64,000 bases of DNA from Flavobacterium sp. ACN6 (GTDB lineage Bacteria; Bacteroidota; Bacteroidia; Flavobacteriales; Flavobacteriaceae). The notes beneath the pieces were generated by a model. That model was not told the DNA's origin. It did no database searches and saw only the letters and a program-made list of their open reading frames with translations. Numbering within the stretch: the stretch's first letter is position 1; each line of letters starts with the position of its first letter. Both the position numbers and the translations under genes were made by a program. Positions 1 to 64,000 of this stretch are shown one piece after another. The stretch lies in contig NZ_MRCQ01000005.1 of assembly GCF_002304005.1 (NCBI RefSeq), positions 1 through 64,000 on the forward strand, read 5' to 3'.

Positions 1-2
1 AA

Positions 3-461
3 AACAAAACATACATTCCCAAGCTTTTAATCAACGGAGATTCCGTAAAACAGTTATTAGCCAGAAGCAGATATTTACTTTATAAATCTCGCGAAAAATG
101 GACTCAAAGCCAAAATGAAAGAGCTCAACTTTTATTTGAGTTATATCCCGATCTAAAGAAAGCTTACAATTTAAGTCAACAACTCCGAGGAATTTATAAC
201 AATAACAACGATAAACATATTGCCATGACAAAACTGGCCCATTGGTATAGAAATGTAGAGGAATCAGGTTTTAAAAACTTCAATATCCTACTTAATACCA
301 TTTCTTTTAACTACCAGTCAATCTTAAATTATTTTGATAACAGAAGTACTAATGCTTCAGCAGAATCTTTCAATGCAAAAGTAAAAGCTTTTAGATCGCA
401 ATTTAGAGGAGTCAGAAAAATAGATTTCTTCTTATTCAGATTATCTAATCTTTTTGCTTAA
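3..461 (+). mobile_element. Transposase C-terminal part, ISL3/ISAon1-like (cut by window start)
   Basis: The reading frame is open from base 3 to the stop at 461, so this is the C-terminal half (about 152 residues) of a transposase whose start lies outside the window. The segment ASAESFNAKVKAF followed by FRGVRKIDFFLFRLSNLF is the typical end of DDE transposases of the ISL3 type, called ISAon1-like in Bacteroidota. The Glu of SAESFNAK would be the last residue of the DDE triad. The frame shows no internal stop, so this end is not visibly decayed. The right end of the element probably lies within about 60 bases after the stop, but the terminal repeat cannot be confirmed without the left end. 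Confidence 0.8.
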
Positions 462-827
462 TCCCCAACTTTTGCACCTGATCCATTACTTCCTGAGATA
501 ATAGTAGATTATTTTGAACTTACCACTTATAAAAATAATTTGTTATATAAAAAAAACAAAATATTGTATATAAAAAACTAGAAATATTGTATTCAAAAGC
601 AGTCTAAAACAACAAATTTCAGTTATAGCCTCTTAAAAAGAATAGCAATTTTATTCTTATTATTATGATAATTATTTTCTTTATTATAGTTATTGATAAA
701 ATAATTAACAATTTTGCATCAACAGTACCCACATTGCATAACATTAGAACCGCAGGTGGGTCATTTTATTTATATTGAATTAATTTTGACATTATTCAAA
801 AAAAAAAAACATAAGGATTTTAGAAAT
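462..827. other. AT-rich gene-free stretch after the transposase
   Basis: No credible gene is seen. The first bases after the transposase stop probably hold the insertion sequence end. Further on, the motif AAATATTGTAT occurs twice around 560-595. ACCCAC at 727-732 can pair with GTGGGT at 756-761. I see no promoter or RNA gene that I would defend. Confidence 0.5.
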
Positions 828-853
828 AAAAAAGCGAGCCTTTGCTCGCTTTT
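828..853 (-). terminator. Intrinsic terminator after the DUF6169-like gene
   Basis: A stem of about ten base pairs (AAAAGCGAGC paired with GCTCGCTTTT) closes a CTTT loop and is flanked by A and T runs, so it can work in both directions. It lies about 80 bases past the stop of the minus-strand gene ending at 936. Confidence 0.8.
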
Positions 854-935
854 TAAAATTTTAACAAACCTATATTAATCACATTCATAATTAATTCATA
901 ACATAATAAATACTGCTAAGTAGTTATTTCTATAT

Positions 936-1442
936 TTAAATATCTCCAGAAAAAAACCTAGAAAGACTATTATAAGTTATTTTAATATTTTCAGAATTTG
1001 TATTGTCATTATGAAACATAATGGACGTATGCACTTTAAATGTGTCATCATCATCTAAGTCAATTTCAACAACATTATTAATTTTAGTAATATAATCCTT
1101 CATTGTACTATTAGAATACCATCTTTCAAAAGCATCAAACCTTACTTGTCCTTTATCATCATCATCATCACAAATATAAATAAGAGCATTCTCAACATTT
1201 TCAAAAAATGCTGTAACAATGGCTCTTATAGTTTCAGATACACAGGCGTCTAAACCAGAGGGTTTATCTGTAATTTTCTCAACAGTTATTTGAAAAACAT
1301 TACCAATTTCAACATCAGGAGTTGTGCAAGATTCAAGCATATAATCTTGAAAAAATGCCACTTTATACTCAATGTTGTTTTTAGTCTGAAAAGTATAATA
1401 ATTGGAATTAGGGTCGAAAGTGTAATTATATGGCTCTAACAA
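936..1442 (-). CDS. DUF6169-like conserved protein
   Basis: This 168-residue protein of unknown function opens with a YNYTFDPNSNYYTFQTKNNIEYKV-type segment (shown in part: NYTFDPN, FQTKNNIEYKV) and has acidic runs (CDDDDD near residue 92, DLDDDD near residue 128). From memory this matches the small Bacteroidota family DUF6169, often found singly in accessory regions. No signal peptide or membrane segment is visible, so it should be cytosolic. The start is a TTG that overlaps the last 17 bases of a 48-residue ORF upstream, which suggests translational coupling. It sits beside an insertion sequence end, which fits a mobile or accessory gene. Family assignment is by pattern memory only. Confidence 0.6.
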   Translation of the reverse strand: MLEPYNYTFDPNSNYYTFQTKNNIEYKVAFFQDYMLESCTTPDVEIGNVFQITVEKITDKPSGLDACVSETIRAIVTAFFENVENALIYICDDDDDKGQVRFDAFERWYSNSTMKDYITKINNVVEIDLDDDDTFKVHTSIMFHNDNTNSENIKITYNSLSRFFSGDI

Positions 1443-1572
1443 GTTTAATACCTTTTGAAGTTAAGGCTTCAACTGAACTATTACCTTTCAAAAAAGCACG
1501 TACAGCAATCTTATCTTCTCTCATCTTGATAATTGCCTTTCTTACTGCTTCTTTATTTACTGTAGTTTTCAT
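1426..1572 (-). CDS. Small 48-residue protein overlapping the DUF6169-like gene
   Basis: An ATG at 1572 opens a 48-codon frame ending with TAA at 1426, which overlaps the TTG start of the next gene by 17 bases. The product begins MKTTVNKEAVRKAI and continues with a basic helix-like stretch (MREDKIAVRAFLKG). It is small, lysine-rich and without a signal peptide. Size, basic helix and overlap with a downstream partner resemble antitoxin-toxin or leader-peptide arrangements, but no family can be named. The alternative is that the two frames are joined by a programmed or accidental frameshift. Confidence 0.5.
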   Translation of the reverse strand: MKTTVNKEAVRKAIIKMREDKIAVRAFLKGNSSVEALTSKGIKLVRAI

Positions 1573-1830
1573 AAAGGCAAAGTAACACCGATACTTCCTC
1601 ATTTACAAGAAAGGTTAATACTCTTTGTTTATAGCAATACGGAAGCTAATAAATAATATTTATCAATATAACCGCCTGAAAATAAGACAAAAAACATCCT
1701 TTTCTATTTTTTCAAAGCTAAAAAAGCAGTGCAAGTTTTCCTCTAAATTCCGTTACACTTACTGTTTTCATAATAATCAATTTTTACAAAAGTACGCTTT
1801 TCTGTACGTTTGTGAATTTATTTATATAAT

Positions 1831-2286
1831 TTATTCACAACTCCCCTCATGCAAAACCGGAAAATTGCAAGAGTTCGCAATAAAACACAATTGATTTGCT
1901 TTTGTATGAAGTTCTAAAGCCAATTCAATTTGATCCGGATTTGATATTTTTACTTTTGGAAATAATTTTGCCTCAACAAAACGCCCGCTCCCATCTGGAT
2001 TTACTTCGAGTGTGGCTTCCGCATGGTCTGAATATTCGAGGACTTCTATTTCGTTTTGAGAACAAACATATAAGTAAGACATCATATGGCAGGAAACTAA
2101 ACTACTCAATAATAAATCTTCGGGATTATATAATGACGGATCACCTTTAAAAGCTTTTGCTGCAGAAACATTTAAAACTGGTTTTCCTTCAATTTTAATT
2201 TGATGGTTTTTAGTTGATCTTGAAGTTGTTTCTTCTTGACTTTTGTTGGAACTCCAATTTAACGCTGCTTGAAATAGATGTTTCAT
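1831..2286 (-). CDS. OsmC-family peroxide reductase
   Basis: This 151-residue protein has the OsmC/Ohr fold signature: an N-terminal GDPSLYNPEDLLLSSLVSCHMMS block with Cys66 (seen as NPEDLLLSSL then SCHMM), and a second Cys at about 134 in NQLCFIANSC. Members of the family use these two cysteines to reduce organic or fatty-acid peroxides in the cytosol. The gene stands alone on the minus strand, with the repeat-bearing gap 2287-2503 upstream. Its length fits the family. Whether it is nearer to OsmC or to the YhfA group cannot be settled here. Confidence 0.88.
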   Translation of the reverse strand: MKHLFQAALNWSSNKSQEETTSRSTKNHQIKIEGKPVLNVSAAKAFKGDPSLYNPEDLLLSSLVSCHMMSYLYVCSQNEIEVLEYSDHAEATLEVNPDGSGRFVEAKLFPKVKISNPDQIELALELHTKANQLCFIANSCNFPVLHEGSCE

Positions 2287-2340
2287 TTTAGTTTTTTTGC
2301 TATTGCTAAGTTATGATTTTTACACATACTGGTGAATTAA

Positions 2341-2412
2341 TCTCGCCAAGTCGCAAAGGCGCAAAGCTTATACACAAACCTAAAAAATTTTGCGCCTTCG
2401 CGACTTTGCGTG
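2341..2412. repeat. Inverted repeat of the GCAAAGTCGC family
   Basis: Left part CAAGTCGCAAAGGCGCAAAG and right part TTTGCGCCTTCGCGACTTTG can fold on each other. The same words recur in the tandem array at 29430-29915, so this is one member of a dispersed intergenic repeat family. Confidence 0.7.
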
Positions 2413-2436
2413 CAATTTCTCTTCAGTTTTCCCATA

Positions 2437-2469
2437 AAAAAACCTCAAAAGCATAACTTTCGAGGTTTT
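2437..2469 (-). terminator. Terminator after the lipoprotein epimerase gene
   Basis: AAAACCTC and GAGGTTTT, extended by an AAAG/CTTT pair, form a stem. On the minus strand it is followed by a run of seven T. It lies about 35 bases past the stop codon at 2504 and closes the ara operon. Confidence 0.8.
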
Positions 2470-2503
2470 CTAGAGAATTGAACTAATTAACAAATTCTAA
2501 AAA

Positions 2504-3688
2504 TTATTTTTGCACTGAAAACTTAAAAGTAGTTTTAGTTTTATAATTTTCTCCCGGGTTTAAAACCGTTGTTGGGAAGTTTTTCTGGTTTGGAGAATCT
2601 GGATAATGTTCTGTTTCTAAACAAAGCCCGGTTCTGTGAGCGTATGTTTTTCCATCACGCGTTGGCAATGTTCCATCAAGGAAATTTCCAGAGTAAAACT
2701 GAATTCCAGGTTCATCAGTTGTCATTTCCAAAACTCTTCCGCTGGCTGCGTGGTACACTTTTGCAATAATTGTTTTTCCTTTTTCAGGATTGTTCAATAC
2801 CCAGCAGTGATCGTACCCTTTTCCTCTTTCTAACTGCTCATTTTTAGCTTCGATGTCTTTTCCAATTAATTTTGGTTTTCTGAAATCGAAAGGCGTATTG
2901 GCAACATCTTCTAATTTTCCTGTCGGAATTAAAGTTGCATCAACTGGAACTAATTTATCTGCATTTAAAGTCAGTTCGTGATCTAAGATTGTTTTAGAAA
3001 AATCTCCTGATAAATTGAAATAAGAATGCTGCGTTAAATTCACAACCGTTTTCTTATCAGTCGTTGCTTCGTATAAAACTTCTAGCTGATTGTCATTAGT
3101 CAATGTATAGGTTACAAAAACCTGAAGATTTCCAGGATACCCTTCTTCCATATCTTTACTTAAATAAGATAATTTTAAAGAAGCTGTTTCACCAGATTTT
3201 ACCTCATCGGCTTTCCAAACGACATTAAAATATCCTTGCGGTCCGCCATGCAAAGCATTTGGAGCGTTATTGACTGCCAATTGATATTCTTTCTCATCTA
3301 AAGTGAATTTACCTTTAGCAATTCGGTTTCCGTATCTTCCGATCAAAGCTCCAAAAAATGGATTTTCTTTTTCGTATTGTGCCAAAGAAGTAAAACCGAT
3401 AACTACATTTTCAGAAACTCTTTCTTTATTAGGTACTTTTAAATCTGTAATTCTGCCGCCAAAAGTGATGATGTCAACTTCCATCCCATTTTGGTTTTTC
3501 AATTTATAACTGTCAACTTGTTCTCCTTTAGCTGTTTTTCCGTAAGATGATTTTTCGATTGTAACCGAATCTTTTTTATCTGAAGCAACTGTTTCTGTAT
3601 CTGCTTTTTTATCGCTTTTACATTGAACAGAAATCGCAGCCAAACTCAAAAGGCTTAGACCGAAAACGCAACGTTTTAATACATTCAT
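2504..3688 (-). CDS. galM: Aldose 1-epimerase, lipoprotein form (GalM family)
   Basis: This 394-residue aldose epimerase interconverts alpha and beta anomers of sugars. The N-terminus MNVLKRCVFGLSLLSL followed by AISVQC is a lipoprotein signal with the acceptor Cys near residue 23, so this copy should be anchored outside the cytoplasm. The GalM domain starts near residue 50 (SYGKTAKGEQVDSYKL). It contains HGGPQG with a catalytic-type His, TQHSYFNLSG with the second His, and GLCLETEHYPDSPN with the catalytic Glu. The gene follows araA by 107 bases and probably belongs to the araBDA transcript. A second, cytosolic GalM is encoded at 12026, so mutarotation is supplied on both sides of the membrane. 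Confidence 0.92.
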   Translation of the reverse strand: MNVLKRCVFGLSLLSLAAISVQCKSDKKADTETVASDKKDSVTIEKSSYGKTAKGEQVDSYKLKNQNGMEVDIITFGGRITDLKVPNKERVSENVVIGFTSLAQYEKENPFFGALIGRYGNRIAKGKFTLDEKEYQLAVNNAPNALHGGPQGYFNVVWKADEVKSGETASLKLSYLSKDMEEGYPGNLQVFVTYTLTNDNQLEVLYEATTDKKTVVNLTQHSYFNLSGDFSKTILDHELTLNADKLVPVDATLIPTGKLEDVANTPFDFRKPKLIGKDIEAKNEQLERGKGYDHCWVLNNPEKGKTIIAKVYHAASGRVLEMTTDEPGIQFYSGNFLDGTLPTRDGKTYAHRTGLCLETEHYPDSPNQKNFPTTVLNPGENYKTKTTFKFSVQK

Positions 3689-3720
3689 AAGTGGTTATTT
3701 TTTAGTTAGTAAAGTCTTAA

Positions 3721-3792
3721 AGTCAAAAGTCATAAAGTCTTTTCTTCAAAGTAACTAAAACTTTATGACTTTATGACTTTCGACTTTTGACT
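3721..3792. repeat. Inverted repeat between araA and galM
   Basis: AGTCAAAAGTCATAAAGT on the left can pair with ACTTTATGACTTTCGACTTTTGACT on the right (both arms also hold direct copies of CTTTATGA). It lies inside the presumed operon, so it may act as an mRNA processing or stability hairpin. Confidence 0.6.
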
Positions 3793-3795
3793 AAT

Positions 3796-5304
3796 TTATA
3801 GTCCGTGTTGAAACAAATGATAATAAGCTTCATTTGCATTAATCTTATCTTTAAAGTCTCTTACAGTTGTTTTTTCATCAATTACCAATAATTCGATTCC
3901 TGCGATATCTGCAAAATCTTCCATATATTCTGTTGTTATTGACTGGCTGTAAACTGTATGATGTGCTCCACCAGCTAAAATCCAAGCCGTTGCAGCGATA
4001 TCAAGATTTGGTTTACAATCCCATAAAACTCTTGCAACCGGTAATTTTGGTAATTCAGCCATTGGTTTGATAGCTTCAACTTCGTTTACAATTAAACGGA
4101 AACGAGTTCCCATATCAACCAAAGAAACATTAATGGCATCTCCGGCAGGCGAATTAAATACCAAACGAGCTGGATCCTCTTTTCCTCCAATTCCTAAAGG
4201 ATGCACTTCGCAAGAAGGTTTTCCATCAGCAATAGACGGACAAATTTCTAACATATGTGATCCTAAAACGTATGATTTTTGAGGTGTAAAATGGTACGTA
4301 TAATCTTCCATGAAAGAAGTTCCGCCTTCAAGACCAATATTCATTACTTTTAAAGCTCTTACCATTGCGGCTGTTTTCCAATCTCCTTCTCCACCAAAAC
4401 CATAACCGTCGGCCATTAATCTTTGTGTAGCAATTCCTGGTAATTGTTTCCAAGCACCTAGGTTTTCAAACGTATCTGTAAAAGCACCAAAACCTCCTTC
4501 TTCAAGGAAAGCTCTTAATCCTAATTCGATTTTTGCCGCTTCAACTAAGGAACTTCTTTGTGCGCCGCCTTCTTTTAAAGAATCGGTTAAAGTGTATGAT
4601 TGTTCGTAAACTGCCAATAAATCGTTTAATTCTTTTTCTGTTACTTTTTCAATATGCTTAGTAACATCTGAAGAATCGTATCCGTTTACCGAAACTCCAA
4701 AACGAATTTGAGCCTCCACTTTATCGCCTTCTGTAACGGCAACTTCACGCATATTGTCTCCAATACGAGCAACTTTTAGGTTTTGAAGTTCATCCCATCC
4801 TAAAACGACTCTTGACCAGATTTCTAATTTTTTCTGAACTCTTTCGTCTTTCCAATGTCCTACAACAACTTTGCGTTTTTTGCGCATTCTTGACATTATG
4901 AAACCAAATTCACGATCTCCGTGAGCCGATTGGTTTAGGTTCATGAAATCCATATCGATAGATCCCCACGGAATTTCAGCATTGTATTGTGTATGTAAAT
5001 GACATAATGGTTTTTTCAGAATACTCAATCCGCCAATCCACATTTTTGCTGGCGAGAAAGTGTGCATCCAAGCGATAATTCCGATACAGTTTTTAGCCGA
5101 ATTTGCTGCTAAACAAACATCTAAAATCTGCGAAGGAGATTTTACCACATCTTTGTAAACCACTTTTACGGGAATATTAGATGATGCATCTAATCCTTTT
5201 GCTATAATCTCAGAATGTTCTGCTACTTTTCTTAGTGTTTCTTCACCGTATAATTCCTGGCTTCCTACTACAAACCATACTTCTTTTTGAGATATATCTA
5301 TCAT
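3796..5304 (-). CDS. araA: L-arabinose isomerase
   Basis: AraA converts L-arabinose to L-ribulose in the cytosol. The 502-residue length equals the family norm. The metal-binding residues of the E. coli enzyme are in register: Glu306 in YGFGGEGDW, Glu333 in FMEDY, His350 in LGSHMLE and a His at 448/449 in GGAHHT. The N-terminus [14 protein letters not shown] is the usual AraA opening. The gene is third in the order araB, araD, araA and is separated from araD by 137 bases containing short repeats of CTAAAATCT. No copy of the putative AraR palindrome lies in that gap, so expression from the araB promoter is likely. Confidence 0.97.
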
Positions 5305-5441
5305 TTTGTTTAATCGTTTATTTGTTTAATCGTCAAATCGTTTTTCTTTATCTAAAAATTCACGATTACCGAAAATCTTTTCTCTTTGTTCTTTATTCTA
5401 TTTTCTATAATCTAAAATCTACATTCTAAAATCTAAAATCA

Positions 5442-6143
5442 TTACTGTCCGTAATACGAATCTTTTCCGTGTTTGCGGTTGTAATGTTTCTTTATTAGTG
5501 AATCTTTTAATCTTGGTGCATTTGGATTTATTTGTAAAGTCAGATATGCCATTTCTGCCACTACTTCTAAAACTTTACTATTGTAAACCGCTTTTGCAGC
5601 ATTTTTTCCCCACGCAAACGGACCGTGATTTCCAATCAAAATCATCTCTACTTCTTCGTAAGAAAGATTTTTTTCTTTGAAACAATCCAAAATCTGAATT
5701 CCGGTATTGTGTTCGTAATTCCCTTCAATCAGCGAATCTGCCATTGGAGGCGCGCATGGAATATCTGCTGTTAAATGATCTGCATGCGTAGTTCCAAAAA
5801 TTGGAATATCCTGCTGAGACTGCGCCCAAGCCACAGAATAGGTTGCATGCGTATGCGCAACGCCTCCAATATTTGGCCAATTTTTATATAAATAGGCATG
5901 AGTCTTCGTGTCAGATGACGGACGCATAGTTCCTTCTATTATATTGTTATCAAAATCGACAATTACAATATCTTCTGGTTTTAAATCTTCGTAAGGAACG
6001 CCGCTTGGTTTAATGGCAAAAACGCCATTTTTTCGGTCCACAGCACTTACATTCCCAAAAGTATACACTACCAAATTCAATGCATTTAACTGCATATTTG
6101 CTTCGTAGCATTCTTGTTTTAAATCTTTATAAAGAGAGCTCAT
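5442..6143 (-). CDS. araD: L-ribulose-5-phosphate 4-epimerase
   Basis: AraD turns L-ribulose 5-phosphate into D-xylulose 5-phosphate, which enters the pentose phosphate pathway. At 233 residues it matches the class II aldolase/epimerase family. Zinc ligands are visible as His97 and His99 in AHTHATYS and His173 in GNHGPFAWG. The GNVSAV and KPSGVPYEDL motifs bind the phosphate. The start overlaps the end of araB by 17 bases, so the two are translated from one message. Confidence 0.96.
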   Translation of the reverse strand: MSSLYKDLKQECYEANMQLNALNLVVYTFGNVSAVDRKNGVFAIKPSGVPYEDLKPEDIVIVDFDNNIIEGTMRPSSDTKTHAYLYKNWPNIGGVAHTHATYSVAWAQSQQDIPIFGTTHADHLTADIPCAPPMADSLIEGNYEHNTGIQILDCFKEKNLSYEEVEMILIGNHGPFAWGKNAAKAVYNSKVLEVVAEMAYLTLQINPNAPRLKDSLIKKHYNRKHGKDSYYGQ

Positions 6144-7818
6144 GTTGCGATATTTTAATGTTCGGATCTACAAAGGCACTTAATTGTTCGTATGCCAAAA
6201 GCAGTTTATGATAAGCTTCTACTTTGTCTGTTTGAGGGAAATATTCTCCATCAAAATCACTTCCTATTTTTTGACTTGCTTCGATCACGTTTGGATAAAT
6301 TCCAGCTGCAACAGCTGCGTAGATTGCTGCACCTAAAGCTGGAGTTTGGTCTGAAGCTGCGATTTTAATTGGTTTGTTTAAAACATTTGCCAAAGTCTGC
6401 ATGATAAAAGGTGATTTACGAGCAACGCCGCCAATTCCGATTACGCTGTCGATTTTTACACCTTCTTCTTCAAAACGGTCTACAATTTTCTTCGCTCCAA
6501 AACAGATTGCATTTACTAACGCTTTAAAAATATGAGGTGCTTTTGTTCCTAAAGAAAGGTTTGAAATCGCACTTTTTAATTCTTGGTTTGCATCTGGAGT
6601 TCTACGTCCGTTAATCCAGTCTAAAGCAATTGGAAGACTTTCAGAAACTGGAATTTTCTCTGCTTCTTTCGTTAATTCAACAATTAATTTATCACTGAAT
6701 TCTTCTCTTAATTTTTCTTTTTGTTCTTCATTTAATAAAGAAGAGGAACCTAATAAATGTTCTGTCGGCCACATTAATAATTCTTTGTACCAAGCCAATA
6801 AATCTCCAAAAGCAGATTGTCCAGCCTCTAAACCAATAAATCCTGGAATTACAGATCCATCAACTTGTCCGCAGATACCGCGAACGGTTTTTGTTCCAAC
6901 TTCATCATAAGAACCTACCAAAATATCGCAGGTTGAAGTTCCCATAACGCGAACCAAAGTATTTTCTCCAATTTTTGCTCCAACCGCTCCAGAATGCGCG
7001 TCGAAAGTTCCAACAGCCACAATTGTTTCTGTTGAAAGTCCTAAACGATCTGCCCATTCTTGGCTTAAATTTCCAGCAGCTAAATCTGATGTATACGTTT
7101 CATCATATAAATTTCCACGAAGTGTTGCTAAATACGGATGAAGTTTTTCTAAGAATTCAACTGGCGGAAGTCCATTCCAGTCTTCGTGCCACATGGCTTT
7201 GTGACCCGCAGCGCAGCGGCTTCTTTTAAATGTTTTTAAATCTTTGTCTTCAATCAATAAATAAGTCATTAAATCGCAGTGCTCCATCCAAGTATGCGCT
7301 GCATTTTGAACAGCTTCATCTTCTCTGGCAATGTGCAGGATTTTTGCCCAAAACCATTCAGAAGAATAAATTCCTCCTACGTATTTTGTAACGTCTTCTC
7401 CGCCCCAGCTTACTGCCAATTCGTTGATTTCGTTTGCTTCATTTATTGAAGTATGATCTTTCCACAAAACCATCATTGCATTTGGGTTTTCTTCAAAACC
7501 TTTTGTCAAAGCCAAAGGAATTCCATCTTTAGTAACTGGAACTGGAGAAGATCCAGTGGTATCAATACAGATACCGCGAACCAATTTTGGATCTACTTTA
7601 CTTTCTTTTATAACGGTTTGAATCGTAATTTCTAATCCTTCGATATGATCCAAAGGATGCTGACGAAATTGATTTATGGAAGCATCACAATATTGTTTGT
7701 TTTTCCATCTTTTGTAATGAGAAACATTCGATGCCAGCTCCTGTCCATTTTCAGTGTCAATTAGCACCGCGCGAACAGAATCTGTTCCGTAGTCCAATCC
7801 TATTACATAATTTTTCAT
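6127..7818 (-). CDS. araB: L-ribulokinase (FGGY family)
   Basis: AraB phosphorylates L-ribulose with ATP. The 563-residue protein opens with the FGGY-kinase phosphate loop GLDYGTDSVRAVL. It contains GTFDAHSGAVGA with the catalytic Asp region, VMGTSTCDI, and the C-terminal ATP-site block GIGGVARKSPFIMQ with DQTPALGAA. It is the first gene of the minus-strand ara operon and overlaps araD. About 50 bases upstream of its ATG is a perfect palindrome (7868-7886) that I take to be the AraR operator, next to a -7 promoter element at 7844-7851. Confidence 0.96.
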   Translation of the reverse strand: MKNYVIGLDYGTDSVRAVLIDTENGQELASNVSHYKRWKNKQYCDASINQFRQHPLDHIEGLEITIQTVIKESKVDPKLVRGICIDTTGSSPVPVTKDGIPLALTKGFEENPNAMMVLWKDHTSINEANEINELAVSWGGEDVTKYVGGIYSSEWFWAKILHIAREDEAVQNAAHTWMEHCDLMTYLLIEDKDLKTFKRSRCAAGHKAMWHEDWNGLPPVEFLEKLHPYLATLRGNLYDETYTSDLAAGNLSQEWADRLGLSTETIVAVGTFDAHSGAVGAKIGENTLVRVMGTSTCDILVGSYDEVGTKTVRGICGQVDGSVIPGFIGLEAGQSAFGDLLAWYKELLMWPTEHLLGSSSLLNEEQKEKLREEFSDKLIVELTKEAEKIPVSESLPIALDWINGRRTPDANQELKSAISNLSLGTKAPHIFKALVNAICFGAKKIVDRFEEEGVKIDSVIGIGGVARKSPFIMQTLANVLNKPIKIAASDQTPALGAAIYAAVAAGIYPNVIEASQKIGSDFDGEYFPQTDKVEAYHKLLLAYEQLSAFVDPNIKISQHELSL

Positions 7819-7843
7819 TCTAATTTTATTTTTAAAATATTGA

Positions 7844-7851
7844 CAAATATA
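7844..7851 (-). promoter_or_regulatory. Candidate -7 element of the araB promoter
   Basis: Read on the minus strand this is TATATTTG, a perfect match to the Bacteroidota -7 consensus TAnnTTTG. The place where the -33 TTG should lie falls inside the operator palindrome at 7868-7886 and has no clean TTG. Such a weak -33 fits a regulated promoter. Confidence 0.55.
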
Positions 7852-7867
7852 GATATAATTATTTTAT

Positions 7868-7886
7868 AAGTGTATAAAAAACACTT
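7868..7886. promoter_or_regulatory. Putative AraR operator, araB
   Basis: AAGTGT-N7-ACACTT is a perfect 6+6 palindrome about 50 bases before araB. The same pattern with the same 7-base spacer occurs before the arabinofuranosidase (9668), the NUDIX regulator (10064) and the symporter (15600). Overlap with the -33 zone suggests repression. Confidence 0.65.
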
Positions 7887-8048
7887 AATTGAAATTGCAT
7901 AATTAATTTTTGCTAAAAATGCATTGAAACAGCATTTTAGCTTTCAAACAAAAAATAAATGTTAACAATACATTTACAGCGCTGCGATTATTTCAACTTT
8001 AAAATAAAAACTATAACTTTTTGAAAATGCATTTATATTAATTTCCTC

Positions 8049-9593
8049 TTATTTCCCTTCCAAAACTAAAACTGAAAAAGGAGGAATTGTAATTTCCAAC
8101 TTTCCTTTTTTATTTTCAAAACCTTTAAAAGCAACAGGAACAATTTTATTCGGGTTTTCGAAAGAATTATAATCCTGCAGTTTTGAAGCCGTAATTATAG
8201 TTCCAGTAAAATTTTTCACGCCAAGATCTTTAACATCAATTTCGATTTTGTTTTTATTTACCGCATCAACATTTACAAGTGAAATATGCACAGCACCGCT
8301 TTGATCTTTTGAAACAGATGCAGATACAGCCGGAATTGTTTGTCCGTTATAAGTATATAAAGGAGATTTAAAATCTACTGGCAATAATTTTGCGTCTTGA
8401 TGTACATTGTACATTTTCATCACATGATACGTTGGAGTTGTAATCATTTTGGCCTTGTCGGTTAGGATCACGGCTTGAAGTACATTAACACATTGTGCCA
8501 AGTTTGCCATACGAACACGATCTGCATGATTATTAAAAATATTTAAAGTTGCTCCAGCCAAAACAGCATCTCGCATTGTATTTTGCTGATATAAAAATCC
8601 TGGATTTGTTCCTTTTTGAACCTCGTACCAACCTCCCCATTCATCAACAATCATAGCCACTTTTTTCTCTGGATCATATTTGTCCATAATTGCAGCATGT
8701 TTGGTCACCAATTCTTCCATTTTCAAAGCAGACTGCATAGTCAGAAAATATTCTTTTTCTGTAAAATCAACATCTCCGCCTTTTTTATCCCAATTAATTA
8801 CGGCATAATGATGAACACCTAATCCGCCTAACATTTTTAACGGAATATTTTTCATCAATACTTCTGTCCAATTATAATCAGAACTATTCGATCCAGAAGC
8901 AATTCTTGTTATACCGCCTGTGTTACCCCAATCTGACATAAAAGTGGCAAATTTTCGGTATTCATTAGCGTAATAATCGGCTGTCATATTACCGCCGCAA
9001 CCCCAAGCTTCGTTACCAATTCCCCAATATTTTACTTTCCACGGCTGTGTTCTTCCGTTTTTCTTACGAAGATCACTCATCGGACTTTCTCCTGCAAAAT
9101 TGGTATATTGAACCCAGTCTGCTAATTCTTGAACTGTTCCGCTTCCCACATTTCCAGACAAATAAGGTTCTGCTCCTAATAATTCACACATATTTAAAAA
9201 ATCATGTGTCCCGAAACTATTGTCTTCTGTTACTCCTCCCCACCATTGGTTTACAATTGTCGGACGCTGTTCTTTTGGACCAATTCCATCTTTCCAATGA
9301 TAAGTATCTGCAAAACAACCGCCTGGCCATCTTAAATTAGGAATTTTTAAATCTTTTAATGCTTTAATAATGTCATTTCGAACTCCATTTGTGTTTGGAA
9401 TTTTTGAAGTGTCGCCAACAAAAAATCCACCATAAATACAGTGGCCTAAGTGTTCTGCAAAATGACCATAAATATCTCTATTGATAATTGGTGCAGATGC
9501 ATCGTTTTTAATCGAAATAACAACAGATTCTTTTTGGGCAGAAATGGCTTGGATAAAAAATATCGCAAACAATACGAAAAATGGTTTCTTCAT
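8049..9593 (-). CDS. Secreted alpha-L-arabinofuranosidase, GH51
   Basis: This 514-residue enzyme should release terminal L-arabinofuranose from arabinan or arabinoxylan fragments outside the cytoplasm. MKKPFFVLFAIFFIQAISAQ is a signal peptide. GH51 landmarks follow in order: HFAEHLG, LRWPGGCFADTYHWKDGIGP (seen in part), the acid/base Glu195 in WGIGNEAWG, and the nucleophile Glu318 in IVDEWGGW. A C-terminal beta domain ends in PPFSVLVLEGK, as in other family members. It faces away from the NUDIX regulator gene, and a shared 540-base gap holds one operator copy for each. Substrate supply for araBAD is its evident role. Confidence 0.93.
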   Translation of the reverse strand: MKKPFFVLFAIFFIQAISAQKESVVISIKNDASAPIINRDIYGHFAEHLGHCIYGGFFVGDTSKIPNTNGVRNDIIKALKDLKIPNLRWPGGCFADTYHWKDGIGPKEQRPTIVNQWWGGVTEDNSFGTHDFLNMCELLGAEPYLSGNVGSGTVQELADWVQYTNFAGESPMSDLRKKNGRTQPWKVKYWGIGNEAWGCGGNMTADYYANEYRKFATFMSDWGNTGGITRIASGSNSSDYNWTEVLMKNIPLKMLGGLGVHHYAVINWDKKGGDVDFTEKEYFLTMQSALKMEELVTKHAAIMDKYDPEKKVAMIVDEWGGWYEVQKGTNPGFLYQQNTMRDAVLAGATLNIFNNHADRVRMANLAQCVNVLQAVILTDKAKMITTPTYHVMKMYNVHQDAKLLPVDFKSPLYTYNGQTIPAVSASVSKDQSGAVHISLVNVDAVNKNKIEIDVKDLGVKNFTGTIITASKLQDYNSFENPNKIVPVAFKGFENKKGKLEITIPPFSVLVLEGK

Positions 9594-9613
9594 AAATTGT
9601 GGTTTTTTGATAA

Positions 9614-9644
9614 TTAGAAAATATTGTGGTTATATATTTTCTAA
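9614..9644 (-). promoter_or_regulatory. Hairpin in the 5' leader of the arabinofuranosidase gene
   Basis: TTAGAAAATAT and ATATTTTCTAA form a perfect 11-base-pair stem around a 9-base loop, between the operator at 9668 and the start codon at 9593. It may stabilise or control the message. The word ATTGTGGTT occurs in the loop region and again next to the start. Confidence 0.5.
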
Positions 9645-9667
9645 TAATCTTGGTTATTCAGTTTAAT

Positions 9668-9686
9668 AAGTGTTTGTTTAACATTT
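9668..9686. promoter_or_regulatory. Putative AraR operator, arabinofuranosidase gene
   Basis: AAGTGT-N7-ACATTT, one mismatch from a perfect palindrome, 75 bases before the start codon of the GH51 gene. Confidence 0.6.
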
Positions 9687-10063
9687 GTAAATTTAAACAA
9701 AAAAAGTTCGCATAAAAAAATAAAAATCGCAGAACAACTGGTTGTAAAAAACAGATTTGATAATTTAGTTCGGAAAATCGTTAGAAATAAAGGCGTAACA
9801 CAAGATTTTGAAACTCAAACAAAAAGTTAATAATCTGAAAAATCGACAAAAAAACTCAAAAATTGCTTATTTTATAACAACATTCCAATTTTTTAAATTC
9901 TGATTATCAAATAATATTCTTCCTTTTAATTCCCTTTTAAAAATGTTTCTACCTTTGGATCATTATTTTGATTTAAAATTGAGAAGATTGAGATAAAAAG
10001 ATCTTTATTTTCAATAATAAACATCAAGTAATCCAGCTTCTTAATTTACTATTGTTTTAACAT
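9687..10063. other. Gene-free stretch between the divergent GH51 and araR-like genes
   Basis: AT-rich sequence without a credible ORF, flanked by the two operator copies. I see no extra gene or RNA structure in it. Confidence 0.5.
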
Positions 10064-10082
10064 AAGTGTAAAATCAACATTA
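10064..10082. promoter_or_regulatory. Putative AraR operator, autoregulation of araR
   Basis: AAGTGT-N7-ACATTA lies 55 bases before the start of the NUDIX regulator gene. It shares the left arm, the preceding AT and the spacer length with the araB site. Its presence suggests that the regulator controls itself. Confidence 0.55.
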
Positions 10083-10136
10083 ATAAATTATGATACGTTT
10101 TAAGAAGTTTATATCTTTACAACCAAAATATTATAT

Positions 10137-10826
10137 ATGCTAAATAGTTATAGCTCTGCTGATAAAGTTTTACTGGCGGTTGACTGCATCATTTTCGGAT
10201 TCGATAATGAGGGTCTGAAAATACTTTTAATTCAAAGAGATTTTGAACCCGAAAAAGGAAAATGGTCTTTGATTGGAGGATTTTTAAAGCGTGACGAAGT
10301 TTTAGATGCTGCGGCTATTCGAATACTAAATACTTATACAGGTCTTAACGATATTTATATGGAGCAGTTATATGCTTACAGCGAAATCGATCGTGATCCT
10401 GTCGAAAGAACAATCTCAGTTTCTTATTTTGCATTGATTAATATCGAAAACCACAATGCTGAATTGATTAAAAATTATCACGCAGAATGGTTTCCTATTA
10501 ATGATGCGCCAAACTTAATTTTTGACCACAACGAAATGGTTCAAAATGCCATTAAGAGACTTCGCTACAAAACTTCTGTTAAACCAATTGGTTTTGAATT
10601 ACTTCCAGAAAAGTTCACCATGCGTCAGCTTTTAGAGTTATATGAAGCAATTTTGAGCAAAGAATTAGACAAAAGAAACTTCATTAGTAAAATCAATTCT
10701 TTGGAAATCTTAAATAAATTGGACGAAAAAGATATGCAGTCTTCTCGAAAAGGTTCTTATTTATATACCTTTAATAAAGAGAAATACGAAGAAAAATTAC
10801 TTAATGATTTTGTGCTTAATTTGTAA
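10137..10826 (+). CDS. araR: NUDIX-family transcriptional regulator of arabinose genes (AraR-like)
   Basis: This 229-residue protein has an N-terminal NUDIX-like domain (about 1-145) and a C-terminal winged-helix domain (from about 150, FTMRQLLELYEAIL and FISKINSLEIL). The layout is that of NrtR and of the Bacteroides AraR that senses L-arabinose. The Nudix box is degenerate: Gly48, Glu54, Arg62, Gly69 and Leu70 remain, but the RExxEE metal-binding core reads RILNTY, so hydrolase activity should be lost. It is divergent from the arabinofuranosidase, and a site of the shared palindrome lies before it. Naming it AraR rests on family knowledge and this context. Confidence 0.88.
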   Translation: MLNSYSSADKVLLAVDCIIFGFDNEGLKILLIQRDFEPEKGKWSLIGGFLKRDEVLDAAAIRILNTYTGLNDIYMEQLYAYSEIDRDPVERTISVSYFALINIENHNAELIKNYHAEWFPINDAPNLIFDHNEMVQNAIKRLRYKTSVKPIGFELLPEKFTMRQLLELYEAILSKELDKRNFISKINSLEILNKLDEKDMQSSRKGSYLYTFNKEKYEEKLLNDFVLNL

Positions 10827-10925
10827 TTTAAAGAATTGAGTGAAAATTATTTCAAACACATAAAAGCATCGTTTTAGAACTTCAAAAAGGCGTTTCACTT
10901 GCTTAAATGCAAATAGCAAAACATC

Positions 10926-11924
10926 TTACAAAGAATGCCGTAATATAAGAGCAGATTTGTTTTCAATCTGCTCTTTTGTTCCTTTCAAAACCATATCGGC
11001 CAAAATTTTTCCCATCAATTCAAAATTGGTTGAAATGGTCGTAATTCCGTTTGCCGCAATCTTCTTTAGTGCTGTTTCATTATAAGAAATAATTCCAAAA
11101 TCTTCTCCTAATTTTAGGTTTCTTCCCATTGCATTTTCTATAACTAAAAGCAAATCGCGGTCATGAGGAATAACATATAAGTCTCCCAATGCGATGGATT
11201 GATTGCTGAAATCAGAAATAATTTCATAATCATAATTATATTGCTGGCAGAAAGATTCAAAACCCAATTTCATTCCCGGCGGCTCTCTAAAACCAGGGAA
11301 AATTAAAATCAGTTTTTTATATTTTTCCAATCTTTTTTTACCTTTTAGTAATCCTTCAAAAATATCTTTTTTGTGATTTTGATAAATGGCAGGAAACATT
11401 TTTAAATCAGGATTGGTCTGATCCAAAATAATTACGTCGTTTACTGGTAGGGTTTTTATAGAATTGACGATATCGTTTAAGTTCGTCGGCATGATTATAT
11501 ATTTTGTATAATTTCCGTTGCTGTCGTTTATCAGTTTTTTGAAAACCTGAACATTAAAATGATGGAAGAAAATATCAACCTGAACATTCTTTCCAATATT
11601 TTTAAGAAACGAATTATAAATATCTTCTTTAAAAATATTAAGCTCGTCAAAAAGCAGGAAAACCTTCTGAGTAATAGTGATTTCAACACTTTTAACATAA
11701 TATCCTTTTCCAGGAATAGCATAAATAATTCCTCTTTTCTTTAATTCGTCATACGCTAAAAGCACCGTATCGCGAGATAATGAAAAGCTCAAACACACTT
11801 TATTTACTGATGGAAGACGATCGCCTTTTTTCAAATTACCTTCTTCAATAGCTTTTTCTATTGAAAGAATAATCTGCTTATATTTTGGAAGGCCAATATT
11901 ATTTTGAATTGAAATAATGTTCAC
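10926..11924 (-). CDS. GntR-family regulator with LacI-type sensor domain
   Basis: This 332-residue protein starts with a GntR winged helix (about 1-75): PKYKQIILSIEKAIEEG, GDRLPSVNKVC and LSRDTVLLAYDELKKRG are classic. The rest resembles a periplasmic-binding-protein-like sugar sensor of the LacI type (GLLKGKKRL, FGIISYNETALKKI, ISTNFELMGKILADMVL). It is divergent from galM-galK-galT, with about 100 bases between starts, so it probably controls the galactose genes in answer to a sugar ligand. A ten-base-spaced direct repeat at 11956-11972 is a candidate binding site. The inducer cannot be read from sequence. Confidence 0.88.
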   Translation of the reverse strand: MNIISIQNNIGLPKYKQIILSIEKAIEEGNLKKGDRLPSVNKVCLSFSLSRDTVLLAYDELKKRGIIYAIPGKGYYVKSVEITITQKVFLLFDELNIFKEDIYNSFLKNIGKNVQVDIFFHHFNVQVFKKLINDSNGNYTKYIIMPTNLNDIVNSIKTLPVNDVIILDQTNPDLKMFPAIYQNHKKDIFEGLLKGKKRLEKYKKLILIFPGFREPPGMKLGFESFCQQYNYDYEIISDFSNQSIALGDLYVIPHDRDLLLVIENAMGRNLKLGEDFGIISYNETALKKIAANGITTISTNFELMGKILADMVLKGTKEQIENKSALILRHSL

Positions 11925-11955
11925 AATAAAGTCATTTTGACTATTAATATTAAAA

Positions 11956-11972
11956 ACTGGTAGGTACTGGTA
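11956..11972. promoter_or_regulatory. Candidate GntR operator in the galM/gntR divergent region
   Basis: ACTGGTA occurs at 11956 and again at 11966, ten bases apart, which puts both on the same face of the helix. It lies between the two divergent starts, beside candidate -7 elements on both strands. Confidence 0.45.
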
Positions 11973-11974
11973 TG

Positions 11975-12001
11975 CAAAGATAAAGAATGTTTCTATTTTT
12001 G
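11975..12001. promoter_or_regulatory. Divergent candidate -7 elements, gntR (minus) and galM (plus)
   Basis: CAAAGATA at 11975-11982 reads TATCTTTG on the minus strand, and TATTTTTG lies at 11994-12001 on the plus strand. Both fit TAnnTTTG. Neither has a clear TTG at the right distance, so the assignment is tentative. Confidence 0.4.
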
Positions 12002-12025
12002 GATTTCATTTTTGGTAAAAATAAT

Positions 12026-13078
12026 ATGGAAATAAAACACATATCGCATTTAAAGGAGGTCCATAATTGTAAATTATTCGGTTTAATGCCCAATAAAGAA
12101 GAAATTTATTCTTTTGAATTGTCAAACAAAAACGGAATGAAAGTCCAGATCATCAATTATGGTGCAACGGTAACTTCCATCCAAATTCCTTTAAATGGAA
12201 AATTGACAGATGTTGTTTTAGGTTTCGATAATTTAGAGTCTTATTTAGAATCTTATAATTTACCAAGCGCTCCTTATTTTGGAACTACAGTTGGGCGTTA
12301 TGCTGGACGTATTCATAATGGTACTTTTAGTATAGATGATAAAAAATTTCAGCTTGATGGAAATAATAATGGCAACACACTTCACGGCGGAAATATGGGA
12401 TTTGGACGAAAAGTCTGGAGCGTAACCAATGCTGCAGCTGGAGAAAATCCTTCGATTACTTTTGGCCTTCTAAGTGAAGATTTAGATGAAAATTTCCCTG
12501 GCGAAATGACCGTTTATTTGACTTATACCTTAACGGAAGAAAACGAATTAAAATTAGAATACAAAGCTTCATCAACAGAAGATACGGTGATCAATTTGAC
12601 ACATCACAGTTATTTTAACCTTGACGGACATTATGGAAATGTTTTAGAACAGCAAATGTTTATCAAATCGGATAAAATGCTTGAAACCAATTCAGACAAT
12701 ATCCCGACAGGAAATTATACCGATTTAACGAATCATGATTTTGATTTCAGAAACACTAAAAACTGTCCGTTTCCAATTGACAATTCTTTTGTAGTGAATT
12801 CAAAAACTGAAATCGTGGCGCAGTTAATCAGCTTAAAAAATAAACTTAGAATGGATGTGTATACGGATCAGCCAAGTGTACATATATATGTAGGAGGCAA
12901 TTGTTTTGGAAAACTAAAAGGAAAAGAAAACATCGCTTACAATGCCCAAAGCGGTATTTGTTTTGAAACCCAAAATTTTCCAGATGCTCCAAATCATTCC
13001 CATTTTCCAAATTCAGTTTTGAAAAAAGGCGACAAATACACGCAGAAAACACTTTATAAATTTGAAAGTTTAGATTAA
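12026..13078 (+). CDS. galM: Aldose 1-epimerase, cytosolic (galactose mutarotase)
   Basis: This 350-residue GalM supplies the alpha-galactose anomer used by galactokinase. I chose the ATG at 12026 (MEIKHISHL). The frame extends to 11987, but that would overlap the candidate -7 element and add an unlikely hydrophobic leader. Family marks are GRYAGRIHNG, HGGNMGFG, LTHHSYFNLDG with catalytic His, and GICFETQNFPDAPNH with catalytic Glu. No signal peptide is present, unlike the lipoprotein paralogue at 2504. It is followed by galK after 227 bases that hold a strong hairpin. Confidence 0.92.
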   Translation: MEIKHISHLKEVHNCKLFGLMPNKEEIYSFELSNKNGMKVQIINYGATVTSIQIPLNGKLTDVVLGFDNLESYLESYNLPSAPYFGTTVGRYAGRIHNGTFSIDDKKFQLDGNNNGNTLHGGNMGFGRKVWSVTNAAAGENPSITFGLLSEDLDENFPGEMTVYLTYTLTEENELKLEYKASSTEDTVINLTHHSYFNLDGHYGNVLEQQMFIKSDKMLETNSDNIPTGNYTDLTNHDFDFRNTKNCPFPIDNSFVVNSKTEIVAQLISLKNKLRMDVYTDQPSVHIYVGGNCFGKLKGKENIAYNAQSGICFETQNFPDAPNHSHFPNSVLKKGDKYTQKTLYKFESLD

Positions 13079-13158
13079 TATAATAACCGTTGGAAGAGAT
13101 AAAATAAAATAGTTTCATCCAACAAATAAAATTTAATTGAATCTGCTGAAATCTTTTA

Positions 13159-13203
13159 AAATCTGCGTGAAATACTTTTACCAAGATTTTTTCACGCAGA
13201 TTT
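13159..13203. repeat. Inverted repeat between galM and galK
   Basis: AAATCTGCGTGAAA and TTTCACGCAGATTT are perfect 14-base arms around a 17-base loop. The same words (ATCTGCGTG) occur in other gaps of this window (near 22120 and 39830). It may terminate or process the galM message. Confidence 0.7.
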
Positions 13204-13305
13204 ATACAGATTAAAGCAGATTTAAATTTAAGCGAAAGAGTAAAATTTAAAAAAATTCACTCACAATAATAAATCTTAAAAAACCACAATACAACTAACT
13301 ATATA

Positions 13306-14466
13306 ATGAATGATATTTTAATACAAAACACCGTCGCTTTTTTTGAGAAATCTTTCGGGTCTTCTCCTCAAAAAACGGTACTTTCTCCAGGAAGAATTAA
13401 TATTATTGGAGAACATATTGACTACAATGACGGTTATGTTCTGCCTGCTGCAATTGACAAAGTTATCTGTTTTGCTTTTGAAAAAAACAATACTAAAACT
13501 TCTAAAATAATTGCCATCGATTTAAATGAAGAATTTGAAATCGATTTGACGCAGGAAGTAACTTTGAGCGATGTTGTTTGGACAAATTATATTAGAGGCG
13601 TAATCAAACAATTGCAGGATAACGGATTTTCTTTCGACGGTTTCAATTGTGTTTTCAGCAGTAATATTCCAGTTGGTTCAGGATTATCTTCTTCTGCAGC
13701 TTTAGAATGCGGTATGATTTTCGGTATCAAATCGCTTTTTGATTTAAGAATTGAGAAAGTTGACATTTCTTTATTAGGCCAAAAAGCAGAACACTGGGTG
13801 GGTATTAACTGCGGCATAATGGATCAGTTTTCAAGCGTTCATGGTGTTGAAAATAAGGTAATCAAATTAGACTGCAACACTTTAGATTTTGAATATCACA
13901 ATGCCGATTTCAAAGATTATTCCTTGATTTTATTGGATTCTAATGTAAAGCATTCACTTTTTACATCAGAATATAATACGAGAAGAATTGAATGTGAAGA
14001 AGGATTATCAATTATAAAAGCTCATTTTCCAGAAGTAAAAAGTTTTAGAGACGCTTCAGAAGAACAGGTTTTGAGTCTTAAAGATAAAATGACTGAAAAA
14101 GTTTTCAGCAGAGTTCATTTTGTAGTAAAAGAAATTAACCGCGTCATCAAAGCCTGCGAAGCTTTAGATCAAGGAAATATTGAACTTTTAGGAGAATTGC
14201 TTTTTGAAACACATTATGGCCTATCAAAAGAATATGAAGTAAGCTGCGAAGAATTAGATTTCCTTGTAGATACTGCAAAAGAAGACAATTCTATTATCGG
14301 TTCAAGGCTTATGGGGGGCGGTTTTGGAGGTTGTACAATTAATTTAGTTAAAAAAGGTCAGGAAAATGAGGTAAAACGTAAGTTTTCAAATCTTTATTTA
14401 GATAAATTTGGAATTGAATTAAAATTCTATGATGTAAAAATCTCAAACGGAACACAACTAGTTTAA
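13306..14466 (+). CDS. galK: Galactokinase
   Basis: GalK phosphorylates alpha-D-galactose at C1, first step of the Leloir pathway. The 386-residue protein shows the galactokinase signature GRINIIGEHIDYNDGYVLP (29-47), the GHMP phosphate loop PVGSGLSSSAALE (122-134), the catalytic Asp in GIMDQFSS, and the C-terminal GSRLMGGGFGGCT. It lies 17 bases before galT, so the two are co-transcribed. No galE is found in the window, so the epimerase must be encoded elsewhere. Confidence 0.96.
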   Translation: MNDILIQNTVAFFEKSFGSSPQKTVLSPGRINIIGEHIDYNDGYVLPAAIDKVICFAFEKNNTKTSKIIAIDLNEEFEIDLTQEVTLSDVVWTNYIRGVIKQLQDNGFSFDGFNCVFSSNIPVGSGLSSSAALECGMIFGIKSLFDLRIEKVDISLLGQKAEHWVGINCGIMDQFSSVHGVENKVIKLDCNTLDFEYHNADFKDYSLILLDSNVKHSLFTSEYNTRRIECEEGLSIIKAHFPEVKSFRDASEEQVLSLKDKMTEKVFSRVHFVVKEINRVIKACEALDQGNIELLGELLFETHYGLSKEYEVSCEELDFLVDTAKEDNSIIGSRLMGGGFGGCTINLVKKGQENEVKRKFSNLYLDKFGIELKFYDVKISNGTQLV

Positions 14467-14483
14467 TACCACAACACACTGCA

Positions 14484-15542
14484 ATGAAAAATTTTGACAT
14501 TAACGAAGATCCGCACAGACGCTTCAACCCGCTAATTAACGAATGGGTCTTGGTTTCACCTCATCGTTCAAAACGCCCTTGGCAGGGACAAAACGAAACT
14601 ATTTCAACAGAAGAACTTCCAAAATACGATCCAACTTGTTATTTGTGTCCGGGAAATGTTCGTGCTAATGGAGTAAACAATCCTGCGTATGAAAGCAGTT
14701 TTGTTTTTGAAAATGATTTTGCTGCAATGAAACAGGATGAAATTATTTTTGAAGATGATATTAAACATACTTTCTTTAAAGCAAAACCAGAACAGGGAAT
14801 TTCGAGAGTAGTTTGCTTTTCGCCAAGACACGATCTTACTTTACCAGAAATGGAAATTGCGGATATTGAAAATATCATCAAAACCTGGCAGAAAGAATAT
14901 ACCGATTTAGGAAACATAAAATATATTAACCACGTTCAGATTTTTGAAAACAAAGGAAGTGTAATGGGCTGCAGCAACCCGCATCCGCATGGACAAATCT
15001 GGGCGCAGTCTTCGTTACCAACTCAGGTTGAAAAAACGCATCACAGCTTAAAATCCTATTACGATAAAAATAAAAGAACATTGTTGGAAGATTATGTTCA
15101 AGCCGAATTGAAAGTTGGAGAGCGAATTGTAATTGAGAACGATCACTTTGTAGCACTAGTTCCGTTTTGGGCAATCTGGCCTTACGAAACTATGATTGTA
15201 AGCAAAAGAGCCGTAAACAAAATCACAGATTTTACCGCTGAAGAAAGCACGGCATTTGCTAAAATTTTAAAGCAGTTAACGACGAAGTACGACAATTTAT
15301 TTAATACTTCTTTCCCTTATTCTTCAGGAATCCATCAATCGCCAACAGACGGTTTTGATCATCCGGAATGGCATTTTCATATGCATTTTTATCCGCCTTT
15401 GTTAAGATCGGCAACTGTAAAGAAATTTATGGTTGGATATGAAATGCTGGGCGAATCGCAGCGTGATATAACACCTGAAAAAAGTGCCGAAATTTTGAGA
15501 CAGCTTTCAGATGTGCATTATAAGAGTTTAGTAAAAGTGTAA
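14484..15542 (+). CDS. galT: Galactose-1-phosphate uridylyltransferase
   Basis: GalT exchanges UMP between UDP-glucose and galactose 1-phosphate. The 352-residue protein has the zinc-type CYLC pair (52, 55) and the active-site triad HPHGQ (167-171) with His169 as nucleophile. The second histidine cluster is EWHFHMHFYPP. Its length is usual for the E. coli type. It closes the galM-galK-galT group. Confidence 0.96.
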   Translation: MKNFDINEDPHRRFNPLINEWVLVSPHRSKRPWQGQNETISTEELPKYDPTCYLCPGNVRANGVNNPAYESSFVFENDFAAMKQDEIIFEDDIKHTFFKAKPEQGISRVVCFSPRHDLTLPEMEIADIENIIKTWQKEYTDLGNIKYINHVQIFENKGSVMGCSNPHPHGQIWAQSSLPTQVEKTHHSLKSYYDKNKRTLLEDYVQAELKVGERIVIENDHFVALVPFWAIWPYETMIVSKRAVNKITDFTAEESTAFAKILKQLTTKYDNLFNTSFPYSSGIHQSPTDGFDHPEWHFHMHFYPPLLRSATVKKFMVGYEMLGESQRDITPEKSAEILRQLSDVHYKSLVKV

Positions 15543-15599
15543 TAATTCTAGGTAGAGTTAAGTGCAAAATGAGAAAATTTAACACAAAAACCCCATTAT

Positions 15600-15618
15600 A
15601 AATGTAAAAAACACATTT
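15600..15618. promoter_or_regulatory. Putative AraR operator, symporter gene
   Basis: AAATGT-N7-ACATTT is a perfect 6+6 palindrome with the same spacer as the araB site and the same preceding AT. It lies about 30 bases before a TACATTTG element. It links the symporter to the arabinose regulon rather than to galactose alone. Confidence 0.55.
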
Positions 15619-15647
15619 GCTGATGGTTCATTTATAAATTTTTATTC

Positions 15648-15655
15648 TACATTTG
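15648..15655 (+). promoter_or_regulatory. Candidate -7 element of the symporter promoter
   Basis: TACATTTG fits TAnnTTTG. The nearest TTG upstream (15617) is 28 bases away, longer than usual, so the -33 part is weak. About 140 bases remain to the start codon. Confidence 0.4.
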
Positions 15656-15795
15656 ACTTTGGCTTTTATTTTCATAAAAAAACTACGGAAATAAAACACA
15701 TCTTGCAATTTTAACAAGATTACACAACACAAAAACTAATTTAAAACTAAATAAAATTTAACCCTGTATAATAATTATTTAAAATACTACTAACA

Positions 15796-17481
15796 ATGAA
15801 CCAAAACCTCGCTTTCGCAGATTATGCGGTTTTTATTATCTATTTTATCGTAGTCTCTGTCTACGGTTACACCGTTTATCGCAAACGTAAACAAGACGAA
15901 CAAGATGCTAAAGCTTACTTTTTGGCTGAAGGAAATTTAACTTGGTGGGCAATTGGAGCTTCTTTAATTGCTTCTAATATTTCTGCAGAACAATTCATCG
16001 GAATGAGTGGTGAAGGTTTCTTTTTAGGAATCGCTGTTGCTGCTTACGAATGGCTTGCTGCCGTTGCACTTATTATTGTGGCTGTATGGTTTATTCCGGT
16101 ATATCTTAAAAACAAGATTTACACAATGCCGCAATTCTTAAAAACACGTTACAACGAATCGACTGCTTTGATTATGGCGGTTTTCTGGTTGTTTTTGTAT
16201 GTTTTTGTAAACTTAACTTCTATTTTATATTTAGGAGCAGTCGCTATTAATGGTCTTGCTGGAGGAGAATATCTTCATGTAATCATGGTAGGATTGGCTG
16301 TATTTGCCTTGTTTATTTCTCTTGGAGGAATGAAAGTTGTGGCTTACACAGACGTTATTCAGGTTGCTGTATTGATTATTGGAGGTTTAGTAACCTCTTA
16401 TATTGCATTGACAACTGTTGGACAAGCTTTTGGCGTAGGCGAAAATGCAATCGCAGGTTTCAAAGTTTTAATGAAAGAAGCGCCGGAGCATTTCAAAATG
16501 ATTATTCCAAAACCAACTGCGACTTCATCTCAATTGGAAATCGATAAATATTTAACTTTCCCAGGTTTGATGTCTTACCTTGCGGGTATCTGGATTATCA
16601 ATTTAAATTATTGGGGTTGTAACCAATACATTACGCAAAGAGCACTTGGAGCAGATTTACAAACCGCTCGTACAGGAATCTTATTTGCTGGTATGTTAAA
16701 ATTATTAATGCCGCTTATCGTAATGTTACCAGGTATTGCTGCTTACGTTTTATATACAAACGGACAATTACCTCAATTAGTTGGAGGAAAAGATGGAGCT
16801 TATTCTGCTATTTTAACATTCCTTCCAACTGGATTAAAAGGGCTTTCTGTTGCCGCTTTAACGGCTGCGATTGTAGCTTCTTTAGCTGGAAAAGTAAACA
16901 GTATTTCTACAATTTATACATTAGATATTCATAAAAAATACATTCAAAAAGAAGCTGGCGAAAAACAACAGGTAAACATTGGTAGAATTGCCGTTTTTGC
17001 TGCAATGCTTTTAGCAGTATTATTTACATGGAATGATGTTTTAGGAATCGGCGGTGTTGGAGGATTTACATATATCCAAAAATACACTGGATTCATCAGC
17101 CCTGGAGTTTTTGCTATGTTCTTCCTTGGTATGTTCTGGAAAAGAACTACTGGAACTGCAGCGATCGTGGGTGTACTTTTAGGATTCTTATTATCTGTTT
17201 TATTCAACGAATACGCTCCTGCTTTATTCGGAAACGAAACACTTTTATACACGGCTTACCCTAACGGAAAAGGAGCTTTCGAAATTCCATTCCACATTTG
17301 TATGGGATTATCATTCTTCTTTACAATGTTAGCAATGATCGGAATTAGTTTTGCAGGACCTAAAGTAAATCCTAAAGCATTTGAAATTGATTCTGAAATG
17401 TTTAAAGTTAAACCGCAGACAACAGTCTTAATCGTAATTACGTTATTGATTATTGTTGCGCTTTATGTTAAGTTCTGGTAA
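15796..17481 (+). CDS. Sodium/sugar symporter, SGLT type
   Basis: This 561-residue inner-membrane protein has about 14 predicted hydrophobic segments and belongs to the solute:sodium symporter family. The SGLT block SLIASNISAEQFIGMSG (57-72) and the later FKGLSVAALTAAIVASLAG-type segment (GLSVAALTAAIVASLAG) are those of bacterial galactose/glucose carriers such as vSGLT. Position after galT suggests galactose, but the upstream palindrome shared with araB suggests L-arabinose, as in Bacteroides araT. Both sugars differ only at C5, so dual use is possible. A strong terminator follows. Confidence 0.92.
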   Translation: MNQNLAFADYAVFIIYFIVVSVYGYTVYRKRKQDEQDAKAYFLAEGNLTWWAIGASLIASNISAEQFIGMSGEGFFLGIAVAAYEWLAAVALIIVAVWFIPVYLKNKIYTMPQFLKTRYNESTALIMAVFWLFLYVFVNLTSILYLGAVAINGLAGGEYLHVIMVGLAVFALFISLGGMKVVAYTDVIQVAVLIIGGLVTSYIALTTVGQAFGVGENAIAGFKVLMKEAPEHFKMIIPKPTATSSQLEIDKYLTFPGLMSYLAGIWIINLNYWGCNQYITQRALGADLQTARTGILFAGMLKLLMPLIVMLPGIAAYVLYTNGQLPQLVGGKDGAYSAILTFLPTGLKGLSVAALTAAIVASLAGKVNSISTIYTLDIHKKYIQKEAGEKQQVNIGRIAVFAAMLLAVLFTWNDVLGIGGVGGFTYIQKYTGFISPGVFAMFFLGMFWKRTTGTAAIVGVLLGFLLSVLFNEYAPALFGNETLLYTAYPNGKGAFEIPFHICMGLSFFFTMLAMIGISFAGPKVNPKAFEIDSEMFKVKPQTTVLIVITLLIIVALYVKFW

Positions 17482-17508
17482 TAAATTATCAGTTCTATTC
17501 TCTCTATT

Positions 17509-17551
17509 TTTACAGCTGTTGTTTGTCATGAACAACAGCTGTAAATTTTTT
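17509..17551 (+). terminator. Terminator after the symporter gene
   Basis: Perfect 15-base-pair stem (TTTACAGCTGTTGTT with AACAACAGCTGTAAA) around a 7-base loop, followed by TTTTTT. Confidence 0.92.
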
Positions 17552-17579
17552 AAAAAAGTTCTAAAACATAGAAATAAAA

Positions 17580-17653
17580 GCCACGAATTACACTAATTTC
17601 CACGAATTAATTTTGTCAATAAAAAATTCGAGAAAATTAGTGTAATTCGTGGC
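17580..17653. repeat. GCCACGAATT inverted repeat, copy A
   Basis: Twenty-base arms GCCACGAATTACACTAATTT and its complement enclose about 34 bases. A near-identical element lies at 18474-18548 in opposite orientation, on the other side of the SDR gene. Confidence 0.85.
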
Positions 17654-17686
17654 AAAAAAAAATCACAATAAATTATAATAAAAATC

Positions 17687-18466
17687 ATGCAGTTATCATT
17701 AACCAAAAAAATCATTATCGTTACTGGAGGCGCAAAAGGAATTGGTTTAGGAATCGTTAAAGTCCTAGCCGAAGAAAATGCCATTCCGTTTATCGTTGGA
17801 CGTAACGAAAATGATAACATCAAAGCCGTAGAAGAATTAAAAGCCATTGGAAAGGAAGCCTATCAAGTTGCTGCCGATCTAACAAAACCTGAAGACTGTA
17901 AAAAAGCTGTTGAAGCAGTAATCGCAAAATTTGGCAGAATTGACGGACTTGTAAACAATGCCGGCGTTAATGACGGCGTTGGATTAGAGAACGGAAATTA
18001 TGAAGATTTTGCAGCTTCTCTTCACAAAAATTTGGTTCATTATTATTTAATGGCACAGCACGCTCTTCCATATTTGAAAGAATCAAAAGGTGCAATTGTA
18101 AACATTGGTTCTAAAACTGCCGAAACAGGTCAAGGCGGCACCTCTGCTTACGCTGCTTCAAACGGAGGCCGAAATGCCTTAACCAGAGAATGGGCGGTTG
18201 AATTATTAAAATACAGCATCCGTGTAAACGCCGTAATTGTGGCTGAATGTTACACACCGCTGTACGAAACCTGGATTAACACTTTTGAAAACAAAGAAGA
18301 AAAATTGGCTGCCATTACAAAAAATATTCCTTTAGAAAATAGAATGACGACTGCCGAAGAAATTGCTAATATGGTTGTTTTTCTTCTTTCGGAAAAATCA
18401 AGCCATACCACCGGACAGATTATTTATGTTGATGGTGGTTATACGCATTTAGATCGATCTATTTAA
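17687..18466 (+). CDS. SDR oxidoreductase, probable L-fucose dehydrogenase
   Basis: This 259-residue short-chain dehydrogenase has the cofactor motif TGGAKGIG (13-20) and NNAG (90-93). The catalytic region has Ser142 and Tyr155, but the usual YxxxK reads Y155-A-A-S-N159: the Lys is replaced by Asn. The segment NALTREWAVELL followed by RVNAVIVAECYTPLYE is typical of the fucose-dehydrogenase-like group. It lies beside an AraC regulator and four more fucose-pathway genes, so oxidation of L-fucose to the lactone is the likely job. The missing Lys makes this less certain. The gene is bracketed by two copies of one inverted repeat. Confidence 0.7.
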   Translation: MQLSLTKKIIIVTGGAKGIGLGIVKVLAEENAIPFIVGRNENDNIKAVEELKAIGKEAYQVAADLTKPEDCKKAVEAVIAKFGRIDGLVNNAGVNDGVGLENGNYEDFAASLHKNLVHYYLMAQHALPYLKESKGAIVNIGSKTAETGQGGTSAYAASNGGRNALTREWAVELLKYSIRVNAVIVAECYTPLYETWINTFENKEEKLAAITKNIPLENRMTTAEEIANMVVFLLSEKSSHTTGQIIYVDGGYTHLDRSI

Positions 18467-18473
18467 TTTTTTT

Positions 18474-18548
18474 TTGCCACGAATTACACGAATTTTCTCG
18501 AATTTTATTTACAAAATTAATTAGTGGAAATTAGTGTAATTCGTGGCA
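18474..18548. repeat. GCCACGAATT inverted repeat, copy B
   Basis: The arms are CCACGAATTACACGAATTTT on the left and AAATTAGTGTAATTCGTGG on the right. The reverse complement of this copy matches copy A at 17580-17653 almost throughout, including the loop, so A and B are inverted relative to each other. Confidence 0.85.
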
Positions 18549-18559
18549 ACTTTTAAATA

Positions 18560-19429
18560 TTAATTCACCTTCGCATTATTCTTAAAATCTGAAGGCGTTA
18601 TTCCTTTAAATTTTTTGAAGAGTTTATTAAAATTGGATGCTGTTTTATAACCGCATTCATAAGCAATTTCAGACATGCTTTTATCCGTTTCCAACAATAA
18701 TTTACAGGCGTTTGAAATTCGGATTTCGTGAAGATAATCGACAAAATTTTTCTTGGTTTTTACTTTAAACATTCTGCAGAAAGAAGTCCGAGTCATATTC
18801 GCGACAGCAGCAATTTCTTCCAATGAAATATTCTTTTTGTAGTTCTTATTTACATATTGAAAAACCTCCGAAAGACGATCTTCTTTCGAATCTTTCTGCA
18901 TCAAAGAATAAATTTCGTCGTTAATGTAAATCTTATCCTGACTTTCGGAAAGAATAGACAAAATCTCAAAAAGTCCGACAATGACCTCAAAATCTTTTTT
19001 AGAAACTAACTTCTCCAGTTTCTTGGCAATCTGCTTATTTGTTTTTCCGATAATGGAAATTCCTTTTCCTGCCTGAAAAAAGAGTTCGTTTATTTTTTGA
19101 GTTTCTTTTAATTCATAAAAAGTAGGTCCGAAAATATCTTTATGAAAATATACGACAATTGAATTGGCTTTTAAATCTTCAATTTCCTGATAATATTTTT
19201 CGTCGTTCAGCCAGACATGCGGAATATCAGAACCTAAAAAAACCATATCTCCGGGCTCAAAAGGCATTACCGAATTTCCGATAATTCTCTTTCCAAAACT
19301 CTCTTTAACATAGACCAATTCTAATTCTGGATGCGAATGAAACGGCGCCTGAAAAAAAGGTTCAATGCGATTGAGCACCGAGACTTTTGTGTTGAGATAA
19401 GAGGCTATTTTAGTTTGTTCCAATTTCAT
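18560..19429 (-). CDS. AraC-family regulator with cupin sensor domain
   Basis: This 289-residue protein has an N-terminal cupin (FHSHPELELVYV near 30, MPFEPGDMVFLGSDIPHVW) and a C-terminal AraC/XylS pair of helix-turn-helix motifs (ISLEEIAAVANMTRTSFCRMFK; MSEIAYECGYKTASNFNKLFK, shown in part). It is divergent from the dehydratase gene at 19603 and next to the fucose genes, so it probably activates them in response to a sugar or sugar acid. A TATCTTTG element on the minus strand (19434-19441) lies just before the ATG, which could mean a very short leader. Confidence 0.9.
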   Translation of the reverse strand: MKLEQTKIASYLNTKVSVLNRIEPFFQAPFHSHPELELVYVKESFGKRIIGNSVMPFEPGDMVFLGSDIPHVWLNDEKYYQEIEDLKANSIVVYFHKDIFGPTFYELKETQKINELFFQAGKGISIIGKTNKQIAKKLEKLVSKKDFEVIVGLFEILSILSESQDKIYINDEIYSLMQKDSKEDRLSEVFQYVNKNYKKNISLEEIAAVANMTRTSFCRMFKVKTKKNFVDYLHEIRISNACKLLLETDKSMSEIAYECGYKTASNFNKLFKKFKGITPSDFKNNAKVN

Positions 19430-19602
19430 TCTACAAAGATAATTAAAGATTATACACGGATAATATCAGACTACTAACAAAAGGCTAAAAAAACTAATTT
19501 TATTTTTCGTTTACTGCCCAATTTTTAGTGAAAATAAAGTGCTTAACTCATTTCCTAACAACAGCAGACGACAACACAAAAAAGAAAAAAAACAACAAAA
19601 CA

Positions 19603-21258
19603 ATGCTGGACAATACAACTAAAAAATTAGTCGTAAAACTGCATCCGGACGATAATGTCCTGGTTGCTTTAACCGACTTACAAAAAGGAGAAACTATTCT
19701 TTTTGAAAACGAAACTTATGTTTTACAAGACCTCATCAAAGCAAAACATAAATTCTACATGCAGGACATGAAGCAGGGAGAAGAAGTAAATATGTATGGC
19801 GTTTTGGTTGGAAAAGTACAGAACGACTTGACAAAAGGAAGTTTGATGACTACCGAAAACTTAAAACATGCCGCAGATCCTTATGCGTACAGAAATGCTT
19901 CTTACGAATGGAAAGCGCCTGATGTTTCTAAATTTGAAAACAGAACTTTTAAAGGTTACAAAAGAAAAGACGGACGCGTTGGAACGGCAAATTACTGGCT
20001 TTTTGTTCCGACGGTTTTTTGTGAAAATAGAAATCTTGACGTGATCAAAGAGGCGTTGCACAAGCAATTGGGCTATGCTGTAACAGACAAATACAATCAA
20101 TTTACGCACGAATTACTAGAGGGTTATTTGAACGGAAATGACATTAACGATATTAATATTGAATTAAATCCGACTCCAAAAAACAAGCGTGTTTTTGAAA
20201 ATGTGGACGGAATTAAATTCTTAAATCACCAAGGCGGTTGCGGCGGAACTCGTCAGGATGCTTCGACTTTGAGTGCTTTATTGGCTTCTTACGCCAATCA
20301 TCCAAACGTTGGAGGTATCACACTTTTGAGTTTAGGATGCCAGCATTTACAAGTTCAGGATTTTGTAAATGATGTTAAAAGACAAAACCCAGAATTTGAT
20401 AAACCATTGTTTATTTTTGAGCAGCAGCAAACAGAAAGCGAAGAAGTTCTGATTACAAATGCCATCAAAAAAACTTTTGAAGGTTTAATTGAAATCAACA
20501 AATACGAAAGAACCGACGCACCTTTAAGCGATTTATGTATTGGTGTAAAATGTGGCGGAAGTGACGGTTTCAGCGGAGTTTCTGCAAATCCTGCTGTTGG
20601 TTATACTTCTGACTTAGTAGTAGCTTTAGGCGGAAAAATTCTTTTGGCAGAATTTCCAGAATTATGCGGTGCTGAGCAGAATTTAATCGACAGATGCGTT
20701 ACAGAAGAGAAAGCTAAAAAATTCATTAATTTAATGGAGTCTTACGATGAACTTGCTCACAAAGTAGGTTCAGGTTTTCATATGAATCCGTCACCGGGAA
20801 ATATAAAAGACGGTTTAATTACAGACGCGATAAAAAGTGCTGGAGCAGCCAAAAAAGGCGGTACTTCTCCTGTAATTGATGTTTTAGATTATACCGAATT
20901 GGTTACAAAACCAGGGTTAAGTTTGGTTTGTACTCCAGGAAACGATGTCGAAGCTACAACTGGAAAAGCGGCTTCTGGAGCAACTTTAATTTTATTTACA
21001 ACTGGGTTGGGAACTCCGACCGGAAACCCAGTTTGTCCAGTAATTAAAGTAGCAACCAATTCTGTTCTGGCAACAAGAATGAAAGATATTATCGATATTG
21101 ACTGCGGACCAATCATTAGCGGTGAAAAATCTATTGAAGAAATGGGCGAAGAAATTTTAGAATATTGTATCAAAGCAGCAAGCGGCGAAATTATTCCAAA
21201 AGCAGTACAATTAAACCAAGATGATTTTATTCCGTGGAAACGCGGCGTATCTTTGTAA
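19603..21258 (+). CDS. UxaA/altronate dehydratase-family sugar acid dehydratase, probable L-fuconate dehydratase
   Basis: I start the protein at 19603 (MLDNTTKKLVVKL); the frame reaches back to 19528 but the extra segment is lysine-rich and unlike the family. The 551-residue product has an N-terminal SAF-like domain (about 10-90, VKLHPDDNVLVAL) and the UxaA/GarD core with GGCGGTRQD, LGCQHLQ, GVKCGGSDGFSG, ANPAVG and EFPELCGAEQ. These enzymes dehydrate aldonic acids such as altronate or galactarate using iron. With neighbours for 2-keto-3-deoxy-L-fuconate oxidation and cleavage, L-fuconate is the likely substrate, as for the UxaA homologue of the Campylobacter fucose locus. Confidence 0.82.
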   Translation: MLDNTTKKLVVKLHPDDNVLVALTDLQKGETILFENETYVLQDLIKAKHKFYMQDMKQGEEVNMYGVLVGKVQNDLTKGSLMTTENLKHAADPYAYRNASYEWKAPDVSKFENRTFKGYKRKDGRVGTANYWLFVPTVFCENRNLDVIKEALHKQLGYAVTDKYNQFTHELLEGYLNGNDINDINIELNPTPKNKRVFENVDGIKFLNHQGGCGGTRQDASTLSALLASYANHPNVGGITLLSLGCQHLQVQDFVNDVKRQNPEFDKPLFIFEQQQTESEEVLITNAIKKTFEGLIEINKYERTDAPLSDLCIGVKCGGSDGFSGVSANPAVGYTSDLVVALGGKILLAEFPELCGAEQNLIDRCVTEEKAKKFINLMESYDELAHKVGSGFHMNPSPGNIKDGLITDAIKSAGAAKKGGTSPVIDVLDYTELVTKPGLSLVCTPGNDVEATTGKAASGATLILFTTGLGTPTGNPVCPVIKVATNSVLATRMKDIIDIDCGPIISGEKSIEEMGEEILEYCIKAASGEIIPKAVQLNQDDFIPWKRGVSL

Positions 21259-21295
21259 AAGACTATTAAAAACAACTCATAAAAATTTATATCAA

Positions 21296-22060
21296 ATGTT
21301 TTCATTACAAAATAAAAAAGCAATTATCACTGGCGGTGGAAGCGGAATTGGAAGAGCGATTTCGGTTTTATTTGCTAAACAAGGAGCTGAAGTTCATATT
21401 TTAGAACTGACTGAAGAAAGTGCAAAAGAAACTATTGAAGAAATAAAATCAAACGGAGGCAATGTTTTTGCTCATGCCTGCGACGTTTCAAACCACGAAC
21501 AAGTTAATTCGACTTTTGAAAAAATTGGAAATATTCACATTCTAGTAAACAATGCTGGAATTGCACACGTTGGAAAAGTTGATACAACATCTGAATCTGA
21601 TTTTGACCGTATCATGAATGTAAACGTAAAAGGGGTTTACAACTGTCTTCACGCTTCGATTCCGGCGCTTAGAAGTTCTGGTGGAGGTGTAATTTTGAAT
21701 TTAGCTTCTATTGCATGCTGGGTTGGTATTCCGGACCGTTTTGCTTATTCTACTGCAAAAGGTGCGGTTATGGCGATGACTTTATCTGTTGCAAAAGATT
21801 ATTTAAATGATAAAATCAGATGTAATTCTATTTCTCCTGCGAGAGTTCATACGCCTTTTGTAGACGGATTTATTGCTAAAAATTATCCTGGAAAAGAAGA
21901 AGAAATTTTCGAAAAATTATCGCAGTCACAGCCAATCGGCCGTATGGGAAAACCAGAAGAAATCGCAACACTTGCTTTGTTTTTATGCAGCGACGAATCG
22001 TCTTTCATCACTGGTTCTGATTACCCAATTGACGGTGGTTTTATCAAATTAAACAACTAA
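21296..22060 (+). CDS. SDR oxidoreductase, probable 2-keto-3-deoxy-L-fuconate dehydrogenase
   Basis: The start at 21296 (MFSLQNKKAIITGG) is preferred over an upstream ATG inside the dehydratase gene. The 254-residue protein has TGGGSGIG (12-19), NNAG, Ser138, and an intact Y151-STA-K155. The segment SIACWVGIPDRFAYSTAKGAV resembles known 2-keto-3-deoxy-L-fuconate dehydrogenases, which oxidise C4 to give the 2,4-diketo acid. It follows the dehydratase by 37 bases and precedes the FAH-family hydrolase, in pathway order. Confidence 0.8.
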   Translation: MFSLQNKKAIITGGGSGIGRAISVLFAKQGAEVHILELTEESAKETIEEIKSNGGNVFAHACDVSNHEQVNSTFEKIGNIHILVNNAGIAHVGKVDTTSESDFDRIMNVNVKGVYNCLHASIPALRSSGGGVILNLASIACWVGIPDRFAYSTAKGAVMAMTLSVAKDYLNDKIRCNSISPARVHTPFVDGFIAKNYPGKEEEIFEKLSQSQPIGRMGKPEEIATLALFLCSDESSFITGSDYPIDGGFIKLNN

Positions 22061-22144
22061 AATATTATTTAGCCACAGATTAAAAGAATTAAAAGGATTA
22101 AAAAAAAATCTGCTCGATCTGCAAAATCTGCGTGCAAAAAAATT

Positions 22145-22258
22145 AGCCACGAATTCACGAATTAAAAAGATTAAAAAATTTGTGAAATCTGCGCGAATTA
22201 AAATAACCGCGAATTTCACAAATTATGATTTGTAAAAATTCGTGAATTCGTGGCTTAA
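22145..22258. repeat. GCCACGAATTC inverted repeat in the fucose operon
   Basis: AGCCACGAATTCACGAATT on the left pairs with AATTCGTGAATTCGTGGCT on the right; between them are CTGCGCGAATT-type words. It belongs to the same dispersed family as 17580, 18474 and 50475, and separates the second SDR from the hydrolase gene. Confidence 0.8.
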
Positions 22259-22288
22259 AAAAATACACATTACTAAAAAAATTAAAAT

Positions 22289-23146
22289 ATGAAACTTATT
22301 AGATTCGGAGAAGAAGGAAAGGAAAAACCAGGTGTTTTACTAAATGATAAAAGATATGATGTTTCGTCTATCGTAACAGATTACAACGAAGCTTTTTTTG
22401 AAAATGACGGTTTAGCAAAATTAGAAGAAGCTTTAAAAAATAACACTTCTTTACCAGAAGTAAGTGATCCAGTTCGTTTGGGTTCGCCTGTTGCACGCCC
22501 TTCAAAAATTATCTGCATCGGATTAAATTATGTAGATCACTGCGAAGAAACTGGCGCTGCAATTCCAGAAGAACCAATTATTTTCTTTAAATCTACTACT
22601 TCTTTGTGCGGGCCAAATGACAATTTGATCATTCCAAAAAACAGTGAAAAAACAGACTGGGAAGTAGAATTGGCTTTTGTTGTAGGTAAAAAAGCAAGCT
22701 ATGTTTCTGAAGAAGATGCACCAAATTATATTGCAGGATACTGCCTTTTGAATGATTACAGCGAAAGAGCATTTCAAATCGAACGCGGCGGACAATGGGC
22801 AAAAGGAAAAGGTTCTGATACCTTTGCTCCTCTTGGACCAATTATGGCAACTCCAGACGAAGTTGGTGATGTAAATAACTTAAAAATGTGGCTTACTGTA
22901 AATGGAAAAACATTCCAAAACAGTAACACTTCAAACTTGATATTTAAAATTCCATTTTTAGTTCATTATTTAAGTCAGTTTATGACATTGCTTCCTGGTG
23001 ATGTAATCAGTACAGGAACGCCTCCGGGAGTTGGATTAGGAATCAAACCAGATCCAATTTACATTAAAGCAGGAGACGTAATCGAATTAGGAATCGAAGG
23101 TTTAGGCACAAGTAAACAAACTGCTGTAGCTTACCAACAAAAATAA
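22289..23146 (+). CDS. FAH-family hydrolase, probable 2,4-diketo-3-deoxy-L-fuconate hydrolase
   Basis: This 285-residue protein has the fumarylacetoacetate hydrolase fold. The metal ligands are visible as Glu125 and Glu127 in DWEVELAFVV and Asp156 in LLNDYSER. GTPPGVGLG and KIICIGLNYVDHCEE are family marks. In the L-fucose route this class splits 2,4-diketo-3-deoxy-L-fuconate into pyruvate and L-lactate. It lies directly before the mutarotase gene (4 bases apart). Confidence 0.85.
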   Translation: MKLIRFGEEGKEKPGVLLNDKRYDVSSIVTDYNEAFFENDGLAKLEEALKNNTSLPEVSDPVRLGSPVARPSKIICIGLNYVDHCEETGAAIPEEPIIFFKSTTSLCGPNDNLIIPKNSEKTDWEVELAFVVGKKASYVSEEDAPNYIAGYCLLNDYSERAFQIERGGQWAKGKGSDTFAPLGPIMATPDEVGDVNNLKMWLTVNGKTFQNSNTSNLIFKIPFLVHYLSQFMTLLPGDVISTGTPPGVGLGIKPDPIYIKAGDVIELGIEGLGTSKQTAVAYQQK

Positions 23147-23150
23147 AATT

Positions 23151-23486
23151 ATGGCAGATCAAAAATTTTGTCTGGCATTAGACTTAAAAGATGATGCCAA
23201 TTTAATTGCAGAATATAAACAGCTGCACGAAAATATCTGGCCAGAAATTAAAAAAAGTATTCAAGATGCTGGAATATTGGTATTAGATATTTATTGCACA
23301 GGAAATAGATTATTCATGATTATCGAAGGAGATGAAAATTTCTCTTTTGAGAAAAAAGACAAAGCCGACGCTGCCAACGAAAAAGTACAGGAATGGGAAA
23401 CTTTAATGTGGAAATTCCAACAAGCTTTACCGTGGGCAAAACCTGGACAAAAGTGGATTTTAATGGATAAGATATTTGAACTGTAA
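23151..23486 (+). CDS. L-fucose/L-rhamnose mutarotase, RhaM family
   Basis: This 111-residue dimeric-barrel protein has the RhaM pattern EYKQLHENIWPEI with Tyr22 and His26 in the expected active site, and the C-terminal WKFQQALPWAKPGQKW (in part) and MDKIFEL. It interconverts anomers of 6-deoxy sugars in the cytosol. Genome tools usually call it L-rhamnose mutarotase; the neighbours point to L-fucose. It ends the operon, with a strong terminator 20 bases on. Confidence 0.88.
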   Translation: MADQKFCLALDLKDDANLIAEYKQLHENIWPEIKKSIQDAGILVLDIYCTGNRLFMIIEGDENFSFEKKDKADAANEKVQEWETLMWKFQQALPWAKPGQKWILMDKIFEL

Positions 23487-23505
23487 AATTCTATTCTTAA
23501 AAGAC

Positions 23506-23540
23506 AAAAAGAGGATTCCAATATGGAATCCTCTTTTTGT
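23506..23540 (+). terminator. Terminator after the fucose operon
   Basis: AAAAAGAGGATTCCA and TGGAATCCTCTTTTT form a perfect 15-base-pair stem with an ATA loop. Confidence 0.93.
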
Positions 23541-23635
23541 TTGGAGCATAGTTATATTTTAAAATGAAATAAATTATTTATTTAATCCTTTTAATTACTT
23601 TTAGCTGCAAAAAATAATCTCAATTAACCAAAAAA

Positions 23636-24241
23636 ATGAAAAAACTAATTATTGCATGCTTCCTTATTTCAGGAGCTTTGTCTGCACAGGACATGAATGT
23701 TGTTCATGGAAACTTCGATTTTCTAAAAGATCAAAAAGAAATTAACACTGAATTTGATTATAGTAATTTTACTATGATGAAAGAAAACAAACCTGAATCA
23801 CAATATGTTGAAGAGCATAAAGCTGATTTAGATAAAAAAGCAAAAGGAAACGGAAATCTTTGGGAGAAGAGATGGATTGTTGCCAAAGAACAAATTTGGA
23901 CTCCTAAATTTTTAGAAATTGGAAACATTGTAATGACAAAAGCCCATAAAGAAGTGAATTTTCAGGAAGGCTTAAATACACCTTATACTTTGATTGTACA
24001 AACCGTTTGGATTTACCCAGGCTGGGATGCCGGAATTATGAAACAGCCTGCAAAAGTAACAACCAATTTGAAATTTGTTGAAACGGCAAATAAATCAAAT
24101 GTATTACTGGAAATCACTAGTGTTGATGCACCCGGAGATCAGTGGGGAAGCAACTTTAACAATGAAACCAGAATAGGCGAAGGGTTTGCAAAAACAGCAA
24201 AATCGTTATCTAAGCTTCTATTAAAAAAAGCATTTAAATAA
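23636..24241 (+). CDS. Secreted conserved protein of unknown function
   Basis: The 201-residue product begins with a signal peptide (MKKLIIACFLISGALSAQ) and should be periplasmic or secreted. The mature part has many Trp residues (NLWEKRWIVAKEQIW, VQTVWIYPGWDAGIM) and ends with basic helices. I recognise no domain. It stands alone between the fucose terminator and the repeat cluster at 24251, so the context gives no function. Confidence 0.75.
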   Translation: MKKLIIACFLISGALSAQDMNVVHGNFDFLKDQKEINTEFDYSNFTMMKENKPESQYVEEHKADLDKKAKGNGNLWEKRWIVAKEQIWTPKFLEIGNIVMTKAHKEVNFQEGLNTPYTLIVQTVWIYPGWDAGIMKQPAKVTTNLKFVETANKSNVLLEITSVDAPGDQWGSNFNNETRIGEGFAKTAKSLSKLLLKKAFK

Positions 24242-24250
24242 TAATATTGA

Positions 24251-24426
24251 ATATTCCGTAGGAATATCTCATAGGTAGAAAAAATATTGTCATTTTGCAT
24301 TAATGTCCTGTAGGGACATCTGATTTACGGAAATAATATACCTAAATCAATTAATCAAACGTTCCTACGGAACGTTCAACCGTAACTCAAATTTAATTTC
24401 TACCGACGACACATTCCTACGGAATG
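24251..24426. repeat. Cluster of four TTCC-TAC/GTA-GGAA palindromes
   Basis: Four short palindromes lie at 24251-24267 (GTA centre), 24303-24319, 24358-24376 (TAC centre) and 24412-24426 (TAC centre). The outer parts are reverse complements (ATTCCGTAGGAAT against ATTCCTACGGAAT, with GGTAGAAA against TTTCTACC nearby), so the whole block is one large inverted repeat made of smaller palindromes, like a REP/BIME element. Confidence 0.8.
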
Positions 24427-24458
24427 AATCTAGAAAATGTGAATTATCTTTCTATAAA

Positions 24459-24481
24459 AAAGCCCTAATTATTAGGGCTTT
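24459..24481 (-). terminator. Terminator overlapping the halogenase stop codon
   Basis: AAAGCCCTAAT pairs with ATTAGGGCTTT. The minus-strand stop codon TAG (24467-24465) lies inside the stem. Confidence 0.85.
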
Positions 24482-25718
24482 GTTCTTTTTGCATATTCAG
24501 TAAATACGCCATATTGGCTATAACATGATCGTGTTTTTTGACAAACGGATTCTCTTCATTCCAAACATAGCCTGCCAGTACAGAACAAATTTTTTCTTTT
24601 ACATCTGGATTTTCAGGCTGATGGAAAAACAAAGTCTGCAGATTTCCAGTGTACCATTCTTTCACGTAAGTGGTAAAAACAGCGATACCGCTTTTCATAT
24701 ATTGCGTAAATTCAACTTCCCAATCAACAGGAATTCCCTGCGATTCTTTCAAATATAATTTGGCTGCCAGCATTCCAGATTCGGTTGCAAAGGCAACTCC
24801 AGAAGAAAATACTGGATCTAGAAATTCAGAGCTGTTTCCCGTAAGGGCAAAACCATCTCCGTACATTCTTTTTACGGCTCTTGAATAATTTTCTAGTTTT
24901 ACCGGTTCGAATAAAAACTCCGTTCCTTTAAATCGTTTAATATAATAATCTGATTTTTGAATAGCATTTTTCAAAGCCTCAGCATTATCTTTATTTTCAG
25001 AAAGCGAATTGATAAAATCTGTCGGACCTACAACTCCCAAACTCGTATTTCCATTTGAAAACGGAATTACCCAAAGCCAGACTTCCGTTTCCAGAATATC
25101 AAATGAAATTTGAGTTCCTTCTTCGCCTTCTGGTCTGTTAATATCTTTTACGTGTGTAAATATCGAAGAATGCGGATCTAATTGTGACGGCGTATCCAAA
25201 TCTAAAAGTCTTGGCAGCACACGGCCGTATCCACTCGAATCGATAATAAATTTAGCGTGAATTTCTTTTAGATTTCCGGCTGCATCTTTTACGATTGTTT
25301 TTGAATTTTTCCCTTCAAAAGAAACTTCCAAAACCTCAGTTTCAAATTCTAAGTCAATTCCTTTTCGCACAATTTCCTGTGCCATTGTATTATCAAAATC
25401 TGCTCGGGGAACCTGCCAAGTCCAATCCCAGCCCTCGCCAAATTTTTTACTAAAATCAAAAACACACATTTCTTCGCCTCTAATAAAACGAGCCCCTAAT
25501 TTTTTTTCAAAGTTCATTGCATCAAGTGCCTCAAACAATTCTGCTTCAGCAAAATGATCCATAACCCGAGGAATAAGGCTTTCACCCACCACCAGTCTCG
25601 GAAACTTTGTTTTTTCTACAACTTTAACCTTAACATTGTTTTTATAAAGATAGGATGCCGAAACACAACCAGATGGCCCTGCACCAATCACTAAAACATC
25701 AACAAACTCCTTTGTCAT
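24465..25718 (-). CDS. FAD-dependent halogenase-like oxidoreductase of the flexirubin cluster
   Basis: This 417-residue flavoprotein has the FAD motif GAGPSGCVSA (12-21) and FPRLVVGESLIP (39-50), as in phenol and pyrrole halogenases. The halogenase signature WxWxIP appears as W214-L-W216-V-I-P219. DPVFSSGV later lines the flavin site. It could chlorinate the phenolic aryl head or resorcinol, since chlorinated flexirubins are known from flavobacteria. It is divergent from the ammonia-lyase gene by 101 bases. The same fold includes non-halogenating hydroxylases and reductases, so the reaction is inferred. Confidence 0.8.
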   Translation of the reverse strand: MTKEFVDVLVIGAGPSGCVSASYLYKNNVKVKVVEKTKFPRLVVGESLIPRVMDHFAEAELFEALDAMNFEKKLGARFIRGEEMCVFDFSKKFGEGWDWTWQVPRADFDNTMAQEIVRKGIDLEFETEVLEVSFEGKNSKTIVKDAAGNLKEIHAKFIIDSSGYGRVLPRLLDLDTPSQLDPHSSIFTHVKDINRPEGEEGTQISFDILETEVWLWVIPFSNGNTSLGVVGPTDFINSLSENKDNAEALKNAIQKSDYYIKRFKGTEFLFEPVKLENYSRAVKRMYGDGFALTGNSSEFLDPVFSSGVAFATESGMLAAKLYLKESQGIPVDWEVEFTQYMKSGIAVFTTYVKEWYTGNLQTLFFHQPENPDVKEKICSVLAGYVWNEENPFVKKHDHVIANMAYLLNMQKEQSPNN

Positions 25719-25819
25719 ATTAGAATTATTATCATTAATTAGCCTACATTTGCCTACATCAAAATAACTACATTTATTTTGATAAATAAAATTAAATTAG
25801 CACAACCAAAAACGATTTA

Positions 25820-27340
25820 ATGAATACAATTAATGAATATTTAAGTTTAACAGAATTCGAATCCATAATCTTTGGAAATCAAAAAGTTAAAATTAGCGAT
25901 GTAGTTCTAAACCGAGTTAATGAAAGTTTTAATTTCTTGAAAGAGTTCTCAGGAAATAAAGTTATATACGGCGTAAATACAGGCTTTGGTCCAATGGCTC
26001 AATATAGAATTAAAGAGTCTGATCAAATTCAACTGCAATATAATTTAATTAGAAGCCACTCTTCTGGAACAGGAAAACCTTTAAATTCAGAGTGTGCAAA
26101 AGCAGCCATTTTAGCAAGATTAAATACGCTTTCTTTAGGAAACTCAGGAGTTCATCCTTCTGTAATTCATTTAATGGCAGAATTAATCAATCGAGATATT
26201 ACGCCTTTAATTTTTGAGCACGGTGGTGTTGGTGCCAGCGGTGACTTGGTACAATTATCACATTTAGCTCTAGTTTTAATTGGCGAAGGCGAAGTTTTTT
26301 ATAAAGGCGAAAGACGTCCGACTCCGGAAGTTTTCGAAATCGAAGGTTTAAAACCAATTCAGGTAGAAATTAGAGAAGGTCTGGCATTAATCAACGGAAC
26401 TTCTGTAATGACAGGAATTGGAGTTGTGAATGTGCATTATGCTACAAAATTATTAGATTGGTCGTTAAAAGCTTCTTGTGCAATTAACGAATTAGTACAG
26501 GCGTATGATGATCATTTTTCAGAAGAATTAAATCAAACCAAACGTCACAAAGGACAACAGGAAGTAGCTCAAAGAATGAGACAAAATCTTTCTGACAGTA
26601 CTTTGATCCGCAAAAGAGAAGACCATTTATATTCTGGTGAAAACACCGAAGAAATCTTCAAAGAAAAAGTTCAGGAATATTATTCATTAAGATGTGTACC
26701 TCAAATTTTGGGACCTGTTTTAGAAACAATCAATAATGTTGCTACTATTCTGGAAGACGAATTTAACTCGGCAAACGACAACCCAATTATAGACGTAAAA
26801 AACAAACACGTTTACCACGGAGGAAATTTCCACGGAGATTATATTTCCCTTGAAATGGATAAACTGAAAATCGTTATTACCAAATTAACGATGCTGGCAG
26901 AACGTCAATTGAATTATTTATTGAATTCAAAAATCAACGAAATTCTTCCTCCATTTGTAAACTTAGGAACATTAGGATTTAATTTCGGAATGCAGGGCGT
27001 TCAGTTCGTTGCCACTTCAACAACTGCCGAAAGCCAAATGTTATCAAATCCAATGTACGTTCACAGTATTCCAAACAACAATGATAATCAAGACATTGTA
27101 AGTATGGGAACAAATGCTGCCGTGATTACATCAAAAGTGATTGAGAATTCTTTTGAAGTTTTAGCTATCGAATTAATCACAATTGTTCAGGCAATTGACT
27201 ATTTAGGACAAAAAGATAAAATTTCGTCTGTTACTAGAAAATGGTATGACGATGTTCGCAATATAATTCCAGAATTTAAAGAAGATCAGGTAATGTATCC
27301 TTTTGTTCAAAAAGTAAAAGATTATTTGATAAACAGTTAA
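25820..27340 (+). CDS. Tyrosine ammonia-lyase
   Basis: The enzyme removes ammonia from L-tyrosine to give 4-coumarate, the starter of the flexirubin aryl polyene. The 506-residue protein has the MIO-forming triad Ala139-Ser-Gly141 in GVGASGDLVQL, the catalytic Tyr50 in VIYGVNTGFGP, and His80 in IRSHSSGTG at the site where His favours tyrosine. The sequence matches from memory the F. johnsoniae enzyme used as a benchmark lyase. Annotation tools may call it histidine ammonia-lyase; the lack of other hut genes and the pigment context argue against that. Confidence 0.93.
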   Translation: MNTINEYLSLTEFESIIFGNQKVKISDVVLNRVNESFNFLKEFSGNKVIYGVNTGFGPMAQYRIKESDQIQLQYNLIRSHSSGTGKPLNSECAKAAILARLNTLSLGNSGVHPSVIHLMAELINRDITPLIFEHGGVGASGDLVQLSHLALVLIGEGEVFYKGERRPTPEVFEIEGLKPIQVEIREGLALINGTSVMTGIGVVNVHYATKLLDWSLKASCAINELVQAYDDHFSEELNQTKRHKGQQEVAQRMRQNLSDSTLIRKREDHLYSGENTEEIFKEKVQEYYSLRCVPQILGPVLETINNVATILEDEFNSANDNPIIDVKNKHVYHGGNFHGDYISLEMDKLKIVITKLTMLAERQLNYLLNSKINEILPPFVNLGTLGFNFGMQGVQFVATSTTAESQMLSNPMYVHSIPNNNDNQDIVSMGTNAAVITSKVIENSFEVLAIELITIVQAIDYLGQKDKISSVTRKWYDDVRNIIPEFKEDQVMYPFVQKVKDYLINS

Positions 27341-27377
27341 ATCTGTATTTCACATTATTAATATTGAATTTTAAATC

Positions 27378-28598
27378 ATGAAAAAATCACTTATTTTTTT
27401 ATTGCTGTGCTGCATTCAATTTGTTAATAGTCAAGAATTGGCATTAGTTAAAAAGAATTCTAAAATTGGATATCTTTCTAAAGATGGATCTTTTAAAATC
27501 GAGCCTCAATACAAATCTGCCAGAAGTTTTTCTGAGGGATTGGCTGCTGTAGAAAATGGCGGCAAATGGGGTTTTATCGATACAAAAGGAACTTGGGTAA
27601 TTCCAGCCGATTTTAAAGATGCTAAAGATTTTAACAACGGAATAGCAGTTGTACAAAAAGATAAGGATTGGGTTTATATTAATACAAAAGGTGAAATCCA
27701 GAAAGCGCCCGCTTCAGACAAAGTATTTGATTTTAATGACGGCGTTGCTTTTATCAGACAAAACAATAAAGTGGGTTTGATCAATAATAAAATGGCGGTT
27801 GTTTTAGAACCAAAATACGATCAAATCAAACCTTTTGAAAATGGTTTTGCAAGAGTGGAACTCAACAAAAGTTGGGGAATTATAAATGCTGACGGAAAAG
27901 AATTGGTAGAACCGGTCTATGCTGAAATTGGTAATTATTTTAAAAACACAACTTGGGCGAGAAAAGACAAAACTTTCGGATTGGTAAGCAGCGGGAAATT
28001 TATTCCTGTTGATGGAGCTGAAAAGATCTGGGATTTTGAAACGCAAGATTTAACTTTTGCTAAAAAGAACGGAAAAATTGGATACATCGATTTAAAAGGA
28101 AATTGGGCTATTCTTCCTATTTATGATAAAGGAAAAGCTTTCTCCAAAAATCTAGCACCAGTTTTAGTTGGAAAAAAATGGGGATTCATTAATCCAGAAG
28201 GAAAATTTGTTATTGAACCAACTTACAGCGATGCAGAAGTTTTCAGTACAAATGGTTTGGCTCCGGTAAAAGAAAGTAATTGGGGATTCATCAACGAATC
28301 TGGAAAACTGGTAATTCCAACACAATACGGCATTACAACAAATGCAATTATTGCAATGTTTACGCAGCAAGATAAAGGATTTATTGATGGTGTTGCCCGA
28401 GTAAAAAACGAAGGAAAATGGGGGTTTCTAAAACCTGACGGAACAGTATTAGCGAACCAGTGGTTTGAAAATGCTGAACTGTTTTCTAAAAGTGCAGAAA
28501 AACCACAGGCAGTTGCAGCTCCTTCTGAAAAACCAAAACAAGAAACTAAGCCAGCGGCAAAACCTGCAGCAAAGCCAGCAGCGAAAAAAAAGAAATAA
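27378..28598 (+). CDS. Secreted WG-repeat protein
   Basis: A signal peptide (MKKSLIFLLLCCIQFVNSQ) is followed by about ten WG-type repeats with the pattern KWGFIDxxGxxVIPxxF and F(S/N)(E/N)GxAxV up to residue 375. The tail is an Ala-Lys-Pro run (KPAAKPAAKPAAKKKK). Such repeats form beta-rich surface or periplasmic proteins of unknown role. It lies between ammonia-lyase and FabG in the pigment cluster, with the same direction. A link to pigment is by position only. Confidence 0.85.
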   Translation: MKKSLIFLLLCCIQFVNSQELALVKKNSKIGYLSKDGSFKIEPQYKSARSFSEGLAAVENGGKWGFIDTKGTWVIPADFKDAKDFNNGIAVVQKDKDWVYINTKGEIQKAPASDKVFDFNDGVAFIRQNNKVGLINNKMAVVLEPKYDQIKPFENGFARVELNKSWGIINADGKELVEPVYAEIGNYFKNTTWARKDKTFGLVSSGKFIPVDGAEKIWDFETQDLTFAKKNGKIGYIDLKGNWAILPIYDKGKAFSKNLAPVLVGKKWGFINPEGKFVIEPTYSDAEVFSTNGLAPVKESNWGFINESGKLVIPTQYGITTNAIIAMFTQQDKGFIDGVARVKNEGKWGFLKPDGTVLANQWFENAELFSKSAEKPQAVAAPSEKPKQETKPAAKPAAKPAAKKKK

Positions 28599-28693
28599 TA
28601 ATTATCTCCAATAAATTATAAAATTTGCATAAATAAAATTGCTCTTAGAAAAGCGATTTCATATATGGCGAATCAAAATAAAAACCTACATAA

Positions 28694-29425
28694 ATGAAGT
28701 GTGTATTAGTAACAGGCGGTTCTAGAGGAATTGGAAGTGCGATTTGTAAAAAATTAGCCGTAGAATCCGATTATCATATTCTGATTAATTATCATTCGAA
28801 TAAAACAGCTGCCGAAGAGACATTACAAGAAATACAAAAATTAGGTGCAACAGGAGAAATTTTAGGTTTCGATGTTTCTAATTTTGAACAAGTGCAAACT
28901 GTTCTTACGCAATGGCAGGAAGCAAATCCTGAAAAATTGGTTGAAGCAATTGTAAACAATGCCGGAATTACAAAAGACGGTCTTTTTATGTGGATGACTC
29001 CAGAAGACTGGAATGGTGTTTTGAATACAAGCGTAAATGGTTTTTTTAATGTTACGCAATTTTTCATTCAAAAAATGTTACGCAATAAATATGGCCGAAT
29101 TGTAAATATGGTTTCGGTTTCTGGAGTAAAAGGAACTGCCGGACAAACCAATTATTCGGCTGCAAAAGGCGCAATTGTTGCGGCTACAAAAGCTTTGGCA
29201 CAAGAAGTTGCAAAACGAAATATTACCGTAAATGCCGTTGCACCAGGTTTTATCAGAACAGATATGACGAGTGAATTGGACGAAAAAGAATTACTAAAGC
29301 TTATTCCAGTAAATCGCTTTGGCGAAGCCGAAGAAGTTGCAGATTTGGTAAGCTTTTTGATTTCTAAAAAATCAAGTTATATTACCGGAGAAATTATCAA
29401 TATTAACGGTGGAATATATTCTTAA
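28694..29425 (+). CDS. 3-oxoacyl-ACP reductase, FabG type
   Basis: This 243-residue SDR has TGGSRGIG (7-14), NNAG, the catalytic Ser in MVSVSGVKG and Y-SAA-K in NYSAAKGAIV. The C-terminus GFIRTDMTSEL and ITGEIININGG are typical of FabG. In the aryl polyene scheme it reduces the keto group after each condensation. It is followed by a 530-base repeat array before the first ketosynthase. Confidence 0.9.
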   Translation: MKCVLVTGGSRGIGSAICKKLAVESDYHILINYHSNKTAAEETLQEIQKLGATGEILGFDVSNFEQVQTVLTQWQEANPEKLVEAIVNNAGITKDGLFMWMTPEDWNGVLNTSVNGFFNVTQFFIQKMLRNKYGRIVNMVSVSGVKGTAGQTNYSAAKGAIVAATKALAQEVAKRNITVNAVAPGFIRTDMTSELDEKELLKLIPVNRFGEAEEVADLVSFLISKKSSYITGEIININGGIYS

Positions 29426-29429
29426 AGAA

Positions 29430-29915
29430 TACTATGTTTGCGAGATTATTTTAAGTTTTTTAAACATAGAAATTGCTCGCAATCCCGATAGCTATCGGGA
29501 GCAAAGTCGTAAAGTTTTATTTTAAAACTTAAATAAAGAAAACTCTTTTGTGACTTTGTGAGATTAAAAAACTTTATGACTCCTATATTTGCGAGGTTAT
29601 TTTAAGTTTTTTATTTAATGCTGAAAAATTGCTCGCAAAGACGCAAAGTCACAAAGTTTTATTTTAAAACTTAAATAAAGAAAACACTTTGCGACTTCGC
29701 GACTTTGCGAGATTAAAAAATAAAGAATAGATTAAAAAAACTTTACGACTCCTATATTTGCGAGGTTATTTAAGTTTTTTTATTTAATGCTGAAAAATTG
29801 CACGCAAAGTCGCAAAGTTTTATTTTAAAAACTTAAATAAGAAAACCCTTTGCGACTTCGCGACTTTGCGAGATTAAAAAATAAAGAATAGATTAAAAAA
29901 ACTTTGTGACTCTGA
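29430..29915. repeat. Tandem array of three diverged units of about 150-170 bp
   Basis: Three units each run from TTTGCGAGRTTATTT through AGTTTTTT, a GCAAAGTCGCAAAG word, TTTTATTTTAAAACTTAAATAA and TTTGCGACTTCGCGACTTTG to GAGATTAAAAA and CTTTRYGACTC. Units begin near 29430, 29572 and 29741. Each holds an internal inverted repeat. The first unit has CCCGATAGCTATCGGGA (about 29484-29500), absent from the others. No gene is seen in the array. Confidence 0.85.
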
Positions 29916-29958
29916 TTAAAATTATACCTAACGGATTAAAAAATTACTTTGAAAGACC

Positions 29959-31194
29959 ATGAATAGAAGAGTTGTAATTACTGGAATGGGAATTTATTCT
30001 TGTATCGGAACTTCTTTAGACGAAGTAAAAGATTCGTTATACGAAGGAAAATCTGGTATTCAGTTCGATTCTGAACGTAAAGAATTTGGTTTCCAATCTG
30101 CTTTAACCGGAATGGTTCCAAAAGCTGATTTAAAAAATTTATTGACACGCAGACAGCGTATGAGCATTGGTGAAGAAACCGAATATGCTTATATGGCCAC
30201 TATAGAAGCTTTGAAAAATGCTAATATCGACGATGCTTTTTTTGATGAGCATGAAGTAGGTATTATGTACGGAAACGATAGTGTTTCAAAAGCAATCATT
30301 GACGCAACAGATATTGTACGCGAGAAAAAAGACACAGCCTTAATTGGTTCTGGAGCTATTTTCAAATCGATGAATTCTACAGTAACAATGAATCTTTCGA
30401 CGATTTTTAAACTTCGCGGTATTAATTTAACTGTTAGTGCTGCTTGTGCGAGTGGTTCTCATTCTATAGGATTGGCTTATTTTTTAATCAAAAGCGGTTT
30501 TCAAGACATTGTAATTACTGGCGGTGCTCAAGAAATTAATAAATATGCCATGAGCAGCTTTGATGGATTAGGTGTTTTTTCTAACCGAGAAAGCGATCCT
30601 CAAAAAGCTTCAAGACCTTTTGACAAAGATCGCGACGGATTAATTCCGAGTGGCGGTGGTGCTACTTTAATTCTAGAAAGTTACGAATCTGCTATTGCAC
30701 GCGGCGCCACAATTATTGCAGAAATTGGCGGTTATGGGTTTTCTTCAAACGGAGGACATATTTCTACTCCAAATGTCGATGGACCAGCAACAGCTATGAA
30801 ACGCGCACTCGATGATGCAAAAATAAAAGCTTCGGATGTTGAATATATAAATGCCCACGCAACCTCAACTCCAGTTGGTGATGCAAACGAAGCAAAAGCT
30901 ATCTTCGAAGTTTTTGGTGAACGAAATCCGTATATAAGTTCAACAAAATCAATGACAGGCCACGAATGCTGGATGGCGGGAGCCAGCGAAATAATCTATT
31001 CTATCCTAATGATGCAGTACGATTTTATCGCTCCAAACATCAATTTGGAAAATCCAGATGAAGATGCATCAAAATTAAATTTAGTTAAAACTACGTTAAA
31101 CAAAAAATTTGACATATTTTTGTCCAATTCTTTCGGTTTCGGAGGAACCAACTCTGCGTTGGTGGTTAAAAAGTTTAAATTGAACGATGAATAA
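29959..31194 (+). CDS. Beta-ketoacyl-ACP synthase (KAS II type), polyene elongation
   Basis: This 411-residue ketosynthase has a full active site: Cys163 in SAACASGSHSIG, His in NAHATSTPVGD and His in TGHECWMAG. It condenses malonyl-ACP with the growing acyl chain. The gene overlaps the ACP gene by 8 bases, a tight pair. It is one of three complete KS genes of the cluster (with 39922 and 42793). Confidence 0.93.
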   Translation: MNRRVVITGMGIYSCIGTSLDEVKDSLYEGKSGIQFDSERKEFGFQSALTGMVPKADLKNLLTRRQRMSIGEETEYAYMATIEALKNANIDDAFFDEHEVGIMYGNDSVSKAIIDATDIVREKKDTALIGSGAIFKSMNSTVTMNLSTIFKLRGINLTVSAACASGSHSIGLAYFLIKSGFQDIVITGGAQEINKYAMSSFDGLGVFSNRESDPQKASRPFDKDRDGLIPSGGGATLILESYESAIARGATIIAEIGGYGFSSNGGHISTPNVDGPATAMKRALDDAKIKASDVEYINAHATSTPVGDANEAKAIFEVFGERNPYISSTKSMTGHECWMAGASEIIYSILMMQYDFIAPNINLENPDEDASKLNLVKTTLNKKFDIFLSNSFGFGGTNSALVVKKFKLNDE

Positions 31195-31441
31195 AGAAGA
31201 GATTATAGCAAGAATAAATGGTTTTTTAGTTGATGAATTTGAAGTAGACAATGACGATATTGAACCAAATGCTAATTTAAAAGATACACTTGGGTTAGAT
31301 AGTCTGGATTATGTAGACTTGGTTGTTTCAATTGAAGCAAACTTTGGTGTAAAACTGGTTGAAGCAGATTTTGTTGGAATTTCTGATTTTCAAAGTTTCT
31401 ACGACCTTATTGAAACCAAAATAAAAGCCAAATCAGCTTAA
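31187..31441 (+). CDS. Acyl carrier protein
   Basis: An 84-residue acidic ACP with the phosphopantetheine site Ser39 in LGLDSLDYVDLV. It should carry the polyene chain for the adjoining ketosynthase. A second ACP is encoded at 42448. Confidence 0.94.
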   Translation: MNKEEIIARINGFLVDEFEVDNDDIEPNANLKDTLGLDSLDYVDLVVSIEANFGVKLVEADFVGISDFQSFYDLIETKIKAKSA

Positions 31442-32326
31442 ATGAGTCAATGGGATGGTAAGTCCAAAGGAACTGTTTTAGGTTATAGGATATTCGTTTT
31501 TTTGATTCAAAAAGCGGGTGTTAAATCTGCGTATGTTTTACTTTATTTTGTCGCTTCGTATTATTTCTTATTTCTAAGAAAAAGCAACAAATCCATTTTC
31601 TATTATTTTAAAGAAAGGCTTCAATACTCCTATTTCAAATCTAAAAAAATGGTTTTCAAAAGTTATTACACTTTTGGGCAGACCATTATTGATAAAATTT
31701 CTATTTCTGCTGGTCTTCGAAATAAATTCACTTATGAATTTGACGGAATCGAAACGCTTAAAAAATTACTAGCCGAGAAAAAAGGCGGTGTTTTAATAAG
31801 CGCGCACGTGGGAAATTTTGAAATCGCCGAACATTTTCTTGGCGATATCGATCTTAATTTCCAGATTAATTTAGTTACTACAGATTTAGAACATTCTGCA
31901 ATAAAAAATTATTTAGAAAGCGTTACTCAAAAACCAACCGTAAAATTTATTATTATCAAAGAAGATTTGTCTCATATTTTTGAGATCAATGCGGCGCTGG
32001 CCAATAACGAATTGGTTTGTTTTACTGGCGATCGTTATTTTGAAGGCACTAAATCTCTATCAGAAAATATATTGGGAAAAGAAGCAAACTTTCCTGCCGG
32101 ACCATTTTTAATCGCTTCAAGATTAAAAGTTCCTGTTGTTTTTGTATATGTAATGAAAGAACCCAATCTTCATTATCATTTATACGCAAGAGAAGCCGAA
32201 GTAAAACACAGAGACGAAAAAGCACTTTTAAAAGAATACGTTAAAAGTGTAGAAAGCATTCTTAAGAAATACCCGCTTCAATGGTTTAATTATTTCGATT
32301 TTTGGAATGCCTTTAAGGGTTCATAG
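31442..32326 (+). CDS. LpxL-like lysophospholipid/lipid A acyltransferase
   Basis: The 294-residue protein starts right after the ACP stop. It has an N-terminal hydrophobic segment (AYVLLYFVASYYFLF) and the acyltransferase HX4E motif (His122 to Glu127 in SAHVGNFE). FTGDRYFEG and FPAGPFLIASRLKVPVVFV are family marks. It uses acyl-ACP at the inner membrane. In aryl polyene clusters such proteins are thought to move the polyene acyl chain to a lipid or other acceptor. Here it is one of several candidates for the ester-forming step. Confidence 0.88.
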   Translation: MSQWDGKSKGTVLGYRIFVFLIQKAGVKSAYVLLYFVASYYFLFLRKSNKSIFYYFKERLQYSYFKSKKMVFKSYYTFGQTIIDKISISAGLRNKFTYEFDGIETLKKLLAEKKGGVLISAHVGNFEIAEHFLGDIDLNFQINLVTTDLEHSAIKNYLESVTQKPTVKFIIIKEDLSHIFEINAALANNELVCFTGDRYFEGTKSLSENILGKEANFPAGPFLIASRLKVPVVFVYVMKEPNLHYHLYAREAEVKHRDEKALLKEYVKSVESILKKYPLQWFNYFDFWNAFKGS

Positions 32327-32464
32327 ATGCAAAGGCTCAAAGGTTAAAAGGTTTTTTCGAAAAAATAGTCTGCGTTAATCATTTAATCTGTGGCAAAAAA
32401 AATCTTGCAATTTGCTGCGAAACCTAATTCGTTAAACAAGGAAATTCGTTTAAATAAATTTGCC

Positions 32465-32472
32465 TATTTTTG
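32465..32472 (+). promoter_or_regulatory. Candidate -7 element before darA
   Basis: TATTTTTG fits TAnnTTTG, with TTCG 17 bases upstream as a poor -33. It lies 25 bases before the darA start, after a 170-base gap, so the resorcinol genes may have their own promoter. Confidence 0.5.
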
Positions 32473-32497
32473 CTAACCACCAAAGCCAAAAACCTAA

Positions 32498-33400
32498 ATG
32501 AAAAATGTTTTAATAATTTATTATTCTCAGTCGGGACAACTGGAATCTATTGCAAGAAACATTGCAAAACCATTTCTAAACTCAGAGGAAATAAATCTCA
32601 CTTTTCACGAAATACAATTAGAAAAACCATTCCCTTTTCCATGGAATAAAGATTCTTTTTTTGATGCTTTTCCAGAATCTTTTTTACAGATTCCGACTGC
32701 ATTAAAACCTGTTTCAGCAGAAATTTTAAATACAAAATTTGACTTGGTTCTTTTTCATTATCAAGTTTGGTATTTGTCTCCTTCCATTCCGATTAATTCA
32801 TTTTTGAAAAGTGACGATGCGAAGAAAATTTTGAATAATACGCCTGTTGTAACCATAAGCGGTTCTAGAAACATGTGGATTATGGCGCAGGAAAAAATTA
32901 AAGTGCTTTTGAAAGAAGCAAACGCAGATTTGGTTGGAAACGTCGCTTTGGTAGACCGTGTTGGAAATTTAATCAGCGTTATAACAATTGTAGAATGGAT
33001 GTTTTCTGGTGTGAAGAAAAAATACTTAGGTATTTTTCCGCTTCCGGGAGTTTCAGAAAAAGATATACAAGAATCGAGTAAGTTTGGAGAAATCATACTG
33101 GATTCCTTTAACAAGAATAATTTAGCTGCTTTACAGCCAAAATTAGTCGACGCTGGAGCTGTAAAAATAAGTTCGTATTTAGTAACTGTTGACAAAACGG
33201 CCAATAAAATTTTCAATAAATGGTCAAATATCATTTATAAAAATCAAAAAAACCGAAAACAGCTTCTTAAAGTATTTAATGTTTATTTATTCCTTGCGAT
33301 ATGGTTAATTTCACCAATAGTGTATATATTGCACCTTATTACCTACCCGCTTAAGTTTAAAAATATAAAAAAGCAAACTCAATATTATCAAGGAGTTTAG
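32498..33400 (+). CDS. darA: DarA-type dialkylresorcinol biosynthesis protein
   Basis: This 300-residue protein opens with a flavodoxin-like stretch (VLIIYYSQSGQLESIARNI) and has PFPFPWNKDSFFDAFPESFL (in part) as known from DarA proteins of Bacteroidota. A C-terminal hydrophobic hairpin (YLFLAIWLISPIVYIL) suggests membrane contact. DarA works with DarB to turn two beta-ketoacyl units into an aromatic dialkylresorcinol ring, and is described as the cyclase/aromatase. It is 17 bases before darB. Confidence 0.88.
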   Translation: MKNVLIIYYSQSGQLESIARNIAKPFLNSEEINLTFHEIQLEKPFPFPWNKDSFFDAFPESFLQIPTALKPVSAEILNTKFDLVLFHYQVWYLSPSIPINSFLKSDDAKKILNNTPVVTISGSRNMWIMAQEKIKVLLKEANADLVGNVALVDRVGNLISVITIVEWMFSGVKKKYLGIFPLPGVSEKDIQESSKFGEIILDSFNKNNLAALQPKLVDAGAVKISSYLVTVDKTANKIFNKWSNIIYKNQKNRKQLLKVFNVYLFLAIWLISPIVYILHLITYPLKFKNIKKQTQYYQGV

Positions 33401-33417
33401 AAGACGAAATTTAGATT

Positions 33418-34551
33418 ATGTTTGAAGTATATATTACAAAAGCTGCAAAGTATTTGCCAAATGAAGCTGTTTCTAACGATGAAATGGAAGCCTATTTAGG
33501 ACTTATCAACGATACTGCCTCAAAAGCAAGACGTATTATTTTGCGCAATAATAAAATTACAAGCCGATATTACGCTGTTGACCAAACTGGAAAAAGCACA
33601 CACAGCAATGCCGAATTAACGCGAAATGCTATTTTGCCGTTATTCGACGAGAATTTTACGCCTCAGGATTTAGAAGTACTTTCATGCGGAACCTCAACTC
33701 CAGATATTTTCCTGCCTTCGCACGCTGCGATGGTTCATGGTTTGCTAAAAAACAAATCGGTAGAATTAAACTCTTCAACTGGAGTTTGCTGTGCGGGAAT
33801 GAACTCTCTTAAATTTGGTTTTCTTTCCGTACGCTCTGGAAATTCAAAAAATGCAATCTGCACAGGATCAGAAAAAGTTTCGACCTGGCTGAATGCCAAA
33901 AAATACAATCACGAAGCAGACAATTTAAAGGTTCTTGAAGAACAGCCGATTATTGCTTTCAAAAAAGATTTTTTACGCTGGATGCTTTCTGACGGTGCTG
34001 GAGCTTTTTTATTAGAAAACCAGCCAAGAGGACCAATCTCTCTTAAAATAGAATGGATGGAAGCTTTTTCGTATGCTTACGAATTAGAAACCTGTATGTA
34101 TGCCGGCGGTGACAAATTAGAAAACGGAGAAATAAAATCATGGAGCGATTACGCACCTGAACAATGGTTAAACGAATCTGTTTTTTCTATCAAACAAGAC
34201 GTAAAATTGTTGGATGAATTTATTCTTTCAAAAGGTGCCGAAAGCATGAAAGATGCGATGGACAAAAACAATGTTACATCAGACGATATTACTTATTTTA
34301 TTCCTCACGTTTCTTCTAACTTTTTTGTGGAAGGATTGAAGAAAGGATTAACAGAAAAAGGAATCGGAATGAGCGATGATAAATGGTTTATGAATCTTTC
34401 TAGAGTAGGAAATGTTGGCTCTGCCTCTATTTATCTAGCTTTAGAAGAATTAATGAATTCAGGGAATTTGAAAAAAGGAGACAAAATTCTTTTATCAGTT
34501 CCAGAAAGCGGAAGATTCTCTTTCGCGTATGCGTACTTAACGGTTTGCTAA
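33418..34551 (+). CDS. darB: DarB-type ketosynthase (KAS III-like)
   Basis: This 377-residue KAS III-like enzyme joins two acyl units in resorcinol synthesis. Active-site residues are visible: the Cys of STGVCCAGMNSL (Cys124 or 125), His in FIPHVSSNF and Asn in RVGNVGSASIY. Its stop codon overlaps the ATG of the next gene (TAATG), so translation is coupled. Confidence 0.92.
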   Translation: MFEVYITKAAKYLPNEAVSNDEMEAYLGLINDTASKARRIILRNNKITSRYYAVDQTGKSTHSNAELTRNAILPLFDENFTPQDLEVLSCGTSTPDIFLPSHAAMVHGLLKNKSVELNSSTGVCCAGMNSLKFGFLSVRSGNSKNAICTGSEKVSTWLNAKKYNHEADNLKVLEEQPIIAFKKDFLRWMLSDGAGAFLLENQPRGPISLKIEWMEAFSYAYELETCMYAGGDKLENGEIKSWSDYAPEQWLNESVFSIKQDVKLLDEFILSKGAESMKDAMDKNNVTSDDITYFIPHVSSNFFVEGLKKGLTEKGIGMSDDKWFMNLSRVGNVGSASIYLALEELMNSGNLKKGDKILLSVPESGRFSFAYAYLTVC

Positions 34552-34982
34552 TGGAAACAATGGCGCTTTTAGAAAAAGAAACTGTAGAAAATTTATTGCC
34601 GCAAAAGTTCCCTTTTGTAATGGTTGATGCTATGCATTCTTATACCGAAACTTCTTTGGTTTCTGGTTTAAAAATTCAGCCCGATAATATTTTTGTACAA
34701 AACAATACTTTTCTGGAAGCAGGTTTAATTGAGCACATGGCACAGTCTGTTGCGCTTCATACGGGTTACCAGTTTTTTTTAAAAAACGAAATTGCGCCAA
34801 CTGGATACATTGGTTCAATTAAGGAAGTTGAAATAAAAAAACTGCCGGAATTAAACGACACTATTCAATCTGAAGTAACTATTCTGCAGGAATTTGCAGG
34901 AATAACTTTGGTGAATATCGTGACTACATTGAATAACGAAGAAATTGCAAACGGGCAAATGAAAACCGTTTTAGCTAAATAA
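34551..34982 (+). CDS. Hotdog-fold dehydratase-like protein, ApeP type (first copy)
   Basis: The ATG at 34551 overlaps the darB stop by one base; a TTG six bases earlier is less likely. The 143-residue product resembles 3-hydroxyacyl-ACP dehydratases (LLPQKFPFVMVDAM, then FLEAGLIEHMAQS). Glu61 aligns with the catalytic Glu of FabZ, but the GHFPG loop that carries the catalytic His is missing. ApeP-type partners of aryl polyene dehydratases share this loss, so it probably works together with another subunit. Confidence 0.82.
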   Translation: METMALLEKETVENLLPQKFPFVMVDAMHSYTETSLVSGLKIQPDNIFVQNNTFLEAGLIEHMAQSVALHTGYQFFLKNEIAPTGYIGSIKEVEIKKLPELNDTIQSEVTILQEFAGITLVNIVTTLNNEEIANGQMKTVLAK

Positions 34983-34983
34983 T

Positions 34984-35451
34984 ATGATTTTGAAAACCGG
35001 CGTTGACATACAAAATTATTTACCGCACCGAGCACCAATGCTTATGGTCGATTTAATTTTGGATATTGATGCCAACTTCGTAGAAACCATTTTTTTGATC
35101 AAAGAAGACAATATTTTTGTACAGAACAATGTTTTTATTGAAGCAGGTTTAATTGAAAATACAGCACAGACCTGTTCTTCGATTGTTGGAAAAAAATATT
35201 TTTTTGACGAAAACGGAACAGAAAATGAGAACGTAAATGTAATTGGATTTATCAGTGCCTTAAAAAATGTAAAAATTCATGCGCTGCCAAAAGTTGGCGA
35301 TACCATAATTACCAAATCAGATTTAGTTTCAAAATTTGCCGGCGACGATTACACTTTATGCACGATGAGCTGTCAAAGTTCTGTCGAAGACCAGATACTG
35401 TTAGAATGCGAAATTAATTTGTTCATTCAAAAAACAATCTCGGTTGGATAA
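34984..35451 (+). CDS. Hotdog-fold dehydratase-like protein, ApeP type (second copy)
   Basis: The 155-residue product is a paralogue of the gene before it: YLPHRAPMLMVD and FIEAGLIENTAQ correspond to LPQKFPFVMVD and FLEAGLIEHMAQ. Glu58 is kept and the GHFPG His loop is again absent. Two adjacent, diverged copies suggest a heteromeric dehydratase or different chain-length duties. It overlaps the next frame by 8 bases. Confidence 0.82.
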   Translation: MILKTGVDIQNYLPHRAPMLMVDLILDIDANFVETIFLIKEDNIFVQNNVFIEAGLIENTAQTCSSIVGKKYFFDENGTENENVNVIGFISALKNVKIHALPKVGDTIITKSDLVSKFAGDDYTLCTMSCQSSVEDQILLECEINLFIQKTISVG

Positions 35452-35764
35452 TCCAAAAAAAATCATTTTACATCTTGTAATTCGAATCGGAATTTTGATT
35501 CTTTTACTTGCCGTGGTTTTCTTATTTTGGTATTTTACCTTTGATCCTCACAAATTTTGTGATGAAAACGGACATAAACATGTCGATGGCGGTTTAGGAA
35601 TGTTTATTGTTTTATTTCTAATAACCCAAATGTTTTATTTAGCATTACTGGTAGAAATGATTTATTTATTTGTGAAGAAAAACAGAATTTTAGCTTTCGC
35701 AAATCTTGGATTTTTAATGATTAGTTTATGTTTAGTGTTAGGCTTTATGCTTATAACAAATTAA
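35444..35764 (+). CDS. Small membrane protein with three TM segments
   Basis: This 106-residue frame starts at a TTG overlapping the previous stop. Hydrophobic segments lie at about 8-30, 50-72 and 82-103, and a loop holds FDPHKFCDENGHKHVDGG, rich in His and Cys. No family is recognised. Coupled position within the pigment operon suggests a role in assembly or export. Confidence 0.7.
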   Translation: MDNPKKIILHLVIRIGILILLLAVVFLFWYFTFDPHKFCDENGHKHVDGGLGMFIVLFLITQMFYLALLVEMIYLFVKKNRILAFANLGFLMISLCLVLGFMLITN

Positions 35765-35773
35765 ATTAGCAAT

Positions 35774-36178
35774 ATGGAAAAAGATAAAGTACCTCAAGAT
35801 AAAAGCAACTTAACAAAAAACAATGTCAAGGAACTTTTATATGCTACTGACGAAAACGGCAATTACACCACAACCTTAAGTACAGGCTGGGAACCCAAAA
35901 CAATTGCATTATCGAATTCTATCGATGAAATAAACGAACGTATTGCCGATGCCAGACAACAGGTTTTAAATGGCGAAGTTAGTCCGATTGTTTATTTTAT
36001 GGAAGTAAACAAAATGGATTTGACGATTTTAGCAAGTTATGTCGGACTTTGGAAATGGCGCGTAAAAAGACATTTTAAACCAGAAGTTTTTGCCAAACTA
36101 AACGACAAAATCCTAAAAAAATATGCCGATACTTTTGAAGTATCAGTCGAAGAATTAAAAAACAGCATCACCAAATAA
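35774..36178 (+). CDS. Conserved hypothetical protein of the flexirubin cluster
   Basis: A 134-residue hydrophilic protein without signal peptide. The N-terminal 45 residues look disordered, and the rest looks helical (IDEINERIADARQQVL; WKWRVKRHFKPEVFAKL). The stop overlaps the next ATG by one base, which couples it to the BtrH-like gene. It may be a partner or chaperone of that enzyme. No family is recognised. Confidence 0.7.
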   Translation: MEKDKVPQDKSNLTKNNVKELLYATDENGNYTTTLSTGWEPKTIALSNSIDEINERIADARQQVLNGEVSPIVYFMEVNKMDLTILASYVGLWKWRVKRHFKPEVFAKLNDKILKKYADTFEVSVEELKNSITK

Positions 36179-37176
36179 TGGAATTATCTTTCACACATCA
36201 TCAGTCTGCTCACTGTGAGAATGGAGTAGCGTCGAATCTGCTAAAAAACAGCGGACTAAACATCAGCGAACCGATGGTTTTTGGTATTGGCTCTGGTCTT
36301 TTCTTTGTCTATCTTCCTTTTATAAAAGTCAATTATGCGCCAGCAATCAGCTATAGAACTTTGCCGGGACAGATTTTTAACAAAGTGGCAACCCGTTTAA
36401 ATCTAAAAATAAAAAGACAAAAATTTTCTTCTGCTGCAAATGCAAACAAAGCTTTAGACGAAAATTTAAAAAATAATATTCCAACCGGATTACAAGTTGG
36501 GGTTTATAACTTAAGTTATTTTCCAGACGAATATCGTTTTCATTTCAATGCACATAATTTAGTCGTTTACGGAAAAACCGAAACCGACTATCTAGTAAGT
36601 GATCCTGTTATGGAAACCGTTACGACTTTAACACACGAAGAATTAGACAAAGTACGTTTTGCAAAAGGAGCATTCGCGCCACGCGGCCAAATGTATTATC
36701 CAATTCAAATTCCAAGTGAAGTCGATTTAAAAAGCGCGATCATTAAAGGAATCAAAAACACCTGTCGCGATATGCTTGCGCCAATGCCAATTGTGGGTGT
36801 TCGCGGGATTAAATTTGTTTCGAAGCAAATTAAAAAATGGCCCAAAAAACACGGTACCAAAAAAGCCAATCATTATTTGGCACAAATGGTTCGCATGCAG
36901 GAAGAAATTGGAACTGGAGGCGGTGGTTTCCGTTTTATTTATGCCGCATTTTTACAGGAAGCTTCGGTTATTTTAAATAATGACGAATTGAAAACACTTT
37001 CTCAGGAAATGACAAAAATTGGAGATTCATGGCGTGATTTTGCTGTTGAAGCTTCCAGAATTTACAAAAACAGAAGTGCCAAAGAAGACGCTTATAACTC
37101 TATTGCCGATGAACTTTTGGACATTGCCAATAGAGAAGAAATCTTTTTCAAAAAATTAAAAAAAGCCATCAGTTAA
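36178..37176 (+). CDS. BtrH-like acyltransferase candidate (BtrH_N domain)
   Basis: This 332-residue protein has the BtrH_N pattern: HHQSAHCENG with Cys13, then FHFNAHNLVVYG with His126 and VSDP with Asp142, a Cys-His-Asp set as in papain-like enzymes. The C-terminal part (about 190-332) is helical, as in the DUF4872 region. BtrH of butirosin synthesis moves an acyl group from an ACP to an amine acceptor. Here an acyl transfer from a polyene-ACP to the resorcinol hydroxyl would give the flexirubin ester. That substrate assignment is inference from position. Confidence 0.8.
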   Translation: MELSFTHHQSAHCENGVASNLLKNSGLNISEPMVFGIGSGLFFVYLPFIKVNYAPAISYRTLPGQIFNKVATRLNLKIKRQKFSSAANANKALDENLKNNIPTGLQVGVYNLSYFPDEYRFHFNAHNLVVYGKTETDYLVSDPVMETVTTLTHEELDKVRFAKGAFAPRGQMYYPIQIPSEVDLKSAIIKGIKNTCRDMLAPMPIVGVRGIKFVSKQIKKWPKKHGTKKANHYLAQMVRMQEEIGTGGGGFRFIYAAFLQEASVILNNDELKTLSQEMTKIGDSWRDFAVEASRIYKNRSAKEDAYNSIADELLDIANREEIFFKKLKKAIS

Positions 37177-37182
37177 GATATT

Positions 37183-37935
37183 TTGCAGCCTATAATTAAA
37201 ATAGAATCACTTTCGAAAAAGTACAAAGATGCCGACCAGTTTTCTTTGAACGACGTTTCGCTAAATATAAATGAAGGAGAAATTTTTGGTTTACTCGGTC
37301 CAAACGGTGCTGGAAAAACAACCTTAATTTCAATGCTCTGCGGATTGGTAAAACCAACTTCGGGACATTTTTCAATTGATGGTTTAGACTATCAGCATCA
37401 TTCTTCAAAAATTAAAAAAATAATTGGCGTGGTTCCTCAGGAATATGCCTTATATCCTACTCTTACGGCAAGAGAAAACCTGCAGTATTTTGGAAGTATG
37501 TACGGCCTGAAAGGTTCTGATCTAAAAGATAAAGTAATCGAAACTTTAGATCTTTTAGGCTTATTGAAATTTGCAGACAAACCTGTTCAGACTTTTTCTG
37601 GCGGAATGAAACGCCGTGTCAATTTAATTGCAGGAATTCTGCATAAACCAAAAGTTTTATTTTTAGATGAACCAACCGTTGGCGTTGATGTCCAGTCAAA
37701 AAATGCTATTATCGATTATCTGAAAGTGCTGAACAAAAACGGAACTTCAATTATATATACGTCTCATCATTTGGCTGAAGCCGAAGATTTCTGTACTAAT
37801 ATTGCCATTTTAGACCGAGGCCGAATTTACGCCAAAGGAACGCCTTCAACCTTAATTAATTCTGTTGAGGAAGCCCGAAATCTCGAAGATGTTTTTATTT
37901 CATTAACTGGTAAAGACTTGAGAGATGATATATAA
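37183..37935 (+). CDS. ABC exporter ATPase
   Basis: This 250-residue ATPase has Walker A GPNGAGKTT, the signature SGGMKRR and Walker B VLFLDEPTVGVD, with the H-loop in TSHHLAEAE. The frame begins at a TTG seven bases after the previous stop; no better ATG precedes the conserved core. It overlaps the permease gene by 11 bases, so the two form one exporter, likely for pigment or a lipid intermediate. Confidence 0.92.
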   Translation: MQPIIKIESLSKKYKDADQFSLNDVSLNINEGEIFGLLGPNGAGKTTLISMLCGLVKPTSGHFSIDGLDYQHHSSKIKKIIGVVPQEYALYPTLTARENLQYFGSMYGLKGSDLKDKVIETLDLLGLLKFADKPVQTFSGGMKRRVNLIAGILHKPKVLFLDEPTVGVDVQSKNAIIDYLKVLNKNGTSIIYTSHHLAEAEDFCTNIAILDRGRIYAKGTPSTLINSVEEARNLEDVFISLTGKDLRDDI

Positions 37936-39208
37936 AATTTGGATGTCTGTCGTAAAAGAATTTTTACTGCTTAAACGCGATTTAGGCGGTTTGATTATTC
38001 TATTTATAATGCCTTTGGTTTTGGTAATTACCGTTACTTTAATTCAGGACAGTACTTTTAAAACCGTAAGCGATTCTAAAATTCCGATTTTATTGGTTGA
38101 CAATGATAAAGGTTCTGTTTCTAAAACCGTTTTTGAAAATTTAGAAAAAAGCAATTTGTTTAGCGTTGTGACGCAGGTTGAAAATAAAACGATTACAGAG
38201 GATATTGCCAGAGAAAATGTTTACAAAGGGAAATTTCAATTGGCAATCGTAATTCCAGAAAATTTAAGTTCTGATTTACAGGCCAAAGTCGATCAAAATG
38301 TGGAGAAAATCGTTAGCAGTTTAGGCATGACTGATAGTACCGCAGCCAGTGAACCTCAAAAAATAATAAAAGAGAAAGAAGTAAAACTTTATTTTGATCC
38401 AGCAGTTCAAATGAGTTTCAAAAATGCGGTCATGAGTTCTATCGACAAAATGATTTCGCAAATTGAAACTAAATCCATTTACACCACTTTCCAAAATCAA
38501 TTAGGAGAAGGAACAACCGATTTTGAACAAAAAAGTTTCATTTCCTTTAAAGAAATAATTCCGAAGATTAACAACAAAGAAGTTCGCCCGAATTCGGTAC
38601 AGCACAATGTTCCGGCGTGGACGCTTTTTGCGATATTTTTTATCGTAATTCCGTTATCTATTAATATTGTAAAAGAAAAATCGCAGGGAACTTTTGTTCG
38701 TTTAAGAACCAATCCAGTTTCAAATTTAGTAGTGATTATTGGAAAAACCATCACCTACTCAATCATTTGTATGATTCAGTTTTATATGATGGTTGCCGTT
38801 GCAGTATTTTTATTTCCATCCATCGGACTTCCGTCTTTAAACATCGAAGGACATTTAGCAATGATGAGTCTTGTGGCTTTATTTTCGGGTTTTGCTGCAA
38901 TCGGATTCGGAATTTTATTAGGAACTGTTGCCAGCACACAGGAACAATCGGCTCCTTTTGGCGCAACAAGTGTGATCATTTTAGCAGCAATTGGCGGGAT
39001 CTGGGTTCCGGTTTTTGCCATGCCGAAAATCATGCAGATCATTGCCAAATCGTCTCCTATGAACTGGGGATTAGATGCTTTTTACGATGTTTTACTTCGT
39101 AACGTTTCTTTCCTGGAAATCATCCCAAAAATAAGTTTGTTATTTTTGTTTTTCATTCTTACAACCGCCATTGCCTTATTTTATGACAAAAAGAAAAGAT
39201 CAGTATAA
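37925..39208 (+). CDS. ABC-2 type permease
   Basis: The 427-residue permease has one N-terminal TM segment (GLIILFIMPLVLVITVTL), a large extracytoplasmic loop (about 45-230), and five TM segments at the C-terminus, the ABC-2/YhgE-like layout. It pairs with the ATPase encoded just before. The end overlaps the thioesterase gene by 26 bases. Confidence 0.9.
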   Translation: MIYKIWMSVVKEFLLLKRDLGGLIILFIMPLVLVITVTLIQDSTFKTVSDSKIPILLVDNDKGSVSKTVFENLEKSNLFSVVTQVENKTITEDIARENVYKGKFQLAIVIPENLSSDLQAKVDQNVEKIVSSLGMTDSTAASEPQKIIKEKEVKLYFDPAVQMSFKNAVMSSIDKMISQIETKSIYTTFQNQLGEGTTDFEQKSFISFKEIIPKINNKEVRPNSVQHNVPAWTLFAIFFIVIPLSINIVKEKSQGTFVRLRTNPVSNLVVIIGKTITYSIICMIQFYMMVAVAVFLFPSIGLPSLNIEGHLAMMSLVALFSGFAAIGFGILLGTVASTQEQSAPFGATSVIILAAIGGIWVPVFAMPKIMQIIAKSSPMNWGLDAFYDVLLRNVSFLEIIPKISLLFLFFILTTAIALFYDKKKRSV

Positions 39209-39632
39209 CGAAGCCACAGATTTAACAGTTTCTCACGAAATCAGAATTCGTTTTAACGAAACTGATCCGCTTGGAATTGTTTGGCACGGCAATTATATTA
39301 CCTATTTCGAAGACGGACGAGAAGCTTTTGGCCGTAAACATGGACTAACTTATCTGGATATTGGAAATACCGGTTATACAACACCGATTGTAAAATCAAA
39401 ATGCGAACATAAATTGTCTTTACGTTACGGCGATGTTGTAACAATTGAAACAACGGTTGTGGACACGCCCGCTGCAAAAATGATTTACCGTTTTAAAATT
39501 ATTGATGATAAAGGCGAAGTCGCCTGTACAGGAGAAACCGTTCAGGTTTTTCTAGATGGCGACGGAAATTTAATGTTGACGAATCCGCCTTTTTATGAGG
39601 AATGGAAACGTAAAGTGGGGTTGTTGAAATAG
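39183..39632 (+). CDS. 4HBT-type acyl-CoA/ACP thioesterase
   Basis: I use the ATG at 39183 (MTKRKDQYNE); a TTG at 39171 is possible. The 149-residue hotdog protein carries the 4-hydroxybenzoyl-CoA thioesterase motif ETDPLGIVWHGNYITYFEDGRE (in part DPLGIVWHGNY) with the catalytic Asp. Thioesterases of this kind edit or release chains in aryl polyene clusters. It overlaps the permease gene. Confidence 0.88.
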   Translation: MTKRKDQYNEATDLTVSHEIRIRFNETDPLGIVWHGNYITYFEDGREAFGRKHGLTYLDIGNTGYTTPIVKSKCEHKLSLRYGDVVTIETTVVDTPAAKMIYRFKIIDDKGEVACTGETVQVFLDGDGNLMLTNPPFYEEWKRKVGLLK

Positions 39633-39699
39633 AACGCGAATTTACTTCGTCTCTTCGCTGTGCTCGAGTCACGAATTAGCAAGAATTCATTTTCGTCAT

Positions 39700-39905
39700 C
39701 CTGCAAAGTTTCCGAAACCTTGTAGGTATAAATTCTAGACAAACCAATATAACGAATAAAAACATACCTAAAAGGTTTTGGAAACCTTGCAGGAAATAAA
39801 AAACAACATAAAATCTGCTTAAATCTGCAAAATCTGCGTGAAACCTTTTTTTCAGATAAAGCTTAAAATTAAAATACCCAGAAGGTTTTTAAAACCTTGC
39901 AGGAG
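39700..39905. repeat. AACCTTGCAGG inverted repeats
   Basis: The arm at 39700-39729 (CCTGCAAAGTTTCCGAAACC onward) pairs with the arm at 39764-39793 (ending GGAAACCTTGCAGG). A third partial copy, AAGGTTTTTAAAACCTTGCAGG, ends near 39903, just before the ketosynthase start. The wider gap 39633-39921 holds no gene. Confidence 0.75.
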
Positions 39906-39921
39906 AAATCGAGATCATAAA

Positions 39922-41073
39922 ATGTTAAGAGAAATATACATTACCGAAACAAATTGTATCACGCCATTAGGTTTTGATGTTGAATCTAATATCAGCGCCA
40001 TTCTTCGCGGTGATTCCGGCATTCAGCTTCATAATGATATTTCTTTAATGCCGAATTCATTTTATGCTTCAATTATTTCTGATGAAAAAATAAACAGTGC
40101 TTTTTCAAAAATCAGCGCTGAAACCAAATATTCCCGTTTAGAGAAAATGATGATTTTGGCTTTAGAGCCGATTATCAAAAATTCTGGAATTGAATTAAAT
40201 TCAAAAACGGCATTTATCCTTTCTACTACAAAAGGAAATGTTACGGCTTTACAAAATAATTCTGACGAAAGTTTTAATAACGCACATTTAGATGTTTTAG
40301 CAAAAAATATTTCAGATTTCTTCGGATTCAAAACACAACCAATTGTAGTTTCAAATGCTTGCGTTTCAGGAATTTTAGCGGTTTCAATTGCCAAAAGAAT
40401 GATTCAGTCTGAATTGTACGACAATGTTTTTGTGGTTGCCGGCGATGAAGTTTCAGAATTTGTTTTATCTGGTTTTAATGCTTTTCAAGCCATGAGTGAT
40501 CTGCCCTGCAAACCGTATTCTAAAAACAGAACCGGAGTAAGTTTAGGCGAAGCAACGGCAGCTGTTTTAATTTCGGCGGAAGCCAAAAACTCAAAAATAA
40601 AAATAATCGGCGACAGTTCTATAAACGATGCGAATCACATTTCGGGTCCGTCAAGAACGGGTGAAGGTTTGTTTAGAAGTATTCAGAATGCTTTGAAGGA
40701 AGCGAAAATTGAAGCGCATAAGTTAGATTATATTTCTGCACACGGAACCGCAACTCCGTTTAATGACGAAATGGAATCCATTGCATTAAGTCGTTTAGGT
40801 TTACAAAACGTTCCTATAAATAGTTTAAAAGGTTTTTACGGTCATACCTTAGGTGCTTCGGGATTATTAGAAACGGTAATTGCGATTGAATCTGCCAATC
40901 AAAATATGCTTTTTGAATCGAAAGGTTTTGATGAAATTGGTGTGAGTGAAACTGTAAATGTTATTGAGAAAAATGAAGAAGCGACTATTGAATATTTCTT
41001 GAAGACGGCTTCTGGATTTGGAGGTTGTAATACGGCAGTGGTTTTTGAGAAAGTGAAACACGAATTTCACTAA
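39922..41073 (+). CDS. Beta-ketoacyl-ACP synthase
   Basis: I start at 39922 (MLREIYITETNCITPLG), the usual KS opening; the longer frame from 39838 runs through repeat sequence. The 383-residue product keeps Cys147 in SNACVSGIL, His in SAHGTATPFND and His in GHTLGASG, so it should be active. It is more diverged than the other two KS and may use a different chain length. Confidence 0.9.
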   Translation: MLREIYITETNCITPLGFDVESNISAILRGDSGIQLHNDISLMPNSFYASIISDEKINSAFSKISAETKYSRLEKMMILALEPIIKNSGIELNSKTAFILSTTKGNVTALQNNSDESFNNAHLDVLAKNISDFFGFKTQPIVVSNACVSGILAVSIAKRMIQSELYDNVFVVAGDEVSEFVLSGFNAFQAMSDLPCKPYSKNRTGVSLGEATAAVLISAEAKNSKIKIIGDSSINDANHISGPSRTGEGLFRSIQNALKEAKIEAHKLDYISAHGTATPFNDEMESIALSRLGLQNVPINSLKGFYGHTLGASGLLETVIAIESANQNMLFESKGFDEIGVSETVNVIEKNEEATIEYFLKTASGFGGCNTAVVFEKVKHEFH

Positions 41074-41086
41074 TTTTCACGAAATT

Positions 41087-41187
41087 CAACTGTTCGGAAA
41101 TTCCAAACAGTTCAAATATCCAACTTGTAAAGAAATTTTACAAGTTCAAAAAATGTCAACTTGCAAGGAAATCTTGACAGTTCAAAT
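41087..41187. repeat. Three tandem short hairpins
   Basis: Three related units, each of the form AACTTGYAARGAAATYTTRACAGTTCAAA, lie at about 41087-41116, 41120-41150 and 41156-41187. Each folds into a small stem (for example AACTTGTAAA with TTTACAAGTT). They fill the gap between a ketosynthase and a lipoprotein gene. Confidence 0.75.
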
Positions 41188-41200
41188 TTGATTTAATACA

Positions 41201-41812
41201 ATGAAACTATCAAAATTCATATTTATAACTCTAATCATTCTTTCCTCTTTTGGATGTAAAAAGAAAGAAGTATCTGAATCTGATTTTGAAAAAGACGTCA
41301 TGAATACTGTCTTTATCGAAATTGTAGATTCTATTTATATGGATCGAAGAACTATGTATCCGCCACCAATGCCAAGGAGAGATTTCAAAACAAATAAAGA
41401 AGATACTATTGGATATCACGATAAATTAAAAAGATATCAGATTGAACAAGACAGTATTAAAAATGATAACCATAGAATTTTAATTGGTGTTCATGATTTT
41501 ATAGTAAGCAACGGAATTAATGACAGCAAATTTGATTTAACTCCTTTTAAAAACAACAAAAAATTTGATTTTCAATATGCCTCAAAATATCCCGAAGAAA
41601 TTTATTGGGACATAAATGACAAAAAAAGTAAAATGCCTGTTGGCACTATTACCGTTCATAAAATTCATTTCAATAAAAGTAAAACATTAGGAACTTTAGA
41701 CGCAAGTGCTTCATGTGGAGGAGGAAAATGTGGGCAAGGATTTCAAATTACAATTGAAAACAAATCTGGAAAATGGCATATTACAAAAATTTTTGATACC
41801 TGGGTTTCGTAA
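41201..41812 (+). CDS. Lipoprotein of unknown function inside the pigment cluster
   Basis: MKLSKFIFITLIILSSFGCKKKE is a lipoprotein signal with the acceptor Cys19. The 203-residue product is charged and ends with a Cys-rich stretch (ASCGGGKCGQGF) before a WHI segment. No family is recognised. It interrupts a run of polyketide genes, has repeat hairpins before it and breaks the tight spacing, so it may be an inserted gene. Confidence 0.72.
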   Translation: MKLSKFIFITLIILSSFGCKKKEVSESDFEKDVMNTVFIEIVDSIYMDRRTMYPPPMPRRDFKTNKEDTIGYHDKLKRYQIEQDSIKNDNHRILIGVHDFIVSNGINDSKFDLTPFKNNKKFDFQYASKYPEEIYWDINDKKSKMPVGTITVHKIHFNKSKTLGTLDASASCGGGKCGQGFQITIENKSGKWHITKIFDTWVS

Positions 41813-41830
41813 TAGAATTTTATAATAACA

Positions 41831-42445
41831 ATGACTCAAAAAACTCACATACAATCCTACATCACCATCCAAAACAACGAAATTGTTTTGAACGGAACTT
41901 CTGTATTCAAAACTGAACCAACAGATTTTGCTGATTTCTCGAAACAAGCTTATCGTAATTTTGAAATACAATATCCAAAGTTTTTCAAAATGGATACTTT
42001 GAGCAAACTGGCTTTTTTAGGATCAGAATTGCTTTTGAGTCCGATAACTTCAGAAGAAAAAGAACATAATATCGCTTTGGTTTTGGCCAATAAATCGTCA
42101 AGTTTAGATACCGATGTAAAATATCAGGAATCGATTTCAGACAAAGAAAACTATTTTCCGAGTCCGGCGGTTTTCGTTTATACGCTGCCAAATATTTGTC
42201 TGGGTGAAATAAGTATCCGCCATCAGCTGAAAAGTGAAAATTCTTTCTTTATATTTGATGCTTTCAATTCAGAATTTTTGTGGAACTATTCGGGGATTTT
42301 GTTAAACACAAATAAAGCTGATTCTGTTTTGTGTGGCTGGGTAGAATTTTTTAATGACAATTATAAAGCTTTTCTTTGCCTTATTAGCAAGGAAGAAAAC
42401 GAGAAATATACAAACGAAACTATCAATACATTATATAATAAATAA
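41831..42445 (+). CDS. Ketosynthase-like N-terminal domain protein
   Basis: This 204-residue protein looks like the stand-alone Ketoacyl-synt_2-type domain (PF13723) found in aryl polyene clusters: NGTSVFKTEP, FLGSELLL, ALVLANKSSSLDTD and SPAVFVYTLPNICLGEISIRH (in part). No active-site Cys block of KS type is visible, so it should be a non-catalytic partner of the ketosynthase. It precedes the second ACP by 2 bases. Domain naming is from memory. Confidence 0.75.
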   Translation: MTQKTHIQSYITIQNNEIVLNGTSVFKTEPTDFADFSKQAYRNFEIQYPKFFKMDTLSKLAFLGSELLLSPITSEEKEHNIALVLANKSSSLDTDVKYQESISDKENYFPSPAVFVYTLPNICLGEISIRHQLKSENSFFIFDAFNSEFLWNYSGILLNTNKADSVLCGWVEFFNDNYKAFLCLISKEENEKYTNETINTLYNK

Positions 42446-42447
42446 TC

Positions 42448-42705
42448 ATGGAAGCATTAAAAGAAGAATTAAAAAATAAAATCATTACTACTTTAAACCT
42501 TGAAGATATCACAATCGCAGACATTGCTGATAACGATCCTTTGTTTGGAGACGGTTTAGGTTTAGACTCAATTGATGCACTTGAATTGATCGTGATTTTA
42601 GATAAAGATTACGGAATTAAATTAGTAGATCCGAAAGAAGGAAAAACAATTTTCCAGTCTATCGAAACTATGGCTGCATATATCAGCGCAAATAGAACTA
42701 AATAA
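42448..42705 (+). CDS. Acyl carrier protein
   Basis: This 85-residue ACP has Ser41 in LGLDSIDALEL as phosphopantetheine site. It lies between two ketosynthase-type genes. A short repeat stretch of TTTAGATTTTAGA words fills 42706-42792 after it. Confidence 0.94.
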   Translation: MEALKEELKNKIITTLNLEDITIADIADNDPLFGDGLGLDSIDALELIVILDKDYGIKLVDPKEGKTIFQSIETMAAYISANRTK

Positions 42706-42792
42706 ATTTTAGATTTTAGACTTTAGATTTTAGATTTCTTAGACAGAAATATTTAGAATCCATAGTCTAAAATCATAAATCTAAAATCTAAA

Positions 42793-43992
42793 ATGGCAAA
42801 AGGTGTTGCAATAACGGGAATGGGAATTATTTCTTCGATCGGAAATTCGGTTGAAGAGAATTACCATTCGTTAATCGAAAATAAAATCGGGATTTCCCGA
42901 ATCACAAATATTTCTACAGTTCATGCGGATGTTATTAAAGTTGGTGAAATCAAAAAAACCAATGATGATCTTATCAATGAACTGCAATTAAACAGCGATA
43001 ATAATTTTTCGAGAACCGCTATGATTGGCACTTTGGCAGCAAAACAAGCTGTTGAAAATGCCGGCATTACTTCTATAAATGAGTTTAGAACCGGACTTAT
43101 TTCTGCTACAAGTGTGGGCGGAATGGATATGACGGAAAAACATTATTACGATTATTTCGAACAACCAGAACTGGTTAAATATATTGCCTGTCACGACGGA
43201 GGCGATGTTGCCGAAAAAATTGCCGAAGAACTGGGTTTAAAAGGAATGGTTTCTACAATTAGTACCGCTTGTTCATCTGCTGCAAATGCAATTATGCTAG
43301 GAGCGCGATTGATTAAAACTGGAAAATTAGACCGCGTTATTGTGGGCGGTGCTGATGCGATGTCAAAATTTACCATCAACGGATTTAAGACTTTGATGAT
43401 TTTATCTGACGATTATAATCAGCCTTTTGATAATAACAGAAAAGGATTAAATCTTGGCGAAGCTGCGGCTTTTTTAGTTTTAGAATCGGATGAAATTGTT
43501 GAAAAGCAAAACAAAAAAGTGTTAGCACGAGTTTCTGGTTACGGAAATGCCAATGATGCTTTTCACCAAACTGCTTCTTCAGAAAATGGAGACGGCGCTT
43601 ATTTAGCCATGAAAAAAGCTTTTGAAGTTTCGGGTTTACAACCTTCTGAAATTGATTACATTAATGTTCACGGCACAGCAACGCCAAATAACGATTTATC
43701 TGAAGGACGAGCTTTACTCCGAATTTATGAAAATGAAACGGTTCCTGATTTTAGTTCTACAAAACCATTTACAGGTCACACTCTAGCGGCTGCAGCTGCG
43801 ATTGAAGCGGTTTACAGCGTTTTGGCCATTCAGAATAATGTGGTTTATCCGAATTTGAATTTTAAAACGCCAATGGAAGAGTTTGATTTGAAACCACAAA
43901 CCTCTTTAAAAAATAAAAACATCGAACACGTTCTTTCTAACTCTTTTGGTTTTGGAGGAAATTGTTCAACCCTTATATTTTCAAAAAGCTAA
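42793..43992 (+). CDS. Beta-ketoacyl-ACP synthase (KAS II type)
   Basis: This 399-residue ketosynthase has Cys160 in STACSSAANA, His in NVHGTATPNND and His in FTGHTLAAAA. It is directly followed by a Cys-less paralogue (43994), a layout like the KS/chain-length-factor pairs of type II polyketide synthases. Confidence 0.93.
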   Translation: MAKGVAITGMGIISSIGNSVEENYHSLIENKIGISRITNISTVHADVIKVGEIKKTNDDLINELQLNSDNNFSRTAMIGTLAAKQAVENAGITSINEFRTGLISATSVGGMDMTEKHYYDYFEQPELVKYIACHDGGDVAEKIAEELGLKGMVSTISTACSSAANAIMLGARLIKTGKLDRVIVGGADAMSKFTINGFKTLMILSDDYNQPFDNNRKGLNLGEAAAFLVLESDEIVEKQNKKVLARVSGYGNANDAFHQTASSENGDGAYLAMKKAFEVSGLQPSEIDYINVHGTATPNNDLSEGRALLRIYENETVPDFSSTKPFTGHTLAAAAAIEAVYSVLAIQNNVVYPNLNFKTPMEEFDLKPQTSLKNKNIEHVLSNSFGFGGNCSTLIFSKS

Positions 43993-43993
43993 A

Positions 43994-45055
43994 ATGAAAA
44001 AAACATATATAAATGGAGTAGGCTGTATTTCGACTCAAAAAACATTTGATACTGTTTTTTTGGAAGAAGCCGTTGTAAATCACGATGAAAATGTACTGGC
44101 TATTATTCCGCCGGCGTACAAAGAGTATATTTCGCCTGCTGCAAGCCGACGCATGGCAAAAGGTGTAAAAAATGGAATCGTAGCTTCGGCTTTGGCGATG
44201 AAAGATGCGAATGTCGAAAAAGTCGATGCAATCATTACTGGGACTGGTTTAGGATGCATTGAAGATTCTGAAAAATTCCTAAAAAGTATTTTAGATAATA
44301 AAGAAAAATTTTTAACACCAACTTCTTTTATTCAGTCAACACACAATACGGTTGGTGCGCAGATTGCTCTTTTACAGCAATGTAAAGGCTATAATTTTAC
44401 GTATGTAAATGGTGCGGTTTCTTTTGAATCGGCGCTTATTGATGCTAAAATGCAGATTGAAGAAGAGGAAGCCCAATCTATTTTAGTGGGCGGTGTTGAC
44501 GAAAACGGAGATTACACTACCGCTCTTTTTAAACTTTCTGGCCGAATTAAAGAAGATAATAAAGCGCCTTACGAGGTTTTGACTTCGAATACAAGCGGTG
44601 CAGTTTACGGCGAAGGTGCTAATTTTTTTGTTTTAGAAAATGAAAGAAAAGACAATACGTATGCTGAACTTCTGGATATTTTGATTGTAAATACACTAAA
44701 AGAAAACGAAATTGAAGCTGAAATTACTTCCTTTTTGAAATCTAATAATTTAGAAATTTCTGATGTTGATGCTCTGATTTTAGGTTTTGACGGAAATGCA
44801 AGTTTCGAAACTTATTATAAAAATCTGGCCGCAAATGCTTTTGCTCAAACTCCAGTTTTATACTATAAACATTTGAGCGGCGAATATGATACAGCCTCTG
44901 CTTTTGCTTTTTGGATGGCTGCTAAAATTTTAAAAACTCAGGAAATTCCAGAGATTGTAAAAGTAAATTCGGTTACAAAACCATCTTATAAAACCATTTT
45001 ATTGTACAATCAATTAAACGGAAAAAATCATAGTTTTACGTTACTGTCAAAATGA
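43994..45055 (+). CDS. Ketosynthase-like chain-length-factor candidate
   Basis: The ATG at 43994 (MKKTYINGVGCIST) lies one base after the previous stop; the longer frame is internal to the KS gene. The 353-residue product keeps the thiolase-like fold (GTGLGCIEDSEKF, FIQSTHNTVGAQIA), but at the nucleophile site it reads VNGAVSFESA without Cys. It is therefore probably an inactive KS partner that sets chain length. It overlaps the deacetylase gene by 4 bases (ATGA). Confidence 0.85.
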   Translation: MKKTYINGVGCISTQKTFDTVFLEEAVVNHDENVLAIIPPAYKEYISPAASRRMAKGVKNGIVASALAMKDANVEKVDAIITGTGLGCIEDSEKFLKSILDNKEKFLTPTSFIQSTHNTVGAQIALLQQCKGYNFTYVNGAVSFESALIDAKMQIEEEEAQSILVGGVDENGDYTTALFKLSGRIKEDNKAPYEVLTSNTSGAVYGEGANFFVLENERKDNTYAELLDILIVNTLKENEIEAEITSFLKSNNLEISDVDALILGFDGNASFETYYKNLAANAFAQTPVLYYKHLSGEYDTASAFAFWMAAKILKTQEIPEIVKVNSVTKPSYKTILLYNQLNGKNHSFTLLSK

Positions 45056-45834
45056 TAACGCATAAAAACATCTCGATATTTTTTATCTTTTTATTGCTTT
45101 TACTGCTTCTTTTGAATCTCTATACCGCAATAAATACTTGGTGTTTTTTTGCTGTAATTTTTATTTGGATTGGCATAAATGCTTTTGGTTCTTCGAGAAT
45201 TTCTTCTAATTATCATGTAAAAGCTTTTTGTAATAATCCACTAGAAAAAGATAAAAAAATTGCACTTACTTTTGATGACGGTCCGAGCCCTTATACTTTG
45301 GAAGTTTTAGAACTTCTTAAAAAATACAATGCAAAAGCCACTTTTTTCTGCATTGGAACAAATATTGAAAAGCATCCAGAAATCGTAAAACAAATTATTG
45401 CCGAAGGTCATTTGGTTGGAAATCATTCCTATTCCCATTCGAAATTTTTTGACTTTTATACTGCAAAAAAAATAACTGAGGAAATTCAAAAGACAGATGC
45501 ACTTCTGGAAAAATTCACTTCAAAAAAAATAACCTTTTTTCGTCCGCCTTACGGAGTTACAACGCCGTCGATTCGGAGAGCTTTAAAAGTTACTGGACAT
45601 AAAACAATTGGCTGGAATATCCGTTCGCTTGACGGCGGCACAAAAAATCAGGAATTAATTTTCAACCGAATTATAAAACGTGTTTCTCCCGGCGGAATCG
45701 TACTTTTGCACGATACGGCTTCGCACTCTGTTTTGGTATTGGAACAATTTTTGCAATTTTTACAGCAAAACAATTTCGAAGTGATTTCAATTGAAGAGCT
45801 TTTGAATCTTAAAGCTTATGAAATTGAACGCTGA
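45052..45834 (+). CDS. Polysaccharide deacetylase-family protein (NodB domain)
   Basis: This 260-residue protein has one or two N-terminal TM segments (about 8-45) and a NodB domain from about 70: LTFDDGPSP with Asp75/Asp76, GNHSYSHS with metal His125 and His129, FRPPYG and LLHDTA. Such enzymes deacetylate N-acetyl sugars in the envelope. Its coupled place in the pigment operon is a common feature of flexirubin clusters; the substrate there is not known. Confidence 0.88.
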   Translation: MITHKNISIFFIFLLLLLLLLNLYTAINTWCFFAVIFIWIGINAFGSSRISSNYHVKAFCNNPLEKDKKIALTFDDGPSPYTLEVLELLKKYNAKATFFCIGTNIEKHPEIVKQIIAEGHLVGNHSYSHSKFFDFYTAKKITEEIQKTDALLEKFTSKKITFFRPPYGVTTPSIRRALKVTGHKTIGWNIRSLDGGTKNQELIFNRIIKRVSPGGIVLLHDTASHSVLVLEQFLQFLQQNNFEVISIEELLNLKAYEIER

Positions 45835-45858
45835 TAAAACAAGAACTCAATCGTTTAG

Positions 45859-45890
45859 ACCTAACAGGTTTTAAAAACCTGTTAGGTCTT
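45859..45890 (+). terminator. Hairpin after the deacetylase gene
   Basis: GACCTAACAGGTTTT pairs with AAAACCTGTTAGGTC. A short pyrimidine stretch follows rather than a T run, so it may be a processing hairpin or a weak terminator. Confidence 0.55.
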
Positions 45891-45912
45891 GCTAAACAAC
45901 TTTTAACAATCT

Positions 45913-46539
45913 ATGAAAACTAAAATAGCAATACTAATTCTTTTTATATCAGGCAGTTTGTTTGCACAAGAGCAAAAAATGACAACTGCAGAAATAGCTC
46001 AATTTAAAGAAGATGTAAATGTAGTTTCTAAAAAAATAAAAACGCTGACAACTGATTTTATTCAATATAAACATTTGGATTTTTTATCTAAAGACATTGA
46101 AACTTCGGGAAAAATGGTTTTTAAAGAACCTGCACTTTTGCAATGGCAATACAAAAAACCGTACAATTACAGCATTACTTTTAAAAACGGAAAAATCCTG
46201 ATTAACGACGAAGGAAAGAAAAGCGCTGTGGATATTGGAAATAGCAAAATTTTTGCCCGAATCAATAAATTAATTATCGGAAGCGTGAGCGGGAATATGT
46301 TTGACGACAAAGAATTTGCGATTTCCTATTTTAAATTAAAAGGTCAGAATTTGGCAAAATTTGTTCCGAAAGATGCAACGTTGAAAAAATACATCAAACA
46401 AATTGAACTTACTTTTGATAAAGAAGAAGCAACCGTTGTTCAGGTAAAACTGTTGGAATCATCTGAAGATTATACCCGAATTGTACTTAAAAATAAAGTG
46501 ATCAATGCAAAAATCGACGATTCAGTTTTTACTAATTAA
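45913..46539 (+). CDS. LolA-like periplasmic carrier
   Basis: MKTKIAILILFISGSLFAQ is a signal peptide. The 208-residue product has the LolA pattern (TDFIQYKHLDFLSKDIETSGKMVFKEPALLQWQY in parts: FIQYKHLDFL, GKMVFKEP, LLQWQY). LolA-type carriers ferry hydrophobic molecules across the periplasm. In aryl polyene clusters a dedicated LolA probably carries the polyene lipid to the outer membrane. It overlaps the next gene by 35 bases. Confidence 0.85.
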   Translation: MKTKIAILILFISGSLFAQEQKMTTAEIAQFKEDVNVVSKKIKTLTTDFIQYKHLDFLSKDIETSGKMVFKEPALLQWQYKKPYNYSITFKNGKILINDEGKKSAVDIGNSKIFARINKLIIGSVSGNMFDDKEFAISYFKLKGQNLAKFVPKDATLKKYIKQIELTFDKEEATVVQVKLLESSEDYTRIVLKNKVINAKIDDSVFTN

Positions 46540-47140
46540 TTGCCTTTTGGCTTTGGTTCTAGTTTCTTGTGGCTCAGTCACCAAAAACTATACGCCAAAA
46601 AAATTAGATAAGACGTCTTATGAGGTACCCTATTTTTCAGATTCAAAAACTGATTATGTTTATAAAACTAATATCTCTGTTTACGGAAATGAATTATCGG
46701 GAATTTTCATCGCCAAAAAAATAAATGACACTACACATCGAATTGTTTTTACAACGGAATTCGGCAACAAATTAATGGATTTTGAAATTTCTGAAACCGA
46801 TTTTAAAGTCAATTCGATTGTATCAGAATTAGACCGAAAAATTTTAATCAATACTTTAAAAGAAGATTTTCGACTGCTCTTAAAAAAGCAATATTTGATT
46901 CAGGAACAATTTGAAAACGAATCAGCATCAATTTATAAATCGGCAGATGGGAAAAGGGATAATTATATTTTTATTTCCAAAAAGAATCAAAAATTAGAAA
47001 AGATCGTTCATTCCTCCAAAACAAAAGAAAAATTTACGCTGTTTTTCAATTCAGAAAACAATATTTTTGCTGAGAAGATTCAGATCATTCACCAAAATAT
47101 TAAGCTGAAAATTGAGCTGAATTATTTTAAATCAGAATAG
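46505..47140 (+). CDS. Lipoprotein, LolB-like in position
   Basis: The 211-residue product has the lipoprotein signal LLALVLVSCGSV (acceptor Cys about 22). It has a beta-rich body (YKTNISVYGNELSGIFIAKK, in part) like envelope lipoproteins of the LolB or DUF4292 kind. Its start lies inside the LolA-like gene. A carrier plus an outer-membrane lipoprotein would form a delivery pair. The family is not certain. Confidence 0.72.
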   Translation: MQKSTIQFLLINCLLALVLVSCGSVTKNYTPKKLDKTSYEVPYFSDSKTDYVYKTNISVYGNELSGIFIAKKINDTTHRIVFTTEFGNKLMDFEISETDFKVNSIVSELDRKILINTLKEDFRLLLKKQYLIQEQFENESASIYKSADGKRDNYIFISKKNQKLEKIVHSSKTKEKFTLFFNSENNIFAEKIQIIHQNIKLKIELNYFKSE

Positions 47141-47177
47141 AAAATTAAACTAATCATAAAACTAAACTAATCCAAAG

Positions 47178-47777
47178 ATGAAAAAAATAGCCTTAATTGC
47201 CTTCGTTTTATTTATCGGAATATCAACGCAAGCACAAGTAAAAGTTAGTCCAGGACTTCGTGGCGGTTTAAATGTATCAACTCTAACTAATATAGATTAT
47301 AACAATTCTAAAACAGATTTCTATGTTGGTGGATTAGTAAATATTAAATTCAACAAGTTTTTTTCGTTACAGCCAGAGATAACGTACTCAAGACAAGGTG
47401 ATGAAGGAAGAGAAGATATTGGAAACGGCAATAACTATCGTTATGTAAATTATGAATTAAATTATATAACGCTTGGAGCGGTTGCTAAATTTAACTTTAA
47501 TGGCGGTGGTTTTCACATTTTAGCAGGACCGTCTTTAGATATAAAAATTGATGATAATTATATCAATACAAATCCTGAAGATTATGATCTTGCCATTGTT
47601 GGCGGTGTTGGATACACGCTACCAAACGGTTTGACTCTTGAAGCGAGAATCAAACAAGGATTGGTTGATATTTATGGTTACAACGGATTTTATAATGATA
47701 ATGATTATTATTACGATGATGTAATTTTAAATCAGGTTTTCCAGATTGGGATTAGTTATACGTTCAAAACAAAATAA
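47178..47777 (+). CDS. Outer-membrane beta-barrel protein (first of two)
   Basis: A signal peptide (MKKIALIAFVLFIGISTQAQ) precedes a 199-residue barrel of the porin-like OMP_b-brl type: GLRGGLNVST, FFSLQPEITYSRQG, LNYITLGAVAKF, FHILAGPSLD and a C-terminal strand FQIGISYTFK. It is a paralogue of the next gene, 6 bases downstream. Confidence 0.86.
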   Translation: MKKIALIAFVLFIGISTQAQVKVSPGLRGGLNVSTLTNIDYNNSKTDFYVGGLVNIKFNKFFSLQPEITYSRQGDEGREDIGNGNNYRYVNYELNYITLGAVAKFNFNGGGFHILAGPSLDIKIDDNYINTNPEDYDLAIVGGVGYTLPNGLTLEARIKQGLVDIYGYNGFYNDNDYYYDDVILNQVFQIGISYTFKTK

Positions 47778-47783
47778 AAAAGC

Positions 47784-48392
47784 ATGAAAAGAATTGTCTT
47801 TTTTACTGCTGTTTTTTTTGCGGTATTACATACACAAGCCCAAGTATCTGTTAAACCAGGTTTAAGAGCTGGATTTAGTTTTTCGACAATTTCTGAAATG
47901 CACGCCAATTATAAAACAGATTTTTATGCTGGTGGTTTTGCAGCAATTAATATAACGAAGCATTATGCGCTGCAGCCGGAAATTAATTACACCAGACAAG
48001 GTTCTAATGATGTTGCCAGAAAATATTTTGACGAAAATACGCAGACTAATAAAACCGAATATCTGGATCTTGAAATAAATTATTTATCACTTTCTGTAAT
48101 AAATAAATTTACTTTTAGACCAGGAATTCAATTACAAGCCGGCCCAACTTTAGACTTATTGTTAAATGATAATCTTGCGGTTAGAAAAGCGCAGAATGAT
48201 CTTGGTTTGGTTTTGGGTGTTGCTTATGCACTGCCGTCTGGTTTGACATTTGAAGCACGATTTAAAAAAGGGCTCCTTGACGTTTTGAGCAGTGATTATT
48301 ATCAAAATGACTCCAATAATTATTATTTATTTGGAGATTATAATACGAATATTAATCTTCAATTAGGAATTTCCTATTCATTTGGAAAATAA
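47784..48392 (+). CDS. Outer-membrane beta-barrel protein (second of two)
   Basis: This 202-residue protein has signal peptide MKRIVFFTAVFFAVLHTQAQ and the same barrel motifs as its neighbour (PGLRAGFSFST, YALQPEINYTRQG, INYLSLSVINKF, IQLQAGPTLD, LQLGISYSF). It arose by tandem duplication. With LolA-like and lipoprotein genes before it, a structural role for pigment in the outer membrane is plausible. Confidence 0.86.
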   Translation: MKRIVFFTAVFFAVLHTQAQVSVKPGLRAGFSFSTISEMHANYKTDFYAGGFAAINITKHYALQPEINYTRQGSNDVARKYFDENTQTNKTEYLDLEINYLSLSVINKFTFRPGIQLQAGPTLDLLLNDNLAVRKAQNDLGLVLGVAYALPSGLTFEARFKKGLLDVLSSDYYQNDSNNYYLFGDYNTNINLQLGISYSFGK

Positions 48393-48397
48393 AAAAT

Positions 48398-48769
48398 ATG
48401 ATTTTAAAAGATTTTTACAAAATACAATCAGAAGAGAAAATCTCTGATTCAAAATATAGTATTACAATTTTAATCAATGAAAAACATGAGGTTTTTAAAG
48501 GGCATTTCCCTGGAAATCCTATTATGCCTGGTGTTTGCATGATTCAGATTATCAAGGAACTTACAGAATCTATTACAAAAAGTTCTTTGATGATTCAATC
48601 TTTGGCAAATGTAAAATTCATGGCGCTGATTAATCCTGAGGTAACTCCAGAATTACGTTTAGAGCTTGATATTACAACTACCGAAGACAATTTGGTAAAA
48701 GTGAAAAACACGACTTACTTTAACGACACGACTGCTCTAAAGCTGAGCAATGTGTATAAAAAAATATAA
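48398..48769 (+). CDS. Hotdog-fold dehydratase, ApeI type
   Basis: This 123-residue protein carries the GHFPGNPIMPGV loop with the catalytic His36 of FabZ/FabA enzymes. The residue 14 places on, a Glu in FabZ, is Gln50 (CMIQII). ApeI-type proteins are the active subunit in aryl polyene dehydration and pair with an ApeP-type protein, here probably one of the two encoded at 34551 and 34984. Confidence 0.85.
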   Translation: MILKDFYKIQSEEKISDSKYSITILINEKHEVFKGHFPGNPIMPGVCMIQIIKELTESITKSSLMIQSLANVKFMALINPEVTPELRLELDITTTEDNLVKVKNTTYFNDTTALKLSNVYKKI

Positions 48770-48771
48770 TT

Positions 48772-49257
48772 ATGAAACTATTATTGACATTACTTTTATG
48801 GGTAAATTTTGCGGGCACGCCAGACTTGGCTTCGATCCGCAAAATGTATACAGATGTTGCAAAATCTGAAAATAATGCTAAAGATTTTGTAGAAAAACTT
48901 TCGGGCGTTTCAAACAACGATGATAAAATTTTGGTGGCTTACAAAGCGGCTTCAATTCTATTAGATTCTAAATTTGAAAGTATATTGGGAAATAAAATTT
49001 CTCGTTTTAAAGAAGGTGCGAAACTGCTTGAATCTGTTATTGCAGCTGAACCGAACAATATAGAAATCAGATTGATTCGTCTTAGTATTCAGGAAAATGT
49101 TCCTGGAATAACAGGTTATAAGAAAAACATTAAAGAGGATAAAAAATACATCACGGCACATTATGCAGAGCAAAATGCAGCTTTGAAAGAGTATGTAAAA
49201 GACTTTGTTTTGCAATCTAAAAGTTTCTCTGCCAAAGAGAAACAATTCGTGAAGTAA
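48772..49257 (+). CDS. Secreted helical protein of unknown function
   Basis: This 161-residue product has a short hydrophobic N-terminus (MKLLLTLLLWVNFAGT) and then a helical body resembling one or two tetratricopeptide-like hairpins (KFESILGNKISRFKEGAKLLE; IEIRLIRLSIQENVP). It is linked to the dehydratase gene by 2 bases. It is probably periplasmic; the role is unknown. Confidence 0.72.
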   Translation: MKLLLTLLLWVNFAGTPDLASIRKMYTDVAKSENNAKDFVEKLSGVSNNDDKILVAYKAASILLDSKFESILGNKISRFKEGAKLLESVIAAEPNNIEIRLIRLSIQENVPGITGYKKNIKEDKKYITAHYAEQNAALKEYVKDFVLQSKSFSAKEKQFVK

Positions 49258-49261
49258 GCAG

Positions 49262-50434
49262 ATGAAACTACAGCAGGAATTGCTTAATTCGACTAACTTT
49301 TGTGTTATTGTACCCACATACAATAACCAAAAAACATTGAAAAAAGTACTGGATTCTATTTTAGATTTCACCTCAAATGTTATCATTGTTAATGATGGCT
49401 CAACCGATTCGACCAGCGAAATTTTAAAGCAATATTTGGAGCTGACACAAATCCATCACCCTAAAAATTTAGGAAAAGGCCGTGCGCTTCGAAATGGATT
49501 TAGAAAAGCACTCGAATTGAATTTTGAATATGCCATTACGATAGATTCTGACGGACAACATTTTGCTGCAGATATTCCGATTTTTATTGAAGCAATTCAA
49601 AATGAACCCAATTCTCTTTTTATCGGAAGCCGCAATATGACACAGGAAAATGTTCCGAAGAAAAGCAGTTTTGGTAACAAATTTTCTAATTTCTGGTTTA
49701 AGTTTGAAACTGGAATTAAACTGGACGACACACAGTCAGGTTTTAGATTATATCCGCTTCGATTATTACCAAAGCGATTTTATACCAATAAGTTTGAATT
49801 TGAAATCGAAGTGATAGTACGCGCAGCTTGGAAAGGTATTGTTGTAAAAAACATTCCAATTCAGGTTTTGTACGATCCTGCTGAAAGGGTTTCTCATTTT
49901 CGTCCGTTTCAAGATTTTACCCGAATCAGTATTCTAAATACGGTTTTGGTGACCAACGTTTTGTTGTATATCAAACCAAGAGATTTCTTTAGAAGAGCAA
50001 AAAAAAAAGGATTTAAAAAGTTCTTTCTCGAAGATATTTTAGAAAGTTCCGATTCTGATTTTAAAAAATCGGCTGCCATTGCTTTGGGAATTTTTATTGG
50101 ACTTTCTCCTTTTTGGGGATTTCAAACTATACTGCTATTTACTTTTGCGGCCATTTTTCGGCTGAATAAAGTGATTGCTTATTTGACTTCTAATGTGAGT
50201 TTTCCGCCTTTTATCCCCCTTATTATTTATGGTTCTTTGAAAATTGGCAGTTTTTTCGTTACAAGTGATGCGCCGCTTATTTTAGATACATCGATGACGT
50301 TTGAGGATATTCAAAAAAATGCTGCACAATATATCGTGGGAAGTCTTATTTTAGCAACCGTTTCAGCGCTATCAGTTGGTTTTATAAGTTATTTACTTTT
50401 AACGGCTTTTAGTAAAAAGAAAACGAATATTTAA
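49262..50434 (+). CDS. Family 2 glycosyltransferase fused to DUF2062
   Basis: The 390-residue protein starts with a GT2 domain (about 10-235): CVIVPTYNNQKTL, IIVNDGSTDST, AITIDSDGQHF (the metal-binding DSD) and DDTQSGFRLYP. After a basic linker, the C-terminal 120 residues match DUF2062 (AIALGIFIGLSPFWGFQTILL, YLTSNVSFPPFIPLIIYGS in part) with TM segments. The GT2 part resembles dolichol-phosphate mannose synthases. It may add a sugar or act on a lipid carrier during pigment transfer. Confidence 0.88.
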   Translation: MKLQQELLNSTNFCVIVPTYNNQKTLKKVLDSILDFTSNVIIVNDGSTDSTSEILKQYLELTQIHHPKNLGKGRALRNGFRKALELNFEYAITIDSDGQHFAADIPIFIEAIQNEPNSLFIGSRNMTQENVPKKSSFGNKFSNFWFKFETGIKLDDTQSGFRLYPLRLLPKRFYTNKFEFEIEVIVRAAWKGIVVKNIPIQVLYDPAERVSHFRPFQDFTRISILNTVLVTNVLLYIKPRDFFRRAKKKGFKKFFLEDILESSDSDFKKSAAIALGIFIGLSPFWGFQTILLFTFAAIFRLNKVIAYLTSNVSFPPFIPLIIYGSLKIGSFFVTSDAPLILDTSMTFEDIQKNAAQYIVGSLILATVSALSVGFISYLLLTAFSKKKTNI

Positions 50435-50474
50435 ATTAAGTTTGCCAAATATTGCCCAAGATTAAAACGATCTT

Positions 50475-50607
50475 CTTGCCACAAATTTCACGAATTAGCA
50501 CGAATTAATTTATTTAAATTTCTGAAATTCGCAGCATTGCAAATCAGTGTAAATCACATTAATCTCTAGCAAAAAGAATTAGCGGAAATTCGTGAAATTC
50601 GTGGCAA
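50475..50607. repeat. GCCACAAATTTCACGAATT inverted repeat
   Basis: The left arm near 50475 (TTGCCACAAATTTCACGAAT) pairs with the right arm ending near 50607 (ATTCGTGAAATTCGTGGCAA). It belongs to the family seen at 17580, 18474 and 22145, here within the pigment cluster between GT2 and the MMPL fusion gene. Confidence 0.8.
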
Positions 50608-50626
50608 AAAACTTTAAACCATAATC

Positions 50627-53600
50627 ATGCATCAATACTTCTACGCCATTCATTTATTTGTAAATCGAAGAAAATCTCTTTCGGTTTTTTTGGCTGTTCT
50701 GATGCTTTTGGTTTTTGGTTTTTTTGCTTCCAGATTAAAGTTTGAAGAAGATATTACCAAACTTATTCCAACAAACGATAAAACCGATGTTACCGCAAAA
50801 GTTTTAAAACAATTAAACTTTGCTGATAAAACTACCGTAATTTTCAAACTCGAAAAAAACGGATCTGCTGATGATTTAAAGGAAATGGCTTCTCAATTTT
50901 CAGACAGCGTTTCTAAATCCTGCAAACCTTTTATAACTGGAATTCAAGGAAAAATAGACGAAGAAAACATTCAGGAAACTATCGATTTTGTTTACAACAA
51001 TCTGCCGCTTTTTCTGGATGATAAAGATTATCAAAACATTCAACAGAAACTGCAAAAAGACAGCATTGCAGCGACCGTTCAGGGAAATTACAAATCAATT
51101 ATTTCTCCTTCAGGATTTGTTACAAAAGATTTTATCCTTCGGGATCCGTTTGGGATTTCTTTTATCGCTTTAAAAAAATTACAGCAGTTAAATATTGGCG
51201 ACGATTTTACGCTTGACAATGGTTTTGTTATGACGAAAGACAAAAAGAAATTACTTCTTTTTATCACTTCAAATATTCCTTCGAGCGAAACAGACCAGAA
51301 TACTATTTTTGCCGAAAAGCTCAGATCGATTCAAGAAAATTTGAATCAGAAATATAAAGGAAAAACTTCTATCAATTATTTTGGTTCTGCTTTAATTGCG
51401 GTTGCAAATGCCAATCAAATTAAGAGCGACATTATTTTAACGACATCAATTGCGATGTTTACTTTAATGCTCATTCTGATTTTATTCTATCGTAAAATTT
51501 TAATTCCGCTGATAATCTTCCTTCCAACTGTATTTGGAGGTTTGTTTGCGGTTGCCTTTTTATATTTTGTAAGAGAACAGATTTCTGCAATTTCTTTAGG
51601 AATTGGTTCTATTTTATTGGGAATTACGATCGACTACTCCATTCATATCCTCACGCATTACAAACACAACAGCGATGTAAAAACGTTGTACAAAGACATT
51701 ACAATGCCGGTAATTATGAGCAGTTCTACAACTGCGGTTGCTTTTTTATGTCTGCTTTTTGTAAAATCTGATGCGTTGAATGATCTCGGAATTTTCGCCG
51801 CAGTAATTGTTATGGCAACTGGAGTTTTCTCGCTTTTAATTGTCCCGCATTTATACAAACCAAAAGAAAATCCGGCAGAACACAAAAAAAATGTGATCGA
51901 TAAAATGGCGCATTTTTCTTTTCACAATAATAAAATCCTAATCGGATTGTGTGTCATTATTACCATAATCTGCTGTTTTACTTATAACGATGTTGGTTTT
52001 AATAACGATTTATCTCAGCTCAATTTTATTCCGAAAGACATTAAAAATGCCGAGAAAGAATTGGAAGAAAGTACCAGTTTAACTTCCAAAACGATTTATG
52101 TGGCTTCATACGGAAAAAGTATGGAAGAAGCTTTGCAGCACAATACGCAGCTTTTTGGAGATTTAACTGCAGACAAACAACACGATAAAATTTTAAACTT
52201 TAGTTCAATTGGCGGTATTGTACTTTCTCAAAAAGCACAGCTTCAGAAAATTGAGAAATGGAATTCATTTTGGACTTCGCAGAAAAAACAATTCGTACAA
52301 TCAGAATTAATCAATGAAGGTTCGAAACTTGGCTTTAAACCCACAACATACAATCTGTTTTTTGATCATTTGAATTTTAATTTCAAACCGATTACAGCAG
52401 ATGATTATTTAAAAATAAAAGCTTTACAATTACAAGAATTTATAACGGAGAAAAACGGTTTTTATACGATTTCAAGTTTGGTAAAAGTTGCGCCAGAACA
52501 GCGTGATGCATTTGTAAAATCGGCTTCTGTAAAAGAAAATGTAATTGCAATCGATCGCCAGCAAATGAACGAAACGTTTTTCAGTACTTTAAAAACCGAT
52601 TTTAATTCGCTTGTAAATTATTCTTTTGTTGCCGTAATCTTGATTCTATTTTTCTTTTTCCGAAGAATCGAATTGGTCATTATCAGCTGTATTCCAATTG
52701 CTTTAACTGGAATTGTAACGGCAGGAATTATGGGAATTTTTGGCATTCAAATGAATATTTTCAGCATAATTGTCTGCACTTTGATTTTTGGTCACGGAGT
52801 TGATTTCAGTATTTTTATGACCAGCGCATTACAAAAAGAATATTCTACTGGAGTCAATGAAATTGCGGTTTACAGAACATCTATTATACTGGCAGTTATT
52901 ACTACTATTTTAGGAATTGGCGCCATGATATTTGCCAAACATCCCGCATTGACTTCTATTTCAGCGGTTTCTTTAATTGGGGTTTTTGCCGCCTTGATTA
53001 TTACGTTTATATTTTATCCTATTCTGTTTAAATTATTTCTGTCGAATCGTCCTAAAAAAGGAAATCCTCCTTTTCAATTGCGAACATTTACTCACGGTGT
53101 AATTTCGTTTGCTTATTATGGTCTTGGCGGTATTGTAATGTCGATTTTAAGTTTTACAATCATGCCGATTTTACCAATTAACAAAAAAGCAAAAATGAAA
53201 GGCTTTCGATATGTGATTTCAAAATTCATGAAATCAGTATTGTATTCGAATCCGTTTATACGTAAAAATGTCATTAATAATTTTAATGAAACCTTCGAAA
53301 AACCAGCTGTAATTATTGCCAATCATTCTTCGTTTATAGACATTCTGACCATCGGAATGCTGAGTCCGAAAATTATTTTTCTGGTAAGCGACTGGGTTTA
53401 TAATTCTCCGATTTTTGGCGGTGTAGTTAGAAAAGCTGGATTTTATCCTGTTTCTGAAGGTTTAGAAGGCGGCGTGGAACATTTGCGTAAAAAAATAGAA
53501 GAAGGCTATTCTTTAATGATTTTCCCAGAAGGAACTCGTTCAGAGAATAATGCAATCAAGCGATTCCATAAAGGCGCTTTTTTCCTTGCCGATGAATTCA

Positions 53601-54307
53601 ATTTAGATATAATTCCGATTGTTATCCATGGCGCTTCAGAATTAATTCCGAAAGGTGATTTTGTCATTCATCATGGAAAATTGACGGTTTCTATTTTAAA
53701 AAGAATTACTCCAGATGATCATTCATTCGGAACAAATTATGCAGAAAGAAGCAAACAAATAAGTTCGTTCTTTAAAGCAGAATATCGAAAAATACGCGAG
53801 CAGTTTGAAGGTCCCGATTACTTCAAAAAAATGCTGATTGCCAGTTACGATTACAAAGAAATTGAAATTGGCAACAGTGTTAAAAAAGATTTACAACAAA
53901 ATCTAGAAACGTATTACAACTTAAATAAACACATTGAGCCAAAAGCAAAAATCCTGCATTTAGGAAACGATTATGGTCAGCTGGATGTTTTAATGGCTTT
54001 GCAGGAACCGCAGCGAAAGATATTTTCTTTTATTAATGAGGAAGAAAAGTTGCTGGTTGCAAAAACAAATTACATTGTAACAAAAAGAAAAATAGTATAT
54101 CTCGATCAATTCGAATCGAATCTTGACAATCAATTTGATGTTTTATTAATTTCTGATGAAAGTTATAAGAATGAGATTGAAAAAGTAATTCAAAATGTTT
54201 CTTTTGTAATTTTAGTAAATTGTTCTCTTTTAAAAAATCAGTTTCCAAATTTCGATTTTGAAATTGTTTCTGAAGAAAATAATTTAGTTGTTTTAAAGAA
54301 AAAATAA
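50627..54307 (+). CDS. Three-part fusion: MMPL exporter, PlsC-type acyltransferase, Rossmann methyltransferase-like tail
   Basis: This 1226-residue inner-membrane protein has an MMPL/RND exporter part (about 1-810) with two sets of TM segments and two periplasmic loops (first loop about 35-265; second about 450-660). A PlsC-like acyltransferase follows, with NHSSFIDI (NHX4D, near 898) and FPEGTRSE (near 966). A Rossmann-like tail (about 1095-1226) has KILHLGNDYGQLDVL, resembling a SAM-binding loop with the usual GxG pattern altered. The fusion joins acyl transfer and export in one chain, suiting delivery of a polyene lipid. Its stop overlaps the next ATG. Confidence 0.88.
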   Translation: MHQYFYAIHLFVNRRKSLSVFLAVLMLLVFGFFASRLKFEEDITKLIPTNDKTDVTAKVLKQLNFADKTTVIFKLEKNGSADDLKEMASQFSDSVSKSCKPFITGIQGKIDEENIQETIDFVYNNLPLFLDDKDYQNIQQKLQKDSIAATVQGNYKSIISPSGFVTKDFILRDPFGISFIALKKLQQLNIGDDFTLDNGFVMTKDKKKLLLFITSNIPSSETDQNTIFAEKLRSIQENLNQKYKGKTSINYFGSALIAVANANQIKSDIILTTSIAMFTLMLILILFYRKILIPLIIFLPTVFGGLFAVAFLYFVREQISAISLGIGSILLGITIDYSIHILTHYKHNSDVKTLYKDITMPVIMSSSTTAVAFLCLLFVKSDALNDLGIFAAVIVMATGVFSLLIVPHLYKPKENPAEHKKNVIDKMAHFSFHNNKILIGLCVIITIICCFTYNDVGFNNDLSQLNFIPKDIKNAEKELEESTSLTSKTIYVASYGKSMEEALQHNTQLFGDLTADKQHDKILNFSSIGGIVLSQKAQLQKIEKWNSFWTSQKKQFVQSELINEGSKLGFKPTTYNLFFDHLNFNFKPITADDYLKIKALQLQEFITEKNGFYTISSLVKVAPEQRDAFVKSASVKENVIAIDRQQMNETFFSTLKTDFNSLVNYSFVAVILILFFFFRRIELVIISCIPIALTGIVTAGIMGIFGIQMNIFSIIVCTLIFGHGVDFSIFMTSALQKEYSTGVNEIAVYRTSIILAVITTILGIGAMIFAKHPALTSISAVSLIGVFAALIITFIFYPILFKLFLSNRPKKGNPPFQLRTFTHGVISFAYYGLGGIVMSILSFTIMPILPINKKAKMKGFRYVISKFMKSVLYSNPFIRKNVINNFNETFEKPAVIIANHSSFIDILTIGMLSPKIIFLVSDWVYNSPIFGGVVRKAGFYPVSEGLEGGVEHLRKKIEEGYSLMIFPEGTRSENNAIKRFHKGAFFLADEFNLDIIPIVIHGASELIPKGDFVIHHGKLTVSILKRITPDDHSFGTNYAERSKQISSFFKAEYRKIREQFEGPDYFKKMLIASYDYKEIEIGNSVKKDLQQNLETYYNLNKHIEPKAKILHLGNDYGQLDVLMALQEPQRKIFSFINEEEKLLVAKTNYIVTKRKIVYLDQFESNLDNQFDVLLISDESYKNEIEKVIQNVSFVILVNCSLLKNQFPNFDFEIVSEENNLVVLKKK

Positions 54308-55824
54308 TGAAAAAGCAGTACGATGTAGTCATAATTGGCAGCGGTTTAGGCGGATTGGTTTCTGCCGTTATTCTGGCAAAAGAAGGCTACAGCGTTTGTG
54401 TGCTCGAAAAAAACAATCAATACGGCGGCAATCTCCAAACTTTTGTTAGAGATAAAACTATTTTTGACACGGGAATTCATTATATCGGAGGTTTAGGCGA
54501 GGGCCAAAATCTAAATCAATATTTTAAATATATTGGAATAATGGATCATTTAAATCTGAAAAAATTAGATGAAAATGGTTTTGATATTATTTCTTTTGAA
54601 GATGATAAAATCGAATATCCGCATGCGCAGGGCGTCGAAAATTTTATTGAACAATTAGCGAATTACTTTCCCGAAGAAAGAGAAAACCTTTTCAACTACT
54701 GTCAGAAAATAAAAGAAGTCTGCAAAGCTTTTCCTCTCTACAATTTAGAATCTGACGGAAAATATGATGCCGAAATTCTAACGCTTAACGCAAAAGAAAC
54801 AATCGATTCTTTTACGCAAAATGAAAAATTAAAAGCCGTTTTGGCGGGATCCAATTTTCTTTACGCTGGGATTACCGAAAAATCACCTTTTTATGTACAC
54901 GCTCTGATTGTCAATTCGTATATTGAAAGTTCTTGGCGCTGTATAAATGGAGGCAGTCAGATAACGAAGCAACTTCTGAAACAACTTAAAAAATACGGAG
55001 GCGAATTTTTTAAACATAAAGAAGTAACCAAATTTGAAGTTGAAAACCAAAAAGTCAATTCGGTAAAAATAAAAGACGGTTCTGAAGTTTCGGGAACGTA
55101 TTTTATTTCTAACATCGAACCTAAAACGACTTTGAAAATGGCGGGTCAGGAAAACTTCCGAAAACCATTTTTCAATAGAATTCAAAACCTCGAAAGTGTA
55201 CTTTCTGCATTTAGTCTTTATATCGTTTTTAAACCCAAAACTTTCAAATATATCAATCATAATTATTATCATTTTAAAAGTGCCAATGATGTTTGGACCG
55301 CTTATGATTATGACGAAAATTCATGGCCCAAAACTTTTATGGCTTCAATGAATCCGTCGCAAAAAGACGAAGAATGGGCAGACGGAATGACTTTTTTAAC
55401 GTACATGAAATATGATGAAGTTAAAACTTGGGCAAATACTTTTAATACCACTTTTGAAGAAAACGATCGAGGTGAAAGTTACGAGGAATTCAAAGCCAAA
55501 AAAGCAGCTGCATTTTTAGCTGAAATAGAGAAAAAATTTCCGGAAATCAAAGACTGCATAAAATCGGTACATACTTCTACCCCGCTTTCGTATCGCGATT
55601 ATATTGGCGGTGACGGCGGTAATATGTACGGTTATGTTAAAGATTCTAATAATCCGATGAAAACCTTAATTCCGTCTAAAACTAAACTTGAAAATCTGTA
55701 TCTTACAGGCCAAAGTATTAACATGCACGGTGTCTTGGGTGTTACGGTTGGGGCGGTTGTAACTTGCTCTGAAATTGTAGGAAAAGAATATCTGCTGGAA
55801 AAAATTAAAAAAGCATCTGAATAA
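54307..55824 (+). CDS. CrtI-like FAD-dependent desaturase/isomerase
   Basis: This 505-residue flavoprotein has the dinucleotide motif IIGSGLGGLVSA and YGGNLQTF, and the C-terminal YLTGQSINMHGVLGVTVGA typical of phytoene desaturase/carotenoid isomerase relatives. It may isomerise or desaturate the polyene chain, or oxidise the alkyl resorcinol. It is coupled by a one-base overlap to the exporter fusion. The exact reaction is unknown. Confidence 0.87.
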   Translation: MKKQYDVVIIGSGLGGLVSAVILAKEGYSVCVLEKNNQYGGNLQTFVRDKTIFDTGIHYIGGLGEGQNLNQYFKYIGIMDHLNLKKLDENGFDIISFEDDKIEYPHAQGVENFIEQLANYFPEERENLFNYCQKIKEVCKAFPLYNLESDGKYDAEILTLNAKETIDSFTQNEKLKAVLAGSNFLYAGITEKSPFYVHALIVNSYIESSWRCINGGSQITKQLLKQLKKYGGEFFKHKEVTKFEVENQKVNSVKIKDGSEVSGTYFISNIEPKTTLKMAGQENFRKPFFNRIQNLESVLSAFSLYIVFKPKTFKYINHNYYHFKSANDVWTAYDYDENSWPKTFMASMNPSQKDEEWADGMTFLTYMKYDEVKTWANTFNTTFEENDRGESYEEFKAKKAAAFLAEIEKKFPEIKDCIKSVHTSTPLSYRDYIGGDGGNMYGYVKDSNNPMKTLIPSKTKLENLYLTGQSINMHGVLGVTVGAVVTCSEIVGKEYLLEKIKKASE

Positions 55825-55831
55825 TTGAATC

Positions 55832-57496
55832 ATGAAAAGCCGAGTTACTTATTTCTTCCTTATCGGTTTTTTCAGTCTGTTGATTTCCTGCGGTACATCA
55901 AAATCAAAACATCATAAACCCGATATTGCGGCTTATAATTCGACAAAACCTGTTGTCGAGAAATTATCTGACAGCGCTTTTATCTCTGGAAAAAATTCGT
56001 TTTTAAAAAATAAACAAGGCCTTTGGGAATTATACGTCGAAGGCGATCCGCTTGAAATTGGTTTGACAACTGGAGCCTTAACCGACTCCCTTTTGAAAAA
56101 ACAACAGCGCATTTTTTTCTCCAAAATAACCGATTTTATTCCGTCCAAATTTCAGCAGAAAATGCTTCGTCAGTTTTTAAAATGGTACAATCGAAAATTA
56201 TATTTGAATGTTCCAAATGAATATCAGACGGAAATTTACGGTGTTTCGCAATATACTTCGAACGAATTTGATAATATCGCACCGCAATATCAGCGCAGTT
56301 TATATTTGCACGCCGCACACGATATTGGCCACGCACTGCAGGATTTAGCTTTAGTTGGCTGTTCTTCGTTTGCGGCTTGGAACGAAAAATCGGAAGATGG
56401 AAATTTAATTCTCGCTCGAAATTTTGATTTTTATGTGAATGACGCTTTCGCGGAAAATAAAATAGCGGCCTTTATAAAACCAAAAGAAGGTTATCCTTTT
56501 ATGATGGTTACCTGGCCGGGAATGATCGGAGCGGTTTCTGGAATGAATTACGAAGGATTGACTGTAACTATAAATGCTTCAAAATCTAAAATTCCGTTGA
56601 GCGCGAAAACTCCGATTTCGATTTTGACGCGTGAAATTTTACAGCATGCCAAGAATTTAAACGAAGCCATAGCCATTGCAAAAAAGAGAAAAGTATTTGT
56701 TTCTGAATCTATTATGGTAGGAAGTGCCATTGACAACAAAGCCATTTTAATTGAAGTTTCGCCCAATAAAATGGATGTTTATGATGTTCAGAACAGCGAT
56801 CAATTAATCTGTTCGAATCATTTTCAAGGAGAAGCTTTTGCAGCCGATAAACGAAATCAAGAGCAAATTTTGAATAGCCATTCTGAATATCGATTGGAAA
56901 GAATGCAAGAATTACTGTCTGAAAATCCGAAAGTAAATCCTGAAATTGCTTCCCAAATTCTTCGAAATAAAGACGGCTTACAAAACATTTCTTTAGGATA
57001 CGGAAATGAAAAAGCACTCAATCAACTGCTCGCACATCACGGAATTATTTTTAAACCTAAAGAAAAATTAGTCTGGGTTTCTGCAAATCCATATCAATTG
57101 GGTGAATTTGTATGTTATGATTTGAATTCCATTTTTGGTGAAAATAAAAATGGCGCTGTATCTTTTCAAAAAGAAAATCTTAATATTGCCAAGGATCCAT
57201 TTTTGGAAACTACTGCTTTTCAGAATTTTAAAAAGTTTAAAATTGAAGATCATAAAATAGATTCGCTTCTGGAAAAGAAAGAAACTATTTCTCCAGAATT
57301 CATTCCAAATTATCAATCGTTAAACCCCGATTATTGGGTTGTATATTATAAGGCAGGATTGTACTTTTACCAAAAAAAGGAATATCTGCAGGCCAAGCTT
57401 AATTTTGAAAAAGCTTTAAGCCATGAAATTACTACAGTTCCTGAAAAAGAAAAGATTGAAAAATATTTAAAAAAAGTCAAAAGAAAATTACAATGA
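55832..57496 (+). CDS. C45-type acyltransferase/hydrolase lipoprotein with TPR-like tail
   Basis: MKSRVTYFFLIGFFSLLISCG is a lipoprotein signal (Cys20), so the protein is anchored outside the cytoplasm. The central domain belongs to the acyl-CoA:6-aminopenicillanate acyltransferase (C45, Ntn) family: LVGCSSFAAW with nucleophile Cys177, LARNFDF and MMVTWPGMIGAVSGMN (in part). In this family the Cys is normally exposed by self-cleavage. A TPR-like helical hairpin ends the protein. It could transfer or release acyl groups in the envelope, an alternative to the BtrH-like protein for the flexirubin ester step. Confidence 0.82.
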   Translation: MKSRVTYFFLIGFFSLLISCGTSKSKHHKPDIAAYNSTKPVVEKLSDSAFISGKNSFLKNKQGLWELYVEGDPLEIGLTTGALTDSLLKKQQRIFFSKITDFIPSKFQQKMLRQFLKWYNRKLYLNVPNEYQTEIYGVSQYTSNEFDNIAPQYQRSLYLHAAHDIGHALQDLALVGCSSFAAWNEKSEDGNLILARNFDFYVNDAFAENKIAAFIKPKEGYPFMMVTWPGMIGAVSGMNYEGLTVTINASKSKIPLSAKTPISILTREILQHAKNLNEAIAIAKKRKVFVSESIMVGSAIDNKAILIEVSPNKMDVYDVQNSDQLICSNHFQGEAFAADKRNQEQILNSHSEYRLERMQELLSENPKVNPEIASQILRNKDGLQNISLGYGNEKALNQLLAHHGIIFKPKEKLVWVSANPYQLGEFVCYDLNSIFGENKNGAVSFQKENLNIAKDPFLETTAFQNFKKFKIEDHKIDSLLEKKETISPEFIPNYQSLNPDYWVVYYKAGLYFYQKKEYLQAKLNFEKALSHEITTVPEKEKIEKYLKKVKRKLQ

Positions 57497-58779
57497 TTCC
57501 AGCAATAGAAAAAGATTCTTTAGAAGAAATTAAAATTTTTCAAGAACAAAAATTAGTCTCACTTTTAGAATATATCAGTCAAAATTCTCCTTTTTACAAA
57601 AGACTTTTTGCGGGACAAAATATTGATATTTCAAAAGTGAAAACGCTGGAAGATTTACAATTTCTACCTGTTACCACAAAAGAAGATTTACAGCAGTATA
57701 ATGATGATTTTTTGTGTGTTCCGCAGCATCAAATTATAGATTATGCTTCGACTTCTGGAACTTTGGGCGATCCTGTAACTTTTGGTTTAACTGATTCAGA
57801 TCTAGATCGATTGGCTTATAACGAAGCGATTTCTTTTGCATGCGCTGGAATTGCAGAAGGCGATGTGGTACAATTAATGACCACAATTGACAGAAAATTT
57901 ATGGCTGGTTTAGCTTATTTTCTCGGTCTCAGAAAACTGAAAGTTGGAGTAATTCGTGTTGGTGCGGGAATTCCAGAAATGCAGTGGGATTCTATTTTAA
58001 AATACAATCCGTCTTATTTAATTACGGTTCCTTCTTTTCTTCTAAAACTAATTGAATACGCTGAAGCTCACGGAATTGATTATAATAATTCAAGTATAAA
58101 AGGCGCTGTCTGCATTGGAGAATCTTTGAGAGAACAGGATTTTTCTATGAATATTTTATCGAAAAAAATTACCGATAAATGGAATATTAAGCTGTTTTCG
58201 ACTTATGCTTCGACAGAAATGAGTACGGCTTTTACAGAATGTGAACACGGAAAAGGCGGGCATCATCATCCAGAATTGATTATTGTTGAAGTCTTGGATG
58301 AAGAAAATCAGCCTGTAAAAAATGGAGAAACCGGCGAACTGACTTTTACAACTTTAGGAATTGAAGCCATGCCTTTATTACGTTTTAAAACTGGCGATAT
58401 TGTTCAGCTTCACAACGAACCTTGTGCGTGCGGCAGAAATACTTTGCGTGTTGGTCCAGTTGTCGGCCGTAAAAAACAAATGATCAAATATAAAGGAACA
58501 ACGCTTTATCCGCCAGCGATGAACGATGTTTTGAGTAGTTTTGATACTATCGAAAATCATCTTATTGAAATCTCTACAAACGATTTAGGAACAGATGAAA
58601 TCCTGATTAAAATTGCCACAAAAAATCAAACTCCAGAATTTCTGCAAGAAATTAAAGATCACTTTAGAGCCAAATTAAGAGTAACTCCCAAAATAGAATT
58701 TGCTTCAAAAGAAGTTTTAAATCCACTGGTTTTCAATCCAATGAGTCGTAAACCAATTCGGTTTTTTGATTATCGTTAA
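57493..58779 (+). CDS. Aryl-acid ligase, PaaK-like (AMP-binding), probable 4-coumarate activator
   Basis: This 428-residue adenylating enzyme has the PaaK-type core: YASTSGTLGDPVTFGLT (phosphate loop), STYASTEMSTAF, LLRFKTGDIVQL and the C-terminal RVGPVVGRKKQMIKYKG (in part). Cys/His clusters (CEHGKGGHHHPE and CACGR) may bind zinc as in related ligases. With tyrosine ammonia-lyase in the same cluster, it most likely activates 4-coumarate and loads it on an ACP. The start overlaps the previous stop by 4 bases. Confidence 0.87.
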   Translation: MIPAIEKDSLEEIKIFQEQKLVSLLEYISQNSPFYKRLFAGQNIDISKVKTLEDLQFLPVTTKEDLQQYNDDFLCVPQHQIIDYASTSGTLGDPVTFGLTDSDLDRLAYNEAISFACAGIAEGDVVQLMTTIDRKFMAGLAYFLGLRKLKVGVIRVGAGIPEMQWDSILKYNPSYLITVPSFLLKLIEYAEAHGIDYNNSSIKGAVCIGESLREQDFSMNILSKKITDKWNIKLFSTYASTEMSTAFTECEHGKGGHHHPELIIVEVLDEENQPVKNGETGELTFTTLGIEAMPLLRFKTGDIVQLHNEPCACGRNTLRVGPVVGRKKQMIKYKGTTLYPPAMNDVLSSFDTIENHLIEISTNDLGTDEILIKIATKNQTPEFLQEIKDHFRAKLRVTPKIEFASKEVLNPLVFNPMSRKPIRFFDYR

Positions 58780-58888
58780 AGGTACAAAGTTGCAAAGGTT
58801 CAGAGGTTCATAGGTTTCTTAAACCTAAAAAAGCATTTCATTTGTGAAAAACCTTTGCAACTTTGTCCCTCTGAACCTTTGAACCTCA
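58780..58888. repeat. Inverted repeat between the ligase and dus genes
   Basis: GGTACAAAGTTGCAAAGGTT and AGAGGTTC on the left can pair with GAACCTTTGAACCTC and AACCTTTGCAACTTTGTCC on the right. It lies at the end of the pigment cluster and may terminate it. Confidence 0.65.
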
Positions 58889-58889
58889 A

Positions 58890-58923
58890 TTTGGTACAAA
58901 TTGAACTAAATGTTGTAATTTTG
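58890..58923 (+). promoter_or_regulatory. Complete flavobacterial promoter of dus
   Basis: TTTG at 58890-58893, a 22-base spacer and TAATTTTG at 58916-58923 fit the TTG-N17-23-TAnnTTTG consensus. The ATG at 58933 begins only ten bases after the -7 element, so the message should be leaderless or nearly so. Confidence 0.75.
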
Positions 58924-58932
58924 CAAAAAATA

Positions 58933-59931
58933 ATGAAGATGGTCAAAATTGGCAACATAGAATTACCCGAATTTCCTTTACTATTAGCACCGATGGAAGA
59001 TGTTAGTGATCCGCCGTTTCGCAGATTATGCAAAACGCACGGAGCCGACATGATGTATTCTGAATTTATTTCGTCGGAAGGATTAATTCGTGATGCTATA
59101 AAAAGCCGTATGAAACTGGATATTTTTGATTATGAACGTCCAGTGGGAATCCAGATTTTTGGTGGTGATGAGGAAGCAATGGAAATGTCTTCTAAAATTG
59201 TTTCTACAGTAAAACCAGATTTAGTAGATATCAATTTTGGATGTCCAGTAAAAAAAGTAGTTTGTAAAGGTGCTGGTGCAGGAGTTTTAAAAGATGTTGA
59301 TTTGATGGTACGTTTGACACAAGCGGTTATTAAAGGAACTGATCTGCCTGTCACAGTAAAGACGCGTTTAGGCTGGGATGAAAGTTCTATTAATATTGAT
59401 GAAGTTGCAGAAAGACTTCAGGATATTGGAGTTCAAGCTTTGACCATTCACGCCAGAACACGTGCGCAGATGTACAAAGGCCATTCTGACTGGTCGCACA
59501 TTGCACGAGTAAAAAACAATCCAAGAATTACTATGCCTATTTTTGGAAACGGCGATATCGACAGTCCAGAGAAAGCATTACAATATAAAAACGAATACGG
59601 AATTGACGGAATCATGATTGGCCGTGCTGCAATTGGGTATCCGTGGATTTTTAACGAAATCAAGCATTTCTTTAAAACAGGTGAACATTTACCTGCTCCA
59701 ACGGTTATTGATCGCGTTGAAGCTGCGAGAAATCATTTAATGTGGTCAATGGAATGGAAAGGCGAACGTTTGGGAATTGTGGAAATGCGTCGTCATTATA
59801 CCAATTATTTCAAAGGAATTCACTCTTTTAAAGAATTCAAACAAAAATTAGTTACAACTGATGCGCCTCAAGATTTATTCAATATTATGAAAGAAATTGA
59901 GCAGGTTTATGCGGGTTATGAGTTTGTTTAG
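58933..59931 (+). CDS. dus: tRNA dihydrouridine synthase
   Basis: I start at 58933 (MKMVKIGNIELPEFPLLLAPM); the longer frame would place the promoter inside the gene, and an ATG six bases later is also possible. The 332-residue FMN enzyme reduces uridines of tRNA. It shows the opening LLLAPMEDVSDPPFRRL, the catalytic Cys in NFGCPVKKV, VTVKTRLGW, LTIHARTRAQMYKG and GNGDIDSPEKAL with IMIGRAAIGYPW. It resembles DusB types. A bidirectional terminator follows. Confidence 0.94.
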   Translation: MKMVKIGNIELPEFPLLLAPMEDVSDPPFRRLCKTHGADMMYSEFISSEGLIRDAIKSRMKLDIFDYERPVGIQIFGGDEEAMEMSSKIVSTVKPDLVDINFGCPVKKVVCKGAGAGVLKDVDLMVRLTQAVIKGTDLPVTVKTRLGWDESSINIDEVAERLQDIGVQALTIHARTRAQMYKGHSDWSHIARVKNNPRITMPIFGNGDIDSPEKALQYKNEYGIDGIMIGRAAIGYPWIFNEIKHFFKTGEHLPAPTVIDRVEAARNHLMWSMEWKGERLGIVEMRRHYTNYFKGIHSFKEFKQKLVTTDAPQDLFNIMKEIEQVYAGYEFV

Positions 59932-59948
59932 AAATAGAATATAATCTT

Positions 59949-60013
59949 TGTCAAAGTTTTGAACTTTGACAGAGAGCTGTAAACGAAAAGACCTTCAAAA
60001 TTTGAAGGTCTTT
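59949..60013. terminator. Bidirectional terminator between dus and the amidase gene (copy 1 of a duplicated segment)
   Basis: Two hairpins follow each other: TGTCAAAG with CTTTGACA (59949-59971), and AAAGACCTTCAAA with TTTGAAGGTCTTT (59987-60013) followed by T. The same two-hairpin segment recurs at 60772-60848 on the far side of the amidase gene. Confidence 0.9.
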
Positions 60014-60021
60014 TTATGATT

Positions 60022-60624
60022 TTATTTTATTGATTCTAAGATTTTGTCTGCAATTTCAGACTGCCCCTTTTCACTAGTTAGATAGTCTCTATCATTTTCA
60101 TTAGACAAATATCCCATTTCTAAAAGCACAACTGGGCATTCTGCATTTTTTAAAATAAAAAAAGGAGCTTCAGTTACTTTTCCTTTTTCAAGATTTCCAT
60201 TAATTGCAATTTTATCAATTACCGTTTCAGCAATTTGTTTTGATTGATCATGAAATGTTTCCTTTGAAGTAATATAAGCTCGTACTCCATTCGCTTTTAC
60301 ATTTCTATTAGTACTAATATGCAGAGAAATTACTAAATCTGGTTTTAGGTTGTTTATTTTGGAAACTCTTTCTGCTAAATCCATATTAACATCTCCGTCA
60401 CGAAGTAAAACAATTTCGACATTTGCATTCTTATTTAATTCCTTTATTTTCTTTGCGACTGCTTCAGTAATTGTTTTTTCCTCAAAACCTCGCACGTCGA
60501 CGCCAGCATCTTGACCACCGTGACCTGCATCAATAACAATAGTTTTTTTGTCTAATGTTGTGAAGGCAAGAAATCCAAACACTACTGCACTTAAAACTGA
60601 TAAAAATTGAATCTTTTTTTTCAT
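60022..60624 (-). CDS. N-acetylmuramoyl-L-alanine amidase (Amidase_3)
   Basis: This 200-residue zinc hydrolase cuts the bond between muramic acid and the peptide of peptidoglycan. An N-terminal membrane or signal segment (IQFLSVLSAVVFGFLAF) exports it. Zinc ligands are His35 in IDAGHGG, Glu48/49 in RGFEEKTI and His102 in ISLHIST, and the catalytic Glu169 lies in LLEMGYLSN. A TATATTTG element on the minus strand (60648-60655) is a likely -7 element. It is flanked by two copies of the dus gene end, which suggests later insertion at this place. Confidence 0.93.
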   Translation of the reverse strand: MKKKIQFLSVLSAVVFGFLAFTTLDKKTIVIDAGHGGQDAGVDVRGFEEKTITEAVAKKIKELNKNANVEIVLLRDGDVNMDLAERVSKINNLKPDLVISLHISTNRNVKANGVRAYITSKETFHDQSKQIAETVIDKIAINGNLEKGKVTEAPFFILKNAECPVVLLEMGYLSNENDRDYLTSEKGQSEIADKILESIK

Positions 60625-60647
60625 AGGAATTTCGTTTTTGGTTAATT

Positions 60648-60655
60648 CAAATATA
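60648..60655 (-). promoter_or_regulatory. Candidate -7 element of the amidase promoter
   Basis: On the minus strand it reads TATATTTG. A TTG lies about 26 bases further upstream (60684-60682), slightly beyond the usual spacing. Confidence 0.45.
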
Positions 60656-60746
60656 ACGAAAAAAAATTACGAAATATTGTACAAAACGACAACTGAATAC
60701 GTTTATTCTTTTGTTTGTAACAGAAAAACACAAACGATATTGTACT

Positions 60747-60848
60747 GGTTATGAGTTGATTAGAATCTATTAATCTTTGTCAAAGTTTTGAACTTTGACA
60801 AAGAGCTGTAAAACAAGAAGACCTTCAAAATTTTGAAGGTCTTTTTTT
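60747..60848 (+). pseudogene. Remnant of the dus 3' end with its terminator (copy 2)
   Basis: GGTTATGAGTT followed by a TTAG-type stop matches the last codons of dus (GYEF/V). It is followed by CTTTGTCAAAGTTTTGAACT, AGAGCTGTAAA and the ACCTTCAAAA hairpin, in the same order as at 59914-60013. The T run of this copy faces the plus strand although no plus-strand gene now precedes it, as expected for a former dus terminator. It may now serve the MATE gene from the other side. Confidence 0.65.
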
Positions 60849-60862
60849 TACTTATCTTATAA

Positions 60863-62290
60863 TTACACTTGAACTCGTTTCCACTTCCCTCTTTTATAGA
60901 AGAAAATCCCCGCCAGAGTAATTGCAGTTTCTGCAACTGGAATTGCAATGAAAACCCCAGTGGGTCCCATATTAAAATGCTTAGCTAATACGTAAGCCAG
61001 TGGAATTTGAAACAGCCAAAACCCAAAGAAATTAATTCCTGTTGGTGTCCAGGTATCTCCGGCTCCATTAAAAGTATTGATTAAAACCATTCCGATTCCG
61101 TAAAAAATAAAACCGACACTCATAATTTGAAGGGCTTCAACAGCAACTGTTTTTACCAATTCGTCGTTGGTGAAAAAGGAAATAATATATTTTCCAAAAG
61201 CCAATGTAATAATCATGATTGTCGCCATAAAAATCACGTTATATTTTGCTGTTGTATAAACTGATTTTTCGGCACGTTCGATTTGTTTTGCACCTAAATT
61301 TTGTCCAACCAAAGTTGCCGCCGCATTACTTAATCCCCAAGCTGGAAGAATAAAGAACATCATAATTCTAAGTGCGGTTTGATAACCTGCAGAACCATGA
61401 TCTCCGCCAGTTGTTGCTACTAATTGTGCTAAGAAAATCCAGCTGCAAGAAGCAATTACAAATTGTAAAATTCCTGGCGCAGCGATTTTTACTAAAGCTT
61501 TGATTTGTTTAAAATCTGGAGCGAAGTATGAAACCTTAATTTTTAAAATTCCGTTGCCAAAGAACAAATGATAAACTTGATATAGTACTCCAGTAGTTCT
61601 TCCGATTGTTGTTGCCAATGCAGCGCCAACTAATCCGAAAGCAGGAATTGGCCCTAAACCATTAATTAAAATTGGACATAAAATGATATTACAAATGTTG
61701 GCTATCCAAAGACTTTTCATTGCAATTGCTGCGTTTCCTGCTCCGCGAAAAATTCCGTTAATCAAGAACAAAAGCATAATACATAAACTGGAGCCAATCA
61801 TGATCTGTGTAAATACAAAACCGTGTTCGGCAGCATCAGCAGATGCGCCCATAAGCAGCAGAATATCTTTAGCATAAATAATTCCCAAAACACTCATTAC
61901 GCTGTTTACGGCAATTGCTACAATGATTGCCTGCATTCCTGCTTTTGCGGCTGCGATTGGATCTTTTTCTCCTATTCGTCTTGCAACGACTGCAGTTGCC
62001 GCCATACTCATTCCAATAGCTAGAGAATATATAACGGTTAATACGGATTCGGTTAAACCAACTGTTTGAATGGCAAAACTGCTGTGTTCTAAATGTCCAA
62101 CGAAATATAGATCGACTAAAGCAAAAACCGATTCCATCATCATTTCTAAAACCATCGGAATGGCCAATAGAATTACGGCTTTCTTTATGCTTCCAGAAGT
62201 ATAATCAAATGATTCGTCGCCTTTTAAGGCTGTTTTTAAAGTGGTAAAAATTTTAGAAAATAGACTTTTCTTTATAGTTGTTTCTGTCAT
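60863..62290 (-). CDS. MATE-family efflux transporter
   Basis: This 475-residue inner-membrane protein has about 12 hydrophobic segments in two halves, as in NorM/DinF-type sodium or proton antiporters. Marks are ILLAIPMVLEMMMESVFALVDLYFVG (in part) at the start, GMSMAATAVVARRIGEKD, and in the second half GLSNAAATLVGQNLGAKQ. It likely exports drugs or metabolites. It stands alone and is followed by the terminator remnant. Confidence 0.93.
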   Translation of the reverse strand: MTETTIKKSLFSKIFTTLKTALKGDESFDYTSGSIKKAVILLAIPMVLEMMMESVFALVDLYFVGHLEHSSFAIQTVGLTESVLTVIYSLAIGMSMAATAVVARRIGEKDPIAAAKAGMQAIIVAIAVNSVMSVLGIIYAKDILLLMGASADAAEHGFVFTQIMIGSSLCIMLLFLINGIFRGAGNAAIAMKSLWIANICNIILCPILINGLGPIPAFGLVGAALATTIGRTTGVLYQVYHLFFGNGILKIKVSYFAPDFKQIKALVKIAAPGILQFVIASCSWIFLAQLVATTGGDHGSAGYQTALRIMMFFILPAWGLSNAAATLVGQNLGAKQIERAEKSVYTTAKYNVIFMATIMIITLAFGKYIISFFTNDELVKTVAVEALQIMSVGFIFYGIGMVLINTFNGAGDTWTPTGINFFGFWLFQIPLAYVLAKHFNMGPTGVFIAIPVAETAITLAGIFFYKRGKWKRVQV

Positions 62291-62460
62291 GATATATTAG
62301 GATAAATGATAATATTGGCTCAGATGTACTTTGATCTGAACTAAAAAAACAAACTGTAGGTATCCTAATTATTGTAAAAATAAAATAGGATTAGGCAGAA
62401 ACAATCATATGCTGTAGATTTTTAAGGTGGTAAATATAAGTAATATTTTTAAAGAAGAAA

Positions 62461-63660
62461 TTAATCCAGCAGTTTTTTGCTAACGCGGCTGCTTGCAATT
62501 AATGATGCAATAAATCCCAGTGATAAAATCGTCGTCATGACAATTAGAACATTTTCTACTGAAAAAACAACAGGATAAGCTAAAGTTGGCGTAATCATTA
62601 TCAGTTCATATTGCTGCTGCAAAATCACCAAGATTACTCCTAAAGCAAGTCCTATTAAACCACCAAAAAAGCTTAGTAAAGTACCTTGAAGTAAAAATAT
62701 CTTTCTAAGACTATTGATTTCTGTTCCGAGATTAAAAAGTGTTTTAAGATTTCCTTTTTTCTCTAAAATCATCATAATCAATGCTCCAACTAAATTAAAA
62801 AGTGCCACAATGATTACTAAAGTAAAAATCAGATATACAACAATGTTTTCAGTGTTAAGCATTTTGTATAACGACTCGTTTAATTGGGCTCTGTTTTTTA
62901 ATGTAATTTTATTTTTGAAAATAAAGTTGAGTTGCTTTTTTACTGCATTTTCATCTGCATTTTCTTTTAGTTTAAATTCAATTCCAGAGATTTGATTGGT
63001 TTTATACATTAATAATTCCTGCACTAAACCTAAATCTGCAAAGACATATTTTGAATCTAAATCTTCACTTATGGAGTAAATTCCAACAGGTAATACATCT
63101 GTTTTGTTAAAAGCTTCTTCAGGATTTTCGATTGCTCCTTTTCCGGGTTTTGGGGCGAAAACCTGCAGCGGATTCTCAAAATCGAGAATTCCCATAGAAA
63201 AATTTTGAGATAAACCGTAGCCAATTACAACCTGATAGCTGTCTGGTTTAAGCCATTGGCCGCTGTAAAGTTTTTTCTTAATATCGTTGACAACTGCATA
63301 AGAACTGTCAACTCCTTTTAGGTAAGTAACTTGTTGTTTGTCTTTAAATAAAAACAAAACACGTTCTTCAATTATTTTGGTGTAAGAAGCAACGCCGCTG
63401 ATTTTCTTGATCTGACTTTCCTGATCGGGCGCAATGAGAAATGATTTTCCGTAAGTACTTCCCATTTTTAAATCGGGATCGATTTCATTTGTAAACGAAA
63501 GACTAAAAACTTTTAAGCCGCTGAAAACAGATAAAACAACAAACAAAGCCATCGTGCCAACAATGATTCCCATGCTGGCAATGCGGTTAATAATATTAAT
63601 AGCATTATTTTTACTACTGCTAAAAATATAGCGTTTGGCTATGTAAAGGGGGAAATTCAA
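62461..63660 (-). CDS. LolC/LolE-type ABC permease (FtsX family)
   Basis: This 399-residue permease has an N-terminal TM segment after FPLYIAKRYIFSSSKNNAINIINRIA (in part), a periplasmic domain (about 50-260) and three C-terminal TM segments with the FtsX pattern (EKKGNLKTLFNLG, LRKIFLLQGTLLSFFGGLIGL in part). It should release lipoproteins from the inner membrane together with LolD, which is not in the window. It follows rbfA by one base, so they share a message. Confidence 0.9.
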   Translation of the reverse strand: MNFPLYIAKRYIFSSSKNNAINIINRIASMGIIVGTMALFVVLSVFSGLKVFSLSFTNEIDPDLKMGSTYGKSFLIAPDQESQIKKISGVASYTKIIEERVLFLFKDKQQVTYLKGVDSSYAVVNDIKKKLYSGQWLKPDSYQVVIGYGLSQNFSMGILDFENPLQVFAPKPGKGAIENPEEAFNKTDVLPVGIYSISEDLDSKYVFADLGLVQELLMYKTNQISGIEFKLKENADENAVKKQLNFIFKNKITLKNRAQLNESLYKMLNTENIVVYLIFTLVIIVALFNLVGALIMMILEKKGNLKTLFNLGTEINSLRKIFLLQGTLLSFFGGLIGLALGVILVILQQQYELIMITPTLAYPVVFSVENVLIVMTTILSLGFIASLIASSRVSKKLLD

Positions 63661-63661
63661 T

Positions 63662-64000
63662 TTATGATTTTCTTCTTTTTTCTAAAAGATCACGATTTTC
63701 GATTGGGTTCTCTCTGTTTGATAAAGCGTTATCAATTTTTTCGATATAATCTAAAGAGTCATCGATAAAGAATACCAGATTTGGTACACGACGTAATTGC
63801 AAACGCACACGTTGTGACAAATCATGTTTTATTAAAGTTGTATTTGATTTAATTCCTTCTAAAGTTTCTTTTGCTTTTTCTTGAGGAAAAATGCTTAAAT
63901 ATACTGTTGCTACAGATAAGTCTGAAGTAACACTAACTTTGGATACCGAAATTACCAGATTAGTAACTCCGTTTTTTCGCACTTCACCTTGCAGAATATC
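63662..64000 (-). CDS. rbfA: Ribosome-binding factor A (start outside the window)
   Basis: The frame is open to the window end: codons for DILQGE precede the GTG at 63982, so the start lies beyond base 64000 and that GTG is an internal Val. The visible 112 residues show the RbfA KH-like fold (VTNLVISVSKVSVTSDLSVATVYLSIF in part, LSQRVRLQLRRVPNLVFFIDDS in part). RbfA matures the 30S subunit by acting on 16S rRNA. The C-terminus ends in LEKRRKS. Confidence 0.93.
   Translation of the reverse strand, partial: DILQGEVRKNGVTNLVISVSKVSVTSDLSVATVYLSIFPQEKAKETLEGIKSNTTLIKHDLSQRVRLQLRRVPNLVFFIDDSLDYIEKIDNALSNRENPIENRDLLEKRRKS

Follow-up and report, generated by a model that had tools for sequence, protein, structure and literature searches.

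Introduction

The closest described system is that of BtAraR (BT0354), an arabinose repressor of the NrtR family known from Bacteroides and Prevotella, with structures PDB 5BS6, 5DD4, 5DDG and 5DEQ (PMC4666351). The published operator is GTGT-N7-ACAC (PMC4666351), BtAraR is released from DNA by L-arabinose, and repression occurs in vivo (PMC4666351, PMC5061871). Two other groups of regulators invite comparison. AraR of B. subtilis has its name, its sugar and the scheme of repression relieved by arabinose in common with the Flavobacterium AraR described here, but is built of a GntR-type DNA-binding and a LacI-type effector domain (PMC4666351). The ADP-ribose-responsive NAD regulators (NrtR) share the NUDIX-like domain and the NrtR winged helix, but the 3gz5 match of the Flavobacterium protein has an E value of 2.4e-22, compared to 2e-67 for its BtAraR match.

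Results

The regulator. The window, i.e., the whole 64-kb stretch of DNA analysed, encodes a protein that aligns without gaps to BtAraR (5bs6) over 218 aa and carries PF00293, PF21906 and PF19368, a NUDIX-like domain followed by the NrtR/AraR winged helix. The initial annotation had called it a NUDIX-type regulator related to Bacteroides AraR, which the 5bs6 match and the NrtR_WHD and AraR_C domains bear out. Judged by alignment and domain content, the araR product is a BtAraR orthologue in the AraR branch of the NrtR family. An NAD-regulating NrtR was rejected, the ADPR-repressor model giving 141.8 bits against a cut-off of 400, as was a B. subtilis-type AraR, the GntR plus LacI-type make-up being absent from the NUDIX protein. 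The arabinose-binding residues Arg34, Arg86 and His131 are all present in the window protein and, in an alignment of 81 rows, in 81, 81 and 80 rows, respectively; the pocket residue Val92 of BtAraR is Thr. Of the six base-contacting residues, all called absolutely conserved among Bacteroidetes orthologues in PMC4666351, Lys179, Arg180 and Asn181 are kept, and Lys184, Lys204 and Arg205 are replaced by Ser, Arg and Lys. Distant regulators keeping Lys179 have an intergenic site in 17/29 cases versus 1/11 for the others, a difference (p 0.01) that is suggestive only, the others being mostly kin.

Operator sites in the window and genome. An exact scan for AARTGT-N7-ACAYTW found 5 places (9 strand matches) in the window; 100 dinucleotide shuffles gave a mean of 0.23 matches, and none reached 9. 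With up to 2 mismatches there were 89 matches versus 91 expected, so that the signal sits in the exact matches. All five exact sites are intergenic, two before araB and one each before the GH51 gene, araR and the symporter gene (Table 1). The initial annotation had listed four; these lie where it placed them, with the N7 spacer and a preceding AT, but the fifth, at 7957, was overlooked. The two perfect palindromes that it noted are those at 7868 and 15600, where the half-sites are fully complementary, which is not so at 9668 and 10064.

In the 5.13-Mb genome the pattern occurs at 20 places. Fifteen lie beyond the window; four of the 15 are inside reading frames of at least 100 aa (L009, L013, L018 and L020), and some precede pectin genes, where the sites are conserved. 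Frequent occurrence elsewhere had been named as evidence against the motif, and for the bare pattern it is partly found, the genome giving 30 strand hits versus 28 for the reversed-pattern control, i.e., no enrichment; the stricter form tracks araR in 150 genomes. The non-chance part of the bare-pattern signal is clustering plus conservation: 5 of the 20 places fall within 7.75 kb, where ~0.06 others are expected that near any one.

Table 1. Predicted regulatory sites and genes of the arabinose locus
Feature	Position	Strand	Evidence
Aldose 1-epimerase (araM-like mutarotase)	2504..3688	-	Aldose_epim; gene order same in relatives
araA, L-arabinose isomerase	3796..5304	-	NF002795, 828 bits
araD, L-ribulose-5-phosphate 4-epimerase	5442..6143	-	NF006047
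araB, ribulokinase, predicted target	6127..7818	-	NF003154, 735 bits
-7 promoter element of araB	7844..7851	-	TATATTTG, 26 bp from centre of 7868 operator
AraR operator (predicted), proximal, before araB	7868..7886		AAGTGT-N7-ACACTT, exact match; PWM 25.7 (site belongs to the training set)
Second palindrome between araB operators	7912..7941		Minus-strand reading GCTAAAATGC-N9-GCATTTTTAGC
AraR operator (predicted), distal, before araB	7957..7975		AAATGTTAACAATACATTT, exact match; PWM 20.8
alpha-L-arabinofuranosidase (GH51 in the initial annotation), predicted target	8049..9593	-	Alpha-L-AF_C
AraR operator (predicted) before GH51 gene	9668..9686		Exact match; PWM 23.8
AraR operator (predicted) before araR, autoregulation	10064..10082		Exact match
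araR, NUDIX-type (NrtR family) repressor, 229 aa	10137..10826	+	5bs6, E 2e-67; NrtR_WHD, NUDIX, AraR_C
GntR-type regulator	10926-11924		GntR domain plus periplasmic-binding-type domain
AraR operator (predicted) before symporter	15600..15618		Exact match
Weak second site before symporter	15636..15654		1 mismatch; PWM 12.6; overlaps symporter -7 box
Symporter -7 box	15648-15655		TACATTTG, at +39 from operator
Sodium/solute symporter, predicted target	15796..17481	+	SSF

Conservation. The conservation before ara genes that had been proposed as a check is found, relatives' loci carrying N7 sites before araR, araB, the symporter gene and the GH51 gene. The spacer length is fixed: in the loci of 40 relatives, N7 gave 139 places in 38 loci and each of N0-N6 and N8-N15 gave 0-5, and in 80 named loci, N7 gave 248 places in 78 loci and each other length from N1 to N13 gave 0-13. 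The named and G-numbered sets share loci, and common descent links them all. Half-site conservation in the named loci is 0.94-1.00, a value high by construction because sites were chosen by pattern, and hence given no weight here. In these loci a site lies within 350 bp upstream of araR in 68/79, araB in 29/37, the symporter gene in 30/35 and the GH51 gene in 33/68, leaving 11, 8, 5 and 35 genes, respectively, with none in that interval; no site was found there for araM (0/27), araA (0/33), araD (0/36), SDR (0/18) or araC (0/18). The site nearest to araR is within 120 bp in 52 of the 80 named loci, farther away in 17 and absent in 11, and where a GH51 gene or susC diverges from araR, a single site may serve either gene.

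Among 150 genomes of the genus, the strict motif TAARTGT-N7-ACAYTT has 2.47 strand hits/Mb in the 42 with araR versus 0.40 in the 108 lacking it; its reversed control has 0.86 versus 0.75. Exceptions are three araR+ genomes with 0-3 hits, one araR- genome (G018) with 9, and seven more araR- genomes with 4-5. araA is present in 39/150 genomes, all 39 of them araR+. One genome (G096) has kept araR but lacks araA; its symporter gene has no site, and only araR's own site is present. Outside the genus, a looser core is intergenic in 18/40 loci, the 22 without one having been scanned with one looser pattern. Orphan operators were seen at L188, where the following hairpin is terminator-like, though it may just mark where araR itself ends, and at L201, where no hairpin was scored after the operator.

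Promoter architecture. The two araB operators lie 89 bp apart. Of 37 named loci, 14 have two araB sites, 13 of these with the same spacing, and 23 have fewer than two. The second palindrome between them is conserved in close relatives, is not found in L056, L084 and L085, has no other match in this genome when as many as 3 mismatches are allowed, and is possibly the site of another regulator. The araB -7 element is kept in 13/13 aligned upstream regions. Relative to the operator centre, -7 boxes stand at +24 to +27 for araB (27/29), +36 to +39 for the symporter gene (34/34) and -28 to -31 for the pectin susC (18/18), which places the operator centres at ~-37, ~-50 and ~+18. A TAnnTTTG box at a fixed place was not found for araR (3/69) or the GH51 gene (1/34), and a sigma-70 scan of 7700-16000 gave 38 hits versus 37.6 in shuffles, no excess. 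The symporter is presumably the arabinose importer; in L085 its gene directly follows araR, and no gal gene was found within 20 kb.

Pectin genes. The initial annotation limited the sites to ara genes and overlooked those before pectin genes. The ara-locus matrix finds a site before susC of a rhamnogalacturonan-II-type locus in 20/22 orthologues (score 17.1 to 24.8) and before the BNR gene in 18/24 (15.9 to 22.7); 1/2040 shuffled pieces reached 15. All 22 genomes with the pectin susC are araR+. Sites before GH141 (9/26) and pectate lyase (11/30) are patchy, the latter falling in 11/25 araR+ versus 0/5 araR- genomes (p 0.13; 5/35 matched genomes gave no locus). Rhamnogalacturonan II is a very complex pectin. 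Going by site occurrence, the AraR regulon of the genus probably includes this locus, which was not found as an AraR target in the published literature. In B. thetaiotaomicron, according to PMC5061871, the araR mutant has an unchanged rhamnogalacturonan-I susC, and loss of araR leaves steady-state arabinan-locus mRNA unchanged, altering only its kinetics; a site before susC therefore need not mean strong control.

Discussion

The palindromes are very probably operators of the AraR encoded in the same locus. The initial annotation had proposed this, within an arabinose regulon, and orthology, BtAraR operator geometry and conservation all support it. Among the points against it are the three differing residues of the six that contact bases and the lack of genome-wide enrichment of the bare pattern over its reversed control. 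That AraR would bind DNA, repress its targets and be relieved by arabinose is carried over by analogy from the B. thetaiotaomicron protein. In the absence of L-arabinose, an AraR dimer would sit on AARTGT-N7-ACAYTT with one winged helix per half-site, blocking transcription of araB-araD-araA-araM, the GH51 gene, araR and the symporter gene; intracellular L-arabinose would enter the NUDIX-like pocket, the DNA-binding domains would rotate, and the operators would be freed. The best reading is thus an arabinose-relieved repressor regulon of an already known kind, with newly predicted targets.

The likeness to BtAraR extends from the orthologous protein, the arabinose triad and the GTGT-N7-ACAC geometry to operator pairs in front of the main ara operon and, as predicted in Flavobacterium, to an arabinofuranosidase and an arabinan-type susC among the targets. 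There are also differences. At the third half-site position Flavobacterium has A or G, where three BtAraR EMSA sites have G (PMC4666351), and a flanking T and A are conserved. Loss of Arg183 found no support as the cause of the relaxed third base (14 G/6 A with Arg183, 15 G/17 A without; Fisher p 0.15). On three published Bacteroides sites the Flavobacterium matrix scores 15.4, 1.3 and -3.8, mainly on account of differing flanks. araR stands alone in Flavobacterium, whereas that of BtAraR lies inside araMPRDAB (PMC4666351), and the centres of paired operators are separated by 89 or 99 bp, versus 24 or 63 for BtAraR as computed from gaps of 3 bp and 42 nt and a motif of 21 bp in PMC4666351. Beyond the BtAraR targets, the predicted ones include the rhamnogalacturonan-II-type locus and, for some relatives, a transketolase or transaldolase.

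Could another protein own the sites? The GntR-type neighbour sits between the ara and gal gene groups and resembles B. subtilis AraR in make-up, and it might use the palindrome to control arabinose and galactose genes jointly. In the named loci, however, no site lies within 350 bp upstream of gntR (0/40), galM (0/36), galK (0/35) or galT (0/35), the site is present in 78/80 loci while gntR has usable upstream DNA in only 40, and the site geometry equals that of the BtAraR operator; the 0/40 count led us to reject the neighbour as owner, and joint control by it is hardly credible. It is just as hard to credit that a paralogous NrtR-type regulator owns or shares the site. The genome does give five matches to AraR, including three paralogues on one contig (C9; 45, 45 and 40% identity) and one more paralogue, all in the same domain family, but in the three C9 proteins Arg34 is replaced (His, His and Gln) and the 20-kb stretches around them hold no site scoring at least 12, for which they were rejected; moreover, the site tracks araR across genomes, which argues against paralogue ownership.

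That AraR binds the sites but serves chiefly to activate, or has a dual role, is very improbable. Operator positions differ between promoters and the distal araB site is far upstream, as such a role might have it, but the operators overlap or flank their promoters at the positions computed above, and in the B. thetaiotaomicron araR mutant araM expression on glucose is as high as on arabinose (PMC5061871). A different matter, compatible with AraR as owner of the ara sites, is whether the pectin-gene sites are those of a different regulator whose operator merely looks similar, the regulon then being the ara locus only. The patchy GH141 and pectate lyase sites and the indifference of the rhamnogalacturonan-I susC to AraR in B. 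thetaiotaomicron speak for this; the scores that the ara-locus matrix gives the pectin susC and BNR sites, and the presence of araR in 22/22 genomes with the pectin susC, make it unlikely.

With the sites assigned to AraR, a repressor-operator pair solved by experiment in gut Bacteroides is carried over, on strong comparative evidence, to Flavobacterium and its relatives, and a matrix is now available for annotating the AraR regulon. The natural changes at residues 183, 184, 204 and 205, with the operator core unchanged, make recognition determinants testable. We suggest, tentatively, that one cytoplasmic arabinose sensor may gate both arabinose catabolism and outer-membrane import of arabinan and rhamnogalacturonan II, with a repression loop at the arabinan susC via two operators exactly 99 bp apart that flank the presumed promoter; we know of no NrtR-family regulator for which such a loop has been described. 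The prediction for the genus is that arabinose would control the rhamnogalacturonan-II-type locus, whereas AraR of B. thetaiotaomicron left the rhamnogalacturonan-I susC unaffected.

The predicted operator sites and their probable regulator

The AARTGT-N7-ACAYTW palindromes of the window are very probably operators of the AraR encoded in the same locus. Pattern scanning and reading of the DNA recovered the four sites of the initial annotation with its coordinates, N7 spacer and preceding AT, and the scan added a further exact site. All five were intergenic, with AT directly before each. The window gave nine strand matches, or five places, against a mean of 0.23 over 100 shuffles. In the whole genome (5,125,685 bases, 44 contigs) the bare pattern occurred at 20 places; because its 30 strand hits compare with 28 for the pattern read backwards, it is not enriched overall. 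The worry that the motif might be frequent elsewhere therefore holds in part for the bare pattern genome-wide. The places are clustered, however: five of the 20 lay inside 7.75 kb, where about 0.06 others are expected round any one.

Positions of the predicted operators and associated features
Feature	Position	Strand
araB	6127-7818	-
Operator, araB	7868	
Second palindrome between the araB operators	7912-7941	
Operator, araB (added by the scan)	7957-7975	
GH51	8049-9593	-
Operator, GH51	9668	
Operator, araR	10064	
araR	10137-10826	+
GntR-domain regulator	10926-11924	
Operator, symporter	15600	
Symporter	15796-17481	+
NrtR-type paralogues, contig C9 of the same genome	L109 8942-10415; L110 9115-9807	

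The locus genes, as tested against NCBIfam and Pfam, were an aldose 1-epimerase, araA, araD, araB, an arabinofuranosidase (the GH51 gene), the NUDIX/NrtR regulator, a second regulator of GntR type, galM and a sodium/solute symporter; for galK and galT the names come from reading alone. In a domain search, the regulator adjoining the galactose genes had a GntR domain and a periplasmic-binding-type domain.

The window regulator aligned without gaps over 218 residues (E 2e-67) to BtAraR (BT0354, PDB 5bs6), the NrtR-family arabinose repressor of Bacteroides thetaiotaomicron. The arabinose contacts given for BtAraR in PMC4666351, Arg34, Arg86 and His131, were all present, and were found in 81, 81 and 80 of 81 aligned relatives of the window regulator; pocket residue Val92 was replaced by Thr. 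The same paper gives GTGT-N7-ACAC as the BtAraR operator in the crystal complex and EMSA oligonucleotides, and calls six base-contacting residues absolutely conserved (PMC4666351). The window regulator, in contrast, keeps Lys179, Arg180 and Asn181, while the other three of the six (Ser184, Arg204, Lys205) are changed. Three NrtR-type paralogues on contig C9 all lack Arg34. Next to a tandem pair of these are genes for a TonB receptor and a GH2-type protein; a matrix scan of the stretches found no AARTGT-N7 site scoring at least 12 at the pair.

Conservation of the motif

Among 150 genus genomes, own included, 64 matched the window regulator at E 1e-30 or better, and 42 had an orthologue at 63% identity or more (araR+), the next match being 51%. 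Forty stretches round regulator genes (39 genomes, 758,627 bases) were fetched. The conservation in related Flavobacterium that the initial annotation had proposed to look for was evident and spacer-specific: the N7 form occurred at 139 places in 38 of the 40 stretches, and the remaining spacers in the N0-N15 range at only 0-5 each. The two stretches without a site were that of a 51% paralogue (L052) and a 6-kb contig (L054).

For the stricter TAARTGT-N7-ACAYTT, the 42 araR+ genomes together had 514 strand hits (2.47/Mb) and the 108 araR- genomes 130 (0.40/Mb), against 179 (0.86/Mb) and 245 (0.75/Mb) for its reversed control (Mann-Whitney p 1e-18 and 0.27, respectively, uncorrected for kinship). 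Low-count araR+ exceptions were G092, G096 and G099, with 3, 0 and 2 strict hits; seven araR- genomes had 4 or 5, and another, G018, had 9 against 3 for the control. araA was present in 39 genomes, all araR+. The araR+ genomes lacking it were G003 (89% complete), G074 (75%) and G096 (99%). G096 (L078) kept araR with a single site ahead of it and had no operator upstream of the symporter, possibly a decaying regulon.

Genes were then considered singly in the best 80 of 569 relatives' loci from one scan of genome contigs, a set of Flavobacterium and others (e.g., Zunongwangia, Leeuwenhoekiella, Galbibacter, Maribacter) that partly shares genomes with the genus sample. The N7 form occurred at 248 places in 78 of the 80, other spacers at 0-13. 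Sites within 350 bp upstream were frequent at araR (68/79), araB (29/37) and the symporter (30/35), and stood at 33/68 for GH51, which in many loci is internal to a susCD operon that has the site at its first gene. None was found within that distance at araM (0/27), araA (0/33), araD (0/36), gntR (0/40), galM (0/36), galK (0/35), galT (0/35), SDR (0/18) or araC (0/18). As spacer controls, N6 occurred at 1/79 araR and 1/68 GH51 genes, and N8 at none. In 52 of the 80 loci the site nearest araR was no more than 120 bp away; in 17 it lay at 121-350 bp and in 11 it was absent. Some of these sites may serve a divergent gene instead.

In a phylum sample, 71 of 395 genomes matched at E 1e-59, 12 of them from the genus. 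Stretches from 40 of the 59 others held 27 intergenic core-N7 places in 18 loci, against 0-3 for the other N1-N13 spacers; here the site sometimes precedes araM or lies between galK and araR (L152, L156, L167). In a 55-row tree, BtAraR grouped with three rows of one family (f11), and the window regulator fell in an 18-row clade of its own family and three others.

Promoter geometry and paired predicted operators

In flavobacteria the -7 box has the form TAnnTTTG and spans -12 to -5 (PMC9723704). Under looser gene criteria than those of the 350-bp counts, it starts 24-27 bp past the operator centre in 27/29 araB cases (shuffle rate 0.04) and 36-39 bp past it in 34/34 symporter cases (0.12); at the pectin susC it lies 28-31 bp ahead of the centre in 18/18. 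From these box positions, we infer operator centres near -37, -50 and +18, respectively. No box at a fixed place was found for araR (3/69) or GH51 (1/34).

An arabinan-type susC, defined as an ORF of at least 850 aa divergent from araR, was present in 35 of the 80 loci; TonB-receptor, SusD and GH43 domains were checked in one other locus, L057. Two core sites preceded it in 23/35 loci, exactly 99 bp apart in 22 of the 23 pairs (22/27 for pairs picked by matrix). For araB, 13/14 pairs were 89 bp apart, and 23/37 loci had fewer than two sites. Mean identity of the DNA between paired sites was 81% and 77%, and the distance from proximal site to start codon varied (32-49 and 56-59). The constant spacing may reflect some constraint, for example looping. 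The segments between the 99-bp pairs usually lacked the exact -7 consensus; a near match, TTAATTTG, was seen by eye in most of them. The palindrome between the araB operators of the window is a different one, GCTAAAATGC-N9-GCATTTTTAGC. Close relatives keep it, and a search of the genome allowing as many as three mismatches gave no second place. It is unlike the Crp-like palindrome reported ahead of araM in Bacteroides (PMC3878776).

Pectin genes and other possible targets

Of the 15 genomic places outside the window, six were on contig C13, one of them within a reading frame. C13 encodes an apiosidase-like protein, a BT_1020-like protein, GH106, rhamnosidases, GH127, GH95, GH28, a pectinesterase, a GH141-domain protein and SusC/SusD. 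Because of this content, including the first two proteins, which we take to point to RG-II, it is read as a rhamnogalacturonan-II-type locus. Pectin orthologues were found by protein search of the 150 genomes, with no use of the motif, and their upstream DNA was scored with a matrix trained on ara-locus sites. The cut-off of 15 was reached at 20/22 susC, 18/24 BNR, 9/26 GH141 and 11/30 pectate lyase genes, each count including the own genome once, positive by construction; 1 of 2040 shuffled pieces did so. The susC orthologues without a site were in G005 and G051, and all 22 genomes with the pectin susC were araR+. In a B. thetaiotaomicron araR mutant, according to PMC5061871, araM on glucose was as high as on arabinose, arabinan genes were altered in kinetics only, and a rhamnogalacturonan-I susC was unaffected.

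Transketolase lay downstream of an operator in 3/5 cases among the relatives' loci, and a transaldolase start, seen by eye, did so between araR and gntR in L198, L202, L217 and L231. In L188, L197, L201 and L207, an operator scoring 16.4-27.6 stood between convergent araR and gntR with no protein gene after it; such orphans may be the scar of a deleted operon or mark a small arabinose-controlled RNA. A terminator-like hairpin past the L188 orphan perhaps belongs to araR.

Relation to known AraR systems

This kind of system is already known: PMC4666351 names species with a BtAraR orthologue, 17 of Bacteroides and 15 of Prevotella. Our searches of the open-access literature listed no description of a flavobacterial AraR operator. 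As far as these searches show, what appears to be new relative to the BtAraR kind is the Flavobacterium branch of AraR, its relaxed predicted operator and its enlarged list of predicted targets.
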